Assembly: GCF_000235565.1 (NCBI RefSeq)
Contig: NC_017527.1
Coordinates: 434,001-498,000 of the forward strand
DNA: 64,000 nt
Source: Methanothrix harundinacea 6Ac
Lineage (GTDB): Archaea > Halobacteriota > Methanosarcinia > Methanotrichales > Methanotrichaceae
Direction of reading: 5' to 3'
The notes beneath the pieces are model-generated. The model was not told the origin of the DNA. It made no database searches and saw only the letters and a program-made list of their open reading frames with translations. The position numbers and the translations under genes were made by a program. Below are positions 1 through 64,000 of this stretch, piece after piece; the first letter of the stretch is position 1, and each line of letters begins with the position of its first letter.

Positions 1-1
1 C

Positions 2-481
2 ATCAAGGTCGAGCACTGGGGGATTGCGGCTCAGAGGAGGGAAAGGGCATCGGTCCGTTTCCCCCTGGCGACTGCAGCCTCCGGCCAGAGGGTCCTCGTC
101 GTCGACGACGTCACCGACACCGGGGAGACCCTGGCGGCGGCGACGGGGTACTTGAAGAGCCTGGGGGCCGGGGAGGTGAGGACCGCGGTCCTCCAGCACA
201 AGGCCAGCTCAACGATCGAGCCGGACTACTACGCCGAGAGGATCGATCTATGGAGGTGGATCATATACCCCTGGGCGGCCCACGAGGACCTGGTGGGTTT
301 CACCGGACGGGTCCTCTCCGGGGCAGGTCGCCCCCTCTCGAAGGGGGATATCATCGCAGAATTGAAGAGGAGGTTTGAGATCGATCTGGATCAGGTGGAG
401 ATGGCCGAGGTCCTGGAGGACCTCGTCTCCCTGGGGATGGCCATCAGGTCTGGATCGGTTTATACCGCCACAAGATGCTGA
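2..481 (+). CDS. Phosphoribosyltransferase, 5' end missing
   Basis: The reading frame is open from the left edge, so the N-terminus lies outside the window. The visible 159 residues contain the type I phosphoribosyltransferase PRPP-binding loop VLVVDDVTDTGET (near visible residues 35-47), which binds the ribose-5-phosphate part of PRPP. The sequence resembles the COG2236 group of predicted purine-type phosphoribosyltransferases in archaea. The last 60 residues (from LSKGDIIAELKRR) look like a small helical, winged-helix-like tail. It ends in TGA at 479-481, about 80 bases before the next gene, which has its own promoter. Family is clear; the base it transfers is not known from this fragment. 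Confidence 0.8.
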   Translation: MKVEHWGIAAQRRERASVRFPLATAASGQRVLVVDDVTDTGETLAAATGYLKSLGAGEVRTAVLQHKASSTIEPDYYAERIDLWRWIIYPWAAHEDLVGFTGRVLSGAGRPLSKGDIIAELKRRFEIDLDQVEMAEVLEDLVSLGMAIRSGSVYTATRC

Positions 482-513
482 TTAGATTGGGGATTTGGAT
501 AAACAAAAATAAC

Positions 514-523
514 CTATTTATAT
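514..523 (+). promoter_or_regulatory. TATA-like box
   Basis: The motif CTATTTATAT lies in a short AT-rich gap and would place transcription start about 25 bases on, giving a leader of roughly 10-20 bases before the ATG at 563. Position only; no experimental support. Confidence 0.4.
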
Positions 524-562
524 GAGAATGATTTTGTAACCAGAAAAATAGCTGTGGTATTT

Positions 563-952
563 ATGAGACAATTTTCGGTCAAAGTCTTGGACGACGACGA
601 CCGGGAGTTCGTCGAGGTCCTCCGGGACCTGGGCATCCCCCGGAACGTCGCCAGCATGATCACCTACCTCGCCAACGTCCAGGAGGCTACCTCCCGGGAG
701 ATCGAGATCGGATCCAACCTCCGCCAGCCCGAGGTAAGCATCGCCATGAGGGCCCTTCGGAACAACGGCTGGGTCGAGGAGCGGGAGGTCAAGAAGGACG
801 GGAAGGGGAGGCCGATGAAGGTCTACCGGCTGATAAGATCTCTTGAGGAGATCATAACCCACTTCGAAGAGGAGAAGAGGCTGGAGTCTACACGGGTTAT
901 GGAAGACATTGGCCGGCTGAAGGATCTGAGCGGAAGGCTCAGCAGCATCTGA
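563..952 (+). CDS. Winged-helix transcriptional regulator (TrmB/MarR-like)
   Basis: This 129-residue protein has a winged HTH in its first 95 residues: the recognition-helix region reads IGSNLRQPEVSIAMRALRN, followed by the wing VKKDGKGRPMKVYRL. The last 35 residues are a charged helix that could dimerise. It resembles archaeal one-domain HTH regulators grouped with TrmB/ArsR/MarR. A GTG three codons upstream (554) is possible, but the ATG at 563 starts the typical MRQFSVKVLDDDD N-terminus and fits the short leader. The target genes are unknown; the neighbouring minus-strand genes end 9 bases after it. Confidence 0.75.
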   Translation: MRQFSVKVLDDDDREFVEVLRDLGIPRNVASMITYLANVQEATSREIEIGSNLRQPEVSIAMRALRNNGWVEEREVKKDGKGRPMKVYRLIRSLEEIITHFEEEKRLESTRVMEDIGRLKDLSGRLSSI

Positions 953-960
953 AAATCTCC

Positions 961-1173
961 TCATCCAGAGGAGACGACCCGGACGATCTCCAGGTCTTTG
1001 GCCTCCACCAGATCGTCGGCGGGAACGGGGTGGCCCTCCAACAGCGCCACCACCGTCTCGGGGTTTATGTTCAGAAGCATGAAGAGCTGGTCGTAGGTCA
1101 GGTCCCTATCGAGATCGACGGTCCTCTCAGTGACGAGGCCGTCGGCGCGGATCCGGATCTTGAGGGCTCTCAC
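961..1173 (-). CDS. ThiS/MoaD-like ubiquitin-fold protein
   Basis: The 70 residues have the pattern of a small beta-grasp sulfur carrier: alternating strands (LKIRIRADG, TERTVDL), a central helix (TYDQLFMLLNI), and a late strand ending DLEIVRVVSSG. Known ThiS, MoaD and SAMP proteins end in GG, where sulfur or a target protein is attached. This one ends SSG, so it either is not activated in the usual way or ends differently. It starts with GTG and overlaps the stop codon of the 43-residue gene upstream by 4 bases, so the two are translated together. Its sulfur acceptor is unknown. Confidence 0.6.
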   Translation of the reverse strand: MRALKIRIRADGLVTERTVDLDRDLTYDQLFMLLNINPETVVALLEGHPVPADDLVEAKDLEIVRVVSSG

Positions 1174-1301
1174 TCCTCCTTCTCACCGCCTGGGCCCACG
1201 AGATCGTCGAGGTTCTCCTCTATCAGCTTCTTCTCCAGGTTCTCCGTCTTCTTGTCGCCCTTCCTCTCTACGTCCCTTTTCTTGAACTTGGGCACCAGCA
1301 T
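1170..1301 (-). CDS. Small charged protein, 43 aa
   Basis: An ATG at 1301 with the upstream motif GGAGGGGTG opens a 43-codon frame. It starts MLVPKFKKRDVERKGDKKTE and continues as a helix with many Lys and Glu residues, ending GGEKEE. The stop TGA overlaps the GTG start of the ThiS-like gene (GTGA), the arrangement seen at many real junctions in this window. I do not recognise the family. The strong ribosome site, the coupling and the non-random composition argue that it is a gene. It may act with, or be modified by, the ThiS-like protein, which is inference from position only. Confidence 0.55.
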   Translation of the reverse strand: MLVPKFKKRDVERKGDKKTENLEKKLIEENLDDLVGPGGEKEE

Positions 1302-1343
1302 CACCCCTCCGTCCTTTCGATCTCGGGCGGTATTAACCTTTCG

Positions 1344-2234
1344 TCACCCTAGCCTCCGTCCTAGGAGAGCCCACTGGTCGTAGATCCCCAGGTCGTCGGG
1401 GTTCGCCGCCACCTCGGCGGCCCATCCGACGGACCCGAGGGCTTCGGCGACGATCCGGGCCTCCCTCTCGGTGTAGGTGGTGTAGATCACCATCTTCTCC
1501 GCGAGCTTCGACGAGCTGACGAGAACCTCCCTCCAGAGGGGCCAGTTGACGTCGTCGATCAGCCCCACCATGAACCCCACCACCACATCGAACCGCCGGG
1601 GAGGGAAGAACCGGTCCAGGAGCCGGGCGTCCAGGACCATCGCCCTATCGGAGTCGAGGTGGCCCGCCTTCAGGGCCATGCAGATCTCGCAGCTGTCCAG
1701 GTCCTCGGTCCAGGGCCGGAACCCGAGCCTCTTCAGGGCCTGGGTCCCCATCCCGCTCCCGCAGCAGACCTCCAGAACCTCGCTTCCGGCGGGGAGGAGG
1801 GGCCGCAGGAACCTCTCCAGGCCCTCGATCCTCTCGGGGACGAAGAGGGGGGGGCTGGCCACGGGGCAGGCGTCGCAGAAGAGCTCACTTCTGAGGGAGA
1901 TGGCGAGGGCCTCCACCACCCCCTCCAAAAACTTCTCTTCCTCCACCCGGACGACTCTGGCTGCACCGTCCTGGAGGTAGCCGTCCAGGGCCCGGGAGCC
2001 GGAGTAGCGGTCCGTGAGGAGGAGCCAGGTATCTGCGGGCTCCGTCAGCCTCAGGGCGACCCCGAGCCGATGGGCTCCGCCCCCCTCCTCCACCACCTCG
2101 ATCAGGTCTTCGACTTTCAGCCCCGACCGGAGGATCTCCGAAGTGACCGGGAGGCTAATCAGGTCGGCCAGGGACTCTTCGGCGAGGAAGACCCCCTCCC
2201 CGCCGTCGATCTTCAGCATCTCGTGGAGCAGCAC
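1344..2234 (-). CDS. SAM-dependent methyltransferase, class I
   Basis: The 296-residue protein carries a Rossmann-type SAM-binding motif I, EVLEVCCGSGMGTQALKRLG, around residue 155, with the following acidic strand (WTEDLDS) and a motif IV-like FDVVVGFMVGLIDDVN around residue 215. The N-terminal 130 residues are a separate domain with no obvious catalytic motif. A CDACP cysteine pair sits before the methyltransferase fold. I infer a small-molecule or RNA methyltransferase of unknown substrate, of a type annotated in methanogens only as methyltransferase. It is transcribed toward the small gene pair and divergently from the MutS-like gene. Confidence 0.7.
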   Translation of the reverse strand: MLLHEMLKIDGGEGVFLAEESLADLISLPVTSEILRSGLKVEDLIEVVEEGGGAHRLGVALRLTEPADTWLLLTDRYSGSRALDGYLQDGAARVVRVEEEKFLEGVVEALAISLRSELFCDACPVASPPLFVPERIEGLERFLRPLLPAGSEVLEVCCGSGMGTQALKRLGFRPWTEDLDSCEICMALKAGHLDSDRAMVLDARLLDRFFPPRRFDVVVGFMVGLIDDVNWPLWREVLVSSSKLAEKMVIYTTYTEREARIVAEALGSVGWAAEVAANPDDLGIYDQWALLGRRLG

Positions 2235-2314
2235 GATCAGAAGATCCCCGCCCTGGGGATATCAAGGTTTCTTCGGGGAAACGGCTATATGGTCTCCTGG
2301 CGATTCGTCTGTGG

Positions 2315-4333
2315 TTGAAGCTATTGGACGTTCCAGGGGTGGGCTCGAAGCTTTCGGAGCGGCTCATCACCCGCTACGGAGACGAAGAGGCAGCCCTCGA
2401 GGCCCTCCTGAGGGGGGACGTGGCGGGGCTCATCGAGATGAGGGGGATGAGCGAGCGGCAGGCGACGGCCCTCGTCCAGCGGGCGCGGGGGGCGAGCTAC
2501 GGCGTATCCCCCGCCGCCTTCCTCGCCACGGAGGAGGCGGCGAGGATCTACTCATCCCTGATGGAGCTCCTGGTGGAGGAGGCCCATACCGACCGCGCGA
2601 GGCAGAGGCTCTTGACTTTATTTCCCTCCTCCAGCCGGGAGATGATCGAGGAGAACAGAAGGCTGGCGGAGGAGGCGGTGGCCACGGCAAAGAGGCTCCA
2701 AAATACCGGCATCGCCGATCATCTATCTCGGTTGAGGCCGTTGCGGAGGGGCGCGGGACCTCGGGTCCGGAGTCGGTCGGTGGCGACCGATTCGGCCACC
2801 ACCTTCCGGGCCCTGAAGGACCGGGGGATCGATAGAACCGTCGACCTCCACCTCGTCGAGAGCTCGAGGGACCTCCGGGACCTGGCCCAGGGCTACGACC
2901 TCGTGACCCTCCTCGGCCGGAGCATCGACAGCCTATCCCTCCCCGAGGTCGAAGAGGCGGTGGGGGAGGAGGAGTGGTACCTCGTCCCGGAGCGGGTCCT
3001 CCACCACTACCAGGAGAACGAGACGACGATCGATGCCCTCCTCAAGGCCGCAGAGATCCTGGAGGTGGCGGAGGTGGCCAGGTTCGAGGGGTTGGAGGGG
3101 CTTTCTCTCTCCATGGCGAAGCTGGCGGAGGAGGGAGACCCCGAGGTCCAGAGGCTCGAAAGGCTGATGGCGGAGGTGGAGGGGAGGGCGGAGGAGGCGG
3201 TGGCCTGGGCGAACCGCGAGCTGAAGACGAGGATGGAGAGCTGTTCGGTCACCCTCGCCGGGGACGACCTCCTCCTCGCCCTGGGGAAGGGGGGGGACCT
3301 CCGGGACGTCTTCCGATCCCGGATGGGGGAGACCTTCGCCGCCGTCCTGAGGTCTGCCCGGGAACGGGCATCCTCCGGCCTCCACCTGAAGGGCTCCGAG
3401 GGGGCGAGGCTCGAGGAGTTGATCTCCCCGGAGGTCCGCTACCCCCTGGAGGTGGACAGGGCGGCCCTCGCAGTTTTCGTCCAGGAGATGCGGAAGAGGG
3501 CGGAGGCGAGGAGGCTCAAGGCCCGTCGGGAGGTGGCAAAGGAGCTATCGGGGATGTGGGAGCTGGTCGTGGCCCTCCACGAACGCCTCCTGGACTTCGA
3601 CTTCATCTACTCCCTCGGCTCCTTCGCCTTATCCCGGGGGCTGGCGATGCCCGCCTTCGTGGAGGAACCCTGTATAGGCTTTTTGGAGGGAAGGAGCCTC
3701 TTTCTGAAGGACCCGGAACCTGTCAGCTACTCCGTCGGCCATACGGGGCTTGCCGGGGGCGGGGAGACGACGGCGATATTGAGCGGCGTCAACTCCGGGG
3801 GCAAGACCGCCCTCCTGGAGCTGGTGGCCCAGGTGGCGGTCCTGGCCCACATGGGCCTCCCCGTCCCGGCGAGGTCCTGCAGGCTATCCCTCTTCGAGAG
3901 CCTCTACCACTTCGGCAAGAGCAGGGGAACCCTGGGGGCGGGGGCCTTCGAGGCGACGATCCGGAAGTTCTCCGCCCTCGCCGGGGAAGGGAGGAAGCTC
4001 GTCCTGGCGGATGAGCTGGAGGCGATGACGGAGCCGGGGGCCTCGGCGAGGATCATAGCCTCCCTCCTCGGCGAGCTCTCCCGGGGAGGCTCGGTCGCCA
4101 TCTTCGTCAGCCATTTAGCCGAGGAGGTGGCGAGGTTTGCGGAGACTGCCGTCAGGATCGACGGGATCGAGGCCCGGGGGCTCGACGAGGAGTACCGGCT
4201 GATCGTCGATAGAAGCCCCCGCTACCGCCACCTGGCAAAGAGCACCCCGGAGCTGATCCTCGAGAGGCTCGCCAGAACTGCCGAGGGCGGAGAATCTGAG
4301 TTCTATGGGAGGCTCTTATCGAAGTTCCGCTGA
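2315..4333 (+). CDS. MutS-family DNA-binding ATPase with N-terminal HhH
   Basis: The 672-residue protein starts with a helix-hairpin-helix module (VPGVGSKLSERLITRYG, residues 5-21), continues with long helices like the MutS core and lever, and ends in a MutS domain V ATPase. Walker A is GVNSGGKT near residue 490 and Walker B is LVLADELEAMTEPG near 565. There is no N-terminal mismatch-recognition domain and no C-terminal Smr nuclease, so it is nearer MutS2-like archaeal proteins than mismatch-repair MutS. It probably binds branched DNA. The start is TTG at 2315, the first usable codon that keeps the HhH; a downstream TTG at 2324 is possible. Confidence 0.75.
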   Translation: MKLLDVPGVGSKLSERLITRYGDEEAALEALLRGDVAGLIEMRGMSERQATALVQRARGASYGVSPAAFLATEEAARIYSSLMELLVEEAHTDRARQRLLTLFPSSSREMIEENRRLAEEAVATAKRLQNTGIADHLSRLRPLRRGAGPRVRSRSVATDSATTFRALKDRGIDRTVDLHLVESSRDLRDLAQGYDLVTLLGRSIDSLSLPEVEEAVGEEEWYLVPERVLHHYQENETTIDALLKAAEILEVAEVARFEGLEGLSLSMAKLAEEGDPEVQRLERLMAEVEGRAEEAVAWANRELKTRMESCSVTLAGDDLLLALGKGGDLRDVFRSRMGETFAAVLRSARERASSGLHLKGSEGARLEELISPEVRYPLEVDRAALAVFVQEMRKRAEARRLKARREVAKELSGMWELVVALHERLLDFDFIYSLGSFALSRGLAMPAFVEEPCIGFLEGRSLFLKDPEPVSYSVGHTGLAGGGETTAILSGVNSGGKTALLELVAQVAVLAHMGLPVPARSCRLSLFESLYHFGKSRGTLGAGAFEATIRKFSALAGEGRKLVLADELEAMTEPGASARIIASLLGELSRGGSVAIFVSHLAEEVARFAETAVRIDGIEARGLDEEYRLIVDRSPRYRHLAKSTPELILERLARTAEGGESEFYGRLLSKFR

Positions 4334-4364
4334 AGTTTTATACTTGCAGGTCTATTTATATCTC

Positions 4365-4580
4365 ATGGGACCCCCTTACCACCTGGAGATCTGGCATATC
4401 GCCGTCATCTGCCTCTTGATGCTCCCCGCCTTCTTCATCGCCAACTACCTCCTGGTGAAGAAGATGGTCCAGGAGAGGAGGATCAGGGAGGATAGGGTGG
4501 AGAGGTTCGTCGCCGCCAGCGTCTCCCGGGATATGAGCCCGGAGAATAGGTCCAGGAAGAGGCCGAGGAGACGGCTCTGA
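4365..4580 (+). CDS. Small single-pass membrane protein
   Basis: This frame begins at an ATG after the AT-rich stretch TCTATTTATATCTC, 31 bases beyond the MutS-like gene. The 71 residues contain one hydrophobic helix (WHIAVICLLMLPAFFIANYLL, about residues 10-30), then a basic cytoplasmic tail ending RSRKRPRRRL. The charge pattern predicts an outside N-terminus and a cytoplasmic C-terminus. I do not recognise the family. A function cannot be assigned. Confidence 0.55.
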   Translation: MGPPYHLEIWHIAVICLLMLPAFFIANYLLVKKMVQERRIREDRVERFVAASVSRDMSPENRSRKRPRRRL

Positions 4581-4783
4581 TATCTTCCGCCTCCGGCGGC
4601 TCGGCCAAGGGCGCGAGGAGCGGGGCGGCGGCATCCTCCTTGCGGACTGGAGATTGAGATGCCCTCTTCTAGAGGAGGATGGGAGGCGTAACCAGGACGC
4701 AAATGGCTGGCAGGCCCCGGATATATAAAATTTATATATAAATATATATCTATCTTATGGCGGGTCGAATATTATGGGAAACC

Positions 4784-4793
4784 TCTTTATAGT
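4784..4793 (+). promoter_or_regulatory. TATA-like box before the Cmi4-like gene
   Basis: The 4581-4829 gap has no convincing gene. It holds an AT-rich block (4722-4755) and then TCTTTATAGT at 4784, which is about 45 bases before the ATG at 4830 and fits a single archaeal promoter with a leader of about 20 bases. A GGGGTG ribosome-binding motif lies at 4815-4820. Confidence 0.45.
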
Positions 4794-4829
4794 ATAAACA
4801 AGGGAGTTATCGTCGGGGTGTGTACTCGA

Positions 4830-5426
4830 ATGAGCGATAAGACGGAGCAGTTGAAAGAGCTGTTCTTGAAGATCTCAAGCAGCACCAAAGTGGTCGAGAA
4901 GCAGGCCACGCTACACGGCGATCTAAAGGGGAGCGAAGAGATCGAAAGCAGGCTTCAGGTGGTGGTATCCGATATGGCCCAGCGATACAACATCCAGACC
5001 AAGCTCACCCCCCAGCAGCTGGCCGCCGTGGTGAGGCTATTTTATAAAGGGCTCAGCGACACCGAGATCGCCGAACAGCTGGGAGATCGAGCCCTCAACA
5101 AGACCGTCAGTCGCGCCAGGATCAAGCTCCATCTCTTCCGGGAATCCGACCTGAAGCCCCCCTTCGAGAAGCAGGAGTTTCTGAGGCTCTCCGCGGCCGG
5201 TCACTCGGTGAAGGAGATGAGCGAGAGGCTGGGGGTCGCCCCCTCCACCATCAGCGAGTACAAGAACATCTTCGAGTGCCAGGCGGCGGCCGAGAGGGAC
5301 GGATTCACCAAGCGGTTTGAGGATATCATCTCAGACCAGGACGTCTCCGAGAGGATGGTCACCCACATCTCCAAGGACGGGCTCCAGGACACCATGGATA
5401 CGGATTACGAGACCGCAGAGGCTTGA
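4830..5426 (+). CDS. Cmi4-like HTH protein (conditioned-medium-induced protein 4 family)
   Basis: The 198 residues closely follow the layout of haloarchaeal proteins annotated as conditioned medium-induced protein 4. The N-terminus KTEQLKELFL is followed by YNIQTKLTPQQLAAVVRLFY and then two HTH units, SDTEIAEQLGDRALNKTVSRARI (about residues 82-104) and SVKEMSERLGVAPSTISEYK (about 130-149). An acidic tail follows. The role in haloarchaea is not defined beyond its induction by spent medium. It probably binds DNA. The ATG at 4830 is preferred over the GTG at 4818 because the GGGGTG motif sits nine bases before it. Confidence 0.7.
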   Translation: MSDKTEQLKELFLKISSSTKVVEKQATLHGDLKGSEEIESRLQVVVSDMAQRYNIQTKLTPQQLAAVVRLFYKGLSDTEIAEQLGDRALNKTVSRARIKLHLFRESDLKPPFEKQEFLRLSAAGHSVKEMSERLGVAPSTISEYKNIFECQAAAERDGFTKRFEDIISDQDVSERMVTHISKDGLQDTMDTDYETAEA

Positions 5427-5429
5427 ATA

Positions 5430-5455
5430 GGGGGAGCCTCCTTCAGAGGTCCCCC
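5430..5455. terminator. Hairpin between convergent genes
   Basis: GGGGGA (5430-5435) pairs with TCCCCC (5450-5455), with an inner CCTC/GAGG pair. It sits just past the Cmi4-like stop and before the end of the convergent secreted-protein gene, so it could end transcription or block readthrough on both strands. There is no long T run. Confidence 0.4.
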
Positions 5456-5468
5456 CCACCCATGAAGC

Positions 5469-5882
5469 TCAGATCCTGGTGGCCTCGTAGGGTCCCGATA
5501 GCTCCAATAGTTCGCTGTCGCGATAGTAGAACTCTCCCCGGATCGTCCGATCGTCCACCACCCGCCCGTCCGTAAAGGAGATCGTCGTCAGTGGATCCTC
5601 CCCGTCGGAGCCCTTTATGGCAAGGTAGAACGCCTTGATAGCGCCACCTTCGATCGTCCCAAAGACGATTCCGCCGTACCCGTCACCGGAAGGGGTGATC
5701 TCCACCGAATATGATCCGATTATGCTCTCTCCGATCTGCTGGATCTCGGCGGTCATCACCTCTTCGACCTCGCCGAAGTTGTACGTGGACTGCCATCGTC
5801 CGGTTACGTCGACGTCGCCGAAGGCGATGCAAGGGGTGAGGAGAATCGCCAATGTAAGCAAGAGCCTTCTCATATTGATCAC
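5469..5882 (-). CDS. Secreted protein, lipocalin-like fold possible
   Basis: The 137-residue product has a clear N-terminal signal peptide (MRRLLLTLAILLTPCIAFG) with likely cleavage before DVDVTGRW. The mature part alternates short strands with Gly and charged turns (GRWQSTYNFGEV, IGSYSVEI, IRGEFYYRD, LSGPYEATRI). This resembles small bacterial and archaeal beta-barrel proteins that contain repeated GxW/GxF strands. It has no cysteine and no membrane anchor. The start may be ATG at 5882 or at 5873; the latter gives the more typical signal peptide. I do not know its ligand. The 160-base gap upstream is AT-rich with no gene seen. Confidence 0.6.
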   Translation of the reverse strand: MINMRRLLLTLAILLTPCIAFGDVDVTGRWQSTYNFGEVEEVMTAEIQQIGESIIGSYSVEITPSGDGYGGIVFGTIEGGAIKAFYLAIKGSDGEDPLTTISFTDGRVVDDRTIRGEFYYRDSELLELSGPYEATRI

Positions 5883-6048
5883 TTCCTTAATCTGTCCATC
5901 TATGCTACGTGTTAGCTACTATAATATTTATCCTCTTTGGGTACGTAGGATATTTTATATCAACGGCGGCCGCCCATGTCAAATAATTATTAAAATATTA
6001 ATAATTAATTCACATCACACCCCAGCAGGCTAGAAATAGAATCCTATA

Positions 6049-6966
6049 TTAAAAATATAATAATTTTAATCTGAATAAGTTGTATAAGATACTGAAGAAC
6101 ATCCACTCACCGTCAGCGAATAGATCCAGGATCAGGGGGTTACGCCTCTTCCTGAAATATATAATGCAAAAGTATCCGTATAGAATCATTGCCATTAACA
6201 GTGATCTGATGGGCTGATTTATGAAAGCCAATATGGCCGTAAGTGCGCTGTTTATAACTAGAAGTAACATTGTGGTCCTCGGAGTGTTAAGAAGGCTGGG
6301 GATCGTCTTTACCCCCGCAACTCGGTCGCCTTCTACATCTCTTATGTCATATAATATTGTGTTTATGAAAACTTTCACCAGCATAAAATATAGGACCAAG
6401 AGGATCGTAGCCATCGGCACGTTGGATATCTCCACAGAAGGAAGTAGCGTGCAGACCAGGGCCCAAGATATCGCAACAATTACGTTCTTCATAACAGGTA
6501 TATCCTTCAACCTTGGAATCCCAGGAAGCAATTTTGAGCCATACAGAAGATTTGCCAGTATGGGTACGAAAACTATCGGGACGGCCAGGGGTGCGGCGAA
6601 AAATACCAGTGGGATTGATAGCAGATACGATCCCAACGCAGTTATAAGGATAAATTGTTTTCTGCCATAAATAAAATTTATCCTTTCGGGCACGTTAATG
6701 GAATCTTCTGCCATATCTGTGAGCTTGTTTAGGCTATAGGTGCTAAAAGTAATTAAAAACACTGCCATGCATATCAGAGGGTTCGGAGTCGCTCCGAGGA
6801 GGATGTAGCCCATGAATGTTTGGAAGAAACCCGTAGCACCCACGAAGATCGAGCTTACTGTCAAGAAGGTAAATACATCACTTGACCGCACCCTGACGCT
6901 ATTTATAATTTCTATGGCCGTAGAAAAAAATGATAAAATGGAATAGGACATACCATTCGCCGCCAT
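6049..6966 (-). CDS. UbiA-family prenyltransferase
   Basis: The 305-residue membrane protein has about eight hydrophobic helices and both aspartate motifs of the UbiA superfamily: STYSLNKLTDMAED near residue 78 and LYDIRDVEGDRVAGVKTIPS near residue 207. These hold Mg2+ and the prenyl diphosphate while an aromatic or polar acceptor is alkylated. In archaea the family makes digeranylgeranylglyceryl phosphate (lipid) or quinone- and heme-like products; the acceptor here cannot be told. The gene is much more AT-rich than the flanking core genes and stands alone between long AT-rich gaps, which suggests later acquisition. Confidence 0.8.
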   Translation of the reverse strand: MAANGMSYSILSFFSTAIEIINSVRVRSSDVFTFLTVSSIFVGATGFFQTFMGYILLGATPNPLICMAVFLITFSTYSLNKLTDMAEDSINVPERINFIYGRKQFILITALGSYLLSIPLVFFAAPLAVPIVFVPILANLLYGSKLLPGIPRLKDIPVMKNVIVAISWALVCTLLPSVEISNVPMATILLVLYFMLVKVFINTILYDIRDVEGDRVAGVKTIPSLLNTPRTTMLLLVINSALTAILAFINQPIRSLLMAMILYGYFCIIYFRKRRNPLILDLFADGEWMFFSILYNLFRLKLLYF

Positions 6967-7147
6967 ATTAGGCTATACCATTCTATCGGATTTCAGCATT
7001 ACCCTCAGGATGATTAAGTGATCCAGCTCACCGAAAATTAAATAAATATACAATATAACATAATATAATTTCCTTTGACCCGTTATTGATATTCCTCGTC
7101 GGTATATTCAGGAAAGTTCGGTACGCCAGCCCGGGAGATCTATTCAT

Positions 7148-7285
7148 ATGATTAAGATTAATTTTATATTGCAACCCCGCCCGGGGAGTATCCGCCATCT
7201 AGAAGGTCGGGATCCGAGAGGGCAGATCCGTCGCTGGGATCTTTACCAGAAGGTCAACACCGAATATCTCCAGATCAAAAAATAA
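7148..7285 (+). CDS. Possible 45-aa ORF or gene remnant
   Basis: In the 320-base gap between the UbiA gene and the next regulator, an ATG at 7148 opens 45 codons ending TAA at 7285. The second half (GQIRRWDLYQKVNTEYLQIKK region, residues 25-45) has the composition of a real protein C-terminus, while the first part is AT-rich and basic. I see no good ribosome site. It could be the tail of a lost gene. The rest of the gap shows only AT-rich sequence. Confidence 0.2.
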   Translation: MIKINFILQPRPGSIRHLEGRDPRGQIRRWDLYQKVNTEYLQIKK

Positions 7286-8098
7286 CTAGACATTTTCTAC
7301 TAAGCGGGATTTATTACGATAGTAGTCAAATAGCTCTCTGCCCCATTTGACCGCAGATTCTCCTATGCATATAAGATCGCAACTTAGGTCATAAGTGCCA
7401 TCAGATCTATAAGCCCCGAAATCTAGGATCTTTTCTGTAACTGTAAACGCAAGAGTAACGTATTCCTGAATCTCATAAAGTTTAAAATTACTCTTTTTCA
7501 TAAGATCTTTTATCAAATATTCATGGTCTCTGAAAATTACTTCTAATATCTCAGATGTCACAATCAGCTCTATCTCTGCATTATTGCGAACACAGTGGGC
7601 AATCACTTCAGCATACCCTGGGACAATTATCGGCGAAACACCCTGGATTCGATTAGATTTTTTCAGCTCGGCAATAAAATAATCCACAGTTTTTAAGAGT
7701 TCTGAAGAATCGGCTTCGATGATCTCTGACTTATACAGCCTGCCCATCTTCACTAGAAGTTCATCGGGTATTCCACTAATGTCATGATTCACCCAGAAAT
7801 CGCTATATTTTTCCATAACCAGGACGAAGTCGATTATCTCGGAGAGCATGGAGGCCTGCATCCTTCCTAGGTTCGTCAGTCCATACCCCTTCTCGGCCCT
7901 GGTCACCAGCTTCGACTTGATCATCTCCTTGATGGCGTGGAGGATCGTGGTATTTCTGATCCCCATCTCCTCCTCCAGATCGCTGGTGCTCTTGTTTCCC
8001 TCTTTAAGGAGGAGAAGGATCTCTGTTCTAACCTTGGAGCGCGTGAAGGACTTCAGGGACTCTTCCGCCATCTCGTACCTATCGGATGATCTGGCCAT
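7286..8098 (-). CDS. FilR1-like transcriptional regulator without receiver domain
   Basis: The 270 residues have an ArsR-type winged HTH (EEEMGIRNTTILHAIKEM, about residues 42-60) followed by the methanogen DUF1724/FilR1 middle domain, about residues 130-260. It is clearly related to the FilR1 gene at 27774: both share NTTILHAI, FW(V/L)NHDIS and the closing (C/Y)xGESAVxWG(R/M)ELF(D/E)YY. It ends where FilR1 goes on into its receiver domain, so it cannot be controlled by phosphorylation in the same way and may sense a ligand directly. It lies in the AT-rich accessory block. Its targets are unknown. Confidence 0.8.
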   Translation of the reverse strand: MARSSDRYEMAEESLKSFTRSKVRTEILLLLKEGNKSTSDLEEEMGIRNTTILHAIKEMIKSKLVTRAEKGYGLTNLGRMQASMLSEIIDFVLVMEKYSDFWVNHDISGIPDELLVKMGRLYKSEIIEADSSELLKTVDYFIAELKKSNRIQGVSPIIVPGYAEVIAHCVRNNAEIELIVTSEILEVIFRDHEYLIKDLMKKSNFKLYEIQEYVTLAFTVTEKILDFGAYRSDGTYDLSCDLICIGESAVKWGRELFDYYRNKSRLVENV

Positions 8099-8566
8099 AT
8101 TCCGCCTTCTAACCCCTCGGGGATTGCACTGTATTCATCGCATAATGGCGCCCTTACGGCAAATGCCTCTTCGCGCCGATCTCCTCTCCTCATCCTCCCA
8201 GAAAAATGGGCGTCAATCTGGAGATCATGGCATTCAGAGATGAGAACGTCTGATAGTACAAATATCTATCGATCTTTCGGCGGTTAAATTTATACTGTCA
8301 TCTCCGGGGACCTCAGTGGTGAGCTTTGGAGATATCGGAATAATCTCGCAGAAAACATCCGATCGCATCGGGGTGATCCCCCGGGATCCCAAATAATCGC
8401 TGTCAATTGATCGGCGCCGACGGGGCTCGATAAGATAAAAATTTTCACCATTCCCATGAAGCCGGATGGCCGGAGGACCGATGCCGTCCTACTCGAGGTC
8501 GATGGCTAGGGGCCTCTAGCTAGCGATGTATCAATTTCTCAAGCATCGCCCCCCGGAGAAAAAGGT
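8099..8566. other. Intergenic region, no gene seen
   Basis: The 468 bases between the FilR1-like regulator and tRNA-Gly contain no convincing frame. The part next to the regulator (8099-8300) would hold its promoter. AT-rich patches occur near 8285 (GGTTAAATTTATACTG) and 8430 (AGATAAAAATTTTCACC). Confidence 0.5.
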
Positions 8567-8641
8567 TGGTGCGGCTGCCGGGAATCGAACCCGGGCTACA
8601 AGCTTGGGAAGCTCATGTCCTAACCCCTGGACCACAGCCGC
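8567..8641 (-). tRNA. tRNA-Gly (CCC)
   Basis: The minus strand folds as a full cloverleaf. The acceptor GCGGCTG pairs with CAGCCGC, the T arm is CCGGG-TTCGATT-CCCGG, and the anticodon loop TTCCCAA gives CCC for glycine. The 3' CCA is encoded (complement of 8567-8569), unlike the other tRNAs here. A likely TATA box on the minus strand (ACCTTTATGAG) lies just beyond 8668, next to the end of pscS. No intron. Confidence 0.92.
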
Positions 8642-8676
8642 TCGTTCCCCCTTAATGGGGCCATCTCTCATAAAGG

Positions 8677-9825
8677 TTATGCTTTGGGGTGGTTTGAGAC
8701 GATCTCCTCGAAGGCTGAGAGGACCGTCTCCAGCTCCTCCCGGGATAATTGGTAGGAGCTCAGCTTGAACTGTCGGGTGAGGCCGGGCTTTATGCCGAAG
8801 ATATTCCTCTTCTTCAGCTCCCGATATAGGAAGTACCGCCCCTTCTTCGCCGTCTTGGAGATCTCGTAGAGGATCTCGCTCTTGAAGAACATGAGGTCGT
8901 GGCCGTGGGGCTGGTCCCCCTGGAGGTCCATGCCCAGCCTCTCCATCTCGCCGGCAAACCAGCGGGCCTTCTCCACCTCCTCGTCCCACCTCCTCGTCCT
9001 CTCGACGACGGCAGGGAAGCTCGCCATCATCGTGAGAATCCCTGCGCCGCGGAGGGTGCAGCCGAGCATCTCGAGCTCCTTCTTGGGGACGAGCTTCGAC
9101 CTCCGGAATATCCTCGTCGCGAGCTCCTCGGTGGCGCCGATGATCCCAATCGGTCCGGAGGAGGCCATCGACTTGTGGCCGCTCCCGACGATGACGTCGG
9201 CGCCCAGGCTCTTCGCGGAGACCGGCATCCTCCCCACGGAGTAGGCGCCGTTCACCGCCAGAGGGAGGCCAGCGTCGGTGCAGATCTCGGAGACCGCCTT
9301 GGGGTCCACCAGGTTTCCGTAGTTTCCGTCGGGGTAGGTGAGGACCGCCATCGCGACCCTCTCCCCGCGGCCCCTCGCCCGCGAGATCGCCTCCTGGTAG
9401 CCCCCGGGGTCGACCCGGTACCCCGGCCCCTCGCTGGCGGGGACGAGCTCCACCTTCAGCCCCGCCAGCTCCGCGGCGAGGAGGGTGGTGTAGTGGGCGT
9501 TGCCGTCGGCGATCACCGTCTCCCCCCCCTGGCAGAGGGCGTGCATCGCCGCGAAGATCCCCTCCCTCGCCCCGTGGCTTATCCTCACCTCGTCGACCTC
9601 GAGGAACTGAGGAAGGGCCTCGCGGACGAACTCCTTTATCGGGGGGGTTTGGATCTCCTCCAGGGACCCGGTACAATAGTCGCAGACGGAGTAGCCGTCG
9701 GCCCACTCCAGGATTGCCTCTCTCGCCTCGGGGGTGAGGATCCCCCCTCGCTGGAGGGGGTCGATGTTTATCGCCCCAGCCGTCCCCCTCTTCAGGCATT
9801 TGAAATGATCGAGATTGTCCAGCAT
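8677..9825 (-). CDS. pscS: O-phospho-L-seryl-tRNA:Cys-tRNA synthase (SepCysS)
   Basis: This PLP enzyme converts Sep-tRNA(Cys), made by SepRS, into Cys-tRNA(Cys) with a sulfide donor; many methanogens use it to make cysteine. The 382 residues show the family N-terminus ([20 protein letters not shown]), the conserved Cys motif [10 protein letters not shown], and the PLP-lysine region [18 protein letters not shown] near residue 215. Length matches the family. It is divergently transcribed from the GDPD gene and lies upstream of tRNA-Gly. Its usual partners sepS and sepCysE are not in the window. The ATG at 9825 gives the expected N-terminus. Confidence 0.93.
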
Positions 9826-9954
9826 TCCTTATGGGGTTGGTAGATCCTGCGGTATAACCCTTCCCCTGAGCCGGATCTTCGAACCGTCGACGAGGGCAGA
9901 TCCGAGGCACCACCAAAGAAAGGGTGATATATCTTCCCCGAGGACCTCCCTTAG

Positions 9955-10884
9955 ATGTCAAGAGTCATCGGCCACCGGGGCGCGAGGTCCATCGCCCCCG
10001 AGAACACCCTCGCCTCCATCCGCGCGGCCGGAGGGTGTGGCGCCGATCTCGTGGAGGTGGACGTCCGCCTCACGAAGGACGGCTTTCTGGTGGTGATCCA
10101 CGACGCCTCCGTCGACAGGACCACCGACGGCTCGGGGAAGGTGGAGGAGATGGCCCTGGAGGAGATCAGAGCCCTCGACGCCGGCCAGGGGGAGAGAGTT
10201 CCGACCCTCGCGGAGGCTGTCCGCCTCGCCGAGGATCTGGACCTCGGGATCGTCGTCGAGATGAAGGAGGAGGGGCTGGAGGATCTCGTCGTCCGGGAGC
10301 TGGAGGGGAGGAGGGCGATCGTCACCTCCTTCTTCCACGGATCGGTCCGGGAGGTGAAGGAGCTCGGGGGGCTCAAGACCGGGATCATCATATCTTCCCT
10401 CCCCATAGACCCCGTAGACCTCGCCCTATCGGCGAAGGCCGACTCGATCTTTCCCCAGTTGACAAACCCCAACCTCTTCATCGCGGCCCGGAGGGCGGGG
10501 GTCGAGGTATACCCCTGGACGATAAACGACCCGGACGAGGTCCGCTGGCTGAACCGGCTTGGGGCCGCCGGGATCGTCACCGACGATCCCTGTGGGGTCC
10601 GGGAGGCGGCCGACGACCCGGTCACGAACGTCAGAGCCGGCGAGTGCCAGTATTATCCCTGCCACCATTTCGAGGGGCAGGACTGCACCTTCTGCTTCTG
10701 CCCCCTCTACCCGTGCAAAGACCCCGAGCTGGGAAGGTTCATCAGGTCGAGGCGGGGAAAGAGGCTCTGGAGCTGCGTCGACTGCACCCTGGTCCACAGG
10801 CCTTCCGTGGCCCGATACCTTTCAGACCACCCCGCCGCCACGACCGAAGAGCTGAAGAGGGTCGATAGAGCTGGTGGCGACTGA
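9955..10884 (+). CDS. Glycerophosphodiester phosphodiesterase fused to a Cys-rich domain
   Basis: Residues 1 to about 220 form a GDPD TIM barrel with the catalytic motif HRGARSIAPENT (His7, Arg8), the metal residues in DLVEVDVRL (Glu34, Asp36) and the second His in VVIHD (His49). These enzymes split glycerophosphodiesters into glycerol phosphate and an alcohol. Residues about 223-300 form a compact module with CxxxxC, CTFCFC and CVDC groups, like the small Cys-rich domain (PF04071) found beside or fused to cobalamin-related enzymes. It should bind zinc or an Fe-S cluster. This fusion is unusual. No signal peptide is present, so the protein is cytoplasmic. Confidence 0.8.
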   Translation: MSRVIGHRGARSIAPENTLASIRAAGGCGADLVEVDVRLTKDGFLVVIHDASVDRTTDGSGKVEEMALEEIRALDAGQGERVPTLAEAVRLAEDLDLGIVVEMKEEGLEDLVVRELEGRRAIVTSFFHGSVREVKELGGLKTGIIISSLPIDPVDLALSAKADSIFPQLTNPNLFIAARRAGVEVYPWTINDPDEVRWLNRLGAAGIVTDDPCGVREAADDPVTNVRAGECQYYPCHHFEGQDCTFCFCPLYPCKDPELGRFIRSRRGKRLWSCVDCTLVHRPSVARYLSDHPAATTEELKRVDRAGGD

Positions 10885-10998
10885 AATAGATATCATGGGA
10901 CCCTGCCGGAAGGAAGGGGCCCCCATCAGCCGTAAGTCGGAGGGTCTGGGTCCAGCGACGGAAAGATTTATGCACGACCGGTGTATAAGGGCCGGATT

Positions 10999-11490
10999 AT
11001 GAGAACGAATCTAGCATTGCTGATCGCAGCTCTTGCCCTCCTGCAGGTCTGGTCTGCTATTGGGCAGGATCTAACCCTCAGTTCGCCGGTGGAGGCCCCT
11101 GCGGCCCTCACCGACTTCCTGAACGAAACGCCGAATGCCACCGTAAACGACACCGCCAACGGAACCGCGAACCAATCCATAGTCGATACCAACCTTTCGA
11201 CCACGGCTACCCAGGGCGCTTTCCTCGACCTGCCTGTCAACGAGAGCCAGATCGACACCAACATGACGACTACGGCCAGCCAGCAGGCCTTCCTCGACCA
11301 GCCCGTAAACCAGAGCAAGATCGACATCCAGCCTTCCTGGACGAGCAGCATATACGCCTTCCTGATGGATGAGCCGATGGACGAGCCCGTCTCTATCTAC
11401 AAGAGGGGCCAGCTGATGAGCGACGAGCCCTCATCAGAAACGCCGGATAGTCCCTACAAGAGGGGCCAGATGATGGGGGACTTCGATTAA
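10999..11490 (+). CDS. Secreted Asn/Thr-rich repeat protein
   Basis: A signal peptide (MRTNLALLIAALALLQVWSA) leads a 163-residue product with at least nine N-x-S/T sites between residues 40 and 110, so the exported protein could be heavily N-glycosylated. Two 24-residue copies are visible: DTNLSTTATQGAFLDLPVNE and DTNMTTTASQQAFLDQPVNQ, each followed by SxID-like residues. Two shorter copies of YKRGQ(L/M)M close the protein. There is no membrane anchor. I do not recognise the family; an envelope or matrix protein is likely. The ATG at 10999 is preferred to the GTG at 10981 because it begins the signal peptide. Confidence 0.6.
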   Translation: MRTNLALLIAALALLQVWSAIGQDLTLSSPVEAPAALTDFLNETPNATVNDTANGTANQSIVDTNLSTTATQGAFLDLPVNESQIDTNMTTTASQQAFLDQPVNQSKIDIQPSWTSSIYAFLMDEPMDEPVSIYKRGQLMSDEPSSETPDSPYKRGQMMGDFD

Positions 11491-11568
11491 ACTTCCTGGG
11501 GTAACCCCCCTTTAAAATTTGCTATTTAGAGGGTATGGATCGCGAGGCTGACTAATCGCTCGCAAGTT

Positions 11569-12381
11569 TCAGTCCCATATCGACTCCAAGTGTAGCCGCT
11601 CTCTTCTTAGGACCCCGACCTTGTCCTTCGTCGACAGGGTCGCGGGAAATTTCTTGTCGTCCAGCTCCAGGGTGAGGGGTCCACTGTATCCAGAGTCCCG
11701 GAGGGCCTTCAGGATCGGGTCGACGGATCCAGAGCTCACAGGAAGGTGTCGGACTCCGTCGATGGTCGCGCTGACGTGGACGTCCAGGATCCGATCCCCC
11801 AGGGCCTCGACGAAGGCCAAGGCCCGGGATGGAGGGGGGGTCGCGTGGGAGATGTCCAGGGTCATCCCCAGGCGGGGGTGCTCGTCCAAGAATCGGCCCA
11901 TCTCATCGGGCTCGGAGCAGAGGTTCCAGGGGGCGGGCTCCAGGTTCTCCAGAGCCAGGAGAACCCCCTCCTCCACCGCCCGGTCGAGGCAGACCTCCAG
12001 ATAGCGGCGGAGCTTCTCTCGCTCCTCCTCCCTCGCGGGGCGCTTCGCCGTCCTCTTCCCAGGATGGACGACCACCACCCTCGCCCCCAGAAGCCCCGCC
12101 AGGCGGATGGCGGATATGCCCTCCTCCATCGTCGCCAGGCAGACGAGGTCGTTGTAGGATGAGGGGTTGAGGTCCATGACGGGGGCGTGGAGGGTCGTTA
12201 TCCTCCTTCCCAGCACCTCTCGGATCAGCTCCGCCCCCTCCGGCCGCCTCCCTCCCTCCCAGTACCAGGGGGTCTCGGCCCAGAACTCCATCTCACCGAC
12301 CCCCGCCTCGGCGATCACCTCGGCCATCCTCCGGGGGTCGAGGTCCCAGAGGAACATGGAGGAGGCGGATACCCTCGCCAT
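11569..12381 (-). CDS. Sugar phosphate isomerase/epimerase family (AP-endonuclease-2-like TIM barrel)
   Basis: The 270 residues follow the xylose-isomerase-like TIM barrel. The conserved metal and acid positions appear in ITTLHAPVMDL (His about 62), VVVVHPGK (His about 104), LALENLEP (Glu about 144), LGMTLDISHA (Asp about 175, His 178), ILDVHVSA (His about 201) and a late Glu (LTLELDD). Members include sugar isomerases, epimerases and endonuclease IV; the substrate here is not known. The gene starts 3 bases after the stop of the small upstream gene and forms an operon with it and probably NAC. Confidence 0.75.
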   Translation of the reverse strand: MARVSASSMFLWDLDPRRMAEVIAEAGVGEMEFWAETPWYWEGGRRPEGAELIREVLGRRITTLHAPVMDLNPSSYNDLVCLATMEEGISAIRLAGLLGARVVVVHPGKRTAKRPAREEEREKLRRYLEVCLDRAVEEGVLLALENLEPAPWNLCSEPDEMGRFLDEHPRLGMTLDISHATPPPSRALAFVEALGDRILDVHVSATIDGVRHLPVSSGSVDPILKALRDSGYSGPLTLELDDKKFPATLSTKDKVGVLRRERLHLESIWD

Positions 12382-12384
12382 CCT

Positions 12385-12663
12385 TCACCGCCTCAGTTCC
12401 TCTATCAGCCGCTCGATCCTCGCGAGCCGCTCCATCTGGACCTGCATCCTCCGGAGGAGGACCGGGGGGGTCTCAGCCGGAGCGGTACACTGGTCGGTCC
12501 AGCCGTCCACTTCCCTCGTGACCTTCTCGACGATCCCCTCCAGCTCCCCGGGGAGCCTCCCCTCCTCCCGGAGGGCCTCGACCCCCTCCATCACCGCCGC
12601 CCGGATCTCCGCCGTCTTCAGCAGCACCAGGTTCAGCTCCAATTCAATCCTGGCCTGATCCAC
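12385..12663 (-). CDS. Small helical protein, 92 aa, unknown
   Basis: A GTG start at 12663 begins a 92-residue, almost wholly helical protein rich in Glu, Leu and Arg (ending RMQVQMERLARIERLIEELR), likely a coiled coil. One Cys (DQCTAP) lies in the middle. It is packed between NAC and the sugar-isomerase-like gene on the same strand, with 3 bases to the latter, which supports that it is translated. I do not recognise the family. Confidence 0.5.
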   Translation of the reverse strand: MDQARIELELNLVLLKTAEIRAAVMEGVEALREEGRLPGELEGIVEKVTREVDGWTDQCTAPAETPPVLLRRMQVQMERLARIERLIEELRR

Positions 12664-12735
12664 ACGTCTTCCTCCTCAGCCGTCCTTCCGTCGATCGCCA
12701 TCCTGGAGAGGGGGATCGGATACAAGCCTAAGCCT

Positions 12736-13089
12736 TCACCCCGAACTGAGCTTCAATATCGCCTCTGCCAGGTCTCCACCCGCATCCTTCAGGGCTGCCT
12801 TCGCCTCCTGGGGGGTGGAGCCTGTCTGGGCCACCACCAGGTCGACGTCGGAGTCGGGGATCGATATATCCCGGCCCCTCTCCTGGGCGGTGCCGACGAC
12901 CTGGTAAGACCTGTTCCCCTGGGCGTCCATCACCGTCACTGAGGCGTCCTGAAAGAAGATCTCCCGGTCCGCCGTCCTGAAGATCACCTCTTCGACCCCC
13001 TCGATCTCCTCGATGCTGATCCCCATCTGCTTCATCATCTGCTTCATCTTCTTGGGGCTTACCCCCTTGCCACCGATCCCTGGGAACAT
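12736..13089 (-). CDS. nac: Nascent polypeptide-associated complex protein (NAC)
   Basis: This is archaeal alpha-NAC, which binds new chains at the ribosome exit tunnel as a homodimer. The 117 residues hold the Met-rich N-terminal linker (KKMKQMMKQMGISIEEI), the NAC barrel (residues about 30-75), and a C-terminal UBA domain beginning DVDLVVAQTGSTPQEAKAAL. Length and order match the family. The gene is divergent from the acetate transporter across a 350-base gap. Confidence 0.92.
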   Translation of the reverse strand: MFPGIGGKGVSPKKMKQMMKQMGISIEEIEGVEEVIFRTADREIFFQDASVTVMDAQGNRSYQVVGTAQERGRDISIPDSDVDLVVAQTGSTPQEAKAALKDAGGDLAEAILKLSSG

Positions 13090-13440
13090 GGTCTAACCTT
13101 GGAGGGGCATCCGTAGTAAATCTATCTGTGGCCTTCCGTCCCCCCGCCGGGAGATGTGGGGCCGATCCGGGGGCTTTCTCCGAGGGGTGAAAGGACCGGT
13201 TGGAGGCCATTGAACAAAAAAAGATGGAAAAATTGTTTTATAGCTGTGAAAAAATCTGATTTCATCCCGCAATTATAATGTTTAATTGTAAAGATCTCCA
13301 TTAAATATGGAAAAGGATATATCCGATGCGGTTTCAGGGCTTCCCGTCGAATCTTTCGGCTTTCGGCTTTATTGGAGGGATAGGATATAGCATCAGATAC
13401 GGGTGGAGGAAGGCCCCGGGACATAACCCACGTCGGTCCC
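13090..13440. promoter_or_regulatory. Divergent control region, NAC / acetate transporter
   Basis: No gene is seen in these 351 bases. The middle is AT-rich: AAATTGTTTTATAGCTG at about 13230 can serve the plus strand and TTATAATGTTTAATTG at about 13273 either strand. The plus-strand leader to 13441 would be about 150 bases or more, long for an archaeon, so some regulation at the RNA level is possible. Confidence 0.35.
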
Positions 13441-14022
13441 GTGGACATAAGAGACGGAACATCGAACCCAGCGCCTCTTGGTCTGATGGGCTTCGGCATG
13501 ACGACGGTGCTCCTGAACATGCACAATGCGGGCTGGTTTGAGCTCGGGTCTATGATCCTGGCCATGGGGATTTTCTACGGCGGGGTCGCCCAGATCATCG
13601 CCGGAATCATGGAGTGGAAGAAGGGGAACACCTTCGGGACGACGGCGTTCACCTCTTATGGGCTCTTCTGGCTCACCCTCGTAGCTCTGATCCTCTTGCC
13701 CAACACCACCTGGGCAGCGGGGACTAAGACTTCGGATCCTGGACTGATAGCCTACTTCTTCATGTGGGGGCTCTTCACCTTCTACATGTTCATAGGCACC
13801 CTGAAGCTGAACAGGGCCCTCCAGGTCGTCTTCTTCACCCTGACGATCCTCTTCTGGCTCCTGGCCATCAGGGACTACACCGGCAGCGCCACCATAGCCA
13901 CCATCACCGGGTACGAGGGTATCTTCTGCGGCTTCACTGCCATATACGCCGCCTGCGCCCAGGTGCTGAACGAGGTCTACGGCAGAACCGTCCTGCCCCT
14001 GGGGCCGGTTAAGCGGAAATGA
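13441..14022 (+). CDS. Acetate uptake transporter, AceTr/SatP (GPR1/FUN34/YaaH) family
   Basis: The 193-residue protein begins with the family signature [14 protein letters not shown] (residues 9-22) and has six hydrophobic helices, the number expected for this acetate/succinate channel family. In a methanogen that lives on acetate it is a likely route for substrate uptake. The start is GTG at 13441: the frame is closed by TAG at 13381 and no ATG lies between, so only 8 residues precede the signature. A plus-strand purine run GGTGGAGGAAGG at about 13403 is too far off to be its ribosome site. It stands as a single gene. Confidence 0.85.
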
Positions 14023-14380
14023 ACCCGAGATGAATCGGACGGCATGGAACCTGCACGTCCACCTCATCTCCTTCATCCCTTTTTTGGCGTCGACGGCTTC
14101 GGGGCTGCTCCTGGGTGGGCCCTGCCCGCTAGAGGAGGCGAATTTCGCGACGACAGGGTGGCGTTGGCAGGGGAGCTCTTCCTGGGGATATCCCGGCCCG
14201 AATGGCTTCCCCTCCCCCACTTAGCCCTTCTCTGGCGCGGGATCCGAAATCGGTGGAGGCGAGCCCCGGGGACGCCGGAGCTTCAGAAAGAGCCCTGAGG
14301 GGATCCTCTGATCGGTCCCACCCCTGGCTACCAAAGGGCCTTATATTCTGCCGTCCCTTATCATCCCTGGTGTATAGGTG
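14023..14380. other. Intergenic region, no gene seen
   Basis: The 358 bases after the transporter hold no frame with protein-like composition. A TATA-like CCTTATATTCTG at about 14339 fits a promoter for the next gene with a short leader. The sequence TGATCGGTCCC near 14309 recurs near 16079 in another leader; its meaning is unknown. Confidence 0.4.
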
Positions 14381-15277
14381 ATGATGCATTCTGGAGATAG
14401 GATCAAAGGCGGAGATATGCCTACGGACCTGATCGAGAAGGTTGACAGCCTCCTGGATCAGTTCATGGGGATCGTGGATGGCCTGGCGGAGGAGAAGAAG
14501 ATTCAGAGGGGGGTCGTCAGGAGCCAGAACCCCAGCAGCATCGTGGCTGTCCTGGACGCGGCCACCCTCTACATCCTGGCCCAGAACCATGCGGGCGCCC
14601 TCTCCACCATGTACACGTACCACCCCGACAAGCGGATCTCTGAGCAGAAGGCGATCAGCAGCGCTCGGTGGGAGTTCGGGTACGAGGATCCGTTGATGAT
14701 AGTCTTCCCGGCGGTCGTCCTCGATCAGGGCGAGAGGGATAGGAGGGACATCCTCCGGGTGATCGCCCTCGCTCACGTCGAGGCGGAGGTCCTGAGGGCG
14801 ATAAACCTGATGAGCCTGATGCAGATCCGGCCCCTCTTCGGCCACGCCTCCTACATCGTCGACGATCGGACCGCCTCGGTCCTCCTCCCCCTCACCGACG
14901 AGGGCGACGATCTCTTCGACGAGGCGGTTAAGCCGGCCCTGGAGCGGGCGGGGCTCATCCCCCGGAGGGCCCTGGAGTTCGGCGACGACGACGAGAAGCT
15001 GAAGGCGATCTGGAGGGACATATGCAGGGCCCGGATGGTGGTGGTGGACCTGACCGGCTCCGACCCCCTGGTGATGTACGAGCTTGGGATCGCCCACGCC
15101 GTCGGAAAGGAGTCTCTCGTCCTCTGCCGGCGCGGCGCCTGCCCCCAGTTCCCGGAGAAGCTGATCCGGGCAAACCTCCTGGAGTACGACGGCGGCGAAG
15201 AAGGGATGGTGAACCTCCGGGCGGAGATGGCCGAGGTCCTCCACCAGATGATAAATCCGGTGATGGGCTCGGATTGA
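14381..15277 (+). CDS. Unknown N-terminus plus nucleoside 2-deoxyribosyltransferase-like C-terminus
   Basis: The last 130 residues or so match the nucleotide/nucleoside-handling fold found in nucleoside 2-deoxyribosyltransferase-like and related effector proteins: an opening LLPLTDEGDDLFDEAVKPAL, then ICRARMVVVDLTGSDPLVMY and ELGIAHAVGK, where the D-L-T-G and E-L-G-I-A-H residues surround the presumed active site. The first 160 residues are helical and not recognised. Starts at 14381, 14384 or, with a strong purine run (GGCGGAG), 14417 are all possible. Such domains sense or break nucleotides; a defence or stress role is a guess. Confidence 0.55.
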   Translation: MMHSGDRIKGGDMPTDLIEKVDSLLDQFMGIVDGLAEEKKIQRGVVRSQNPSSIVAVLDAATLYILAQNHAGALSTMYTYHPDKRISEQKAISSARWEFGYEDPLMIVFPAVVLDQGERDRRDILRVIALAHVEAEVLRAINLMSLMQIRPLFGHASYIVDDRTASVLLPLTDEGDDLFDEAVKPALERAGLIPRRALEFGDDDEKLKAIWRDICRARMVVVDLTGSDPLVMYELGIAHAVGKESLVLCRRGACPQFPEKLIRANLLEYDGGEEGMVNLRAEMAEVLHQMINPVMGSD

Positions 15278-15334
15278 GGACGGAAAAAGATTGCCGGGGG
15301 CGGGAGCTGCACCGCCCCCTCATATCTGGGACCT

Positions 15335-15922
15335 TCAGATCGGATGGGTCTTGCAGCTCTTATCCATCATGTTGTAGACCTGAGCAAACTCGGTGTTCAC
15401 CCCCACCACCTCGTCGTTGAAGCCCCGGAGCCCCTCGGGGACCGGGCCGAGGCCGTCGGCCTTCTCCTGGGCGTCGACGACGGCGCCCGGCGGTACGAAG
15501 CTCCCATCCCGGAGCCTGACCCCCACCACCAGGGCGAGATGGCCGACGAAGCACCTCTTTCCCAGGGTGGAGGCGTGGACGACGGCATTGAAGCCGACGA
15601 AGCTTTCGTCCCCTATCTCCAGGGGGCCGTGGATCACGGCGCCGTGGGCTATGGAGACCCTCTTCCCCAGCCTTATGCTCGTCCCCTCGAGGCCGTGGAA
15701 GACGGCGCCGTCTTGGACGTTGCAGTCGTCCCCGATGATGATCGGCGTCGCCTCATCGGCCCGGACGGAGGCGCCCGGCGCGACGTAGACCCGCTCTCCG
15801 ATCCTGACGTCACCGATGACGGTGGCCGCCGGGTCGACGTAAGCGGTCTTGGCGATGGTGGGCATCGATTCGAGATCGTTCCAGCTGGTCTTTGGATTGG
15901 CTTTGATCATCCAACTCACCAT
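15335..15922 (-). CDS. camH: Gamma-class carbonic anhydrase (CamH type)
   Basis: The 195-residue protein has the hexapeptide repeats of a left-handed beta helix and the key residues of the archaeal gamma-carbonic anhydrase: Arg/Asp in VRADEATP, Gln in NVQDGAVFHG with the first zinc His, and the other zinc His residues in SIAHGAVIHGPLE. The acidic loop that carries the proton-shuttle Glu of secreted Cam is missing, as in CamH. No signal peptide is present, so it acts inside the cell. It interconverts CO2 and bicarbonate, which helps remove CO2 or aid acetate import in acetate-grown methanogens. It is convergent with the preceding gene. Confidence 0.85.
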   Translation of the reverse strand: MVSWMIKANPKTSWNDLESMPTIAKTAYVDPAATVIGDVRIGERVYVAPGASVRADEATPIIIGDDCNVQDGAVFHGLEGTSIRLGKRVSIAHGAVIHGPLEIGDESFVGFNAVVHASTLGKRCFVGHLALVVGVRLRDGSFVPPGAVVDAQEKADGLGPVPEGLRGFNDEVVGVNTEFAQVYNMMDKSCKTHPI

Positions 15923-16312
15923 CCCCTAAACAGCCTTCTAAGATAAAAGCCATTATCATCATCGATGGTGGCCTTCTCCAACGACCGACCCGATGGGGAG
16001 GAAGGCGGGGAAGTAAATAATATAAATTCTCTATAATCAAAATATTTTTATGAATATCTCAACTTAGAACGCATCTCCTGATCGGTCCCTTGGGGCTCCT
16101 GAAGGGTTATAAAAGGCGAATTTCTTATGTGGATAACGTATTTTCGAGATAATTGGCGCTAATTTTAAATAGATACGATACCCTAATAATTCAGCCCAAC
16201 AAATCTTTGGCATGACGTTCTCTTGGAGGGAGACGCCATTTTGGGAAAGGTCTTTCGGCAGAGTGCGAGCTTTGAGCGAGCATAGGCAGTTATCCATGGA
16301 GGGTGTCTGATT
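15923..16312. promoter_or_regulatory. Long control region, camH / OFA transporter
   Basis: No gene is seen in these 390 bases. Several AT-rich elements lie inside (AAATAATATAAATTCTC near 16012; GGGTTATAAAAGGCG near 16104; GCTAATTTTAAATAGATAC near 16158). The element at 16104-16113 or 16162-16170 could drive the OFA transporter with a leader of about 120-190 bases; GGAGGGTG before the ATG is its ribosome site. Confidence 0.4.
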
Positions 16313-17581
16313 ATGGCAGAAAATATTGAAACCTACGAGCCGCCGGGTGGGCGGTGGATGATAGTAATAGTGGGCCTGATCATCCAGCTATGTCTGGGTG
16401 CCATTTACGCTTACGGCGTCCTGAGAACCCCGCTTTTGAACCACTTCAAGGCCTTAGGGCAGGATCCGACGGCCATGGCCATGACCTGGCCTTTCATCGT
16501 CTTCCTGGCGATGTTTGCCTTAACTATGCCCCTGGCGGGCCCTTACATCCAGAAGGTGGGCCCCACCAAGGTCTGCATGGCGGGAGGGGTGCTCTGCGGC
16601 GTCGGCTGGCTGGCGGCCTCCTTCGCCTCCTCCCCGACGATGCTGATACCCCTTTACGGCGTCATCGGTGGCGTCGGTGTAGGAATCGCCTATGGCGCGC
16701 CGATCTACACCTCTGCCCAGTGGTTCCCCGACAAGCGAGGCCTCGCCGTAGGATTGACGGTGTTGGGCTTCGGCTTCTCGTCGGCCATCATCACTTACGC
16801 CAGCAGGTTCATGCTGGGGAGCGGCTGGGACATAATGAACATCATGCGGACCTTTGGGGTGGCTTTCATCATCATAACCGTGATCCTATCCGTCTTCCTC
16901 AAATGCCCCCCCTCTGGCTGTAAGCCCGGAGGCTGGACCGCACCGCCATCCACCACCGTCACTCGGAAGGTCGACTTCATGAGGAACGAGATGTCCAAGA
17001 CGAAGACCTTCTACGGGCTTTGGCTCTGCTACACCATCGGTGCCCTGGCAGGCCTCACGGCGATAGGGATCGCGGGCCCCGTGGGCCTGGAGGTCTTTGC
17101 CAACGCCGGGATGACGGCGGAGGAGGCGACTAAGTGGACCTTCCTCCTGATCTTGCCCTTCGCCATCTTCAATGGGGCGGGGAGGCCGATCTTCGGAAGT
17201 CTGACGGACAAGCTGACCCCCAGGAATGCGGCGATCCTATCCTATGTCCTCATCCTGGCGGCATGCCTTCTGATATACACCAACTACTCCTCGTTCTACG
17301 CATACGTCGCCAGCTTCGCCATCCTTTGGGGTTGCCTCGGCGGGTGGCTCGCCATAGCGCCGACGGCCACGGCGAGCTTCTTCGGGATGAAGGACAACGC
17401 CAAGAACTACGGCCTCGTCTTCACCGCCTACGGTGCGGGCGCCATCATCGGGGGGATCGTCTCCGCCCAGGCGAAGGACCTCCTGGGGGCCTTCCAGCCC
17501 TTCTTCCTGATCGTGGCAGCCCTGGCGGTCCTGGGCATCGTCGTCGCTTTCGTAATGTTGAAGCCCCCTGAGGCGAAGTGA
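16313..17581 (+). CDS. MFS transporter, OFA (oxalate/formate antiporter) family
   Basis: The 422 residues form 12 hydrophobic helices typical of the major facilitator superfamily. OFA-like features are the start (WMIVIVGLIIQLCLGAIYAY), the repeat GPYIQKVGPTKV after helix 2, and GVGVGIAYGAPIYTSAQWFP in helices 4-5. The family moves small monocarboxylates such as oxalate, formate or related acids. Together with the acetate-permease-type gene and carbonic anhydrase upstream, acetate or another carboxylate is the likely cargo here; this is inference. A strong ribosome site (GGAGGGTG) precedes the ATG. Confidence 0.85.
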   Translation: MAENIETYEPPGGRWMIVIVGLIIQLCLGAIYAYGVLRTPLLNHFKALGQDPTAMAMTWPFIVFLAMFALTMPLAGPYIQKVGPTKVCMAGGVLCGVGWLAASFASSPTMLIPLYGVIGGVGVGIAYGAPIYTSAQWFPDKRGLAVGLTVLGFGFSSAIITYASRFMLGSGWDIMNIMRTFGVAFIIITVILSVFLKCPPSGCKPGGWTAPPSTTVTRKVDFMRNEMSKTKTFYGLWLCYTIGALAGLTAIGIAGPVGLEVFANAGMTAEEATKWTFLLILPFAIFNGAGRPIFGSLTDKLTPRNAAILSYVLILAACLLIYTNYSSFYAYVASFAILWGCLGGWLAIAPTATASFFGMKDNAKNYGLVFTAYGAGAIIGGIVSAQAKDLLGAFQPFFLIVAALAVLGIVVAFVMLKPPEAK

Positions 17582-17818
17582 GGAGGCGGCATTCAAGGGA
17601 ACTGAGGCGATGGTGAGGAGCCATTGGCCGGGTCCCCTGGGAGGGCGGAAGGCACCGCCCTTCCCCCGGCCCACCAATCAAATCCTTTTTTCGATCTCGG
17701 CCTTGATCTGAGGGTTCTTCTATCGGAAAATCCTCTCTTCACGCCCCGGCGGGGCCAGAGATCCTCTCTTTTGGGTTCGCCAAATATATTATATCCTCAT
17801 CAGCCATCTCCTCTCCTC

Positions 17819-18697
17819 ATGTTCAAGCTCGGAGAGTATGAGGAGTCCGAGGCGGCGGAGATAGCGGACTCCCTGAAAGAGGCTGGCGTAAAGGTCGACC
17901 TGAAGCCATCGATATCCGCATCCATGGAGAGCGCCATCTACCTGGAGGGGAGGGAGAGCCAGCTGAGGGAGCGGATCGGTGACTTCGAGGTTTACGATCG
18001 GTACATTGAGGCGCTGAAAACGGTTCTATCCGAGGAGGTGGAGGATGAGGAGCTCGTCGATCGGTACCTTTCGCTGTTGAACCCATCCTGGAATGGGAGG
18101 ATGGAGGATATCTTTGAAGACGTTTCGAAGATTGCAAAAAAGAGTCGAGAATCAACCCCCTCGGGCATCGAAGAGGCATCAGCTATTTTAACAAATCTTC
18201 TGGGTGCGGCGGAGGCGCTCCAGTTTCTGGACGCAGCCCTCGAGCTGAATGAGATCGATGTTCATGGCGGGGCAGGAGGGGAGCTAGGGGACGATCCGCT
18301 CCTCAGGATCCCGGTCGATCCCGACGACTGCGACCCCGAAGACGAGCTGACGAAGTCGATCCTCGCCGTCCGTCTCGAGAAGACGGTCGAGGTCCGCCTC
18401 GACGAGATGACGACCCCCCTGGCCAAGAACGTCGCCGACGAGTTCGCCGAGGAGTTCGCCGAGGAGTACTATAAGATCTGCTCCATAGGCATGATCGTCG
18501 AGAGGGTTCTCGCGCCGCCGGGAGACTCGAATAAGATCGACCTGGACGAGTTCAGGGAGCTCCTCGTCTTCGAAGAGGATATGGAGGGTTTTGTCATGAC
18601 GGTCGACGGGACGGCGGTGGCCGAGGAGATGGCCAGGACCCTCAAGAAGGAAGGGGTGATCAAGTTCAAGGGGGATAAGATCGTCTGGAAGGGGTGA
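17819..18697 (+). CDS. Acidic protein of unknown function, 292 aa
   Basis: An ATG at 17819 after the AT-rich CAAATATATTATATCC begins a 292-residue, acidic, mainly helical protein (many Glu/Asp; MFKLGEYEESEAAEIADSLK start). The first 70 residues contain alternating strand/helix segments that could be a small ferredoxin-like fold. The central and C-terminal parts are helical and end with VIKFKGDKIVWKG. There is no signal peptide, membrane helix or known catalytic motif. I do not recognise the family. The preceding 17582-17818 stretch holds only its promoter region. Confidence 0.6.
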   Translation: MFKLGEYEESEAAEIADSLKEAGVKVDLKPSISASMESAIYLEGRESQLRERIGDFEVYDRYIEALKTVLSEEVEDEELVDRYLSLLNPSWNGRMEDIFEDVSKIAKKSRESTPSGIEEASAILTNLLGAAEALQFLDAALELNEIDVHGGAGGELGDDPLLRIPVDPDDCDPEDELTKSILAVRLEKTVEVRLDEMTTPLAKNVADEFAEEFAEEYYKICSIGMIVERVLAPPGDSNKIDLDEFRELLVFEEDMEGFVMTVDGTAVAEEMARTLKKEGVIKFKGDKIVWKG

Positions 18698-18743
18698 CCA
18701 TCCGCCCCTCGGGTCCGAGGTCCCCCCCTTGAATCCCGAGAGG

Positions 18744-19727
18744 TCAGAGCATCGACCGGCGGATCTCCTCGGGGGTCTTCGGCGAGAGGTGTGCAGGAGG
18801 GACGTCGAAGACGGTTCTGGCGCCGATCGCCCCCTCCTGGTGGAGCCTGTACGCCGCCCGGGCGTAAGCGAGGAGGACGGATGCCGTAAAGGCAGGGTTG
18901 CTATCGAGCTTCAGCCTGAACTCGAGGACGTGCCCCGTGCCGTCGGCGGTCTTCCCCGCCCTCATGACGAACCCGCCGTGGGGCATCCGGTTGTGGGACC
19001 TCTCCATCTCCTCCTGGGAGATGAAGGAGACCTTGGTATCGTAATCGGCGAAGTAGTTGGGCATGCTCCGGATCTTCTCTCTGATCTCCCCCGGGTCCGC
19101 CCCCTCCTCGGCGACGACGTAGCACCTCCGGAGGTGCCTCTCCCTCGTCGAGAGGCTCGGGGCCTCCCCCGACCTCACCCTGGCGACGGTGTCTTCGATG
19201 GGGATGGTGTACTGCCTTGCGTCTCTCACCCCCTCGACCCTCCGGACGGCGTCGGAGTGGCCCTGGCTGACGCCCGGGCCCCAGAAGGTGTAGTCGGTCC
19301 CCTCCGGCAGAACCGCCTCCTCCAGGAGGCGGATCAGGGAGAAGAGCCCCGGGTCCCACCCCGTCGAGACGATCGCCGTCCTCCTCCCCCGGCGGGCGGC
19401 CGAGTCGACGGCGGCGAAGTACTCGGGGATCCGGGGGTGGTTGTCGTAGCTGTCGACGGTGTTGAAGATCGACGCCATGGCGGGGCCCTGGACCGGAAGG
19501 TCGGTGGCCGAGCCGCCGCAGAGGACCGCCACGTCCACCTCGCTGGCGTACCTCTCGGCCTCCTCGATCGACGACGCCATAAGCCCCGGGGTCAGGGTCC
19601 TGATCCCCCGGGGGTCTCTTCTGGTCAGCACCACCGCTGCCATCATGTCGGGGTTCTGCCTCAGGGAGAGCTCGACGGCCCTCCCGACGTTCCCGTATCC
19701 CACGATCCCTATCCTCAACTTCTCCAT
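18744..19727 (-). CDS. ddh: meso-Diaminopimelate D-dehydrogenase
   Basis: The 327 residues start with an NADP-binding Rossmann motif (LRIGIVGYGNVGRAVELSLR) and carry the family marks CGGSATDLPVQGP, NTVDSYDNHPRIPEYF and STGWDPGLFS, which belong to meso-diaminopimelate dehydrogenase (EC 1.4.1.16). It makes meso-DAP in one step from tetrahydrodipicolinate, ammonia and NADPH for lysine synthesis. The enzyme is known mostly from bacteria; archaea more often use the aminotransferase route, so transfer from a bacterium is possible. It stands alone, divergent from the Cys-cluster gene. Confidence 0.85.
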   Translation of the reverse strand: MEKLRIGIVGYGNVGRAVELSLRQNPDMMAAVVLTRRDPRGIRTLTPGLMASSIEEAERYASEVDVAVLCGGSATDLPVQGPAMASIFNTVDSYDNHPRIPEYFAAVDSAARRGRRTAIVSTGWDPGLFSLIRLLEEAVLPEGTDYTFWGPGVSQGHSDAVRRVEGVRDARQYTIPIEDTVARVRSGEAPSLSTRERHLRRCYVVAEEGADPGEIREKIRSMPNYFADYDTKVSFISQEEMERSHNRMPHGGFVMRAGKTADGTGHVLEFRLKLDSNPAFTASVLLAYARAAYRLHQEGAIGARTVFDVPPAHLSPKTPEEIRRSML

Positions 19728-19900
19728 AGCCGCCCTCCCCAGGTCCCCGGGCGGGCTCCTCGGCCCCGCCGAAGTTCTGCCGTCGAGGATAAAGCCTTTT
19801 ACTCCTCGTCGCCAAACCTGGACCGAAGCGACGGTCCCATTCGAGGGAGGCGGCGATCATCATCCCCAAAAAGACCCCCCGAAGCCTCTCGCCCCGGGAG

Positions 19901-20569
19901 ATGCTGGCCGAGGCGAAGAGGCTCTGCCACGGATCCTGCGCCGAGGGCTGCGTCGAGATGAAGCGAGCGGGGCTCCACCTGAAGCTCCTGGAGATGAGGC
20001 CCCACTGGTCGGTTCTGAAACGGGAAGAGCAGGAGAGGACCATCGACCGGGGGGAGACCGAGCCCTTCGACATCGCCATACCCCTCCCCGCCAAAGACCG
20101 GAGGGATCCGGCGGGGACCCGGGGGGGGGCCGACCTCTTCTGGGAGAGGTTCCGATGCACCGGGTGCGGCCTCTGCTGCAAGACCCCGGGGGCGGGGCTC
20201 TACCTCGATCGGGAGGACATGGAGCGGATCTGCCGCCACCTCGGCTGGCCGATGAAGCGGCTTGAGGCCCTCTGCAGGTATGACAGGCAGCTGAAGGCCT
20301 GGGCCCTCCGGCAGCCCTGCCCCTTCTACGACCCCGAAGAAGGTTGCACCATCTATCCAGCCCGGCCTAAGACCTGCACTCGATACCCCCTCCACCCTCC
20401 CCTCAGGGAGGTGCCGTACCATTTGGCCGTCGACGCCTTCTGCCCCGCGGCGAGGAGCTTCGTCAAAGAGACCCTGGGATGGTGGATCGTCTGCGAGACT
20501 AACTGGGCCCGGATCCTGAAGGGGCTGGAGGAGGAAGGGGCGTCGGAGGATGGGGAGGTTGAGGGTTGA
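19901..20569 (+). CDS. YkgJ-type cysteine cluster protein
   Basis: The 222-residue protein contains the CxxCxxCC motif FRCTGCGLCCKTPG near residue 88 and later Cys residues in PCPFYDPEEGCTIYPARPKTCTRYP, the full set of the YkgJ/UPF0153 family. These bind zinc or an Fe-S cluster; the biochemical role is unknown for most members. An extra N-terminal 80 residues with Cys pair (LCHGSCAEGC) is present. The ATG at 19901 is the first standard start in frame; a rarer start upstream cannot be ruled out. Confidence 0.75.
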   Translation: MLAEAKRLCHGSCAEGCVEMKRAGLHLKLLEMRPHWSVLKREEQERTIDRGETEPFDIAIPLPAKDRRDPAGTRGGADLFWERFRCTGCGLCCKTPGAGLYLDREDMERICRHLGWPMKRLEALCRYDRQLKAWALRQPCPFYDPEEGCTIYPARPKTCTRYPLHPPLREVPYHLAVDAFCPAARSFVKETLGWWIVCETNWARILKGLEEEGASEDGEVEG

Positions 20570-20655
20570 GGTCAAGAGGGGTCCGAACCCGCCGAGATCG
20601 ATGGGGCGGATGAATCCCCGGCTGGAAGAAGGAGCCGATGGGCGACATCCGCCCT

Positions 20656-21336
20656 TCAGATCATCTCTTCTGCCACCATATAATCCACGATCTCGCAGAA
20701 CCCCGGCCCGAACTCCTCCCCTGAGACGTAGTCTGCCTTCGCCTTCAGCTCCGGGACTCCGTTTGCTACGGCCGCCCGAAACCCCGCCACCCTGAACATG
20801 GGAAGGTCGCTTATGCTGTCGCCAACGGCCGCCACCTCCTCCTGGGAGAGGCCGAGCCGGTCCATCACCTTCGCGAGGGCGCGCCCCTTGTCCACCTTCC
20901 TGTCCTTTATGTGGACGGCGAAGCCGCTGTCGACGAGATCGGCTTCCAGCCCCCATCCTCGGAGGCGGGATTCGGCCTCCTGGATCTCGAAGTTCGATTC
21001 GACGACGAGGTCGGTGATCCTGTACCTTGAGTCCTTCTTGGCCAGCGGGTAGACCTCTTTTAGGCGACGGTAAGCCTCCTGGCAGATGGCGGGGTCGGAG
21101 AGGAGTTCCATCTCTCCCTCGCCCCAGGATATGACGCCGCCGTTCTCGGCGATGAAGGTCCTGCTCGTCCCCAGGAGGACGGCCGCAGCCCTGGTGAAGC
21201 AGTGGACGTTCCCCGAGACGAGGATGACCGTGGTGCGGGAGTTGAGCCTTCCGACCGCCTCCACCGCCCTGGGGTGCAGAAGCCTTTGATCGTCGGTGAT
21301 GGTGCCGTCGATGTCGAGGGCCAAGGCCCGGATCAA
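20656..21336 (-). CDS. pgp: Phosphoglycolate phosphatase, archaeal type (HAD, Cof-like)
   Basis: The 226 residues hold all four HAD motifs: [12 protein letters not shown] (catalytic Asp8 and Asp10), ILVSGN (motif II), the Lys in VDKGRAL (motif III) and [12 protein letters not shown] (motif IV). Length and the C2 cap match archaeal phosphoglycolate phosphatase. It removes phosphate from 2-phosphoglycolate, a product of DNA repair or oxygen damage. Its start overlaps the end of radA by 4 bases, so the two genes are translated together; a DNA-repair link fits. Confidence 0.85.
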
Positions 21337-22313
21337 TCCATCAGCCCCGCAGAGGTGACTGCGAAGACCGCCTCGCCGTCGGGGAGGTTCGGAGAGTCGA
21401 TGAGCCTTGCGATCCTCTTCTCCCCCTTGGACTTCCGGAGGTAGATCCGGAAGGTGGCGGTGTGGCCGACGATGTGGCCACCCACCGGCTTCGTCGGGTC
21501 GCCGAAGAAGGCGTCGGGCTTGGCCATCACCTGGTTTGTCACCAGGACGACGGCGTTGTTGAGGTCTGCAAAGCGCATCAGGGTGTGGAGGTGCTTGTTC
21601 AGCTTCTGCTGCCGGTCGGCCAGGGTCCCCCGGCCGACGTACTCGGCCCGGAAGTGGGCGGTGAGGGAGTCGACGATGAGGAGCCTCGCCGGCTTCCCCG
21701 ACTTCTTCATCTTCTCTGCGAGGTCGAGGGCGCTCTCGGCGAGGAGGATCTGATGGTTGGAGTTGTAGGCCCGAGCGACGTGGATGTTCCTCAAAAATTC
21801 CTCCGGCTCCCGGGGCTTCTCCGGCTCCCCGGAGGGGGGGAGCCCCTCCACCATCTGGGCGATCCTCTCGGGCCTGAAGGTGTTCTCGGTATCGATGATT
21901 ATGACGGAGCCGTTGAGGCCGCCCTCCTCCGCCGGGAGCTGGACGTTCACCGCCACCTGATGGGCCACCTGGGTCTTCCCGGAGCCGAACTCGCCGTACA
22001 CCTCCACGATCGCCTGGGTCTCAAAACCCCCTCCCATCAGGGCGTCGAAGGTCTCGCTCCCCGTCGTCACCTTGCCGACGAGCTTCCTCCTCTCCATCAC
22101 CATATCGCCGGTCTCAAAGCCCCCGATGTCGGCGGCCGCCCTCGCCGAGGCTATGATCTTCGCCGCCGTCGACTCCCCCACGTCGGCACAGGCCGCCAGC
22201 TGCGCCGGCGAGGCGACGGCCAGGGCCTCGACGCTGGCAAACCCCGCCTCCCTCAGCTTCTCCGCCGTGGCCGGACCGACCCCGGAGAGATCCTCGAGTA
22301 ATACTTCAGCCAT
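21333..22313 (-). CDS. radA: DNA repair and recombination protein RadA
   Basis: This is the archaeal RecA/Rad51 recombinase. The 326 residues start with the HhH-containing N-terminal domain ([17 protein letters not shown]), contain Walker A GEFGSGKT at 107-114, Walker [12 protein letters not shown], and the L1/L2 loop region ending [13 protein letters not shown]. Length is typical. It forms filaments on single-stranded DNA and carries out strand exchange. The RPA gene lies 31 bases upstream on the same strand, which suggests joint expression. Confidence 0.96.
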
Positions 22314-22344
22314 ATTTCACCAATCCTCCATCCACCCTCAGGCC

Positions 22345-23460
22345 TTAACCCCTCTCCTCGGGCGGGGCGAAAGTAACCCTGGTGCTCCACCCACAGCTCA
22401 GCTCCACATCGCCGTTCCACCCCGCCCGAGCCATGCAGTCGACGATATCTATCCTGGAGCCGAGGTCGAGGTCCTCGATCAGCCGGACCTGGTCGTTCCA
22501 GAGGGCGACCCTCACCCGGCCCGTTCCGTCGGAGACGTAGATGTTCGCCACCCTTCCGACGGTCCCGTCGTCCCGCTCGAACTCCCGGACCTCCCCGAGG
22601 CCGGATACGAAGCCGGAGATGCTGCAGATCGATCCGGCGGCGAGGTCCGAGACCTGGGTCATCTTCTCCTGGTACTCGACGGGAACATCGCTCTTTTTCA
22701 CGACCGAGTACCCTCCGGCCTGGACCTCCACCGATCCGTACCTCTCTCGGGAGAGGGCGTTCGTCACCTCCAGGGCGTCGCCCTCGGCGAGGTCGATCTC
22801 CGCCTTCTCGTTCCAGAGGGTGAGCCTTATCTTCCCGGAGCTGTCGCCGAGGATGACGGACCTGACGAGGCCCACGGAGCCGTCCCGCCGGGAGAACTCC
22901 CGGACCGTCCCCGGGTCGAGGACCCTGGCGAGGATGTGGATGTCCCCCATATCCGCCCTCACCTCGGAGATCTTGAGGGGCTCCGTCCGGGTGGTGATCT
23001 CCGCCTCCACCTCCTCGAGGCCGCCCCGGTCCACCGTCACCTCGGTCCCGAAGTACCCCTCCCGGGTGAAGCCCCGGACCCGCAGGGTCTGGTCGAGGTG
23101 GAGCTCCCCGGTGGATACGGGCTCCGCCAGCTCGTCCCAGAGGACGATCCTGACGCTCCCGGTCTCGTCGGCGAGGGTGACGTTGGCGACCCTCCCCACG
23201 CCCCCGCCGCTCCGGGGGAACTCGTGGACCTCAGAGATGGCGACGACCTTTCCGACGAAGGTGACCTTCCCCGTCTCGGGCCTGATCCGGTCGATCTTCA
23301 GCTCCACCTCGCCGAACTCCCGGGCTACGAGCATCGCTGCCGTCCTCCGGTCGCAGAGCTCCCCCATCAGCTCGACCTTCTCTCCGACCCTCTCCTCGAA
23401 CTCCTCGGGGGAGATCATATCCTTGATCTGCTCGTAGACCTCCCCGATCTCCTGGTCCAT
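22345..23460 (-). CDS. rpa: Replication protein A, three OB folds
   Basis: The 371 residues carry three OB folds in a row, each shown by the same pattern: residues about 60-140 (GRVANVTLADETGSVRIVLW), 165-250 (LVRSVILGDSSGKIRLTLWN) and 275-360 (GRVANIYVSDGTGRVRVALW). No zinc finger is seen. It binds single-stranded DNA in replication, repair and recombination. The gene lies between atwA and radA on one strand with short gaps (12 and 31 bases), so it is likely in one operon with radA. Confidence 0.9.
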   Translation of the reverse strand: MDQEIGEVYEQIKDMISPEEFEERVGEKVELMGELCDRRTAAMLVAREFGEVELKIDRIRPETGKVTFVGKVVAISEVHEFPRSGGGVGRVANVTLADETGSVRIVLWDELAEPVSTGELHLDQTLRVRGFTREGYFGTEVTVDRGGLEEVEAEITTRTEPLKISEVRADMGDIHILARVLDPGTVREFSRRDGSVGLVRSVILGDSSGKIRLTLWNEKAEIDLAEGDALEVTNALSRERYGSVEVQAGGYSVVKKSDVPVEYQEKMTQVSDLAAGSICSISGFVSGLGEVREFERDDGTVGRVANIYVSDGTGRVRVALWNDQVRLIEDLDLGSRIDIVDCMARAGWNGDVELSCGWSTRVTFAPPEERG

Positions 23461-23472
23461 GCCGCTCCCCCT

Positions 23473-25203
23473 TCAGGCCTTCTCCGCCGGAGCCTTCGTC
23501 TCGGGATTGACCCTCAGGTAGGAGGCGTCGCAACGGGAGACGAAGAGGTCGCAGACCTCCTCCGGGTCGCCGTCGGCGAGGACGGCTCCATTCTCGAAGA
23601 GGATCGCCCGGTGGGATATCTCCCGGACGAAGTCGACGTGATGGCTGACGAGGAGGATGGTGGTGTTGAACTCGGCGTTGATCCTCTTGATGGCGTTGGC
23701 CACCCCCCGGAGGGTGATGGGATCGATGTCCCCGAAGGGCTCGTCGAGGATGAGGATCCCGGGCTTCGAGGCCATCAGGAGGGCGATGGAGACCCTCACC
23801 TTCTCGCCGCCGCTGAGCTGATGGGGATACTTCTCCAGGATAGAGGGGTCGAGGTCCAGGACCTTGAAGACCGGCTCCGCGTACCTCCTCGCCTCCGTCT
23901 CCGGAAACCGCGGGAAGAGCTCCTCGAAGATCTCCCTCGTCAGACCCAGCTTGTCCAGAACCGTCTTAGCCTCTTCCTCCGTCATGTCGGTGAGGGTGTA
24001 GATGACGTCCAGGATCTTGTCGCTGATCCCCATCTCCTCCGCCACCTTCCGGGCGTAGTCGATGACGTCCTGCCCCTTCACCCCGAGCTTGTAGGCGATC
24101 TGCTCCAGGACCGTCTCCCTCGGGAAGAGGGCGAACTCCTGGTACATTATCCCAATGTTCCTCCGGACCCCCATCCTCTCCCGGGAGTACTCCACCATGT
24201 CCACCCAGCCATCTCCGAGCCTGTAGAAGACGGAGCCCTCGTCCGGGCGGGCGATCCCCTGGATGATCTTGAGGAGGGTCGTCTTCCCTCCGCCGCTCGA
24301 CCCGATGAGGGAGGTGATCTCCCCCTCTCTGATCTCCAGGTTCAGGTCCTCGATCCTGAGAACCTCGCCGGTCCCGACGAGGTAGTTCCTCTTGTGAAGG
24401 CCCACAATCCTGATGGCGGGCAGGGCCTGGGGGCGGGGGACTAGGGGCTCGGCGTCGCCGAGGAGGGATAAGAACCTTCTCAGCACCTCCTCCGGCTCCC
24501 CCTCGTCCAGGATCTCCCCCTTATCCAGCCAGATCATTCTATCGGCCAGGTATCTGTGGACCTCGGGGAGGTGGGATACGACGATGGTGGTGATCCCCAG
24601 CTCCCGGTTCACGTTCTTGATGGCGTCGAGGACCTCCTGCTTCGTCGCCGGGCAGGCCATGGTGGCAGGCTCGTCCAGGAGGAGGAGCTTCGGCTTTTTG
24701 GCGAGCTGCCTTGCGATCAGAAGCCTCTGCTTCTCGCCGCCGCTGAGGATCGTGGCGAGGTGCTTCGCCTTCTTATCGAGGCCGACGAGCTTCAGGTAAT
24801 CCATCGCCTCTTCCATCACCGCCTCGTATTCGAGGTCGTACTCCGTCGGGATCGTCTCGTAGCCGGTTATGCGGGAGTAGACCCGGCGTGCGACGTTCTT
24901 GATGGCGGGCTCGGTCCAGAGGCCGAAGTCCCTCTGAAGATGGATGGCGGTGACCTGCCTCTGGCGGTGGACCAGATCAGGCCCCGAGTTGGGGACGATC
25001 TCGAGGCCGTCGATCTCGATCTTCCCGGAGTCGAAGGTCTCGATGCCGCGGAGGATCTTCAAGAGGGTGCTCTTGCCTCCTCCGCTCTTTCCCACGATCC
25101 CCAGGATCTCCCCCTCTTCGGCGGTGAAGCTCACCCCCTTCAGGGCCTCAACCTGGCGGTCTTTCAGCTGGTAGACTTTGGATAGGTTCTCAACCTGGAG
25201 CAA
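23473..25203 (-). CDS. atwA: Methyl-coenzyme M reductase activation component A2 (AtwA)
   Basis: The 576 residues hold two ABC ATPase units in tandem without membrane segments. The first has Walker A GKSGGGKST near residue 38 and signature LSGGEKQRL; the second has GSSGGGKTTLLKI near residue 308 and QLSGGEKVRVSIAL. This layout is that of component A2, which supplies ATP-driven activation of methyl-coenzyme M reductase by reducing its nickel cofactor F430. It lies just upstream of rpa, far from the mcr operon that begins at the right end of the window. Length is normal. Confidence 0.93.
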   Translation of the reverse strand: MLQVENLSKVYQLKDRQVEALKGVSFTAEEGEILGIVGKSGGGKSTLLKILRGIETFDSGKIEIDGLEIVPNSGPDLVHRQRQVTAIHLQRDFGLWTEPAIKNVARRVYSRITGYETIPTEYDLEYEAVMEEAMDYLKLVGLDKKAKHLATILSGGEKQRLLIARQLAKKPKLLLLDEPATMACPATKQEVLDAIKNVNRELGITTIVVSHLPEVHRYLADRMIWLDKGEILDEGEPEEVLRRFLSLLGDAEPLVPRPQALPAIRIVGLHKRNYLVGTGEVLRIEDLNLEIREGEITSLIGSSGGGKTTLLKIIQGIARPDEGSVFYRLGDGWVDMVEYSRERMGVRRNIGIMYQEFALFPRETVLEQIAYKLGVKGQDVIDYARKVAEEMGISDKILDVIYTLTDMTEEEAKTVLDKLGLTREIFEELFPRFPETEARRYAEPVFKVLDLDPSILEKYPHQLSGGEKVRVSIALLMASKPGILILDEPFGDIDPITLRGVANAIKRINAEFNTTILLVSHHVDFVREISHRAILFENGAVLADGDPEEVCDLFVSRCDASYLRVNPETKAPAEKA

Positions 25204-25321
25204 TATAAGGACCTCCTCAATATTTCATTCTTTCAAATGTATAATCGATCTTCCATTCTGATCCGACCGGCCCCATGCCTCCGTTTCCGGAGGCTCCGGG
25301 CCGCCCGCTGATCCGGCGGGG

Positions 25322-27346
25322 TCATCGGATCTTTGTCCCCGGAGGGGTCGCCTTATCGGGGGCGAGGAGGACGGCCTCGCCGTCGGCGTCGGCGGCTAGG
25401 AGCATCCCCCGGGACTCGACGCCGAAGAGCTTCGCTGGCTCGAGGTTGGCGAGGACCACGACCCTCCTCCCCAAAAGGTCCTCGGGGCGGTGGGTCTTGG
25501 CGATCCCCGCCACGATCTGCCTCTCCTCGGAGCCTATATCGACCAGGAGGCGGAGGAGCTTCTCCGATCCTTTGATCCCCTCGGCCGCTTTCACCTCCCC
25601 AACCCTGAGGTCGAGGCTCTTGAAATCTTCGAACTTCACGGTCCCCATCTTCTCTTCTCCCTGCTTCTTCCCTTTTTTGGCGTCTATCGCCGCTATCCTC
25701 TCCATGAAGATCTCGTCGAGCTTCGAGACGAGGGAGTCGTCGATCCTGTTGAAGATGTGCTCGGGGGCGCCGAGCCTCATTCCCGCCTCGATCGGGAGGT
25801 GGGCGTCGTCGAATCGGGCGTCAGCGGCGGTGCCGTCGAGGCCGAGCTGCCTCCAGGCGACCTCCATCTTCCCCGGCATCACCGGCTGGAGGAGGATCGC
25901 CAGGGCCTTGGCGATCTGGAGGCAGTTCCTCAGGACCGCCCCGCACCGGTCCCGGTCGGATTTGGCGAGCTTCCAGGGCTCGCTCCCCTGGAAGTAGACG
26001 TTCCCGAAGTCCGCCAGGGCCATCGCCCCATCGGCGAGCTTCTTGAACTCGTACTCCTCGAGGGCAGACCTCACCAGAGATACCGTCCCCTCGATCTTCG
26101 CCATCACCTCCGGGTCCAGCTCCCCGGCGGGGACGGCCCGGTCGAAGTTCTTGGTGGTGAAGGTGACGGCCCGGTTGACGAAGTTCCCGAGGGCCCCCAC
26201 CAGCTCTCCGTTCACCTTCTCGGCGAAGATCTTCCAGGAGAAGTTCAGCTCCTTGGTGTGGGAGGTGTAGGAGGCGAGGTAGTACCTGAGGAGGTCGGGG
26301 TGGAGCCCCTGCTCCAGGTAGTCGTCGATCACCCAGACGACGTACCCCCTGCTCTTGGAGAAGGTCTTGTTGTCGATCTTCAGCATGCCGCTGGCGACGA
26401 CGGCGGAGGGGAGGGTGTAGCCCGCCCCCTTCAGCATCGCCGGCCAGAAGATGCAGTGGTGGTAGACGATGTCGCCTCCGATGAAGTGGACGATCCGGGA
26501 GGGTTTTCTCCAGTACCGCTCCCAGTCGCCGTTGGTCCGGAGGGCCCACTCCTCGGTGAAGGAGATGTAGCCTATCGGCGCGTCCACCCAGACGTAGACG
26601 ACGAGATCCTCGGAGCCGGGGAACTTCACCCCCCAGCCGAGGTTTCTGGTGATGCACCAGTCCTTCAGCTCCTGCCTCACCCACTCCAGGGCGTAGTTCC
26701 TGGCGTTCGTCGTGCCTCCGAGGCTCTGGAGGTAATCGACGAGGAAGTCGCTGAAGGAGGATAGGCGGAAGAAGTAATGCCTCTGGGTCCGGTACTCCGC
26801 CCCGCTCCCGCAGACCTTGCAGACCGGCTCGGAGATCTCCCCCGGCTCCAGGTGGCGGCCGCACCCCTGGTCGCACTCGTCCCCCCTGGCGGGGGAGCTG
26901 CAGTAGGGGCAGATCCCCTCGACGTATCGGTCGGGGAGGAATCGGTCGCAGGAGGGGCAGTAGGCCAGCTGGATCTCCCGGGGGTAGACGTGCCCCTCCT
27001 CCATCAGGGCCTCGACGATCGCCTGGGTCCGGCGGTGGTTGGAGGGGTCGTCGGTGTTCCCGAAGTAGTCGAACTCCACCCCCATCCGGCGAAAGACCTC
27101 GTCGAAGTGGTCGTGGTACCGGGTCACCAGCTCCGTCGGCGTCGTCCCCCTCTCCTCGGCGTTGACGACGATGGGCGTCCCGTGGGAGTCGGAGCCGCAG
27201 ATGAAGTGGGGGGCCTCTCCCATCTTCTTCAGCCCCCGGACGAATATGTCGGCGGGGACGTAGGTCCTGAGGTGGCCGATGTGGCAGGGGCCGTTGGCGT
27301 AGGGCAGTCCGCAGGTTACGAGTATGGGAGGTTCGGATGGAGCCAA
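25322..27346 (-). CDS. metG: Methionyl-tRNA synthetase
   Basis: The 674 residues start [20 protein letters not shown] with the HIGH-type ATP motif, hold two zinc knuckles (CPSCDRF ... CPYCSS, and CDQGC ... CKVC), and the KMSKS equivalent KTFSKSRG near residue 327. The last 110 residues are the EMAPII/Arc1p-like tRNA-binding OB fold ([20 protein letters not shown]). It charges tRNA-Met. The gene is preceded by a 420-base gap and stands alone. Confidence 0.97.
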
Positions 27347-27773
27347 GTCAGAACACCTGCCGGATCTATTCCCAAACTTCCTGATATACGTTTCCCATAT
27401 CGAAAAGGAGGTTGGCGGGGTCTCGCGGCCCCCCCCGGCCGGCGGAGGCAGTTTAGATCCGCCATATCGGGATCGATCGGGGCTTTATTCCCTGCCGCCG
27501 GCGGCATCCGGGGCGGCGGCCTGACCCCCGATATCCGCTTTCTTTTCGGTACGATGAGAACTTCAGAGCTTCTATCAGCATCGGGATCGTCGGAAGCTAC
27601 TTATACGGCGAAATCAAGGAAAAAACTCAAGCCGAGGAGATGGGCTCGCGAAATTGGAGGGTGGAGGCTGATATCAAGCCGATAACTGGGGAGTTGTTCC
27701 GTCGGATCGCGAATCGCTCCCGGCTTTCGTGGATCTACGCCATTTAGGCCCTTAAAATGAGGGGGACCTCAAC
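27347..27773. promoter_or_regulatory. Control region between metG and filR1
   Basis: No gene is seen in these 427 bases. TATA-like elements occur at 27600 (CTACTTATACGGC) and 27750 (CCCTTAAAATGAG). The plus-strand end holds the promoter and ribosome site (GAGGGGGACCTC) of filR1. The published Fil system controls its own genes, so binding sites for FilR1 may lie here, but no clear operator is visible by eye. Confidence 0.35.
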
Positions 27774-29114
27774 ATGGACGAAAGGGATATGGTCAAACGG
27801 GTGAAGGTATTCGCCAGCTCTGAGCTGAAGCTGAACATCTTGCTCTGTTTAAAATATCGAGAGATGGATGTTAACGACCTCCAGGGGGTCCTGGGAGGAA
27901 GGAATACCACAATTCTCCATGCCATAAGGGATATGACCGATGACTATCTGATCTCCAGGGGTCGGCAGGGATACAGGCTGACGAACCTGGGGAAGATCAG
28001 GGGCTGCGTCCTTGAGAGCCTGATGGGGGTCCTGGATGATCTCGAGGCCCGTCCCGATTTCTGGCTGAACCACGATATCAGCTCCATCCCTCCGGAGATG
28101 CTAGAAAGGCTGAGCATGCTCCGCCGGTCGGAGATGGTCTCCACAAACCCCGCCTCCCCCCTGGAGATCCACGAGAGGCTGGAGTCTCTGCTCTCCACCT
28201 CGAAGAAGATCTCCGCGATCCTCCCTCTATTGATATTTCCAAAGGACTCGAAGGTCTTCACGAACGCCCTCCGGAGGGGGTCCCGGGTGGATCTTTTGAT
28301 GACGGAGAAGATCGCAGGAAGCCTCCTCGACGACGGGAGCATCTCCGCCTACGAGGTGGAGAGGCTCCTCAAGTTCGAAAGCTTCAGGCTCAGGCTCATC
28401 GGTGAAGATCTCAAGCTCGCCCTCTTCGTCACTGAATCCTTCCTCTATCTGGGGCTCTATCGCCACGACGGAGTCTACGACGTGGGGACGGGGGCGATCT
28501 ATCTCGGAGAGTCCGCCGTCGCCTGGGGGATGGAGCTCTTCGAATACTACGCTCAGAGATCCCGGGAGCTGGATGAGGGGGACCTCACGAGGGTATTCCG
28601 ATCGAGCATTCAGCCGGAGGCGGAGGCTCCGCCTCTGGCCGGCGAAGACCCCGGAGCCTTCGACGTGATGATCGTCGAGGACGACCTCGGCCACGCCACC
28701 CTCATCCGCCGGATCTTCGAGGAGAGCAGCCCGAGATGGAGGGTCCATCACGCCAGCCAGCTCCAGGATGCCCTGAGGTGGATCGAGGAGAGCTATGGCC
28801 GACCGTTCCTGGTGGTGGCGGACTATCTCCTCCCGGACGGCTGCGGCCTAGACCTCGCGGGGAAGGCGGAGCGTCCCCTGGAGGTGGGCTTCCCCCTGAT
28901 AATCCTCACCGGATTCGGCTCCGAGAAGATAGCGGCTCAGGCCTTCAAGTCCGGGGCGATGGACTACGTCGTCAAGGAGGCAGATAGCATCCAGCGGCTT
29001 CCCGAGATCGCAGAAGAGGCCCTCCTCAGGTGGCGGGAGCTGAAGAGGCGGGCCGCCGGCGGGGAGGGCCACCCGAGCCCCCAGGAGGGGCAGGGCCTCC
29101 CCCTCAAGGTCTGA
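27774..29114 (+). CDS. filR1: FilR1: HTH + methanogenesis regulatory domain + receiver
   Basis: The 446-residue protein has a winged HTH (VLGGRNTTILHAIRDM, about residues 39-54), the DUF1724/FilR1 middle domain (about 130-262), and a C-terminal response-regulator receiver (about 297-420) with acidic pocket EDD 302-304, phospho-acceptor Asp350 (VVADYLLPDG), Thr379 and Lys401. This order is inverted from usual bacterial regulators and is that of FilR1 of Methanosaeta harundinacea, the DNA-binding output of the FilI system that affects methanogenesis genes and cell shape. It converges on filI with only 7 bases between stop codons. Confidence 0.88.
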   Translation: MDERDMVKRVKVFASSELKLNILLCLKYREMDVNDLQGVLGGRNTTILHAIRDMTDDYLISRGRQGYRLTNLGKIRGCVLESLMGVLDDLEARPDFWLNHDISSIPPEMLERLSMLRRSEMVSTNPASPLEIHERLESLLSTSKKISAILPLLIFPKDSKVFTNALRRGSRVDLLMTEKIAGSLLDDGSISAYEVERLLKFESFRLRLIGEDLKLALFVTESFLYLGLYRHDGVYDVGTGAIYLGESAVAWGMELFEYYAQRSRELDEGDLTRVFRSSIQPEAEAPPLAGEDPGAFDVMIVEDDLGHATLIRRIFEESSPRWRVHHASQLQDALRWIEESYGRPFLVVADYLLPDGCGLDLAGKAERPLEVGFPLIILTGFGSEKIAAQAFKSGAMDYVVKEADSIQRLPEIAEEALLRWRELKRRAAGGEGHPSPQEGQGLPLKV

Positions 29115-29121
29115 TCTGGCC

Positions 29122-31782
29122 TCAGGGGGTCGGGAGGGTGAAGAGGACGCAGGTCCCTCTCCCCTCCTCCGATTCGATCCAGATCCTCCCGCCGTGGACC
29201 TCTATTATTCTCCTCACTATGGCGAGGCCGACGCCGCTCCCCTCGGAGTCGGGGTCGATCTTGTAGAAGAGGCCGAAGACCTTCTCCCACTGGTCGGGGT
29301 CCATCCCGATACCGTTGTCCCTGACGAAGAAGACGGTCTCCTCTCCCTCAGGCCGCCATCCGACCTCTATCTCGGGATGGGGCCTGTCGCCCATGTACTT
29401 GATGCTGTTGTCGAGGAGGTTCGTCAGAGCCTCCTGGACCCTCAGCCTGTCCACCCTCACCCTGGGCCAGCCCTCGGCGAGGGAGACCTTGATACCCCTC
29501 GATCTCAGCTCCCCGGAGGCCTGGCTGAGGGCCTCGTGGACGATCTCTCCGAAGGAGCCCTCCTCCGGAGGGTTGACGACCCGGCCGACCCGGGAGAGGC
29601 TCAGGGTGTCCTTGAGGAGGTGGTCCATCTTGAGGACCGCCTCCTCGATCATCGCAAGGTCGATCTTGATCTTATCTCCGTCCAAGGCCGAGAGATCCTC
29701 CCGGAGGAAGCCGACGAACCCCTGGATGGTGACGAGGGGGGACCGAAGGTCGTGGGAGACGGTGTAGACGAACCTCTCCATCTCGGCGTTCTTCGCCTCC
29801 ACCTCGCCGATCCTCTCCTGGAGCTCCCCCTTCGCCCTGACCAGGTCCGCCCTCGTCCGGGACCGGATGAAAGCGCCGCCTATGGACCCCGCCGCCACCT
29901 GGAGGACCGATATCTCGCCGTTGCTCCAGAACCTCTCCCGGTGGCAGTCGTCGAAGCCGATGAACCCCCATAGCCGATCCTCGACGAAGATCGGGACGAT
30001 CAGGATGGAGACGATACCCTGGGGCGCAAGGTAAGCCCTCTCCGATTCGGGAAGGTCCTTGACGAGGCCTACATAAGGTCTCCCCCTCGATATAATCTCA
30101 TAAAAAGTGGATGAATCGGGGTGGTACGGGAGGCTCTGAAGGACGGGGTTATTTATCTGGGGCTCGACCTCTCCCTTCGTCCACTCGTAGCGCTGGCTCA
30201 TGAGGACCTCCCCATCTACGGTCTGGTTCTCGAAGATGTAGGCCCGGTCCGCCTCCACCGCCTCCCCCAGGAGCTGGAGGACGTCGATGATGATTTGGTC
30301 GATATCGTAGTTGACTAGGAGGGAGTAGGAGGCGGCGGCGGAGGCGGAGAGGAGCCTGTCCCTTTTCAGGAGTTCGACCCCAGCCTCCTTGATATCGGTG
30401 ATGTCTCTTGCGATCCCGCATATCCCCGTGACCTGGCCCCGGTCGTCCCTCAGGGGGACCTTGACGGCGTGGAAGGTCATTGAAGATCCGGCTCGGGTAT
30501 GGGCGGAGACCTCGCCGACGAACGGTTCTCCGGAGAGAACCCCGGCGTCTTTCTCCCGGATCCGAGCCGCCGTCTCGGCGCTGAAGAAGACCTCGTCCCT
30601 CTCTCCCAGCATCTTGGAGGCTGGCAGCTGAAATATCCTCTCCATGACGGGGTTGACGAGGACGTACCTGCTCTTCGGGTCTTTGATGAAGATGCAGTCA
30701 TGGGCGGTATCCACGATCGTCCTGAACCTCTTCTCGCTCATGGCGAGCTTCTGGTTGTAACTCTCGAGGTGGTCGAGCATCTCGTTGATCGACTCTGCGA
30801 GGGTGGCCAGCTCCGCCGGCCCCACCGTTGGGATCCGCGACCCTTGGCCTTTCTCCTGCTCCCGGATCGCCTCGACGGAGGAGGTGATGGTGGCCAGGGG
30901 CATAAGGATGGAGAGCTCCAGGAAGAGGAGGATCAGCCCCCCGAAGAGGAGGCTTGCAAGGAAGATCCCCACCACCTGCCGGCGGATCGTCTCCAGTCCC
31001 CTTGAGCGGATCTCCCTCGGGACCTGGGCCTCCAGGAGGACGGTGGGGTTACCGTATACATCATCGATCGTCTTGGTGGCGATGAGGGTATCTGAGTCCT
31101 CCTTAACGATGAGGAGGGAGGTTTTAGAGTTGGTACCCTCTGACTCCCCCACCGGGGCGGTGGCAGCCATCCTCAGGTCGATGCCGCTCAGCCTCGCAAG
31201 CCCTTCCGCCCTCGCCCCGTCCAGGCGCCTGCCGACGATGAAGGTCCCCGATATCGGCCCCTTCCAGTGGCTGTCGAGGATCGTGGTGGAGCTGACCAGA
31301 AGAAGCCCCTCCGGATCGGAGACGATCCCCGTAAGGCCGTCCTCCGGCGAGGAATGAGCTATCAGGGGGTCGTCCTTCGCGAGGCTCAGAAGCCGGCCGG
31401 GGGCTGGGACCTCCTCTCCCGTGGCGTGGTTGAAGGCCCTGGAGTAGAATAGGTTGCCGGAGCGGTCGTAGTAGATCATGAAGTCGACGTCGAGGCCGGA
31501 TAGGGTCCAGCTGTTCAGGTTATCCTGGATGTACTGATCGTTCTCGCCTATGACGAAGTCCCGGGTATCGTTCCAGTGCCCCCAGTCCTCCGCCGCCCTC
31601 TTGAGGGATGATAGGTCCTCCTGGAGGTAGAAGAGGGTGCCATCGACCTTCTGGTGGACGTAGGCCTCCTCCAGATCCGAGAGGGTCCCCATCATCATGT
31701 GGCACATGAAGGTGCTGCAGATGAGGGCGAGGACGAGGATCATCCCCCCGGTGAAGGCCAGGATGCTTCGGCGCAGCGTCAT
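29122..31782 (-). CDS. filI: FilI: membrane sensor histidine kinase / carboxyl-AHL signal protein
   Basis: The 886 residues read in order: transmembrane helix (about 8-30); extracellular CHASE4-type sensor (about 45-260, with DWGHWNDTRDFV); second helix (about 270-297); HAMP (299-345); PAS (352-465); GAF (485-645); HisKA with phospho-His677 in FVYTVSHDLRSPL; HATPase with N box around Asn792, G1 DNGIGM at 822-827 and G2 GSGVGLAI. In M. harundinacea FilI is reported to be needed for carboxylated acyl-homoserine lactones and also acts as a kinase for FilR1/FilR2. It follows filR2 on the same strand with a 37-base gap. Confidence 0.87.
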   Translation of the reverse strand: MTLRRSILAFTGGMILVLALICSTFMCHMMMGTLSDLEEAYVHQKVDGTLFYLQEDLSSLKRAAEDWGHWNDTRDFVIGENDQYIQDNLNSWTLSGLDVDFMIYYDRSGNLFYSRAFNHATGEEVPAPGRLLSLAKDDPLIAHSSPEDGLTGIVSDPEGLLLVSSTTILDSHWKGPISGTFIVGRRLDGARAEGLARLSGIDLRMAATAPVGESEGTNSKTSLLIVKEDSDTLIATKTIDDVYGNPTVLLEAQVPREIRSRGLETIRRQVVGIFLASLLFGGLILLFLELSILMPLATITSSVEAIREQEKGQGSRIPTVGPAELATLAESINEMLDHLESYNQKLAMSEKRFRTIVDTAHDCIFIKDPKSRYVLVNPVMERIFQLPASKMLGERDEVFFSAETAARIREKDAGVLSGEPFVGEVSAHTRAGSSMTFHAVKVPLRDDRGQVTGICGIARDITDIKEAGVELLKRDRLLSASAAASYSLLVNYDIDQIIIDVLQLLGEAVEADRAYIFENQTVDGEVLMSQRYEWTKGEVEPQINNPVLQSLPYHPDSSTFYEIISRGRPYVGLVKDLPESERAYLAPQGIVSILIVPIFVEDRLWGFIGFDDCHRERFWSNGEISVLQVAAGSIGGAFIRSRTRADLVRAKGELQERIGEVEAKNAEMERFVYTVSHDLRSPLVTIQGFVGFLREDLSALDGDKIKIDLAMIEEAVLKMDHLLKDTLSLSRVGRVVNPPEEGSFGEIVHEALSQASGELRSRGIKVSLAEGWPRVRVDRLRVQEALTNLLDNSIKYMGDRPHPEIEVGWRPEGEETVFFVRDNGIGMDPDQWEKVFGLFYKIDPDSEGSGVGLAIVRRIIEVHGGRIWIESEEGRGTCVLFTLPTP

Positions 31783-31819
31783 GGGTGAAGGCCTCGGTTT
31801 CGCTCACCTCTGGGGTCTT

Positions 31820-32287
31820 TCACGCGGGTCCGGGGGAGCGGTTCCATCCAAGCCAGTACTCTTTGATCTCCTCGACGGTCCGCTTCAGGTCCTCGAAGCT
31901 GAGGGGCTTGATGAGGTAGCTGTTGACGTGGTTGGAGTAGGCCCGCCGGAGGTCGTCGTCGCTGGTGGAGGTGGTGAGGACGACGACGGGGATCGCCCTC
32001 AGCCTCTCCGACCTCTTGATCTGAGATAGGACCTCGTGGCCGTCGACCTTAGGGAGCCGGAGGTCCAGGAGGACCATCCTCGGGAGGCTCCTCCCCCCCC
32101 CTTCGTGGAGGCGGAGGTAATCTAGGGCGGCCTTCCCATCCCTCAGCCACTCTATCCTCCCGGTGAAGCCGAGCCTTTCAAAGGCCCTCATGATAAGCAT
32201 CGCATGGGCGTTGTTGTCCTCTACGAGCAGTATGATGAAGGGGTCCTCTGCCTCTAGGACGTCTCCGGAATCCAGGCCGTAGCTCAC
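31820..32287 (-). CDS. filR2: FilR2: single-domain receiver (Rcp1-like)
   Basis: The 155-residue protein is a stand-alone CheY-type receiver with acidic pair Glu23/Asp24 (LVEDNNAHA), phospho-acceptor Asp75 (MVLLDLRLPKVDG), Thr105 and the conserved Lys in SYLIKPLSF. There is no output domain, as in FilR2 of M. harundinacea. It sits directly upstream of filI and is probably cotranscribed with it. It may act as a phosphate sink or act on a partner protein; it may also compete with FilR1 for phosphate from FilI, which is inference. Confidence 0.87.
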   Translation of the reverse strand: MSYGLDSGDVLEAEDPFIILLVEDNNAHAMLIMRAFERLGFTGRIEWLRDGKAALDYLRLHEGGGRSLPRMVLLDLRLPKVDGHEVLSQIKRSERLRAIPVVVLTTSTSDDDLRRAYSNHVNSYLIKPLSFEDLKRTVEEIKEYWLGWNRSPGPA

Positions 32288-32377
32288 TTCCTTTCAACCT
32301 CCTCCAAAACGAGATTGTCTCTCCGTCCACTGGGTGATGAAGGCCTCGCACCTGCCTTACTGTCATCCGTCCGTGGT

Positions 32378-32527
32378 TTATGAAGATAACCCTCCGAGTA
32401 TAACGAATAATTGTCCATCGCGGGTGGGGAACCGGTGACGACGATCCGCCTCCTCAGATGGTTCCATCGATGAGATCCATCGGAGATCTTCGGAGGGAGG
32501 GATCTTCAACGATAATTCTGGTTTCAT
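32378..32527 (-). CDS. Possible 49-aa ORF coupled to the ferredoxin gene
   Basis: An ATG overlaps the stop codon of the NapH-like gene as ATGA and opens 49 codons (MKPELSLKIPPSEDLRW start). The sequence is charged with no motif. The coupling is like that of true genes in this window, but the composition is weak and no homologue is recognised. The rest of the 32288-32523 gap holds only the filR2 upstream region. Confidence 0.25.
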   Translation of the reverse strand: MKPELSLKIPPSEDLRWISSMEPSEEADRRHRFPTRDGQLFVILGGLSS

Positions 32528-33288
32528 CTTTCCATCTGTAAATTGCCCCGTTCCCACAAAGAATAGTGGATAACCCCCTTCGGGCAGGCGTCGACGCAGC
32601 CGCCGCAGAGTATGCACTCGGCGTCCTCCATCCGCCTCCGCTGGACCATATCCAACACATCCAGCCCCATGGGGCAGGTCGTGGAGCACCTACCGCAGCC
32701 GGTGCACCGGTCCCCATCAGCGAAGAGGCGAAGCGCCGGCCACCGGAAGAGGTTCCGTATCTTCCTGCCGATGATCATGATCACCGCGATCGGGCAGAAG
32801 TAATGACAGAAGCCACGTCTTCCTGCGGCTATGGCGAAGATGGTGATAAAGGTGATCTGGGCATAGAATATGGTGTATGCTCCCTCTTTCGCGATCGAGA
32901 TGCCATGATCGGTGTAATAAAATGGGTCGATGGCTGTAAACCCTCCGGCGGAGTGGACTGCAAGGATGAGGGGGGCAAAGAGCAGAAGGAATATCAGGTA
33001 TTTGAGCCAGTTCAGCCGGACGCGGTTGGTCTTTCTATCATTAATCTGAAAGTAGATCTCCTGTAAGCCACCTGCGGGGCAGAGCCACCCGCACCAGAGC
33101 CGTCCCAAAAATAGCGAGCTGATGAATATGAGGATGAAGACCATCAGCCCTCCGGTGACGATCCCCTCCGATGCTCCTCGAGTTATTATTGGGCAAGATA
33201 TATAAACAAATGTTATGGGCATCAATACGAAGGATAATATGATCAACGCCTTCCGGAGCCTCTGCCTATCGTTTATGATATTTTTCAT
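32524..33288 (-). CDS. NapH-like membrane 4Fe-4S ferredoxin
   Basis: The 254-residue protein has about four to five hydrophobic helices, the motif CGWLCPAGGLQE in a first loop, a second FCHYFCPIAV near residue 160, and a C-terminal 2x[4Fe-4S] ferredoxin with CTGCGRCSTTCPMG and CILCGGCVDACPKG. This is the layout of NapH/CcoG/RnfB-like membrane polyferredoxins that pass electrons across or along the membrane. The partner redox enzyme is not in the window. It is transcribed alone or with the small coupled ORF. Substrate and electron donor are unknown. Confidence 0.8.
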   Translation of the reverse strand: MKNIINDRQRLRKALIILSFVLMPITFVYISCPIITRGASEGIVTGGLMVFILIFISSLFLGRLWCGWLCPAGGLQEIYFQINDRKTNRVRLNWLKYLIFLLLFAPLILAVHSAGGFTAIDPFYYTDHGISIAKEGAYTIFYAQITFITIFAIAAGRRGFCHYFCPIAVIMIIGRKIRNLFRWPALRLFADGDRCTGCGRCSTTCPMGLDVLDMVQRRRMEDAECILCGGCVDACPKGVIHYSLWERGNLQMER

Positions 33289-33385
33289 ATAGAAAACCGT
33301 CAGAATTAAATGTATTTTAAGTTTCCTCCGCTGCTATAACTGCATCCTGTCGAGCTCCAGATTTCACGACGGGGTCAGAATGATT

Positions 33386-34003
33386 CTATCTTCTGGTTTC
33401 CTGCAGGTGCCCGACAAGCGTTTCTATAAAGCGGCGAAAATAAGACAAGCTCTCTTTGAGTGTTTCAGGATTCAATTCAGCCAAAATCTGGAATGAACGT
33501 CGACCTTTGTCGTACCCTTTCCCTTTACCGCAATCCTTGGTAGCGTTTTTCAGTGCCCCCAGCAGATCTTCCCGTGATCTGCGCTCCAAGTCTTCCGCTG
33601 GAAAAAGAGCGCTCTCTCGCAAATGTGCGCCAAAAACATTGCGCAGAGCCTCACGATCCGCCATTATCCACGTCTCCATGCAGGTTACCATCATCTGCGC
33701 CTGGTCATCCTCGGCACCGGCTGGACGGTCCCATCCGTCGCGGGACTTCAGATGAGCCCAAGGCGCCATTGTAACTGGCTCTTCGCTATCGACGAGAAGC
33801 ATCGGAAATTCGTTTACATAGGCTGATCTCAACGCTATCTTGAACATGTCGTAGGCTTTGTTGCGTCCTCCACAGGCAACGGTGCTCGGCATCCGCCCTT
33901 CAAAGCCCGTCCTTTCGATGAGCTTTCTAAACCCCTCTCGACATCGCAATTGAAGATCCTTGCTGTCGCCGCCCCCTTCAATGTATATCCGCACGCTCAC
34001 CAT
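33386..34003 (-). CDS. DUF4276-like protein, partner of AAA ATPase
   Basis: Starting at the ATG at 34003 (overlapping the ATPase stop by 7 bases), the product has 205 residues. It opens with a strand and Gly-rich loop, VRIYIEGGGDSKDLQLRCRE, and has PMLLVDSEEPV and WIMADREAL motifs: two acidic clusters that recall Toprim-like DUF4276/OLD-type nucleases. I infer that it is the effector of the pair. A longer reading to 34063 would run into the ATPase gene. Codon use is less GC-rich than that of the core genes. The DUF4276 assignment is by memory of the family pattern and should be tested. Confidence 0.55.
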   Translation of the reverse strand: MVSVRIYIEGGGDSKDLQLRCREGFRKLIERTGFEGRMPSTVACGGRNKAYDMFKIALRSAYVNEFPMLLVDSEEPVTMAPWAHLKSRDGWDRPAGAEDDQAQMMVTCMETWIMADREALRNVFGAHLRESALFPAEDLERRSREDLLGALKNATKDCGKGKGYDKGRRSFQILAELNPETLKESLSYFRRFIETLVGHLQETRR

Positions 34004-35202
34004 CTTGTCCCCCCAAGCGCGCCACGGGTCCAGAGTTCGCCCAGACGATAACCTTTTAGCCATTCTTCCAGCTTCTTGCCGTCGAGACGTCGAATCTCGG
34101 TCTGGCCGTGGTGCTTCTCGCAGACGAGGACAGCCTCCGGCCGCTCGGTCATCGCATCTACGAGGATGTCCGAGTGAGTGGTGACGATCAACTGGGTGCG
34201 CTCTGAGGCGGCGTTAAGCAGGTCGGCCACTTTAGGGAGTATATCGGGATGAAGACCGAGCTCCGGCTCCTCGATGCAGATGAGCGGCGGGGGTGTCGGG
34301 TCGCACAGGATAGCCAGCATGCAGAGGTATCGCAGAGTTCCGTCTGACAGCCTCGTTGCGGGAATCGTAAAATCTCCTTCGGTAAAGAAGACCTGGACCG
34401 TGCCCCCCTTGATGCTCACATCAAAGTCGTCTAGGCCTTCGTAGAGGTCATGCAACGCTTCAAGAATGGCCTTCTTCGCCTTCGGCACCCCACGCAGACG
34501 GTTTAGAAACAATCCCAGGTTCGAAAAGTCTTCCTCCAATCGATCGTTGCGCATGTCTGCCTTCTGCGGCTCGCGGAAGATCGCGCTCCGTCCGAAGTAC
34601 CACTCCCGGTATATCTTGATCTTATCGTAGACACTCGCCAGGTAAGAGACCTCCGGGTACGCCTCAGGGTCTCGCCGCTGAGCGAGTATTGACTGATCGG
34701 TCTCGACCGTCTCAGGCTTCAGCTTCCGTTCTTCAGTCTCTTCGTGTAGTCCTTTGGTACTGACATTGAGTACCGGGTTCCCGTGCTGGTAGCTGTAGTA
34801 AAAATATGGCCTGTCGAAACCTGGAAAGGGCTCTTTATTCTCGATGCGTTCGTCAGCCAAGCGGAAAGTCTGGTTCTCCTCCCGAAAGGCCAGAACGTGA
34901 CGGAGCGGCAGATTTCCTCGGAGATTGCTGATGACGACGTCGATGGAAGCCTCACCATCGGGCTTTCCTTTCCATATCCAATCGCTTGCACCTCCGCCCC
35001 GGCGGATAACTGCACGGATGTCGCCTGGGGCTGCGCGCAGGAGAGATATGGCCTCGATGAGATTGGACTTCCCAGAGCCGTTCGGACCGATGAGCACATT
35101 CAGGCTTTCAAGGGCGATAGGCTCTGTATCGGGTCCAAAAGAAAGCAGATTGCGTGGCCTAATTTCCCTCACCATTCGCATCTCATTGCCGTTCAATTCC
35201 AT
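33997..35202 (-). CDS. AAA ATPase, AAA_21/OLD-like
   Basis: The 401 residues have an SMC-like ATPase head: Walker A IGPNGSGKSNLIEAISLL (GPNGSGKS at 39-46), signature-like RLSDGTLRYL near residue 290, Walker B LICIEEPELGLHP near residue 310, and switch His in VTTHSDIL. Such ATPases are the sensor half of OLD-like and PARIS-like two-gene systems. Here the ATP-binding unit and putative nuclease lie in separate, overlapping genes. The start ATG at 35202 could be replaced by ATG at codon 8. The tRNA-Ser gene is 214 bases upstream. A DNA repair role is the main alternative. Confidence 0.8.
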   Translation of the reverse strand: MELNGNEMRMVREIRPRNLLSFGPDTEPIALESLNVLIGPNGSGKSNLIEAISLLRAAPGDIRAVIRRGGGASDWIWKGKPDGEASIDVVISNLRGNLPLRHVLAFREENQTFRLADERIENKEPFPGFDRPYFYYSYQHGNPVLNVSTKGLHEETEERKLKPETVETDQSILAQRRDPEAYPEVSYLASVYDKIKIYREWYFGRSAIFREPQKADMRNDRLEEDFSNLGLFLNRLRGVPKAKKAILEALHDLYEGLDDFDVSIKGGTVQVFFTEGDFTIPATRLSDGTLRYLCMLAILCDPTPPPLICIEEPELGLHPDILPKVADLLNAASERTQLIVTTHSDILVDAMTERPEAVLVCEKHHGQTEIRRLDGKKLEEWLKGYRLGELWTRGALGGTRW

Positions 35203-35416
35203 TATTCCACCTCCTCATATCCCCTCAGATTTTCCGCAAAACAAGACGATAACCTCGTCTGTGGCATTCCTTTATAGCACTTTCCAGAAGAATAGCCGGG
35301 TCAGAAGCGGGAGGTTTAGTGCATAATCGCTGGTATTTGTGGATCGCTTGGATGAGACGATGATGGTAAAGGTCTGCCAAAATAGCAAAAGTCATTGAAT
35401 ATAATTTGTAAAAGAG

Positions 35417-35512
35417 CGCCGAGGGGGAGATTCGAACTCCCGCGACCCTTGCGAATCACAAGCTTTCAGTAGAGAATTCCAGGCTTGCGCCTTACCACTA
35501 GACTACCTCGGC
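35417..35512 (-). tRNA. tRNA-Ser (GGA) with 12-base intron
   Basis: The minus strand gives a class II tRNA: acceptor GCCGAGG/CCTCGGC, discriminator G, T arm GGGAG-TTCGAAT-CTCCC, and a long variable arm GATTC-GCAA-GGGTC. The anticodon stem CAAGC/GCTTG closes a 19-base loop. Removing 12 bases after position 37 leaves CTGGAAA, anticodon GGA (Ser). The gene lies 4 bases after the cbf5 stop on the same strand, so it may be processed from the ribosomal-cluster transcript. CCA is not encoded. Confidence 0.88.
35465..35476 (-). other. tRNA-Ser intron (12 bases)
   Basis: The minus-strand sequence TTCTCTACTGAA interrupts the anticodon loop between positions 37 and 38, the common site for archaeal tRNA introns. 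TTC and GAA can pair to give the short helix cut by the splicing endonuclease. The exact ends could shift by one base. Confidence 0.7.
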
Positions 35513-35516
35513 ACGA

Positions 35517-36515
35517 TTACGACTTTTTGGCCCACATCTTCGGATACGTCCCCGGGGCCATGACGACCCGGGAGGTCTTGGCCACGATCCCGGTGGCCGA
35601 CTTCATCATATCCTCGCTTCCCATGGCGGCCACGGCCACGGCAACAGCCTCTCCTTTCAGGGTATAAATAACTACCTTCTCCCCCTCCTCTATCCCCGAC
35701 TCGAGCCGGAGGAGCCCCGGCGCCGCCAGGGGCGCTCCGTGGCAGATGGCGTCGACGGCTCCGTCGCTGATGACGAGGGTGGGCATGTGCGAGAGGGCTC
35801 GCTCCACCGGGAGGACGGCCCGCCGCAGGGGGGTTTCATCCCCGGTCTCCCGCCAGATCACCTTCGCGTCCTGGAGTTCATGGAGGGTCACCAGGGTCTC
35901 ATCTTCGCGGAAGGGGCCGGACCTCGTCCTCCGCAGCTCCTCCATGTGGGCCCCGGACCCGAGGGCGAGGCCGATGTCGTGGCAGAGCTTCCGGATGTAG
36001 GTCCCCGCCTCGCAGCCGACCAGGAAGAGGACCCTCGGCCCCTCGATCTCCAGGACCTCCAGGTAGTAGATCTCCCGAGTCCGGAGGGCCCTCTTGACGC
36101 TGGACTTGAGGGGAGGCCGCTGGTATATCACCCCAGCGAACTCGCTGCAGACCTCCATCACCCTCTTCCGGGGGAGGGTCGCATGAAGCCGCATCAGGCA
36201 GACGTACTCCTTCCCGGCGGAGAGGAGGGTCTCGACGACCCTCGTCGAGTCGCCGAGCATCGTCGGGAGGATCCCCGTCACCTTGGGGTCGAGGGTGCCG
36301 CTGTGGCCTGCGGTCTCGATCTCCAGGATCCTCTTCACCCAGGCCACCACCTCGTGGCTGGTGGGGCCCGGCGGCTTGTCGAGGTTTATGCAGCCGAGGC
36401 GGATGTGTTGGTCGAGGGGGCGCCCCTCCGGCGAGACCCCGTACCTCGGGTCCGTCCTCCCCTCCCTCCGGACCAGGGTCTCCCGGGTCCGGTCAGCTGG
36501 AAGAGCTCTCTTCAT
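35517..36515 (-). CDS. cbf5: tRNA/rRNA pseudouridine synthase Cbf5 (TruB family)
   Basis: The 332 residues carry the TruB/Cbf5 catalytic motif AGHSGTLDPKVTGILP (catalytic Asp), the KxYxxxxxL-like KEYVCLMRLH and YIRKLCHD motifs, and a C-terminal PUA domain (from ALSHMPTLVISDGAVDAICH). Cbf5 is the catalytic part of archaeal H/ACA RNPs that change uridine to pseudouridine in rRNA and U55 in tRNA. The ATG at 36515 is preferred to the TTG at 36521; either way the start overlaps cmk. Position at the end of the ribosomal cluster is typical in Euryarchaeota. Confidence 0.95.
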   Translation of the reverse strand: MKRALPADRTRETLVRREGRTDPRYGVSPEGRPLDQHIRLGCINLDKPPGPTSHEVVAWVKRILEIETAGHSGTLDPKVTGILPTMLGDSTRVVETLLSAGKEYVCLMRLHATLPRKRVMEVCSEFAGVIYQRPPLKSSVKRALRTREIYYLEVLEIEGPRVLFLVGCEAGTYIRKLCHDIGLALGSGAHMEELRRTRSGPFREDETLVTLHELQDAKVIWRETGDETPLRRAVLPVERALSHMPTLVISDGAVDAICHGAPLAAPGLLRLESGIEEGEKVVIYTLKGEAVAVAVAAMGSEDMMKSATGIVAKTSRVVMAPGTYPKMWAKKS

Positions 36516-37032
36516 CTTCAAGAGTCCTCACTGCGGCCAGGACGATGGCGCCGACCCCCCGCTCGTCCCAGGTCCCGGTGTCGATGACGAGGTCGTAGAC
36601 GGAGAGGTCGCGGACGTCTATGTTGTAGTACTTCTCGTACCTCCTCGCCTCGCACTCCTCCCGGCCTTTCGCCTCCTGGAGGGCGTCCTCCAGGAGCTTC
36701 TTCTCCCGGGTCGCTATCCTCTCGGCCCGAAGCCTCCGGTCGGCCTTGAGGAGGATCTTCAGGTCGGCGTCGAGGACGTGCCCCGAGAGCCGCCCCTCGA
36801 AGATCCCCCCCGCCTCCGCCGCCATCTCCCTCTGGGCGTCGTCGATGATGTAGTCGATCTCGGGCCCCTCCTCGGCGATCCGGCCGAGCTCCCCCAGGGA
36901 GATGCCCCGGTCGCTGGCTATCTTCCGAAATAGCTCCCCCGAGTTGACCCACCGGAGGCCGAGCTCCTTAGAGAGGATCCGGGATAGAGTGCTTGTCCCC
37001 GTTCCGGGGGCACCGCTGACGGTTATTATCAT
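36493..37032 (-). CDS. cmk: Cytidylate kinase
   Basis: The 179 residues start MIITVSGAPGTGTSTLSRIL with a P-loop GAPGTGTS of the archaeal CMP kinase type, followed by the NMP-binding part (VNSGELFRKIASDRGISLGE) and the LID Arg-rich helix (RRLRAERIATREKK). It phosphorylates CMP/dCMP. It overlaps the EMC3-like gene by 4 bases and cbf5 by about 23, so all three are translated as one unit. Confidence 0.92.
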   Translation of the reverse strand: MIITVSGAPGTGTSTLSRILSKELGLRWVNSGELFRKIASDRGISLGELGRIAEEGPEIDYIIDDAQREMAAEAGGIFEGRLSGHVLDADLKILLKADRRLRAERIATREKKLLEDALQEAKGREECEARRYEKYYNIDVRDLSVYDLVIDTGTWDERGVGAIVLAAVRTLEDEESSSS

Positions 37033-37637
37033 CCCATACCGCCGATGTCCAGAGCTTTTCTTATGATCTGGGAGACCGGTATCGAGCAGATGAAGTACCA
37101 GTAGAACCAGTAGAATATGGGTCCCAGGACGGTATCGGAGATCGGGTGGACCCCCCAGAAGGGGAAGCTGAGGAGGATGGCGTGCTCCTCGATGTAGAGG
37201 TAGGCCCACATGAAGAGGGGTATTGAGACGATCCCGATGTAGGCCATCGGCTTCAGCTGCATCTTCATCATCTTGCTCTGATCGCCGAGCATCTCCCTCT
37301 GCTGGACCTGGAGCTGCTGCTGCCGGGCCTTGTCCCCGGCGAGCTGAGCCGCGCGAAACTCCTTCTGGAAGCTCCTCATCGTCTCCTGCTGCCGCTTCAG
37401 GTAATCCCAGTCCATGGTGTACTTCTGGATGAGGCTCGCATAAAGGCCGGTGATGGCGGCGAGGGCGAAGAGGACGACGTGGAAGGGGAGGATCCCCGGG
37501 AGCCACCCGAGGACCGCCTCCATCACCTCTCCCACGTTGTGCCTGAACTCCATGCTCACCATGATCCCCACCATCAGGGCGATCCCGACGCCCAGAAGGA
37601 GGGAGTCGAGGGACTTCGCGAGGCCGCCGTTCTTCAT
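37029..37637 (-). CDS. EMC3/TMCO1 family membrane insertase (DUF106)
   Basis: The 202 residues have an N-terminal helix pair, a charged Gln-rich coiled coil (LKRQQETMRSFQKEFRAAQL and QQQLQVQQREMLGDQ), and C-terminal membrane helices ending with the YFICSIPVSQIIRKAL region. This is the archaeal DUF106 protein related to YidC, EMC3 and Get1, which inserts membrane proteins. It lies between secY and cmk with 4-base overlaps at both ends, which fits its link with SecY. Confidence 0.9.
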   Translation of the reverse strand: MKNGGLAKSLDSLLLGVGIALMVGIMVSMEFRHNVGEVMEAVLGWLPGILPFHVVLFALAAITGLYASLIQKYTMDWDYLKRQQETMRSFQKEFRAAQLAGDKARQQQLQVQQREMLGDQSKMMKMQLKPMAYIGIVSIPLFMWAYLYIEEHAILLSFPFWGVHPISDTVLGPIFYWFYWYFICSIPVSQIIRKALDIGGMG

Positions 37638-39253
37638 GCCGACTCACCGAAGAACCTGCGCATCATCGGGTACATCTCCTGGATCTGCTCGCTGGCGATC
37701 TGCTCGTAGAGCCGGTAGACGATGCTCACCGCCAGGAGGAGGCCGGTGCCGCCGGCGCCGCCCAGGGTTCCCATGAGGCTTGCGACGAGGGTGAGGAGGC
37801 CTATGATGACCCCGCCGATCACCGTCACCTTGGGGATGTACCTTAAAAGGAGCTTCTCGATGCTGACGGGGTTTCTCCTGTGGCCGGGGACCTGGAGGCC
37901 GGAGGCGTGGATCTTGGCCGCGACGCTCTTGGCTCCCATGCCGGTCGTCTCGATCCAGAACATGGCGAAGATGACTCCCCCGATGATCAGAACGGCGGCG
38001 TCGGTGAAGACGTGGAGCCAGATCTGCCAGCCCGCGATCGGCGGAAGGCCCAGAAGCTCCATCCCCGGGTTGCTGCTGGCGACGAGCCCCGGTATCCAGT
38101 CGTGGGGGCTGTTTATCGGCGAGAGGTAGTACATCAGCCCCGATATCGGCTGGGGCGACGTGGCGCCCACCAGCTCCCCGGTGACCATGTCGTAGCTGGA
38201 GGTGGAGGTGAAGGTCCCGAGGATGCTCGAATAGGCGGTATAGACGATGTTCACCCCGGAGGCGGTGTCGGTGGTGCTGGCCGTTGTCATGGTTCCGATC
38301 TTGCCGGCGAGGAGGGTTCCTATCATCTGGATGTTCGCCTGGAGGGCCCTCACCAGGATCATGGGGAGGACGCTCGCGTAGACGAGCTTCACCGGGAACC
38401 TGCCTCTAGCGCCCCGAACGGCGCTGTGGGCGAGGGGTATCTCAACCCTGGTGCTCTCCACCAGGACTACGAAGAGGATGATCACTATCGTCGTGATGAG
38501 GGCGAGGATTCCGCCGTCGATGAAGACCCTCTCCAGGCCTGAGGTGGTGAATACATCCTCGAGGCCCAGAACGTCGTTGGTGAATATGAAGACCCATTTG
38601 GGGATTATCCCGATGGGAAGACCCTGGTCCCCGATCGTCCAGTTGAATAGGCCTGTGATCAGCGACTGGCTGACCCCCGCGACGATGAAGAGGCCGACGC
38701 CTGACCCGATCCCCCACTTGCTCACCACCTCGTCCATGAAGAGGACGAGGACCCCGCCGATACAGATCTGGACGAATATCAGCAAGGATATCAGGCCGAG
38801 GGATACGCCCAGGGCCGAGGCGAGGGACTGATCTGGGAGGAGGTAGCCGCCCGTCACCTGGGGGAGGGCCTCCACGATGATCATGACAAAGACCAGAAGC
38901 TTCTGAGTTCCCTGGAAGATCGCCTGGTCCCGCGGGTCTCTCAGGTTCAGCTTGATTATATCTGCCCCCACCAGGAGCTGGAGGACGATGGAGGCGGTGA
39001 CTATGGGCCCTATCCCCAGGAGCATCAGGGAGCCGAAGGACCCGGCGAAGAAGGCCCGATACATCCCGAAGAGGTCTATGGATGCCGGGGAGAGGCCGAA
39101 GAGGGAGACGTTGGAGAGGGCGAAGTAGAGGATCAGGATGCCCACAGTCCAGCTGAGCTTCTTCTTGAAGTGGACGTGACCTTCGGGCCTCTCCACCGCC
39201 GGCAGCCTCCTCACGAAGGGCTCTATCGCGTAGAAGAAGCTGTGCTGATTCAT
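37634..39253 (-). CDS. secY: Preprotein translocase subunit SecY
   Basis: The 539-residue protein has ten hydrophobic helices with SecY marks: the pore ring region and plug in the first third ([14 protein letters not shown]), [19 protein letters not shown] in TM2, and [20 protein letters not shown] in the cytoplasmic loop before TM6. It forms the protein-conducting channel. An extra-long insert (about residues 320-385, Thr/Ser-rich, [10 protein letters not shown] onward) is present between TM7 and TM8, on the outside as usual. It overlaps L15 upstream by 4 bases. Confidence 0.96.
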
Positions 39254-39627
39254 GATACCACTACTTCACCGCCAACCTCTTCGATCTTAGCCCTGGCGGC
39301 AGCGGAGAAGGCTTTTGCCGTGACGGTGACGGGCCTTGAGATACTCCCTTTGCCCAGGACCTTCATCTTCCCGAGGTCGATCCGCCCTTCCTCGGTCGCC
39401 ATCGAGTCCAGGTCGCCGACGTTTATGACGTCCACTTCCCTGGCGTTGTGCTTGAAGAACCCGTGCTTGCCCATCACCCTGCCTAGCATCATATCCCGAA
39501 CGAAGTGATGCTTGCATCCGCCCGCATTGCCGGTGCCGCCCCTCGACCCCGCACCTCTGCGGTTTTTGTGGGTGCCGCCTCCGCAGGTCCTGCTGCCCCG
39601 AAACTTCTTAACCTTGCTTTTAGGCAT
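39250..39627 (-). CDS. rpl15: Ribosomal protein uL15
   Basis: The 125 residues start [20 protein letters not shown] and show the Gly/Arg-rich N-terminal tail of L15 ([17 protein letters not shown]). The rest is a small globular domain. It belongs to the large subunit. The archaeal protein is shorter than many at about 140-150. Overlap with secY is 4 bases (ATGA). L30 lies 4 bases upstream. Confidence 0.95.
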
Positions 39628-39631
39628 GGTC

Positions 39632-40093
39632 CTACCTCATCTTCCAGATAAGATCCGAGATCGACTCGTGGTAGCCGAGCTCGCCGCCCTCCCGGACGGT
39701 CTTCTTCGTTCCGCGGTGCCCCTTCCTCGGAGGGTGGAGCCTGAAGACCGGCTTTATCCCCGCATCCTTGAGGGTCGCCCCTCCGTGGGCTACCGCCGAG
39801 GCGAACTCCTTTACCGTCTTGTAGGAGGTGTTCTCCTTTATGAACTGGTCCGTAAGACGTCTGTTGCCGTTCAACCTCCCCCGCATCTCCAGCATCTTGG
39901 CGAGAGCATCCTCGTCGATCTCGCCCCAGGCGACGTAGTCCTTCACCTTCTGGATCATCCCCCGGTAGTGGGGGTTGTCCGGGACCACGACGCAGTGGTT
40001 GATCCTGTGAAGCCGGAGCAGGTCGAGGGTATCCTTGATATCGGGTTTGGTATTGACGCTCCCCCGAAGTCGCACTATCGCATACATCCTCAT
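39632..40093 (-). CDS. rpl30: Ribosomal protein uL30
   Basis: The 153-residue protein begins [20 protein letters not shown], the ferredoxin-like L30 core, and has the archaeal C-terminal extension (ending [14 protein letters not shown]). The ATG at 40093 overlaps the S5 stop as ATGA; a second ATG at 40087 is less likely. Confidence 0.95.
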
Positions 40094-40698
40094 ACCCTCA
40101 TGGTGACGGTATTCCGCAGAGCGTTGTAGGTGGCCTTGGCGAAGTTGAGGGTGGTCCTGGTGTTTCCGGAGGACTTGGTCCAGACGTCCCGGATCCCCGC
40201 CATCTCCATCACCTTCTTGGCGGTCCCTCCCGCTGCGATCCCCAGGCCTCTCGGGGCGGGGATCAGGGTGATGGAGACGGACCCAGCCTTCCCCACGACC
40301 TCGAAGGGGACGGTATGGCCGGCGCCGCAGCCGCACTCCCAGCTGCCACAACCGCGGTTTACCTTTATGATGTTCAGCTTGGCGACGTCGATACCCTTCC
40401 TGATGGCGGGTCCGACCTGGTTGTCTCTCCCCTGGCCGATGCCGACGTAGCCGTCCTTGTTTCCGACGATGACCGTCGCCCTGAACTTGACCCTCCGTCC
40501 CGAGTCGGTCATCCTCTGGACCATGTTTATGTCCAGAACCTCGTCCTCAAGGCCTGGGAGCAGGGCGTCGACTATCCCCGCCTCTTTTATGGGGAGCCTC
40601 GACTTGAGCGCCTCGTCGAAGGTGGTGATCTGCCCCTCGTAAACGAGCCTGCCCAGCTTGGTCTTGGGGACCCATTCCTCTCTGTATTCCATCCTCAT
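40090..40698 (-). CDS. rps5: Ribosomal protein uS5
   Basis: The 202 residues contain the S5 RNA-binding domain ([20 protein letters not shown]) and the C-terminal ribosomal fold ([20 protein letters not shown]). It helps decoding accuracy in the small subunit. The start at 40698 follows the L18 stop by 4 bases and has a GGGGTGAG motif just upstream; a frame extension to 40731 would run into L18 and is not used. Confidence 0.95.
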
Positions 40699-40702
40699 CC
40701 TC

Positions 40703-41212
40703 TCACCCCAGTATCTTCTCGCGGACGGCATCGAACTGGGCTACAAACTCCACCCCTCGGTAAGCCTCTATCGTCTCGCCGCGGATTCTTTCGTCATCCG
40801 GGAAGATCTCGGGGCTGTGGGGAATCTCTATCCCGGCGTCCACCACGCCCTTCAGGGCGGAGTATATCCTGTTGCCCCGGGTGTTGGCGTGGATCCCCAT
40901 GTCCAGGATCGCCTCCGTCCCGCCCATCGCCTTCATCCTCTTGCCGAAGAGGAGGCCGGTGAGGTATGCCGCCGGGACGTTCCCGGTGTTCTGATCAAAC
41001 CCGAGCTTCTTCAGCTCCTGGGAGTTGACCGTCAGGAGGGTCCTGTCTCCGACCGGCTCTGCGACGATGAGCTGGAGGGAGATGTTCTTGTTCCCCTTTC
41101 TGATCACAAGCCTGGGCTTTCTCGAAAGGATGAGCTTGTATCGGAAGTGATAGTCCGTTCTGCCCTCTCTCCGCCTTCTGAAGGGCACTTTGTATCGTGG
41201 TCCGGTTGCCAT
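40703..41212 (-). CDS. rpl18: Ribosomal protein uL18
   Basis: The 169 residues match archaeal/eukaryotic L18 (eukaryotic L5): basic N-terminus ([20 protein letters not shown]), the 5S-rRNA-binding core ([16 protein letters not shown]) and the archaeal C-terminus. Its ATG overlaps the L19e stop by one base (TGATG). Confidence 0.95.
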
Positions 41213-41673
41213 CAGTCACTCCTCGTTAGACCTTTTGCCTTGATGTAAGCGTTGAGATGGGCTGTGCTGCGGTACTCGCCGCCCTTGGCCTTCCGATAGA
41301 GCATCCGATAGGTGTGGCGATCGATCTCGCCCTCTTCCCTCAGCTCTTTCAGGTTGCTGCGAAGGGCCCGGATCTTGGTCATCCAGACCACTTTCCTCGG
41401 AGACCGGGAACCTTTCGCGCCCTTTCTCCTCCCCTGTCCCTTCTGGTGGCCGTAGGCCCTCTTGGCGGCTCGAACCCTGTATCTAGCGCGGCTGTTCCCC
41501 TTCTTCGGCTTGGCCTTGATATTTCCAGCCTCGATCTGAGACCTGATGTCCTCCCTCGTGATGGAGTCGGCGATCTCGCCGGCGACCTCCGGGTCGGGGT
41601 TTATCCAGATCCTGCTCTCCCCCACGGCGAGGACCGACGCTGCAAGCCTCTTCTGCGTTGAGAAGTCCGGCAA
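41212..41673 (-). CDS. rpl19e: Ribosomal protein eL19
   Basis: The 153 residues start with STQKRLAASVLAVGESRIW and contain KPKKGNSRARYRVRAAKRAY and KGAKGSRSPRKVVWM, all eL19 signatures. It is an archaeal/eukaryotic large-subunit protein. The start codon is TTG (TGA-G-TTG after L32e), one of several TTG starts in this cluster. Confidence 0.94.
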   Translation of the reverse strand: MPDFSTQKRLAASVLAVGESRIWINPDPEVAGEIADSITREDIRSQIEAGNIKAKPKKGNSRARYRVRAAKRAYGHQKGQGRRKGAKGSRSPRKVVWMTKIRALRSNLKELREEGEIDRHTYRMLYRKAKGGEYRSTAHLNAYIKAKGLTRSD

Positions 41674-41674
41674 C

Positions 41675-42070
41675 TCAGTCCCCTCCCGCGGTGGGGTTGA
41701 GAACCTTCAGGTTCATCTCCCGGGCCATAGCCTCGATCTCGTCTCTCTTCTTCATGCCGACAGTGGCGGCGATCCGGACGGCGCAGCCCTCGGCGTTCTT
41801 CAGGTCGTCTGGATTCTTCACCAGGACCTCCTTCATGCCGCAGGGGTGATACCCCCTGACGCCCCTGGGGCTGCCGTATCCGGCCTTCACCAGCTTCCCC
41901 TTGGCGGCGATCTGCTGTCTCAGCTTGTTGTGGAGGCCCCGGGGCCGCCTCCAGCTGGGCGAGAGCTTCTTCTTCTTGTGGGAATCGCAACGGTTGAACT
42001 CGGGCTTCCTCTTCTTCTGCCTAGCCCGAACTTTCATCAACCTCTCTCTCTCGGAAGTCAACTCCGTCAC
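41675..42070 (-). CDS. rpl32e: Ribosomal protein eL32
   Basis: The 131 residues include the eL32 marks RQKKRKPEFNRCDSHKKKKL and WRRPRGLHNKLRQQIAAKG followed by GSPRGVRGYHPCG. The GTG start overlaps the L6 stop by 4 bases. This is an archaeal/eukaryotic-only large-subunit protein and fits the usual order between L6 and L19e. Confidence 0.94.
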   Translation of the reverse strand: MTELTSERERLMKVRARQKKRKPEFNRCDSHKKKKLSPSWRRPRGLHNKLRQQIAAKGKLVKAGYGSPRGVRGYHPCGMKEVLVKNPDDLKNAEGCAVRIAATVGMKKRDEIEAMAREMNLKVLNPTAGGD

Positions 42071-42600
42071 CTCTTATCCACCAGATATATCCCGTCCTGG
42101 AATACTCTGATGTCGAATCCTCTTACTTTGGTCGCCTGCTCGATGTTGGCCATCGTCTGGCCCACCAGCTCCTTGTCGATTCCGGTGACGATCACGGTGT
42201 CGCCCTTGATCTCCACCTGGGATCCGCCCATGATCTTGGCGGATCGGGGCTTCCTCTCGCCCAGGAAGTTGCTGATCAAGAGCTCTCCCTTGGAGGCCTT
42301 CAGCTGAATCGGGAAGTGAGAGTAGACTGCCTTCATCCTGTACTCGAACCCCTCGTTGACCCCCTTGATCATGTTCTTCAGGTGGGCGGCTATGGTCCCT
42401 GCCATCGACCTGTGCCGCTTCCTGGTGATCTCGGCGTCCACCACCAGGGTGGAGTCTTCCTTTCGGATCTCTATCCCTGGATACCAGAGCCGTCTCGAGA
42501 CCGTCCCCAGGGGGCCGGTCACCGTCACCGTAGCGTCGTCGCCGATCTCCACGGCGACGCCCTCTGGAATCTCAATAATTCGCGCCAACTCCTTGACCAT
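42067..42600 (-). CDS. rpl6: Ribosomal protein uL6
   Basis: Two repeated L6 domains are visible in 177 residues (IEIPEGVAVEIGDDATVTVT; and FPIQLKASKGELLISNFLGE). The conserved GGSQVEIKGDTVIVTGIDKE closes the second. The ATG at 42600 with GGTGG upstream is preferred to the GTG at 42609. Confidence 0.95.
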   Translation of the reverse strand: MVKELARIIEIPEGVAVEIGDDATVTVTGPLGTVSRRLWYPGIEIRKEDSTLVVDAEITRKRHRSMAGTIAAHLKNMIKGVNEGFEYRMKAVYSHFPIQLKASKGELLISNFLGERKPRSAKIMGGSQVEIKGDTVIVTGIDKELVGQTMANIEQATKVRGFDIRVFQDGIYLVDKR

Positions 42601-42609
42601 CGTGACCAC

Positions 42610-43002
42610 CTAATAGACGTAAGCCAGAAGCTGGCCGCCGATCCCGCGCTCCCTGGCGTCGACGTGAGATATGACCCCCTGGCTCGTGCTCATGATGAGC
42701 ACCCCGAAGTTCCGGGAGGGGAGGAACCTCTTCTCCCACTTCTCCAGGTCGGCGACCTGGGTGGAGAACCGAGGCTTGATCACGCCGCATCGGTTGATCT
42801 TCCCCTGGAGGTTGACCTTGAACATCCCGGACTTGCCGTCGTCGACGAACTCGAAATCGCCGATGTATCCGAGGTCAGCCATCACCTTCAGGGTGTTGCC
42901 GATGAGCTTGGAAGCGGGCTGGATGATGCATCCTCCTTTGCCGACGTCCTCAGCGTTCTTTATGATGGACATGGCATCGGAAAGCGGATCTGACAGTACC
43001 AT
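42610..43002 (-). CDS. rps8: Ribosomal protein uS8
   Basis: The 130 residues show the archaeal S8 pattern ([20 protein letters not shown] at the start and the C-terminal [20 protein letters not shown]). It binds 16S rRNA and nucleates the platform. The ATG at 43002 gives the usual length; an in-frame TTG just before it (43005) is less likely. Confidence 0.95.
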
Positions 43003-43012
43003 CAATCATCAC

Positions 43013-43165
43013 CTACGAGTACTTCTCAAAACCCATCTCCGGGGCGATCTCTCTGAAACACTGCCTGCAGAGATAGATTCCGTATTTTCTGATGAGCCCA
43101 GGCCTTCTGCCACACCTTTTACAGGCATTTGCGCCCCGGCCGAAGCTCTTGGTATCGCTCTTCAT
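43013..43165 (-). CDS. rps14: Ribosomal protein uS14, zinc-binding
   Basis: This 50-residue gene starts [20 protein letters not shown] and has two CxxC pairs (CKRCG and CRQCF) that form the zinc ribbon of archaeal S14. The protein ends PEMGFEKYS. The ATG overlaps the L5 stop (43162-43165), and it is followed by S8 after 10 bases. Confidence 0.95.
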
Positions 43166-43677
43166 GCCGCCTCCACGATGTCAACGCCGTATTTATTCTT
43201 GACGTACTCGACGGCGTCTTCTCTCGTCACTCTGTGCGTTGAGGCCATCTTCGCCCTGGCGACCCGCCTCCGGGCCACCCGGTATCCCGGCCGTTTCAGG
43301 GCCACCGAGACGTCCATCCCGAAGATCCCGATGTCGGGCTCGTACTTCATCCCCGGAAAGTCGGTGTGCTCCTCGACCCCGAAGGAGAAGTTGCCGGTAT
43401 CGTCGAAGGAGCTCCGCCGGAGGGCGCTCCCCGCCACCTCCAGGGCCACCTTGAGGAACTCCTCGGCGTCTCTCCCCCGGAGGGTGACCCGGCATCCGAT
43501 CGGCTCCTTCTTCTTTATCCCGAAGCCCGGCAGGGTCTTTTTGGCGATGGACCTGACGGGGGACCTGCTCGTGATCTCGCCGAGGATCGTCTCGGCGTTG
43601 ACCAGCCGCTGGCCGCTCTCGCCGGTTCCGATGTGGACCGTCACCTTGTCGATCCGCGGCTCCAACATGACGTTCAT
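43162..43677 (-). CDS. rpl5: Ribosomal protein uL5
   Basis: The 171 residues carry the L5 marks [20 protein letters not shown] and [20 protein letters not shown], with the 5S rRNA-binding fold. It sits in the central protuberance. Overlaps of 4 bases join it to S4e upstream and S14 downstream. Confidence 0.95.
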
Positions 43678-44378
43678 ATCTCAGCCCCCAGCTTGATGGC
43701 GGGCTTATCTCTGCCGATCATGAAGACGTGGTCTACGGTCGTCTCGAACTCCTCTTTCCCGGAGATGATGACCCGGTTCGGCCGAGAGCTCTTGACCACC
43801 TCGATCACCTTGATCGTACCGACCTCCCCGGAGTGGGTGCCGCCGACGACCATGGCGAGGTTTCCTTCCTTGAACTCGATGACGTCGGAGATCTCCTTAT
43901 CGGGTATCGATAGGATCACCGAGCTTCGGGTGGTGTAGTCGCCCTCGGCCAGGATGTTGGTCCCGTCGTTGAGGTTCAGCTGGGTCTTGCCGCCCTGGAG
44001 GACCGTCTTCTTCTCGATCCTGCAGAGCTTCCTCGCCTCGCCGGCCTCCAGCTCGTGGAGGTTGAACCTGCCTTTCGCGTCCGTAAGGAGCCTGAAATTT
44101 TTGTCCAGAGCCGGGACCGATATCACGTCGAAGATCCCCACGGGGAAGTTGAGGTCTTTCCTCGCCTTTCCGTCGACGAGGACCCCGCCCTCGTGGAGGA
44201 CGCGCTTCGCCTCTCTGGAGTTGTCGACGAGCCCTAAGAGGTCTCTGACTACGACGACGAGGGGGATGCTCCCCTTCTCAGAGTGGGGGCCTGGTCTCGT
44301 CTTGGCCACCCACGTATGGACCTTCCTTGCGATCGGCCAGCTTCTGGGGCTCGCAACCCTCTTCTGATGTCTGCTCAC
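43674..44378 (-). CDS. rps4e: Ribosomal protein eS4
   Basis: The 234 residues start with SRHQKRVASPRSWPIARK, contain an S4-type RNA-binding segment (VDNSREAKRVLHEGGVLVDG) and a KOW motif near the end (VGGTHSGEVGTIKVIEV). It is archaeal/eukaryotic specific. The GTG start is 5 bases after the L24 stop. Confidence 0.94.
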   Translation of the reverse strand: MSRHQKRVASPRSWPIARKVHTWVAKTRPGPHSEKGSIPLVVVVRDLLGLVDNSREAKRVLHEGGVLVDGKARKDLNFPVGIFDVISVPALDKNFRLLTDAKGRFNLHELEAGEARKLCRIEKKTVLQGGKTQLNLNDGTNILAEGDYTTRSSVILSIPDKEISDVIEFKEGNLAMVVGGTHSGEVGTIKVIEVVKSSRPNRVIISGKEEFETTVDHVFMIGRDKPAIKLGAEI

Positions 44379-44383
44379 CTAAA

Positions 44384-44743
44384 TCACCTGGAAAAGATCT
44401 TCTTCCGCTCCTCGTCGTCCATCTCCATCTTGGTGATGATGACGTTGGAGGGCTGGACTGGCCTGGGCACCTCGGTCCCGTCGGCCCGGAATACGCTGAC
44501 TCCGGCGACGTGGATGGTGCCGCTCTTCAGATCCGCCTTCTGGACCTCGCCCTCGGTCCCCGCGTGGTCGCCGCGCATCAGCTGGACGGTATCGCCCTTC
44601 TTGACCTGAGCGCTGCGGGCCTTCATCTCCTCCCGGAGCTCTTTGGAGAGGGCGGCGTGCATGTACTTCTGCCGTTTGTGAAGGGGGGCGGAGAACCTCT
44701 CTTTTCTCTGCTTGCGTGGCTGTTTGCTCTTCATGGTGATCAC
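44384..44743 (-). CDS. rpl24: Ribosomal protein uL24
   Basis: The 119 residues have a basic start ([20 protein letters not shown]) and a KOW motif ([20 protein letters not shown]). It is one of the first proteins in 50S assembly. The GTG at 44743 overlaps the L14 stop; the ATG at 44734 is an alternative start. Confidence 0.94.
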
Positions 44744-45138
44744 ACTATTATCGAGGCCGCCGAGGCGATCTTTCCGTACCGCTCAGCCACCTCTCGGGCC
44801 ACTGGCCCCTTTATCTCCGATCCCTTGGGAATCCCGAGAGCGTCGGTGATGACCGCCGCGTTGTCCTCGAACTTGACCCTCATCCCGTCGGGCCTCCGGA
44901 ACTCCTTCCTCTGGCGGACGATCACCGCGGTCATGATCTGCTTTCTCATCTCCGGGGTACCCTTCTTCACGGATACCACTATCATGTCGCCGACTCCAGC
45001 GCAGGGCATCCGGTTCTTTACGCCCCTGTACCTCTTCACCGATATGATCTCGAGCACCCTCGCGCCGGTGTTGTCGGCGCATTCGAGCCGCGCTCCTGCG
45101 TTGATCGGCCTTGAGATGCTCGCCTTCAACCCCTTCAT
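44740..45138 (-). CDS. rpl14: Ribosomal protein uL14
   Basis: The 132 residues hold the L14 five-strand barrel with [19 protein letters not shown] and [20 protein letters not shown]. The ATG at 45138 overlaps the S17 stop as ATGA; a longer frame to 45189 lies inside S17 and is rejected. Confidence 0.95.
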
Positions 45139-45455
45139 CGGACGACCTCCACCACGACGAAGGACTTGGTCTTGCTGAGGGGCCTGCATTCGGCGACCTT
45201 GACGACGTCGCCGACCTTGGCCTTAAGGCAGGGGGGGTTGTGGGCGTGGAGCTTCGACCGCCTCTTCTCGTACCTGTCGTACTTCGTCATCTTCCTCTCG
45301 AACTCTCGCAGGACCACCACTGTATCGGTCATCTTGTCGCTGACCACCTTTCCGTCAAAGACCTGACCGCGAACGGAAAGCTCTCCATGAAAGGGACATT
45401 TTGGATCGTCACAGGCCTTTTCAGGGGACTTGACGCCCAGTCCGACATCCCTCAT
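45135..45455 (-). CDS. rps17: Ribosomal protein uS17
   Basis: The 106 residues include an archaeal N-terminal segment with two Cys ([19 protein letters not shown]) and the S17 OB fold ([20 protein letters not shown]). The ATG at 45455 overlaps the Rpp29 stop by 4 bases, so it is preferred to the GTG at 45464. Confidence 0.95.
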
Positions 45456-45742
45456 AATTTCCACCTCGATCTCCGTATTTTTTTGTTAATCCTGTTTTCG
45501 GGTTGTGAGACTAAAACTGAGCCCTCTGCCTTCACCTTCAGGCCCTGGGACAGGGTAAAAATGAAGCAGTTGCAGGACTTGGGAACGCATTTCACTCCGC
45601 TCCTGGTCTCGATCAGAAAGGTGTTCCGGGTCTCATCGACGACCCGGCCGGAGATTCCCGCCTGGGCGGGGTTAGTCCCCCTTGCAACCTCCACCGGAAG
45701 GCCAATGAGCTCATGTCTGACGAGATTCTCAGGAGTGATCAT
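45452..45742 (-). CDS. rnp1: RNase P protein component 1 (Rpp29)
   Basis: The 96 residues match archaeal Rpp29/Pop4: opening [20 protein letters not shown] and an Sm-like barrel ([20 protein letters not shown]). It binds RNase P RNA for tRNA 5' processing. The gene is in its usual place between L29 and S17. The ATG at 45742 overlaps the L29 stop by one base; a GTG at 45745 is possible. Confidence 0.93.
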
Positions 45743-45945
45743 CACGCCGTTGCACGCTCCTTCTGAATGGTCTTGATCCTGGCTATGGACCTCTTTATCT
45801 CCCTTATCCTGCCGGGGTTCTCCGGGGCGCCCCCAGAGACGACGAGCCCCCGCTCGCGGACGAGCTCGCCCTTTAGCTTCTCAAGCTCCTCCCCCAGCTC
45901 CTCGGGGCTCATGTTCCTCAGTTCATCGACCCTGAATATCGCCAT
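45742..45945 (-). CDS. rpl29: Ribosomal protein uL29
   Basis: The 67 residues are two helices, starting [20 protein letters not shown], with the family [11 protein letters not shown]-like closing helix ([16 protein letters not shown]). It sits at the exit tunnel. The ATG at 45945 is preferred over a longer frame that overlaps S3. An SUI1/eIF1 gene often found next to it in other archaea is not here. Confidence 0.93.
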
Positions 45946-45962
45946 GTCAAGTCCCTCTCGTC

Positions 45963-46871
45963 TCACCCTTCTCTCTTCGGCTCTTCAGAGGCCGCCTCGG
46001 CGGGGGCCTCCTCCTCGGTGGCCGGTTCCGCGGAGACCGGCTCTTCGGAGATCGGCTCGTCGGATTCCGCAGCAGGCTCCTCGGAGGCCTCCTCCTCGAA
46101 AACCGGCTCTTCGGCGGGGGTCTCTTCGATGGCAGGCTCGGCGGGGATCTCCTCCTCGACGATCTCCATCTCCTCGACCGTCACCTCGACGGCGCCCTCG
46201 GCCCCGGACTCCAGGAGTTCCTCCAGCTCGTCCCTCTTCTCCTCCACTGGAAGGGCCTCTTCAGCCTGTTCCTTGGAGGGGGGCACGATCTCGAACCTGT
46301 CGGGGGGCACGGCGTCGGGGGGGACGATCCTCACCTGGCATCCGATGGTCCCGAGCTTCTTAACCGCCACGGCGTAGCCGTGGTCGACTATCTCCTGGGA
46401 GGGCTTCCCCGAATGCTTGACGTAGCCGGAGAGGAACTTCTCGACCCTCGACCTCGGTCCTGTGAGCTTGCCGCTGAGGATTATCTCGCATCCGAGGGCA
46501 CCGCTCTCCATCACCCTCCGCAAGGTGGTCTGGCCCGCCTTTCTGAAGTACCAGCCCCTCTCCAGGGAGCTGGCGAGCCTGTTGGCCACCACCTGGGCGT
46601 TCAGCTCGGCCTTTCCCACGTCCTGAACGTCGATCTGGGGGTTGTCCAGCCGGAAGTTTCGGTCCAGGTCTCGGGTGAGCTTTCGGATCAATTTGCCGCC
46701 CTTGCCGATGACCATTCCAGGCTTTTCGGCATAGACGGTGATCTGGATCCCCATGGGGGTCCTGTTCATCGTCATGCCGCCGTATCCGGCCCGACTGAGC
46801 TCCTTGGAGAGATACTCGTGGACCAGGGCTTTGGTGAAGCCGTCCTCTACAAATTTCTTCTCTACGCCCAA
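45963..46871 (-). CDS. rps3: Ribosomal protein uS3 with acidic C-terminal tail
   Basis: Residues 1 to about 205 are S3 with a KH domain ([20 protein letters not shown]) and the C-terminal S3 fold. Residues about 210-302 form a low-complexity tail of repeated Glu/Pro/Ala (for example [20 protein letters not shown]), with a basic KREG end. Acidic tails are known on some methanogen S3 proteins, but this one is long. The start is TTG at 46871, right after the L22 stop. Confidence 0.93.
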
Positions 46872-46872
46872 G

Positions 46873-47337
46873 TCAGCTCACCTCGGTCAATATCATCTCT
46901 ATAGAGACCGTCTCCGTATCCTTGGGGGTGGCTCTCCCCATGGCCCTGGGCATCCAGCCCCGGAGGGTCCTCCCCTGTTTGGTGGAGACGTGGGTTATCT
47001 TCATCCCGGCGGGGTCCAGCCCTTTGTACTCGGCGTTGCTGGTGGCGTTGACCAGGACGCCCAAGACGGCCTTCGCCGCCTTCTGGGGGTACCTGCCGGC
47101 GTCCCATCCGACGAGGCCGTGCCGGTGGGGAACCTTCTTGTTGTGATGCTTGAAGGGGACCGGCCTCTTCTTGGCGATCACCTCTTCCAGGTATGTCTTC
47201 GCCGCCTCGGCCCTCATACCCCGGATGGCGTTGCAGATCTCCAGAGCGTGCTTGGGCGAGATGTGATGTTCCGTGCCCATCGCCCTGGATGACTTCTCCT
47301 TTTTTTCAGGGATGATGGAATATTTCAGTCGTCCCAA
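46873..47337 (-). CDS. rpl22: Ribosomal protein uL22
   Basis: The 154 residues match archaeal L22 (eukaryotic L17): [20 protein letters not shown], and the exit-tunnel hairpin with [18 protein letters not shown] at the end. The start is TTG at 47337 with a GGTGTG motif just upstream. Confidence 0.94.
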
Positions 47338-47347
47338 AATTCACACC

Positions 47348-47758
47348 TCACTTCAACGGCACGAACTTGCTCGATCGGGTGGCGCCAACGCCGGCGCTGC
47401 CGTGAGTTACCCTTGCTCTCGTCAGGGAGTACTCGCCGAGGTAATGGCCGACCATCTCCGGCATGATCTCGACCCGGTTGAAGGCCTTGCCGTTATAAAT
47501 CTCGATCGTCTTCCCCACCATCTCGGGAAGGACTATCATGTCCCGGAGATGGGTCCTCACCACTTCCCGGTCCTTTACCCTGGAGAGGAGCCTCTTGTGA
47601 TCCTTGGTCAGGCCCCTCTTCAGCCTTCTCCGCTGCCTCGAGGGGAGAAGCTCCATGAACTCCTCGGTGCTGAGCTTGTTCAGATCCTCGGTCTTGAGGC
47701 CGCGGTAGGTGAACTCCTCTTTCCTCTTCGGAAGCCTTGATCCTGATTTCCTAGCCAA
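47348..47758 (-). CDS. rps19: Ribosomal protein uS19
   Basis: The 136 residues contain [20 protein letters not shown] and the C-terminal signature [20 protein letters not shown] of S19. It works with S13 in the head of the 30S subunit. The start codon appears to be TTG at 47758, 12 bases after L2. Confidence 0.94.
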
Positions 47759-47770
47759 AACAATCCCTCT

Positions 47771-48484
47771 TCAACGCTTTCCGGTCCTTCTGGCCGCAAT
47801 GGACCCGACCTTACGACCGGGGGGTGTGTTCCTGCTGACGGTCTTGGGCCTTCCTGGATGCTGCCATCCGCCGCCACCGAAGGGGTGGTCCACCACGTTC
47901 ATGGCCACGCCTCTTACCCTCGGATACTTGCCAGCCTTGGACTTCATCTTGTGGTACTTTTTTCCAGCCTTCACGAAGGGCTTGTCGGTCCTGCCGCCGC
48001 CAGCGACGACGCCTATCGTCGCCATGCACTGGGGGTTGAGCCACTTCATCTCTCCACTGGGGAGCTGGACTACGGTCTTTCCGACGTCGTGGGCGATGAG
48101 GATGCCGTAGACCCCGCTGGATCGGGCGAACTGGCCGCCGGCCCGGGGGTTCGACTCGATGTTGCAGATCGGGATCCCCTCGGGGATCTCCGCCAGGGGG
48201 AGGGAGTTTCCGGGCTTGATCTCGGCAGAGGCGCCGCAGGCGATCTCCTGGCCGACGTATACCCCCTCTGGGACGAGGATGTACCTCTCCTCATCGTTGT
48301 CGAGGACCACCCTCGCCACCGGGGCGCACCGGGCGGGATCGTGGACTATCTCCTTGACGACCCCCAGGACGGTCTGGTCCTGGTCCACCTTGACGTGCTT
48401 CAGCTCTGCCCTGAACTTGTGAGAGGGTGCCCGGTAAGTCGGGGTTCCTCGACCTCGGTTCTGTTGTATTAATCTGTGCCCCAT
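47771..48484 (-). CDS. rpl2: Ribosomal protein uL2
   Basis: The 237 residues hold the L2 core: [12 protein letters not shown]-type start ([20 protein letters not shown]), [20 protein letters not shown] and [20 protein letters not shown], which carries the conserved His near the peptidyl-transferase centre. Length is normal for archaea. Confidence 0.96.
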
Positions 48485-48493
48485 AACCTCACC

Positions 48494-48742
48494 TCACAAT
48501 AGTCCCAGGGTGGTGGCCAGCTCGTTAGCGCTCCCTTCTCCGGCCAGCTTCACCGCCGCTTTCTTCTCGCCCTTGGAGGTGATCATAGTCCTGACGGAGA
48601 TCACTTCTACGTCGTAGAGCCTCTCCAGCTCCTCCTTGATCTCTTTCTTGTTTGCGCCGATCTCCACCAGGAACTCCATGGTGTTATCGGAGTCGATCAT
48701 GTTCGTGACCTTCTCCGTGATGAACGGACTCTTAATGACCAT
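48494..48742 (-). CDS. rpl23: Ribosomal protein uL23
   Basis: The 82 residues are the small archaeal L23 ([20 protein letters not shown] start and [20 protein letters not shown]). It is the docking site of SRP and NAC at the tunnel exit. The ATG at 48742 lies inside the end of L4 by 11 bases. Confidence 0.93.
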
Positions 48743-49493
48743 AGGTCTCACCCAGCCACCTCAGAGAGGATTCTGTCCAGACGGTGAGCCTTCCGGCGTG
48801 GGTTCCGGGGGCCAAAAGCTCGACGTTCAGCCTATCGACGGTGGTGACGTCGACGCCCGGAAGGTTTCGCGAGGCCCTAATCAGCCCGCCCTCTCGGCCC
48901 GCCACTATCAGCAGGCTCTTCGGCTGCTTGTACCTTCTTCCTCGCATCTTGCCTCTGCCGGCCCTGACGGTCTTCCCGTCTTTCGCCCTCATGACGTCGT
49001 CCCACCGGCCGCAGGCCGCCAGGAACTTTCTGACCTCCGCCGTCTTCTCGACTCCTTCGAGGTCGTCTTTGGCGACGACGATCGGCTCGCCTGAGAAGAG
49101 GTGGCCCCTCCCCCGGACGAGGTCGGCGTTCGCGGTGGCGGCTATCGCCGATCGGATCGCCTTCCTCCGCTCCTTAGCGTTCACCTTCTCGGTCCTGTCC
49201 GTCTGGGGCTTCGGGGGGTGGGCTCTCCTGCCGCCCTTGGCCTGGGGGACCCTCGCAGCCCGCCTTCCGTTCAGGATCCTCGGGACTCGGGAAGCGCCGC
49301 GCCCCGTTCCCCAGGAGAGGGCAGAGGTCTTGAGGCCTGCGAGATCGCTCGGACCGTAGGGCTGGAGCCGGTTGGCCTGGGCCGCCAGCACCGCCCTCTT
49401 TATGAGATCGGGCCGGAACTCCTCGTCGAAGACCGATGGCAAGTCCATATCTCCGACCTCATTTCCGGATAGATCGATTACTTTAGCCTTCAT
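48732..49493 (-). CDS. rpl4: Ribosomal protein uL4 (L4/L1e)
   Basis: The 253 residues contain the L4 tunnel-loop region ([20 protein letters not shown]) and the archaeal/eukaryotic C-terminal part ([20 protein letters not shown]). The ATG at 49493 overlaps the L3 stop by one base; a GTG at 49496 is an alternative. Confidence 0.95.
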
Positions 49494-50500
49494 CACAATC
49501 CCTGCTTGGAGTCTCTGCTGACGTAGAGGACCTGGGGCGTCTTCAGGTCGGCGTCCTTGGCTCTGACTGCGGACCTCATCCTGACCAGCCTCTTGCTGGG
49601 GCCCGGGACGCTGCCGCTGAGGATGGCGTACTCCCCCCGGATGATCCCGTATCCAGGAAATCCGCCATCGGGGGTGATGGCGCCGCCGTCGGATCCGATC
49701 GCCAGGACCCTTTTATTGAACTCGGTCCTCTGGTGGTAGCCCATCTGGCCCAGGAGGGGGACGGTCCACCTGACGTGGTGGGGGTTCCAGGGGCCCAGGT
49801 TGCCTATGTGCCTCCGCTTGCCGCCCCGGGAGTGCTTCCTCTTCTGAAGGTTGATACCCCACCGCTTGACGGGGCCCTGGACTCCCTTCCCTTTGGTGAT
49901 GGCGGAGACGTCGATGATCGATCCGGGGCTGAAGATGCTGGAGATCGGAACCGAGGATCCGAGGAGGCTCTTTGCCAGCTCGAACTGGTTGGCGATGTTG
50001 CCGCCGTTCACCTGGATCTCCATCAGGTCTGGATTCTTCTTGGGTACCCCCGTCAGAAGCTTGGGGTTGGTGTGAGCGATCAATCGCAGCTCTTCCATAT
50101 CTTCAATTATCGCCCCGATCTCGTCGATGGCGGCTCCCCTCTTGTTCTTGGGGACGGTGATCGACCGTGCCAGGGATGGGTCCAGCTTATCGGACCAGGC
50201 CTCTCCCGCAGCCCTCACGCCGCCGTTGTACTTCTCGTAGACGCGAAGGGCGGCTATGCTCAGGGGTGGCGTCTCCAGGATCGTCACCGGGACGCTGATC
50301 TCCATCCCCTCGGTGAGGCTGTTGGGCTTGTCGTCGATCATGATGATATGGGTCATGCCGGCCTTGTAACCGGCAAAACCGTCCATTCTGGCCTTCTCCT
50401 CGCCAGCGGCCCAGTATCTCGTCCTGGGGACCTGGCTCTTAGCCCGCTTTCGGGGGCTGAAGGCCAGCGAACCTCGCCTTGGTCGGTGTATGGTTGCCAT
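49493..50500 (-). CDS. rpl3: Ribosomal protein uL3
   Basis: The 335 residues match archaeal L3: start [18 protein letters not shown], signature [20 protein letters not shown], and the histidine-rich [16 protein letters not shown] that reaches the peptidyl-transferase centre. The ATG begins right after the SPOUT methyltransferase stop codon. Confidence 0.96.
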
Positions 50501-51340
50501 TTAGCCCTCCAGTGATCGCATCAGGTTGACCTGGGAGAGGGTGGCGAATATCGCCTCTTCGAGCCTCACCGTCTCGGTTCCCTGATGCGGTATGGTGTTA
50601 ATCACGCAACATCCTTCCATCGTTTCGCTGCTCAAGAACGCATCAACGCCGCGAGCGGGCGATCCGTAGACCAGTTCCAGACCTCGCCCTTGGCCCTGGC
50701 GGACCACCCGCGCGAGGAGGTCTGGGGTTGCTGGCGTCCCCAATCTGGACGTGGCCACCACCAGCCGCCCGCTCGAGCGGACGTGCTCGTCCAGGTCCGG
50801 GATGACCTCGGTCTCGTAGCCCCAGTAATGGGGTATCTCCGATCGGTCTACAGGCTCCGCGGCGAGGGGTTTCAGCGAAAAGACTCTGACGTTCAGACGC
50901 TGCCCAGCAGAAAACCGCTTCGCGGTTCTGAGGGGCAAAGGGCGCTCAACACCTATCTCCACCCATGCGCCGTCGTCAGATCCCACTTCGTCGACTACTA
51001 AACCTACTCGATACTCGCCGACCTTGAGCGTTGAAACCTTTGAGCTTTTGGGATGATGAGGGGTGCGCAGCGGCGGCAGGATGCCGACGTACCTCAGGGC
51101 CCTCTCCCGAGGAAAGAGCCTCTTTCGGAGGTACTGGGGCGTCTCTGCGTACTGCAGGACCCGGGATATGAACCGGGAGTCGTCGAACTCCTCGTCGCGA
51201 TATATGACTATCCGATCCACCCGAAATACCGCAGCTGCTCTTGCGATCATGCCCACCTTGAGGGTGCGTACCCGCTCGTCCCGCGACTCCATCGTCGCTG
51301 AGGACGGGATCAAGATGGACGTCTCGCAGCCACCGATCAT
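50501..51340 (-). CDS. SPOUT-family RNA methyltransferase (COG2106)
   Basis: The 279 residues open with TSILIPSSATMESRDERVRT and have a trefoil-knot-type domain with an inserted OB-like part (about residues 95-160) and a C-terminal LELVYGSPARGVDAFLSSE / NTIPHQGTETVRLEEAI. It belongs to COG2106, now thought to methylate a uridine of rRNA at N3, based on related human and archaeal enzymes. It is the first gene of the ribosomal cluster in many Euryarchaeota, as here. Confidence 0.85.
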   Translation of the reverse strand: MIGGCETSILIPSSATMESRDERVRTLKVGMIARAAAVFRVDRIVIYRDEEFDDSRFISRVLQYAETPQYLRKRLFPRERALRYVGILPPLRTPHHPKSSKVSTLKVGEYRVGLVVDEVGSDDGAWVEIGVERPLPLRTAKRFSAGQRLNVRVFSLKPLAAEPVDRSEIPHYWGYETEVIPDLDEHVRSSGRLVVATSRLGTPATPDLLARVVRQGQGRGLELVYGSPARGVDAFLSSETMEGCCVINTIPHQGTETVRLEEAIFATLSQVNLMRSLEG

Positions 51341-51367
51341 CGGATCTTACCCCCAAGACCTACTCCT

Positions 51368-51381
51368 GATATAAAAAGGTT
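51368..51381 (-). promoter_or_regulatory. Promoter of the ribosomal cluster
   Basis: On the minus strand, CCTTTTTATATCAG lies about 28-40 bases before the SPOUT methyltransferase ATG at 51340 and gives a very short leader. It is the first strong TATA-like box upstream of the whole S10-spc cluster. GGGGGT just before the ATG can be the ribosome site. Confidence 0.5.
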
Positions 51382-51592
51382 TGGAGAGGAAAATGAGGTC
51401 ACTCCGGCGGCCGGTATGCGGGCCGATTTGAAAGGCCGTCCAGAGGCCAGTTTTGGGGCCGGATCCCCCGGCCCACCCTCATCTGATGACATCGAATTGC
51501 TCGCCTCGTCCCCACCTCCACGCCTCCTCCCCTATATTATGTCTCTCGTCGAGGCGTTGAGGTGGTGGTGGCGCGGGGTCCCGGGCCCCGGG

Positions 51593-52153
51593 TCAATGGA
51601 TGGGCTTGAAGGTCCGGGGGTCGAGGGTGAGGGCGCTCTCGCAGTAGGTGCAGATCGTGTCGAGGCCCGTCCCGGCCAGGACCGCCCTCTCCACCAGCTC
51701 CTGGGGCGGGAGGTACTGGGTCATCTCCTCGCCGCAGAGGGGGCACTTTATCTTCAGCCACTCGAGGTCCGTGAGGTCCCGCATATTTAGTATCACCTCG
51801 CCGAGGGCGTCGGAGTAGCCCTCCCGGCTGAATGTAATCGGCTTGAGGTGCCTTATCATGACGGGGAGCTCCGCCTCCTTCTCCAGGAGGGGGATCACCA
51901 ATTGGTCGATCCCGGCGGCGAAGCCGATCTCCTGGTTTACCCTTGGGGATACGACGCCGTCCAAAGTAAGCAGCGCGATGACGCAGTCACAGTGGCGGAT
52001 CCCAAACCTCACCCTCTCCCCTGGAGAGATCCCGCGGGCCCGCCGGTAGATGGCGACGAAGCTCTCGAGGCCGACCCGCCAGAGGGCCTCGGCGAGCTCC
52101 CGGGCGAGGGGCTCGTCCTCCTCAGAGTGGGTGATGTAGACTTTTGTGATCAT
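51593..52153 (-). CDS. TIR-domain protein with C-terminal zinc ribbon
   Basis: Residues 3 to about 125 have the TIR fold: strand/loop KVYITHSEEDEPLARELAEA, then ISPGERVRFGIRHCDCVIAL and LTLDGVVSPRVNQEIGFAAG, where Glu75 is placed like the catalytic Glu of NAD-splitting TIR domains. Residues 137-171 hold CPLC and CTYC, a likely zinc ribbon. Prokaryotic TIR proteins cleave NAD+ or make cyclic signals in defence, though others are enzymes with a housekeeping role. No sensor partner is adjacent. It is separated from the ribosomal cluster by 250 bases with no gene seen. Confidence 0.7.
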   Translation of the reverse strand: MITKVYITHSEEDEPLARELAEALWRVGLESFVAIYRRARGISPGERVRFGIRHCDCVIALLTLDGVVSPRVNQEIGFAAGIDQLVIPLLEKEAELPVMIRHLKPITFSREGYSDALGEVILNMRDLTDLEWLKIKCPLCGEEMTQYLPPQELVERAVLAGTGLDTICTYCESALTLDPRTFKPIH

Positions 52154-52278
52154 GAGCTATGGACTCCGGAGGGGAGATGGTTGTGGGGGGTAATCACGGT
52201 TTCCGTCGGGCGGGGCCCTTCAGCAGAAAAGCTAATAAGCAATCCTCTCCCCGGGAGGGGAGCCCGGAGGGGTAATCC

Positions 52279-52770
52279 ATGGACTTGGAGCTTGAACCGA
52301 TATCCTCGGAGGATCGTGAAGAGATAGTCGAGATCTTCAACTTCTACGTCGATAACAGCTTCGCCGCCTTCCCGGAAGATCGGGTGCCTGGGAAGTTCTT
52401 CGACCTCCTGATGGAGGCCTCTAGGGGCTATCCCGCCTTTGTCGCCAGGGGCGCCAGGGGGCAGGTCCTCGGTTTTGGGCTCCTCCGCTCCCACCATCCC
52501 ATGCCCGCCTTCTCCCGGACCGCCGAGATCACCATCTTCGTCCATCCTGAATCCCGGGGGATGGGGATAGGCAGATCTTTGGCTCTCCGGCTCATCGATG
52601 AGGCGAAGGGGAGAGGCATCACCTCTATCCTCGCCGGCATCTCCTCCCGAAACGATGGGAGCATCGCCTTCCACCGACGGCTGGGGTTCCGAGAACGCGG
52701 TCGGTTCAAGGCGATCGGGAGGAAGTGGGGTGAGGACTTTGACGTCGTATGGATGCAGAGGACCCTTTAA
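52279..52770 (+). CDS. GNAT N-acetyltransferase (phosphinothricin-acetyltransferase-like)
   Basis: The 163 residues carry the acetyl-CoA-binding motif of the GNAT fold, VHPESRGMGIGRSLALRLID near residue 95-114, and the YncA/Pat-like start IFNFYVDNSFAAFPEDRV. The C-terminal FHRRLGFRERGRFKAIGRKW is typical of that subgroup, which acetylates small amines such as phosphinothricin or methionine sulfone. The real substrate is unknown. It is divergent from the TIR gene. Confidence 0.85.
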   Translation: MDLELEPISSEDREEIVEIFNFYVDNSFAAFPEDRVPGKFFDLLMEASRGYPAFVARGARGQVLGFGLLRSHHPMPAFSRTAEITIFVHPESRGMGIGRSLALRLIDEAKGRGITSILAGISSRNDGSIAFHRRLGFRERGRFKAIGRKWGEDFDVVWMQRTL

Positions 52771-52892
52771 GGTGGGTGGGGTTAGTAGATTCCATCCTCC
52801 CTTTAGGGCGGATCACTTGACGTCTCGGCGATGGGGGCCGGTGATGGGCGATCCTTCTTCGAACTCCTCCGATCTCTGGCCGGGTGCGAAGG

Positions 52893-52901
52893 CTTAAATA
52901 G
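52893..52901 (+). promoter_or_regulatory. TATA box for the TRAM gene
   Basis: CTTAAATAG in the context GAAGGCTTAAATAGTCAG matches an archaeal TATA box and lies about 80 bases before the TTG at 52973, giving a leader of about 50 bases. Confidence 0.45.
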
Positions 52902-52972
52902 TCAGAGACCTTTCTGGAGTCCTGCGTTAAGCTATTCTGTTTTATGGTTTTTCGCAAAGGATGGTGTAAAGT

Positions 52973-53203
52973 TTGTACGGTAATACTAGAGGCTCTTTTG
53001 GCGCCAGCGGTTTTGGTCCCTCTGCGCCGGTGGAGACTGGAAAGGAATATGATGTTGAGATCGAGGACATATCAAAGCAGGGCGACGGCATAGCCAGGAT
53101 CGAGGGTTTCGTCATCTTCGTCCCGGAGACCGGCGTTGGCGACAAGACCAAAATTATGGTCGATAAGGTCATGCAAAGGTTCGCTATCGCCCACAAGGTC
53201 TGA
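52973..53203 (+). CDS. TRAM-domain RNA-binding protein
   Basis: The 76-residue protein is a single TRAM domain: GKEYDVEIEDISKQGDGIAR and FVIFVPETGVGDKTKIMVDK, with a short Gly/Phe-rich N-terminus (YGNTRGSFGASGFG). In Methanosarcinales such small TRAM proteins act as RNA chaperones, like bacterial cold-shock proteins. The only start left by the in-frame stop at 52967 is TTG, supported by GGATGG nine bases upstream. The gene has its own promoter and stands alone. Confidence 0.88.
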   Translation: MYGNTRGSFGASGFGPSAPVETGKEYDVEIEDISKQGDGIARIEGFVIFVPETGVGDKTKIMVDKVMQRFAIAHKV

Positions 53204-53420
53204 AGCAATCATCGATCTTCATAGTCGTTGGCGGTCAGAGGAGCGATCCTGCTGCCCACGACTGCTTTAATATGAGACAGTCTGTCTCTCTCGCCTTCGA
53301 TCTCTTCGATTTCTAGGGATGGGGATCTTCTGTTGAGAGATCTCTGTCTATTTCTGGGGTGAGGCCTTAGGCCTTGAGAATGTCGAATATGGCGTAAATA
53401 TAATTTAAAATTGAGCCGAG

Positions 53421-53642
53421 ATGAATATGAGCGAGGCATCAAACCAAAGATCAACGGTAGTGGAGAATCTGGACGAGCCGCTCAAGGATGCTGCGGAAGG
53501 TTACGGGGATCTTATGGCCATATCGGTGGTCCACAAGGTGAGCATGAGTGCTCTCCGGTCCAGGTTGAAGGAATTGCAGATAGAACAAGGGCGAGAACTT
53601 CAGCGTGAGCGAGAGAATGATCGAAGAAGTGATCCGAGATGA
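53421..53642 (+). CDS. Small charged protein, first of a coupled pair
   Basis: The 73 residues are charged and helical (DEPLKDAAEGYGDLMAISVV, ending in a run of Glu/Arg). The TATA-like TAAATATAATTT at 53396-53407 is so near the ATG that the transcript may be leaderless. The stop overlaps the next start as ATGA. I do not recognise it; a short first gene coupled to a larger second one is also typical of toxin-antitoxin pairs, but no known family is seen. Confidence 0.5.
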   Translation: MNMSEASNQRSTVVENLDEPLKDAAEGYGDLMAISVVHKVSMSALRSRLKELQIEQGRELQRERENDRRSDPR

Positions 53643-54040
53643 GGGGAGAGAGAAATGGAGATTTGACGATCGATGGGAAGAGGATCGTAGCCGAAATCGC
53701 TGATAAGATCGAATGGACCCCCCAGGGATGGCCCGTCGTGGAAGGTCTGGAGGGCGAACTCGCCCTTCAGAAGTGTTATTCCTGGCTGGCGTGGCAGGAT
53801 CTCCCTCTTGCCACGGTCCCCAAGAACGATAAGGAGTTCGACGAGTTCGTCTCCTCGAACGTATTCCTAGCGATCAGCTTCGACGGCCGAGACCTCAACG
53901 ATCTGGAGTTCGTCACCAGAGAGTACGCTGAAACTTTCGGTCGGAGATCGGATGTGGCCTTCGTTCCCGCCGCCTTTGGAGAGAAAAAAATGCTATCGCG
54001 GCTGAAGGCCTTCAAATTCCCTCGGGGTCGGAGAATGTGA
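53639..54040 (+). CDS. Unknown protein, 133 aa, second of a coupled pair
   Basis: The 133 residues follow the small gene with a 4-base overlap. The middle has mixed strand/helix features (IEWTPQGWPVVEGLEGELAL, FLAISFDGRDLNDLEFV) and a basic end (LKAFKFPRGRRM). There are no membrane helices and only one cysteine. I do not recognise the family. It ends 134 bases before a convergent thioesterase gene. Confidence 0.5.
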   Translation: MRGERNGDLTIDGKRIVAEIADKIEWTPQGWPVVEGLEGELALQKCYSWLAWQDLPLATVPKNDKEFDEFVSSNVFLAISFDGRDLNDLEFVTREYAETFGRRSDVAFVPAAFGEKKMLSRLKAFKFPRGRRM

Positions 54041-54174
54041 TCTCCGGATTCCACGCTCCGATCTCCAAGACCCGAGACCACCCTGGATACAGCCTGCCTT
54101 TTTATACGCCGCTTTCTTTCTCTCTTCGCATCCTGATCCATCTCGCCCCTGCCTGCTCGGATCATACGCGGCCA

Positions 54175-54594
54175 TCAGATAAACGGCAGAGGGTCCCGTT
54201 TTCTGTAAACTAGGGCCTGGCAGATAGCGATGAGGTCGCCGCCGGCGGTCTTGACCCGGATATCGTAGGTCGCAACCCGGTTCGACCTGCTCACCTCTTC
54301 GGCCTCGGCCTGGAGGGTCTCCCCCTTCTTGGGGGAGCTGACGTAAGTGACGCTCATGCTGAGGGCGACGGAGACGGTCCCGTGGGAGTTTGAGGCCACC
54401 TCGAAGGCCTCGTCGATGAGGGAGAAGATGGCTCCGCCGTGGGCCATCCCGAAGATGTTCTCCATCTCTTCGGTGAACCTCATCTCAACAAGGGCGTACC
54501 CTTCGGCCACCTCCACCAGTTTGAGCCCCATCTTTTCAGCGTAGGGCTCTTCTGCGACCCTCCTTCGGATCGCCTCGAATATCTCTTCGGTCAT
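54175..54594 (-). CDS. PaaI-family hotdog thioesterase
   Basis: The 139 residues have the hotdog-fold signature MAHGGAIFSLIDEAFEVASN near residue 50, where Gly and Asp/Glu take part in acyl-CoA hydrolysis, followed by SVTYVSSPKKGETLQAEAEE. PaaI-like enzymes hydrolyse aryl- or acyl-CoA thioesters. The substrate is unknown. Confidence 0.85.
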   Translation of the reverse strand: MTEEIFEAIRRRVAEEPYAEKMGLKLVEVAEGYALVEMRFTEEMENIFGMAHGGAIFSLIDEAFEVASNSHGTVSVALSMSVTYVSSPKKGETLQAEAEEVSRSNRVATYDIRVKTAGGDLIAICQALVYRKRDPLPFI

Positions 54595-54655
54595 CAGTCA
54601 GCATCTCCAATAGATCCCTTCTTCCATTCCTCTCGCCTCCGGGGATAAAAACATC

Positions 54656-55204
54656 TCAGAGCTTGAGGTCGTACCTCACCTCGGTGACGACCCCGCCCCA
54701 GATCTCGGAGGTCTTCTCCTCGGTCTCTTCAAAGCCGAGGGATTCGTAGAGGCTCTCTGCCGCCTCCAGGCCCCGGACGGTCCAGAGGAATATGGAGGGG
54801 TACCCGACGGATCGGGAGAACTCCACCGCCTCCTCCGCCAGCCTCCGGCCGAGGCCGAGCCCCCTCACCTCCGGGGCGAGGAGGAGCCACCGGAGCTGGG
54901 CCTCCTCCTCGGAGGCCTTGACGACGGCAGCGGACCCGACGACCCGTCCCTCCCCAGCCTTCTCCACCTCGACGATCCAGATCCTCTCCCGCTCCGACCG
55001 GGATGTAGCAAACCTGGCGATCGGCCCCGCGACGTAGCCGTCGAAGGTCTCGTCCCACCCCTGCTCCTCGGAGTAGACGACCCCGTGAAGGTGGATCACC
55101 ATCCCGATGTCCCCTGGCTTGAGATACTTTCGGATCGAGATCGAAGATTTCTCCGTCTCTGGCCGCCTCGGCTTCATCAGCTTCCTCTTCTGATCCCTCG
55201 ACAT
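54656..55204 (-). CDS. GNAT N-acetyltransferase
   Basis: The 182 residues carry the acetyl-CoA motif LLLAPEVRGLGLGRRLAEEA near residue 112-131, and the C-terminal ESLYESLGFEETEEK typical of the MarR-associated GNAT group. The N-terminal 35 residues are basic and may bind nucleic acid or another protein. Substrate unknown. It is divergent from the small HTH gene at 55266. Confidence 0.8.
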   Translation of the reverse strand: MSRDQKRKLMKPRRPETEKSSISIRKYLKPGDIGMVIHLHGVVYSEEQGWDETFDGYVAGPIARFATSRSERERIWIVEVEKAGEGRVVGSAAVVKASEEEAQLRWLLLAPEVRGLGLGRRLAEEAVEFSRSVGYPSIFLWTVRGLEAAESLYESLGFEETEEKTSEIWGGVVTEVRYDLKL

Positions 55205-55265
55205 ATTTCAAAATTGCCTCCTTCTGCCGCTACCTTTTTTTCCTTGCCGAAAGAGACGATCTCGG

Positions 55266-55631
55266 ATGGCCCCAGAAGATAGTTCCACCGTGGATATTGA
55301 CTTTGGCCCACCCGATGGCGACCCGCCCGAGGGGGGCGGGGGGGAGGCGCGCTGGTGGGATTCGGCCGAAGGGCACAGGTTCGCCCTGGAGGTCCTCCAG
55401 CTGAGGGCGAGGAGGGCCATATTGAAGATGGTCGACGAAGGCGCCGGCTCCCCGGAGGAGATCGCCGAGAAGTTGGGGATCGATGGGGGCCTTGCCGCCT
55501 TCCACCTCGCGATGCTGGAGAGGGCCCTGGTCGTCGAGGCCGTCGATGGCGTCTACAGGTCCACCCCCACCGGTCGGCTCTATATCGAGAGGGTCGAGGC
55601 ACCGCCCTCTGAAGGCCCGGACCGTTCCTGA
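55266..55631 (+). CDS. Small winged-helix protein (ArsR-like)
   Basis: The first 35 residues are Gly/Pro/Asp-rich and likely disordered. Residues 40-105 make a winged HTH: RARRAILKMVDEGAGSPEEI, then AEKLGIDGGLAAFHLAMLER and the wing VDGVYRSTPTGRLYI. It is likely a DNA-binding regulator, perhaps of the divergent GNAT gene. The 285 bases after it hold no gene seen. Confidence 0.6.
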   Translation: MAPEDSSTVDIDFGPPDGDPPEGGGGEARWWDSAEGHRFALEVLQLRARRAILKMVDEGAGSPEEIAEKLGIDGGLAAFHLAMLERALVVEAVDGVYRSTPTGRLYIERVEAPPSEGPDRS

Positions 55632-55916
55632 TTTCCGCCAGCTCTTTCCATAGCCGGTTGGCGAAGATCTCGGTTCGCGAGGGATGGCGTAAGGTCATAG
55701 CCCCGGTCCCAGAGACCCGGGTATGTAGCAACTTAACCGAAAAGCTTAATACTAAATAAGATATCATCTCCAATTGCCGCGCGGAAGGCGAGATCCTGAC
55801 CTCCACCGCTGAAACGCCGTGCCCAGACTGTGCCCATTGGACAGAATGGGGCCCGGACGTTGAGCGACGTCTGGGCCCCCTCTCCCGCTTTGGGTCGGGG
55901 CGGGGCCGTCGATAGT

Positions 55917-56576
55917 TCAGACCGTCCTTTTTCTCTTTTTATCAGCCCGGGGCTGGACCCCCCCAGCGTACTTCATCGCGATGCATATCCGCTGGACTGC
56001 GGTGAGGTTGGAGAGGACGGCGGCGATGGCAATCGCCCCAAAAAGCCAGCTTTCTCCGAATAGAAGGGCTCCGATCATCCCGGCGTAGATGAGGATCAGC
56101 CTCTCCGCCCTCTCCAGGAGCCCGCCCATCTCCTTCGCCAGGACGGCCTGGTCCTTGACGAGGCCCCGGTGGTCGGCGTAGGCCCGGACGAAGGAGGTCA
56201 TGACGGCACCGAAGATGAGGGCCGCGATCCAGCCGCTCATGGGGATGATGAACTCGGCCTCGGGGCCGATATAGAATAGAAGCCCCAGAATCAGGAGAGC
56301 CTCGACGTACCTGTCGAGGACGCCGTCGAGGAAGGCACCGGCCACGGAGGTCCGGCCGGTCGTCCTCGCCACCGCCCCATCGACGACGTCCAGGCCCCCC
56401 GATACCAGGAAGAGAAGGAGGCCGGGGAGGAGCTGGCCTCTCCAGAGGGCTACGAAGCCGCCGAGGGCGACGGCCAGGGCGAGGCCGGTCCAGGCGTTGG
56501 GGGAGAGGCCGAGGCGGGCGAGGCGGGCCAGCCTCCTATCCACCTTCTCTCCATCCACCAGACGGGACTTGAGCAT
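55917..56576 (-). CDS. CDP-alcohol phosphotransferase, likely archaetidylinositol phosphate synthase
   Basis: The 219-residue membrane protein has the family motif D-x2-D-G-x2-A-R-x8-G-x3-D-x3-D, seen as LDVVDGAVARTTGRTSVAGA followed by FLDGVLDRYVE, and about six hydrophobic helices. The layout is that of archaeal AIP synthase, which joins CDP-archaeol and inositol phosphate to make polar lipids. Other polar head groups are possible. Confidence 0.82.
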   Translation of the reverse strand: MLKSRLVDGEKVDRRLARLARLGLSPNAWTGLALAVALGGFVALWRGQLLPGLLLFLVSGGLDVVDGAVARTTGRTSVAGAFLDGVLDRYVEALLILGLLFYIGPEAEFIIPMSGWIAALIFGAVMTSFVRAYADHRGLVKDQAVLAKEMGGLLERAERLILIYAGMIGALLFGESWLFGAIAIAAVLSNLTAVQRICIAMKYAGGVQPRADKKRKRTV

Positions 56577-56625
56577 CGAGGTCGAAACGGGAGGGGGGTA
56601 TTAAACCCTTTTGAGCCCCCCCGGC

Positions 56626-57855
56626 TCAGGCGCCCAGGTCCGCCAGGAACCGCTCGATCCTGTCCACCGCCTCCAGGATCTCCTCCCTGGAGGTGGCGTA
56701 AGAGCAGCGGAGGAACCCCTCGCCGCTCTCGCCGAAGGCATTCCCTGGGACCGCCGCCACCCTCTGCTCCTTCAAGAGCTCCTCGGCGAACTCCTCGGAG
56801 GTGAGCCCCGTCCCCTCGATGGAGGGAAAGGCGTAGAAGGCCCCCTTCGGCTCGAAGCAGGGGAGGCCGAGCCTCTCCAGCTCTGAGACGAAGAGCCTCC
56901 GCCGCCGGTCGTACTCCCGCTTCATCGCCTTCACCTCGGATTCGCCCCGCCGGAGAGCCTCCACCGCCGCCACCTGGGCCATGGTGGGGGCGCAGAGCAT
57001 GGTGTACTGGTGGACCTTGGTCATAGCCCCGATGATGGCGGAGTCGCCGAGGGCGTAGCCTATCCTCCAGCCGGTCATGGCGCAGGACTTGGATAGGCCG
57101 TTTAGGAGGACCGTCCTATCTCTCATCCCCTCCAGCTGGGCGAAGCTCGCGTGCTTGCCGTCGTAGGTGAGCTTGTCGTAGACCTCGTCGGAGATGACCA
57201 GGAGGTCGTTTTCGACCACCAGGTCTGCGATCTCCTCCAGGTCCTCCCGGGTCATGATCGCCCCGGTGGGGTTGTTGGGGTAGCTGAGGACGAGGGCCTT
57301 CGTCCTCTCGCCGATGGCGTCCCGGAAGTCCTCGGGGCGGAGCTTGAACTCCTCGGAGAGCCGCGTCGCGACGGGTTTGGGGACGCCCCCCGCCAGGAGG
57401 ACGTCGGGGACGTAGGCGACGTAGCAGGGCTGGGGGACGATCACCTCGTCCCCGGGGTTCAGGGTCGCCCGAAAGGCGAGGTCGACGGCCTCGGAGACCC
57501 CGGTGGTGATGAGGATCTCCTCCTCGGGGTCGTAATCGAGTTCGAGCTCCTCCTTCGCCGACTCCGCCAGGATCTCCCTCAGCTCGATGAGCCCCTTGTT
57601 CGAGGTGTAGGAGGTGTGGCCGCACTCCAGGGAGTAGATGCACGCCTCCCGGATGTGCCAGGGGGTGGGAAAGTCCGGTTCCCCCACGCCGAGGCTGATC
57701 ACGTCCTCCATCCCCACCACGATGTCGAAGAACTTCCTGATCCCCGAGGGGGGCATCTCCTTAACCGTAGTGGAGAGGTGGTTCTCGGGGCTCCAGACGG
57801 CGGGCTTCTCCATCGCCAGATTCTTGTTTTTTCCGCCTTTATCGGTCCTCGTCAT
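56626..57855 (-). CDS. Class I/II aminotransferase (aspartate aminotransferase-like)
   Basis: The 409-residue PLP enzyme has ISLGVGEPDFPTPWHIREAC at the start, the NNPTGA motif in LSYPNNPTGAIMTREDLEEI, and the PLP-Lys in LLNGLSKSCAMTGWRIGYAL near residue 255. It belongs to the archaeal AspC/AraT-like subgroup and could act on aspartate or aromatic amino acids. Its ATG overlaps the stop of the Lrp-type gene by 4 bases, which suggests that this regulator controls or senses its amino acid. Confidence 0.87.
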   Translation of the reverse strand: MTRTDKGGKNKNLAMEKPAVWSPENHLSTTVKEMPPSGIRKFFDIVVGMEDVISLGVGEPDFPTPWHIREACIYSLECGHTSYTSNKGLIELREILAESAKEELELDYDPEEEILITTGVSEAVDLAFRATLNPGDEVIVPQPCYVAYVPDVLLAGGVPKPVATRLSEEFKLRPEDFRDAIGERTKALVLSYPNNPTGAIMTREDLEEIADLVVENDLLVISDEVYDKLTYDGKHASFAQLEGMRDRTVLLNGLSKSCAMTGWRIGYALGDSAIIGAMTKVHQYTMLCAPTMAQVAAVEALRRGESEVKAMKREYDRRRRLFVSELERLGLPCFEPKGAFYAFPSIEGTGLTSEEFAEELLKEQRVAAVPGNAFGESGEGFLRCSYATSREEILEAVDRIERFLADLGA

Positions 57856-58343
57856 GCGGTGACCACCAGTCTCTTGGGCTGGACCCTGTCGTAGAGGATG
57901 ACCCCGTGCTCCTTGTAGCTCTTGAGGACGAAGTGGGTGCAGGTCGCCTCGACCCCCTCCAGGGTGGCGATCTTCTCGGTGACGAAGAAGGCGACGTCCT
58001 TCATCGACCTCCCCCGGACGGTGAAGGATATGTCGTGGTCGCCGGATATCAGCCTCACCGACTGGACCTCGGAGAACCGGGAGATCCTCTCGGCGATGGC
58101 GTCGTACCCCTTGTCCCTCGATAGGGATACCTTCAGCTCGACTATGGCGTAGACGTAGCCGTCGTCGACCTTCTCCCAGTTGATCATCGTCATGTACTTC
58201 CTTATGATCCCCGAGTCCTCGAGGCTCTTGATCTCGGCTGCCACCTCCCCCTCCGGGCGGCCCAGCAGGGTCGCGATCTCTCCGGGGGTGGCCCTGGCGT
58301 TCTCCTCCAGCACCTCTAAGATCTCCTTGGCGAAGTCCCTCAT
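57852..58343 (-). CDS. Lrp/AsnC-family regulator
   Basis: The 163 residues have an N-terminal HTH (ATPGEIATLLGRPEGEVAAE, about 18-37) and an AsnC ligand-binding domain with the usual VYAIVELKVSLSRDKGYDAI and LISGDHDISFTVRGRSMKD. Lrp proteins bind amino acids and form octamers. Coupled translation with the aminotransferase points to control of amino-acid metabolism. Confidence 0.9.
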   Translation of the reverse strand: MRDFAKEILEVLEENARATPGEIATLLGRPEGEVAAEIKSLEDSGIIRKYMTMINWEKVDDGYVYAIVELKVSLSRDKGYDAIAERISRFSEVQSVRLISGDHDISFTVRGRSMKDVAFFVTEKIATLEGVEATCTHFVLKSYKEHGVILYDRVQPKRLVVTA

Positions 58344-58394
58344 AGATCCACCCGTTCGTATCTGAAGAGGATTATAGTTTTCCTTCGAGGAGCC

Positions 58395-58724
58395 TCACCA
58401 CCAGTCCCGGAGGAGGATCTCGAAGAAGGACTCGTTCTCCGCCGCATCCGCCCCGAAGGGTACGGGGAACGCCGGGGCGGTGAGGTTGGCGAAATCGAGG
58501 AAGATGCTCTCGTTTCTCAGAAGATGGAGGAAGGGCGGCTCGATACCGGGGTCGGCTCCGCTCCGGGCCGCCCCCGCCGCCGATCGGTTGATGAGGCCGA
58601 TATCCTCACCCGCCAGGAGCGCCTCCAGCTCGTCCAGGTCCCCGGTGAAGCTGAGGTTGAGGGGGTCGACGGCGGCCGACGCCATGGCCATCGTCGAGAA
58701 GATCAGAATAGGTATAAGACGCAC
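58395..58724 (-). CDS. Secreted protein, unknown
   Basis: The 109 residues begin with a signal peptide (MRLIPILIFSTMAMASA) and have two or three N-glycosylation sites (NLS, NRS, NES). The mature part is acidic with no cysteine, no repeats and a terminal RDWW. I do not recognise the family. It ends close to the Lrp gene and has an AT-rich upstream area next to tRNA-Thr. Confidence 0.5.
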   Translation of the reverse strand: MRLIPILIFSTMAMASAAVDPLNLSFTGDLDELEALLAGEDIGLINRSAAGAARSGADPGIEPPFLHLLRNESIFLDFANLTAPAFPVPFGADAAENESFFEILLRDWW

Positions 58725-58756
58725 CTTCTGCCTCCGGAATATATAGAATTTTATTA

Positions 58757-58830
58757 AGCCCCGGGCGTGATTCGAACACGCGACCTAGTGATTACAAGTC
58801 ACTCGCTCTAGCCAGCTGAGCCACCGAGGC
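58757..58830 (-). tRNA. tRNA-Thr (TGT)
   Basis: The minus strand folds with acceptor GCCTCGG/CCGGGGC, anticodon stem AGTGA/TCACT and loop CTTGTAA, giving TGT (Thr), and T arm GCGTG-TTCGAAT-CACGC. CCA is not encoded. A TATA-like CTTTAAATCTT on the minus strand lies near 58849-58859. No intron. Confidence 0.92.
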
Positions 58831-58855
58831 CCGCACCCTCCTCCGCCCTGAAGAT

Positions 58856-59773
58856 TTAAAGACTTTGCTCCGGCCGTAGCCGTTCGAGGAGGCGGCAGGT
58901 GGCGCAGACCCCGTCGCTGGAGGGCTCGCCACACCGGGTGCAGGCGACGACCTCGTAGGATCCCGGCGGATCCCGGGCGAGGATCTTCTCAAAGCCCCTG
59001 ACGATGGAATACTTCGTCCCGGGGTGCTTCGCCTCCAGGTCGTTCAGGAGTTCCTTCACCTCCTGCCTCATCGCCCTGGATAGGTATGGGCAGGCAAGAG
59101 TCTCGAAGGGTATGGCGTGGGCGATGGCGTAGACCCCCATCTCCTTCTCCGGCACCCTCCGGAGCGGCTTTATCCTGGGGACCATCCCCGGGAGGGCCCT
59201 CCTCGGCCGGAGCCTGTAGAGCCGGTCCACGTCCCCCTTCAGGTAGTTGAGCATCACCGTCTGGGCCTCGTCGTCGAGGTTGTGGCCGGTGGCGACGGCG
59301 TCGGCGGAGAGCTCCCGGGCCGTCCTGTTGAGGAGCCCCTTCCGGAGGACGCCGCAGAAGCTGCAGGGCCCCTGGGGCTGGCCGGAGGAGGCGAGAAGGT
59401 CGGTGGTGACGCCGAACTCCCCCTCCAGGCTCCTCACCACGTGCTCGACCCCGAGCCCCTTCGCCACCGAGGCCGCCGCGGCGAGGGTCCTCGGCCTGTA
59501 GCCGGCGATCCCCTCGTCGATGGAGACGGCGACGAGCTCCACGTCCTCCCGGGAGGAGAAGAGGGCATGGAGGATCGAGAGGAGGGAGGAGCTGTCTTTG
59601 CCGCCGGAGACGGCCACGGCTATCCTGCAGGGTCTGCCGAAGATCCGATAGGTCCGGAGGACCTCCTTCACCTTCCGGTGGACGTCCTCCTCGAAGTGGC
59701 GGGGGCAGAGGTGGAGCCCCGAGTACCTCTGGAATATCGCCGCCCTCCCCGAACACCGATCGCAGCGGATCAT
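58856..59773 (-). CDS. ncsA: tRNA 2-thiolation enzyme NcsA/TtuA family
   Basis: The 305 residues start with a zinc finger (CDRCSGRAAIFQRY ... CPRHF), contain the PP-loop AVAVSGGKDSSSLL at 53-66 that activates uridine with ATP, central Cys residues in GPCSFCGVLRKGLLNR that hold the Fe-S cluster, and a C-terminal zinc ribbon (CTRCGEPSSDGVCATC). It puts sulfur at U34 or U54 of tRNA. In archaea this family takes sulfur from ubiquitin-like carriers; the ThiS-like gene at 961 is a possible but unproven donor. Length is normal. Confidence 0.88.
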   Translation of the reverse strand: MIRCDRCSGRAAIFQRYSGLHLCPRHFEEDVHRKVKEVLRTYRIFGRPCRIAVAVSGGKDSSSLLSILHALFSSREDVELVAVSIDEGIAGYRPRTLAAAASVAKGLGVEHVVRSLEGEFGVTTDLLASSGQPQGPCSFCGVLRKGLLNRTARELSADAVATGHNLDDEAQTVMLNYLKGDVDRLYRLRPRRALPGMVPRIKPLRRVPEKEMGVYAIAHAIPFETLACPYLSRAMRQEVKELLNDLEAKHPGTKYSIVRGFEKILARDPPGSYEVVACTRCGEPSSDGVCATCRLLERLRPEQSL

Positions 59774-59813
59774 CCCACCGACCCCCTCCCGGGAGATATA
59801 TGAACCTGTCCCG

Positions 59814-60860
59814 TCACCGGCCGATCTTGTACCGCGTGATCGCCGCGACGCCGCCGAGGGCCGAGAGCCTCTTCCCCGGCTCGAACTCCGAGCTGAAGAT
59901 CACGACCCGACCCCGGGCGTCGGAGACGGACCTCATCAGCCGGTCCATCTCGGGGCTTCGGACCTGCTCGTCGGAGACCATCAGGGTCTCGACCGCCCCC
60001 TGCTCCGCCGCCCCCCGCACCTCGGCGGGGCCGTAGGCTGCCCTCCCGTCGGTGGCGATCTCCCGGAGGAGGGCCTCTAGGAGGGTCGTCTCCAGGGCGA
60101 GCCTCGACTCCTCCAGGATCTGGTCGATGGCGCCCCGTCGGAGGACCTCCTGGAAGCCCGATACCCCCATGGCGGAGGCGTCGCAGAGGACGATCCTGGG
60201 GGCGAGGCCTGGGTAGGCGGCGTCGACCCTCCTCTTCAGGTCCTCCTTCGTGAACCCCGGCCCCGCCAGGATAACCTTCGAGTCGGAGGCGGCGACCCTG
60301 GCGATCTCCTTCGCCGCCTCGTCTAGGAACTCGGTCCTCCGGTCGCCGCCCCGGCCGCTCATTCCCTTGCCGCCCCCCATCCTGATCTCCGAGACGGTCT
60401 CGACCCCGAACTGCCGGAGGACACCGATCGCCGTCTCCCCCTCCTCCACCAGGGCGATGACCACCTTCGGCCGCTTCGCCTCGGCGACCGCCTCCCGGAT
60501 CCGGGCCAGCTCGTCGGGGCGCCACCTCTTGACGATGGAGAGGTCCGACCCCGGCTCGAGGTTGAGGGTGTGGTAGGAGGAGACGTCCTGCCCCACCTCG
60601 ATCACCCCGTGGACCCGGAGCCAGCTGGAGGAGGTGTGAAACTCCACCGACTCCACCCTGATCCCGAGCCGGACGGGCCTCCTCTCCAGCTTCTCCGGCC
60701 GGAGCTTGTCGGCGGAAGGGGTCGCCTTCCGGTGGGTGAGGGCGAAGACGAGGTCGCCGGGGGCGATCAGATACTTGAGGTGCCAGAGGTCGTCGATCGA
60801 CTCGGTCACCAGGGAGATCTCCCCCTCATCGCCCCGGAGGCTCTTCTTAAGAACGCGCAT
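59814..60860 (-). CDS. pelA: mRNA surveillance protein pelota
   Basis: The 348 residues match archaeal pelota (Dom34): Sm-like N domain (MRVLKKSLRGDEGEISLVTE), the LTHRKATPSADKLRPEKLER stretch, a central eRF1-like domain, and a C-terminal eRF1 domain 3 (AYGPAEVRGAAEQGAVETLM). It frees ribosomes stalled on mRNA. The ATG at 60860 fits the family; a longer frame upstream overlaps the tRNA promoter. Confidence 0.93.
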   Translation of the reverse strand: MRVLKKSLRGDEGEISLVTESIDDLWHLKYLIAPGDLVFALTHRKATPSADKLRPEKLERRPVRLGIRVESVEFHTSSSWLRVHGVIEVGQDVSSYHTLNLEPGSDLSIVKRWRPDELARIREAVAEAKRPKVVIALVEEGETAIGVLRQFGVETVSEIRMGGGKGMSGRGGDRRTEFLDEAAKEIARVAASDSKVILAGPGFTKEDLKRRVDAAYPGLAPRIVLCDASAMGVSGFQEVLRRGAIDQILEESRLALETTLLEALLREIATDGRAAYGPAEVRGAAEQGAVETLMVSDEQVRSPEMDRLMRSVSDARGRVVIFSSEFEPGKRLSALGGVAAITRYKIGR

Positions 60861-60880
60861 GAGGCCCCTTCTGATCAAAA

Positions 60881-60890
60881 GGCTTAAATG
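60881..60890 (+). promoter_or_regulatory. TATA box of the tRNA-Asn/CAT-tRNA operon
   Basis: GGCTTAAATG, about 30 bases before the tRNA-Asn 5' end, fits an archaeal TATA box. The same sequence type precedes the TRAM gene. Confidence 0.5.
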
Positions 60891-60915
60891 GATTGCCCGA
60901 AAAGGCAGGGTTCGA

Positions 60916-60988
60916 GCCGCCATAACTCAGCTGGTAGAGTGTCTGGCTGTTAACCAGATCGTCACAGGTTCGAGCCCTGTTGGCGGCG
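60916..60988 (+). tRNA. tRNA-Asn (GTT)
   Basis: The cloverleaf has acceptor GCCGCCA/TGGCGGC, anticodon stem TCTGG/CCAGA with loop CTGTTAA (GTT, Asn), and T arm ACAGG-TTCGAGC-CCTGT. CCA is not encoded. The next tRNA begins 19 bases on. Confidence 0.93.
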
Positions 60989-61007
60989 TCCAAAAAATAC
61001 GCTTCTT

Positions 61008-61082
61008 GGGCCTGTAGCTTAGTCCGGTTAGAGCGCTCGGCTCATAACCGAGTGGTCGCCGGTTCAAATCCGGCCAGGCCCA
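61008..61082 (+). tRNA. tRNA with CAT anticodon, likely Ile2
   Basis: Acceptor GGGCCTG/CAGGCCC, anticodon stem CTCGG/CCGAG, loop CTCATAA (CAT), T arm GCCGG-TTCAAAT-CCGGC. The GGGCC-type acceptor and the A after CAT fit archaeal tRNA-Ile2, whose C34 is changed to agmatidine to read AUA, better than elongator Met (which usually starts GCC). This is by comparison from memory, so Met remains possible. Confidence 0.85.
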
Positions 61083-61093
61083 TATTCATTAAA

Positions 61094-63310
61094 TCAGCAG
61101 CTTTGTGCCTCGTTTACCATCGTCTTGGCGAGGAGCTGCCACGAGGATATCTTCTTTTTAGTAAGGCCGGTCTTCTCCGCCAGCGCCTCCGCCTCGGCCC
61201 CGGCCAGGTCGAGGGCGGTCTTCACCCCGGCTGCCCCGAGCTTCTCCAGGGTCTTGGGGCCGATCCCGGGGATCTTGGCGAGGAGGTCGACCTCCGTCTT
61301 CTTCTTCGCCTCCTCGGCCTTCTTCGCCTGCCACTGGTCGAAGTTGCACTTGGGGCAGCCGAGGTCCCAGGGGCGTTTCCCCTTGTTGATGATCCTTATC
61401 TGCTGCATCCCGTGCTCCTCGCAGGCCTTGTCGGTGACGACGATCATCCCGAACTTCGGCAGGGGGAGGGTGAAGGTGCAGTCGGGGTAGCCGGCACACC
61501 CTATGAACCTGCTGCCGCGCCTTCCCCTCCGGATGATCAGCTCGTGGCCGCAGATTTGACAGAGGCCCACGATCTTGTCGGTCCGGAGCCCCTCGCGGAG
61601 GGTCGTCCCTATCTCCTCCTGGTGGCGGAGGAGGTCGTCGAAGACGGCGTCGAGCATCGACCTCGACTCCTCGATCACCGCCTCCTCTCCGACGTGGCCG
61701 TTGGCGATCTTCGTCATGTCCTCCTCCAGGGTCCGGGTCATATCCGGCTTGGTGATGTTGGGCGAATGCTGCTGCAGGGCCTCGACGACGGCGTAGGCTG
61801 TGTTCGTCGGCTTCATGGGGTTTCCCTGGACGTAGGCCCGGGCGTAGAGCTTGCTTATGATCTCGTGCCTCGTCGACTTCGTCCCCAGCCCCAGCTCGTC
61901 CATCAGCTTGACGAGCCTCCCCTGGCCGTACCTCGAGGGCGGCTGGGTCTCCTTCTCCTCCAGCTCTTTCCCCAGGACCCGGAGCTTCTCCCCCTCGGAG
62001 AGCTGGGGGAGGATCTCCTCGGCGGCCTTGCTGTAGGGGTAGCACGCCCGCCACCCGGCCTCGATCTGCCGGGCACCCGTCGCCCTGAAGGGCTGGCCGT
62101 CGATCTCCACCCGGACGTTCATGACGATCCAGCGGGAGGGGCCGGAGAGGGTCGCCAGAAATCTTCTGACGACGAGCTCGTAGATCTTCCACTGGTCGGG
62201 CTTCATATCCGCCTTGGCGGCCGGAGCCGTCGGGTAGATGGGGGGGTGGTCCGTCGAGAACCTCTTGCCCCTGGTCGGTACCATCGGCCCCGACAGGACC
62301 CGCTCCGCGTCCTCCCGGAAGGGACCCTTCTTGAAGATCGATACCAGGGCCCTGAGGTCCAGGGTCTTCGGGTAGACGGTGTTCTCGGTCCTGGGATAGC
62401 TGATGAACCCGCTGGTGTAGAGCCACTCGGCGATCCTCATGGCGTTGGCGGCAGAGAAGCCGATGCCGCTCGCGGCGCTGATGAAGGCGGTGGTATCGAA
62501 GGGGGCGGGGGGCCTGTCGGTCCGCGTCTTCTCCTTGATGGAGACTACGGTGGCGACCTCCCCGAGCTCCTCGAAGATCGACCTCGCCAGGTCTCCTTCC
62601 CAGATCCTCCCCTTCTCATGCTTCACCCGGAGGTCCTTCTCGAGGCAGGCGCTGATCTCCCAGTAGGGCTGGGGCTTGAAGGCCTCGATCTCCTTCTCCC
62701 GGTCGACGATGAGGGCCAGGGTAGGGGACTGGACCCTCCCCACCGAGAGGAAGCCCTTCCCCAGCCTCCCGGAGGTGATGGAGATGAACCGGGTGAGGGC
62801 GGCGCCCCAGATCAGGTCGACGACCTGCCTCGCCTCCCCGGAGGATGCGAGGTCGAAGTCCACCTCCCCGGGGGATTCGAAGGCGTCCTGGATCTCCCCC
62901 TTGGTGATGGCGCTGAACCTCACCCTGTCTGCTTTGATCGTTGGGTTCGCATCCTCGGCTATCCTCAAGGCCTCGACCCCGATCAGCTCCCCCTCCCGGT
63001 CGTAGTCGGTGGCGATGGTGATCCGGTCTGCATCCTTTCCCAGGTCGTGGAGGGCGGATACAATCTTGCCCTGGGTCGGCCTGGTCACCACCTCGGCGTG
63101 GATCAGGTCTCGGTAGTCCACCTTCTGCCAGTTGTTGTAGCCGGGCGGGTAGTCGACCCCGACTATGTGGCCGGAGAGGCCCATGACGACCTTATCGTCG
63201 AAGTAAAATGCTTCGATCCCGTGAACCCGTTTGACCTTCGGCTTGGACCCGGCGAGAATTTGGGCGATCCTCTTGGCGACATTGTGCTTTTCGGCGATGA
63301 TGAGATGCAT
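61094..63310 (-). CDS. topA: DNA topoisomerase I, archaeal
   Basis: The 738 residues open with the Toprim domain (MHLIIAEKHNVAKRIAQILA, and ITIATDYDREGELIGVEALR), have the active Tyr in SGFISYPRTENTVYP near residue 312, and zinc-finger parts later (CQICGHELIIRRGRRGSRFI; CPKCNFD). A C-terminal HhH repeat (AKIPGIGPKTLEKLGAAGVK) is added. It relaxes negative supercoils by cutting one strand. It ends 12 bases after the CAT tRNA on the opposite strand. Confidence 0.95.
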   Translation of the reverse strand: MHLIIAEKHNVAKRIAQILAGSKPKVKRVHGIEAFYFDDKVVMGLSGHIVGVDYPPGYNNWQKVDYRDLIHAEVVTRPTQGKIVSALHDLGKDADRITIATDYDREGELIGVEALRIAEDANPTIKADRVRFSAITKGEIQDAFESPGEVDFDLASSGEARQVVDLIWGAALTRFISITSGRLGKGFLSVGRVQSPTLALIVDREKEIEAFKPQPYWEISACLEKDLRVKHEKGRIWEGDLARSIFEELGEVATVVSIKEKTRTDRPPAPFDTTAFISAASGIGFSAANAMRIAEWLYTSGFISYPRTENTVYPKTLDLRALVSIFKKGPFREDAERVLSGPMVPTRGKRFSTDHPPIYPTAPAAKADMKPDQWKIYELVVRRFLATLSGPSRWIVMNVRVEIDGQPFRATGARQIEAGWRACYPYSKAAEEILPQLSEGEKLRVLGKELEEKETQPPSRYGQGRLVKLMDELGLGTKSTRHEIISKLYARAYVQGNPMKPTNTAYAVVEALQQHSPNITKPDMTRTLEEDMTKIANGHVGEEAVIEESRSMLDAVFDDLLRHQEEIGTTLREGLRTDKIVGLCQICGHELIIRRGRRGSRFIGCAGYPDCTFTLPLPKFGMIVVTDKACEEHGMQQIRIINKGKRPWDLGCPKCNFDQWQAKKAEEAKKKTEVDLLAKIPGIGPKTLEKLGAAGVKTALDLAGAEAEALAEKTGLTKKKISSWQLLAKTMVNEAQSC

Positions 63311-63948
63311 CCGATCCCCGCCAGTTTTGGAGATGATATAAGTATTTATCGCAAGGCTCGAAGGGCCTCATCAGAAGCGATCCAGGAAGCGGGGCCGCAA
63401 GATGGCGTTTTAACCTTAAACGCTCCCTTCATTTTCATCACATTCCTGCCATCGCGGCTCCCCTCGGATCGTCTGTTTACAGATACCACATATTATGTGC
63501 AAACGGTCGGAGACTGTCAGGCCATTGTAACACAATCGCCCCCGTCCTGTATTCAAATCAAAATATTTGCCTTGATCTTCGATCTCTCCATTGGATACAA
63601 TGGATCAATCCGCTGATATTATCTCGCCGAAAGGTGGCCTGAAATCCGATTACGAGCCACATAGTCCAGGTCTATCATCACCATTTTATGCCATGCGCCC
63701 GTAAGATTATTTTTTTATCTTTTTTTCACACTACGGGCCATATTTTTACACATTCGAATAAATGTATTGTTATTAAATGTATCGCACAAAAACTTTAAGT
63801 AGCGTTATGACTATCATCTCTTCGGCGGGAGACTGCAGTAAAGAGGATCATTGTCGGGTATGATGGCACTAGAAATTAATCATACCGTTCGCTCCGGCAT
63901 CCCTGGTTTGTTCGGTCTCCTGCTAAAAGGTAAAGGAGGAAAAAGAAC
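63311..63948. promoter_or_regulatory. topA / mcr divergent control region and mcr leader
   Basis: No gene is seen in these 638 bases. The left part holds the topA promoter and a long AT-rich stretch with runs of T (63711-63730). The TATA-like CTTTAAGTA (63793-63801) would start the mcr transcript near 63826, giving a leader of about 120 bases. A ribosome site AAAGGAGGA lies at 63932-63940. Confidence 0.5.
63857..63886 (+). other. Hairpin in the mcr leader
   Basis: GGTATGAT (63857-63864) and ATCATACC (63879-63886) can form a perfect 8-base stem with a 14-base loop, about 60 bases before the mcrB start. A further GGAGAC / GTCTCC pair (about 63829 and 63914) can close around it. It could affect RNA stability or translation of this very strongly expressed operon; no known riboswitch is recognised. 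Confidence 0.4.
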
Positions 63949-64000
63949 GTGTCTGACAAAATAGACCTCTATAGTGACCGTGGCGTTCTTTTAAAGAGTG
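63949..64000 (+). CDS. mcrB: Methyl-coenzyme M reductase beta subunit, 3' end outside window
   Basis: A GTG at 63949, nine bases after the AAAGGAGGA ribosome site, starts SDKIDLYSDRGVLLKS, the typical McrB N-terminus (S-D-x-I/V-D-L/I-Y-x-D-R-G). Only 17 residues are visible. McrB is part of the (alpha-beta-gamma)2 enzyme that forms methane from methyl-CoM and coenzyme B. The usual order mcrBDCGA should follow beyond the edge. Confidence 0.85.
   Translation, partial: MSDKIDLYSDRGVLLKS

Follow-up and report, generated by a model that had tools for sequence, protein, structure and literature searches.

The Fil locus in this stretch of DNA is the published filI/filR1/filR2 system of the methanogenic archaeon Methanosaeta (Methanothrix) harundinacea 6Ac, from the same strain and not from a relative, and FilI is very probably the membrane histidine kinase of that two-component system, not a LuxI-type synthase of acyl-homoserine lactones (AHLs). 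The window that we analysed has 64,000 nucleotides and corresponds to bases 434,001-498,000 of the 6Ac chromosome. The original prediction placed a complete Fil locus at 27774-32287, with filR1 converging on filI across 7 bases and filR2 upstream of filI. Open reading frames are found at exactly those coordinates and in that order (Table 1), and the match to the published system that had been proposed is one of identity, as the genes are Mhar_0445, Mhar_0446 and Mhar_0447. The Fil system is thus already known, and both its phosphorelay and the DNA binding of FilR1 were demonstrated earlier by others.

Table 1. Features of the Fil locus and of related loci. Coordinates are those of the window unless another locus is named.
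Feature	Coordinates	Strand	Description
filR1 (Mhar_0445)	27774-29114	+	446 aa; ORF and Pfam, PMC3991700
filI (Mhar_0446)	29122-31782	-	886 aa, membrane histidine kinase; ORF and Pfam, PMC3991700
filR2 (Mhar_0447)	31820-32287	-	155 aa, GTG start, stand-alone REC
metG-filR1 upstream region	27347-27773		427 bases, common to divergent metG (-) and filR1 (+)
TATA-like element upstream of filR1	27592-27606	+	GGAAGCTACTTATAC here, AGCAAATTACTTAAAT in congeners; conserved
wHTH of filR1	27798-28031	+	Pfam
FilR1_middle (PF08350) of filR1	28158-28556	+	Pfam
REC of filR1	28665-28988	+	Pfam; putative phosphate acceptor D350
CHASE4 of filI	31168-31626	-	Pfam
Kinase core (HisKA-HATPase) of filI	29128-29781	-	Pfam; putative phospho-acceptor H677
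Deletion junction	L119 2705-3320 (G003); L120 1058-1672 (G007)		equivalent to about 27600-32868 of the window
Fil-like modules, other genera	L078 4562-7765; L076 2955-7227

The filR1 and filI genes end tail to tail, with 7 bases (29115-29121) between their stop codons, filR2 and filI are 37 bases apart, and a ferredoxin gene, whole in 6Ac, adjoins the locus beyond filR2. In PMC3991700, filR2 is co-transcribed with filI, and filR1 is called "divergently transcribed" from the filR2-filI operon. The word "divergently" does not fit the sequence, in which filR1 (+) and filI (-) converge; the gene from which filR1 diverges is metG instead. The conserved TATA-like element in the region between metG and filR1 is a putative core promoter of filR1. 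We also looked for a FilR1 operator by aligning the upstream regions of filR1 and filR2 and listing their inverted repeats. No convincing palindrome is shared between the two regions, and the only element that stands out in the alignment is the TATA-like core element.

Pfam recovers the domains that the original prediction had read from the sequence: CHASE4, HAMP, PAS, GAF and kinase domains in FilI, a DNA-binding FilR1 and a receiver-only FilR2. FilI has CHASE4 at residues 53-205, PAS at 352-463, GAF at 493-637, HisKA at 668-732 and HATPase_c at 778-885, with a HAMP domain at 292-340 that scores 24.5 bits, marginally under the 25-bit cut-off. FilR1 begins with a weak match to the HVO_A0261_N winged helix-turn-helix (PF25213, residues 9-86, 24 bits, cut-off 35), followed by FilR1_middle (PF08350) at 129-261 and a receiver domain at 298-405, and the only Pfam domain of FilR2 is the receiver. 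The kinase residues are in place in FilI (H677 in the H-box, N788/N792, D822-G824-G826 and the G848/G850/G852 loop), and so are the receiver residues, D350/T379/K401 in FilR1 and D75 plus the T and the K in FilR2. The catalytic residues of FilI and FilR1 are invariant across the orthologues compared. Hydropathy finds two hydrophobic segments in FilI, at 7-25 and 270-288, that flank CHASE4. From this predicted topology, CHASE4 would face outward, away from cytosolic SAM. The nearest relative of this domain in the PDB is 9p50, a solved diguanylate-cyclase chain. When FilI is compared among congeners, its best kept domains are HisKA and GAF (mean identity 80% and 76%), and CHASE4 (55%) is the least kept of those named, a pattern to be expected when the sensor of a kinase is adapting.

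Structure prediction agrees with this description. The AlphaFold model of FilI is weak (mean pLDDT 59.6, pTM 0.31). Its best 50 listed fold matches in the PDB are histidine kinases, phytochromes and related sensor proteins, and no acyltransferase appears among those 50. These matches support the domain reading, short of proof at such model confidence. The AlphaFold model of FilR1 (mean pLDDT 47) was too poor and was rejected.

These observations can be placed on what has been measured in 6Ac. Li et al. (2014, PMC3991700) showed that FilI autophosphorylates and then transfers phosphate to FilR1 and FilR2. Their work, which included ChIP, EMSA and reporter activation, also showed that FilR1 binds its own promoter, that of filR2-filI and those of acs1, acs4, mtr, fwd and omp. 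The strain has no genetic system for knock-outs (PMC3991700). In the mechanism that we propose, CHASE4, predicted to lie outside, and the cytoplasmic PAS and GAF domains would sense a signal and set the kinase activity of FilI. FilI would phosphorylate itself at H677, and the phosphate would pass to D350 of FilR1 and D75 of FilR2, the putative acceptors. Phosphorylated FilR1 would then bind and activate its own promoter, that of filR2-filI and those of genes that lead from acetate to methane, in line with the binding and activation that Li et al. demonstrated. FilR2 carries no output domain; it may compete for phosphate or modulate FilR1, and probably tunes the flow.

The signal is a different matter. 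The original prediction described an AHL-type signal, and such a signal has been reported by one group; the sequence lends it no support, and a 2019 review lists Fil among two-component systems with the entry "unknown stimuli" (PMC6944256). A recombinant FilI is reported by its discoverers, as quoted in PMC3991700, to have carboxyl-AHL synthase activity, and the same paper quotes 39.6% identity between FilI and a member of the LuxI family. We looked for that relationship in several ways. The Pfam family of LuxI-type synthases (PF00765) has no match in FilI, none in any frame of the whole 6Ac genome, and none above cut-off in the genomes of 36 relatives (0/36); the positive control, LuxI, matches it at 4e-35. 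We then built an AHL-synthase profile from eight synthases, LuxI and seven others encoded on bacterial plasmids, and used it without any filter to score six FilI orthologues together with 500 shuffled FilI sequences. A single one of the six FilI proteins is reported, with a negative score and ranking 94th among the shuffles. In pairwise BLAST of AHL synthases against FilI the matches are short and insignificant, with a best E of 0.058 and at most 50% identity over 18 residues, and they are no stronger than those against shuffled FilI. As FilI is no closer to the synthases than its shuffles are, an identity of 39.6% does not speak for homology unless its length and significance are given. The domains assigned in FilI also leave no uncovered segment of the length of a LuxI fold. 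A 2017 InterPro survey had found LuxR-type DNA-binding domains in archaeal proteins and no LuxI domain (PMC5413776). We conclude that FilI most likely does not belong to the LuxI-type AHL synthases, and the absence of a visible LuxI-like fold, which the original prediction had remarked on, is borne out by the family, profile and shuffle tests.

We also searched for other parts of an AHL pathway. The LuxM/AinS-type synthase family (PF17327) has no match in the 6Ac genome, and as the control genomes give none either, this search carries no information. The acyl carrier protein domain (PF00550) has no match in the 6Ac genome, with control matches in 11 genomes, Methanosarcina acetivorans among them. 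The lack of a detectable PF00550 domain bears on any AHL synthesis in 6Ac that depends on acyl-ACP. AHL synthases that use acyl-CoA need no acyl carrier protein.

FilI could still be bifunctional, a kinase whose N-terminal, CHASE4-bearing part makes carboxyl-AHLs by a fold other than that of LuxI. The synthase activity is reported in PMC3991700 for recombinant His-tagged FilI, and the authors presume the N-terminal fragment to be responsible; sequence tests of the kind used here do not disprove an enzyme activity of non-homologous origin. We nevertheless regard a bifunctional FilI as very improbable. The similarity to LuxI does not rise above that of shuffled sequence, the N-terminal part is a CHASE4 sensor set between two hydrophobic segments and predicted to lie away from the cytosolic SAM, no stretch of the size of a LuxI fold is free of assigned domains, and the genome lacks an acyl carrier protein domain (which a synthase using acyl-CoA would not need). 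If FilI were bifunctional, it would be an AHL synthase with a fold new to this activity, in an archaeon with no detectable acyl carrier protein.

A reading that we consider unlikely, though less so, makes FilI a receptor that senses AHLs or a similar carboxylated molecule through CHASE4, with the density signal made elsewhere. CHASE4 is a family of extracytoplasmic sensors, with 9p50 as the nearest solved relative, and earlier work, cited in PMC3991700, reports a response of 6Ac to carboxyl-AHLs. The direct assay speaks against it, as autophosphorylation of FilI and phosphotransfer changed only very weakly when the carboxyl-AHLs were added (PMC3991700); the assay was run on purified protein, which may have lost the sensing that depends on the membrane. 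The kinase reading, in which the signal is left unspecified, is the one that we retain; by sequence alone FilI fits an ordinary sensor kinase, with no support for a LuxI-type signal maker.

In the genus, FilI is found, full-length or nearly so, beside FilR1 and metG in six of the eight congeneric genomes (G001, G002, G004, G005, G006 and G008). Gene order is the same and the Fil proteins are 55-87% identical to those of 6Ac, an agreement that on sequence comparison is far beyond chance. Unrelated best matches and a lack of synteny in Methanotrichaceae had been named as grounds for giving up the original prediction; what we find is a syntenic cassette in these six congeners. The ferredoxin gene lies beyond the cassette in five of the six and has no match nearby in G004. 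Some cassettes are altered. The filR1 gene of G004 is in two frames, as is filI of G008 (L075 8537-11178), whose sensor half is 41% identical versus 70% for the cytoplasmic half; both may be assembly errors, and the G008 case may also be a frameshift. In G005, filI and filR1 are intact and filR2 survives only as remnants (L074 6697-7363), with the C-terminal 26 residues 62% identical, so that FilR2 may be dispensable in that genome unless this is again an assembly error. Outside the genus, no full-length FilI was found in the 28 further Methanotrichaceae genomes searched, G023 included.

The two remaining congeners, G003 and G007, lack all three fil genes. In both, metG and the ferredoxin gene are separated by about 200 bases. 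The ferredoxin gene breaks off at codon 140 and is joined there to what is left of the region between metG and filR1, at the conserved, putative promoter box of filR1 (GCAAATTACTTAT). The junction is identical in the two genomes, and the ferredoxin gene is whole in 6Ac and congeners and nearly whole (residues 8-244) in the more distant G022. Because the two genomes share the junction and the gene is whole elsewhere, the loss appears secondary, and the simplest reading is a single deletion in a cassette-bearing common ancestor of G003 and G007.

Beyond the known system, the analysis adds a test for homology between FilI and LuxI, with a negative outcome, and a deletion scar that points to natural cassette-free relatives for comparison. 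According to a 2025 paper, filI alone among archaeal genes has an empirical link to a quorum-sensing pathway (PMC12240190), and the synthase question therefore matters for the field of archaeal signalling. The ordinary sensor-kinase sequence of FilI turns the synthase claim into a question that is specific and can be tested. The limited distribution and secondary loss of the cassette also advise caution in speaking of "Methanothrix quorum sensing" in general.

Compared with known systems, LuxI-type AHL synthases (PF00765) have in common with FilI only the reported class of product, AHLs, with no detectable sequence similarity and no match to the family profile. The published Fil system (Li et al. 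2014, PMC3991700) is the same as the locus described here in the lengths of FilI (886 aa) and FilR1 (446 aa), in the 37-bp gap between filR2 and filI, in its domains and in the neighbouring ferredoxin gene. The receiver domains of FilR1 and FilR2, given as 48% similar in that paper, are here 28.6% identical with 48.6% positives. The sole difference is the wording on the direction of filR1, and there is no difference in sequence. Two other genera of Methanotrichaceae carry Fil-like modules (L076 and L078) with a FilI-like kinase core (50-61% identical), and with a FilR2-like receiver (about 50%) and a FilR1-like receiver (51-65%) side by side. These modules differ from Fil in their sensors, which are 7TM or REC-PAS arrays, and in the FilR1-like receiver, which is fused to about 130 residues without a convincing Pfam match instead of to a DNA-binding part. 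One-component regulators with the PF08350 domain, common in Methanotrichaceae, show the opposite arrangement: a winged helix-turn-helix and FilR1_middle, 33-39% identical to residues 8-268 of FilR1 across the family, and no receiver. The window itself holds one of them about 20 kb from the locus, at 7286-8098 (-), a FilR1 paralogue of 270 aa with an HVO_A0261_N wHTH and FilR1_middle, without REC, 37% identical to residues 8-267 of FilR1. Since FilR1-like receivers without the DNA-binding part and FilR1-like regulators without the receiver both occur, FilR1 looks like a fusion of a FilR1_middle one-component regulator with a receiver domain.
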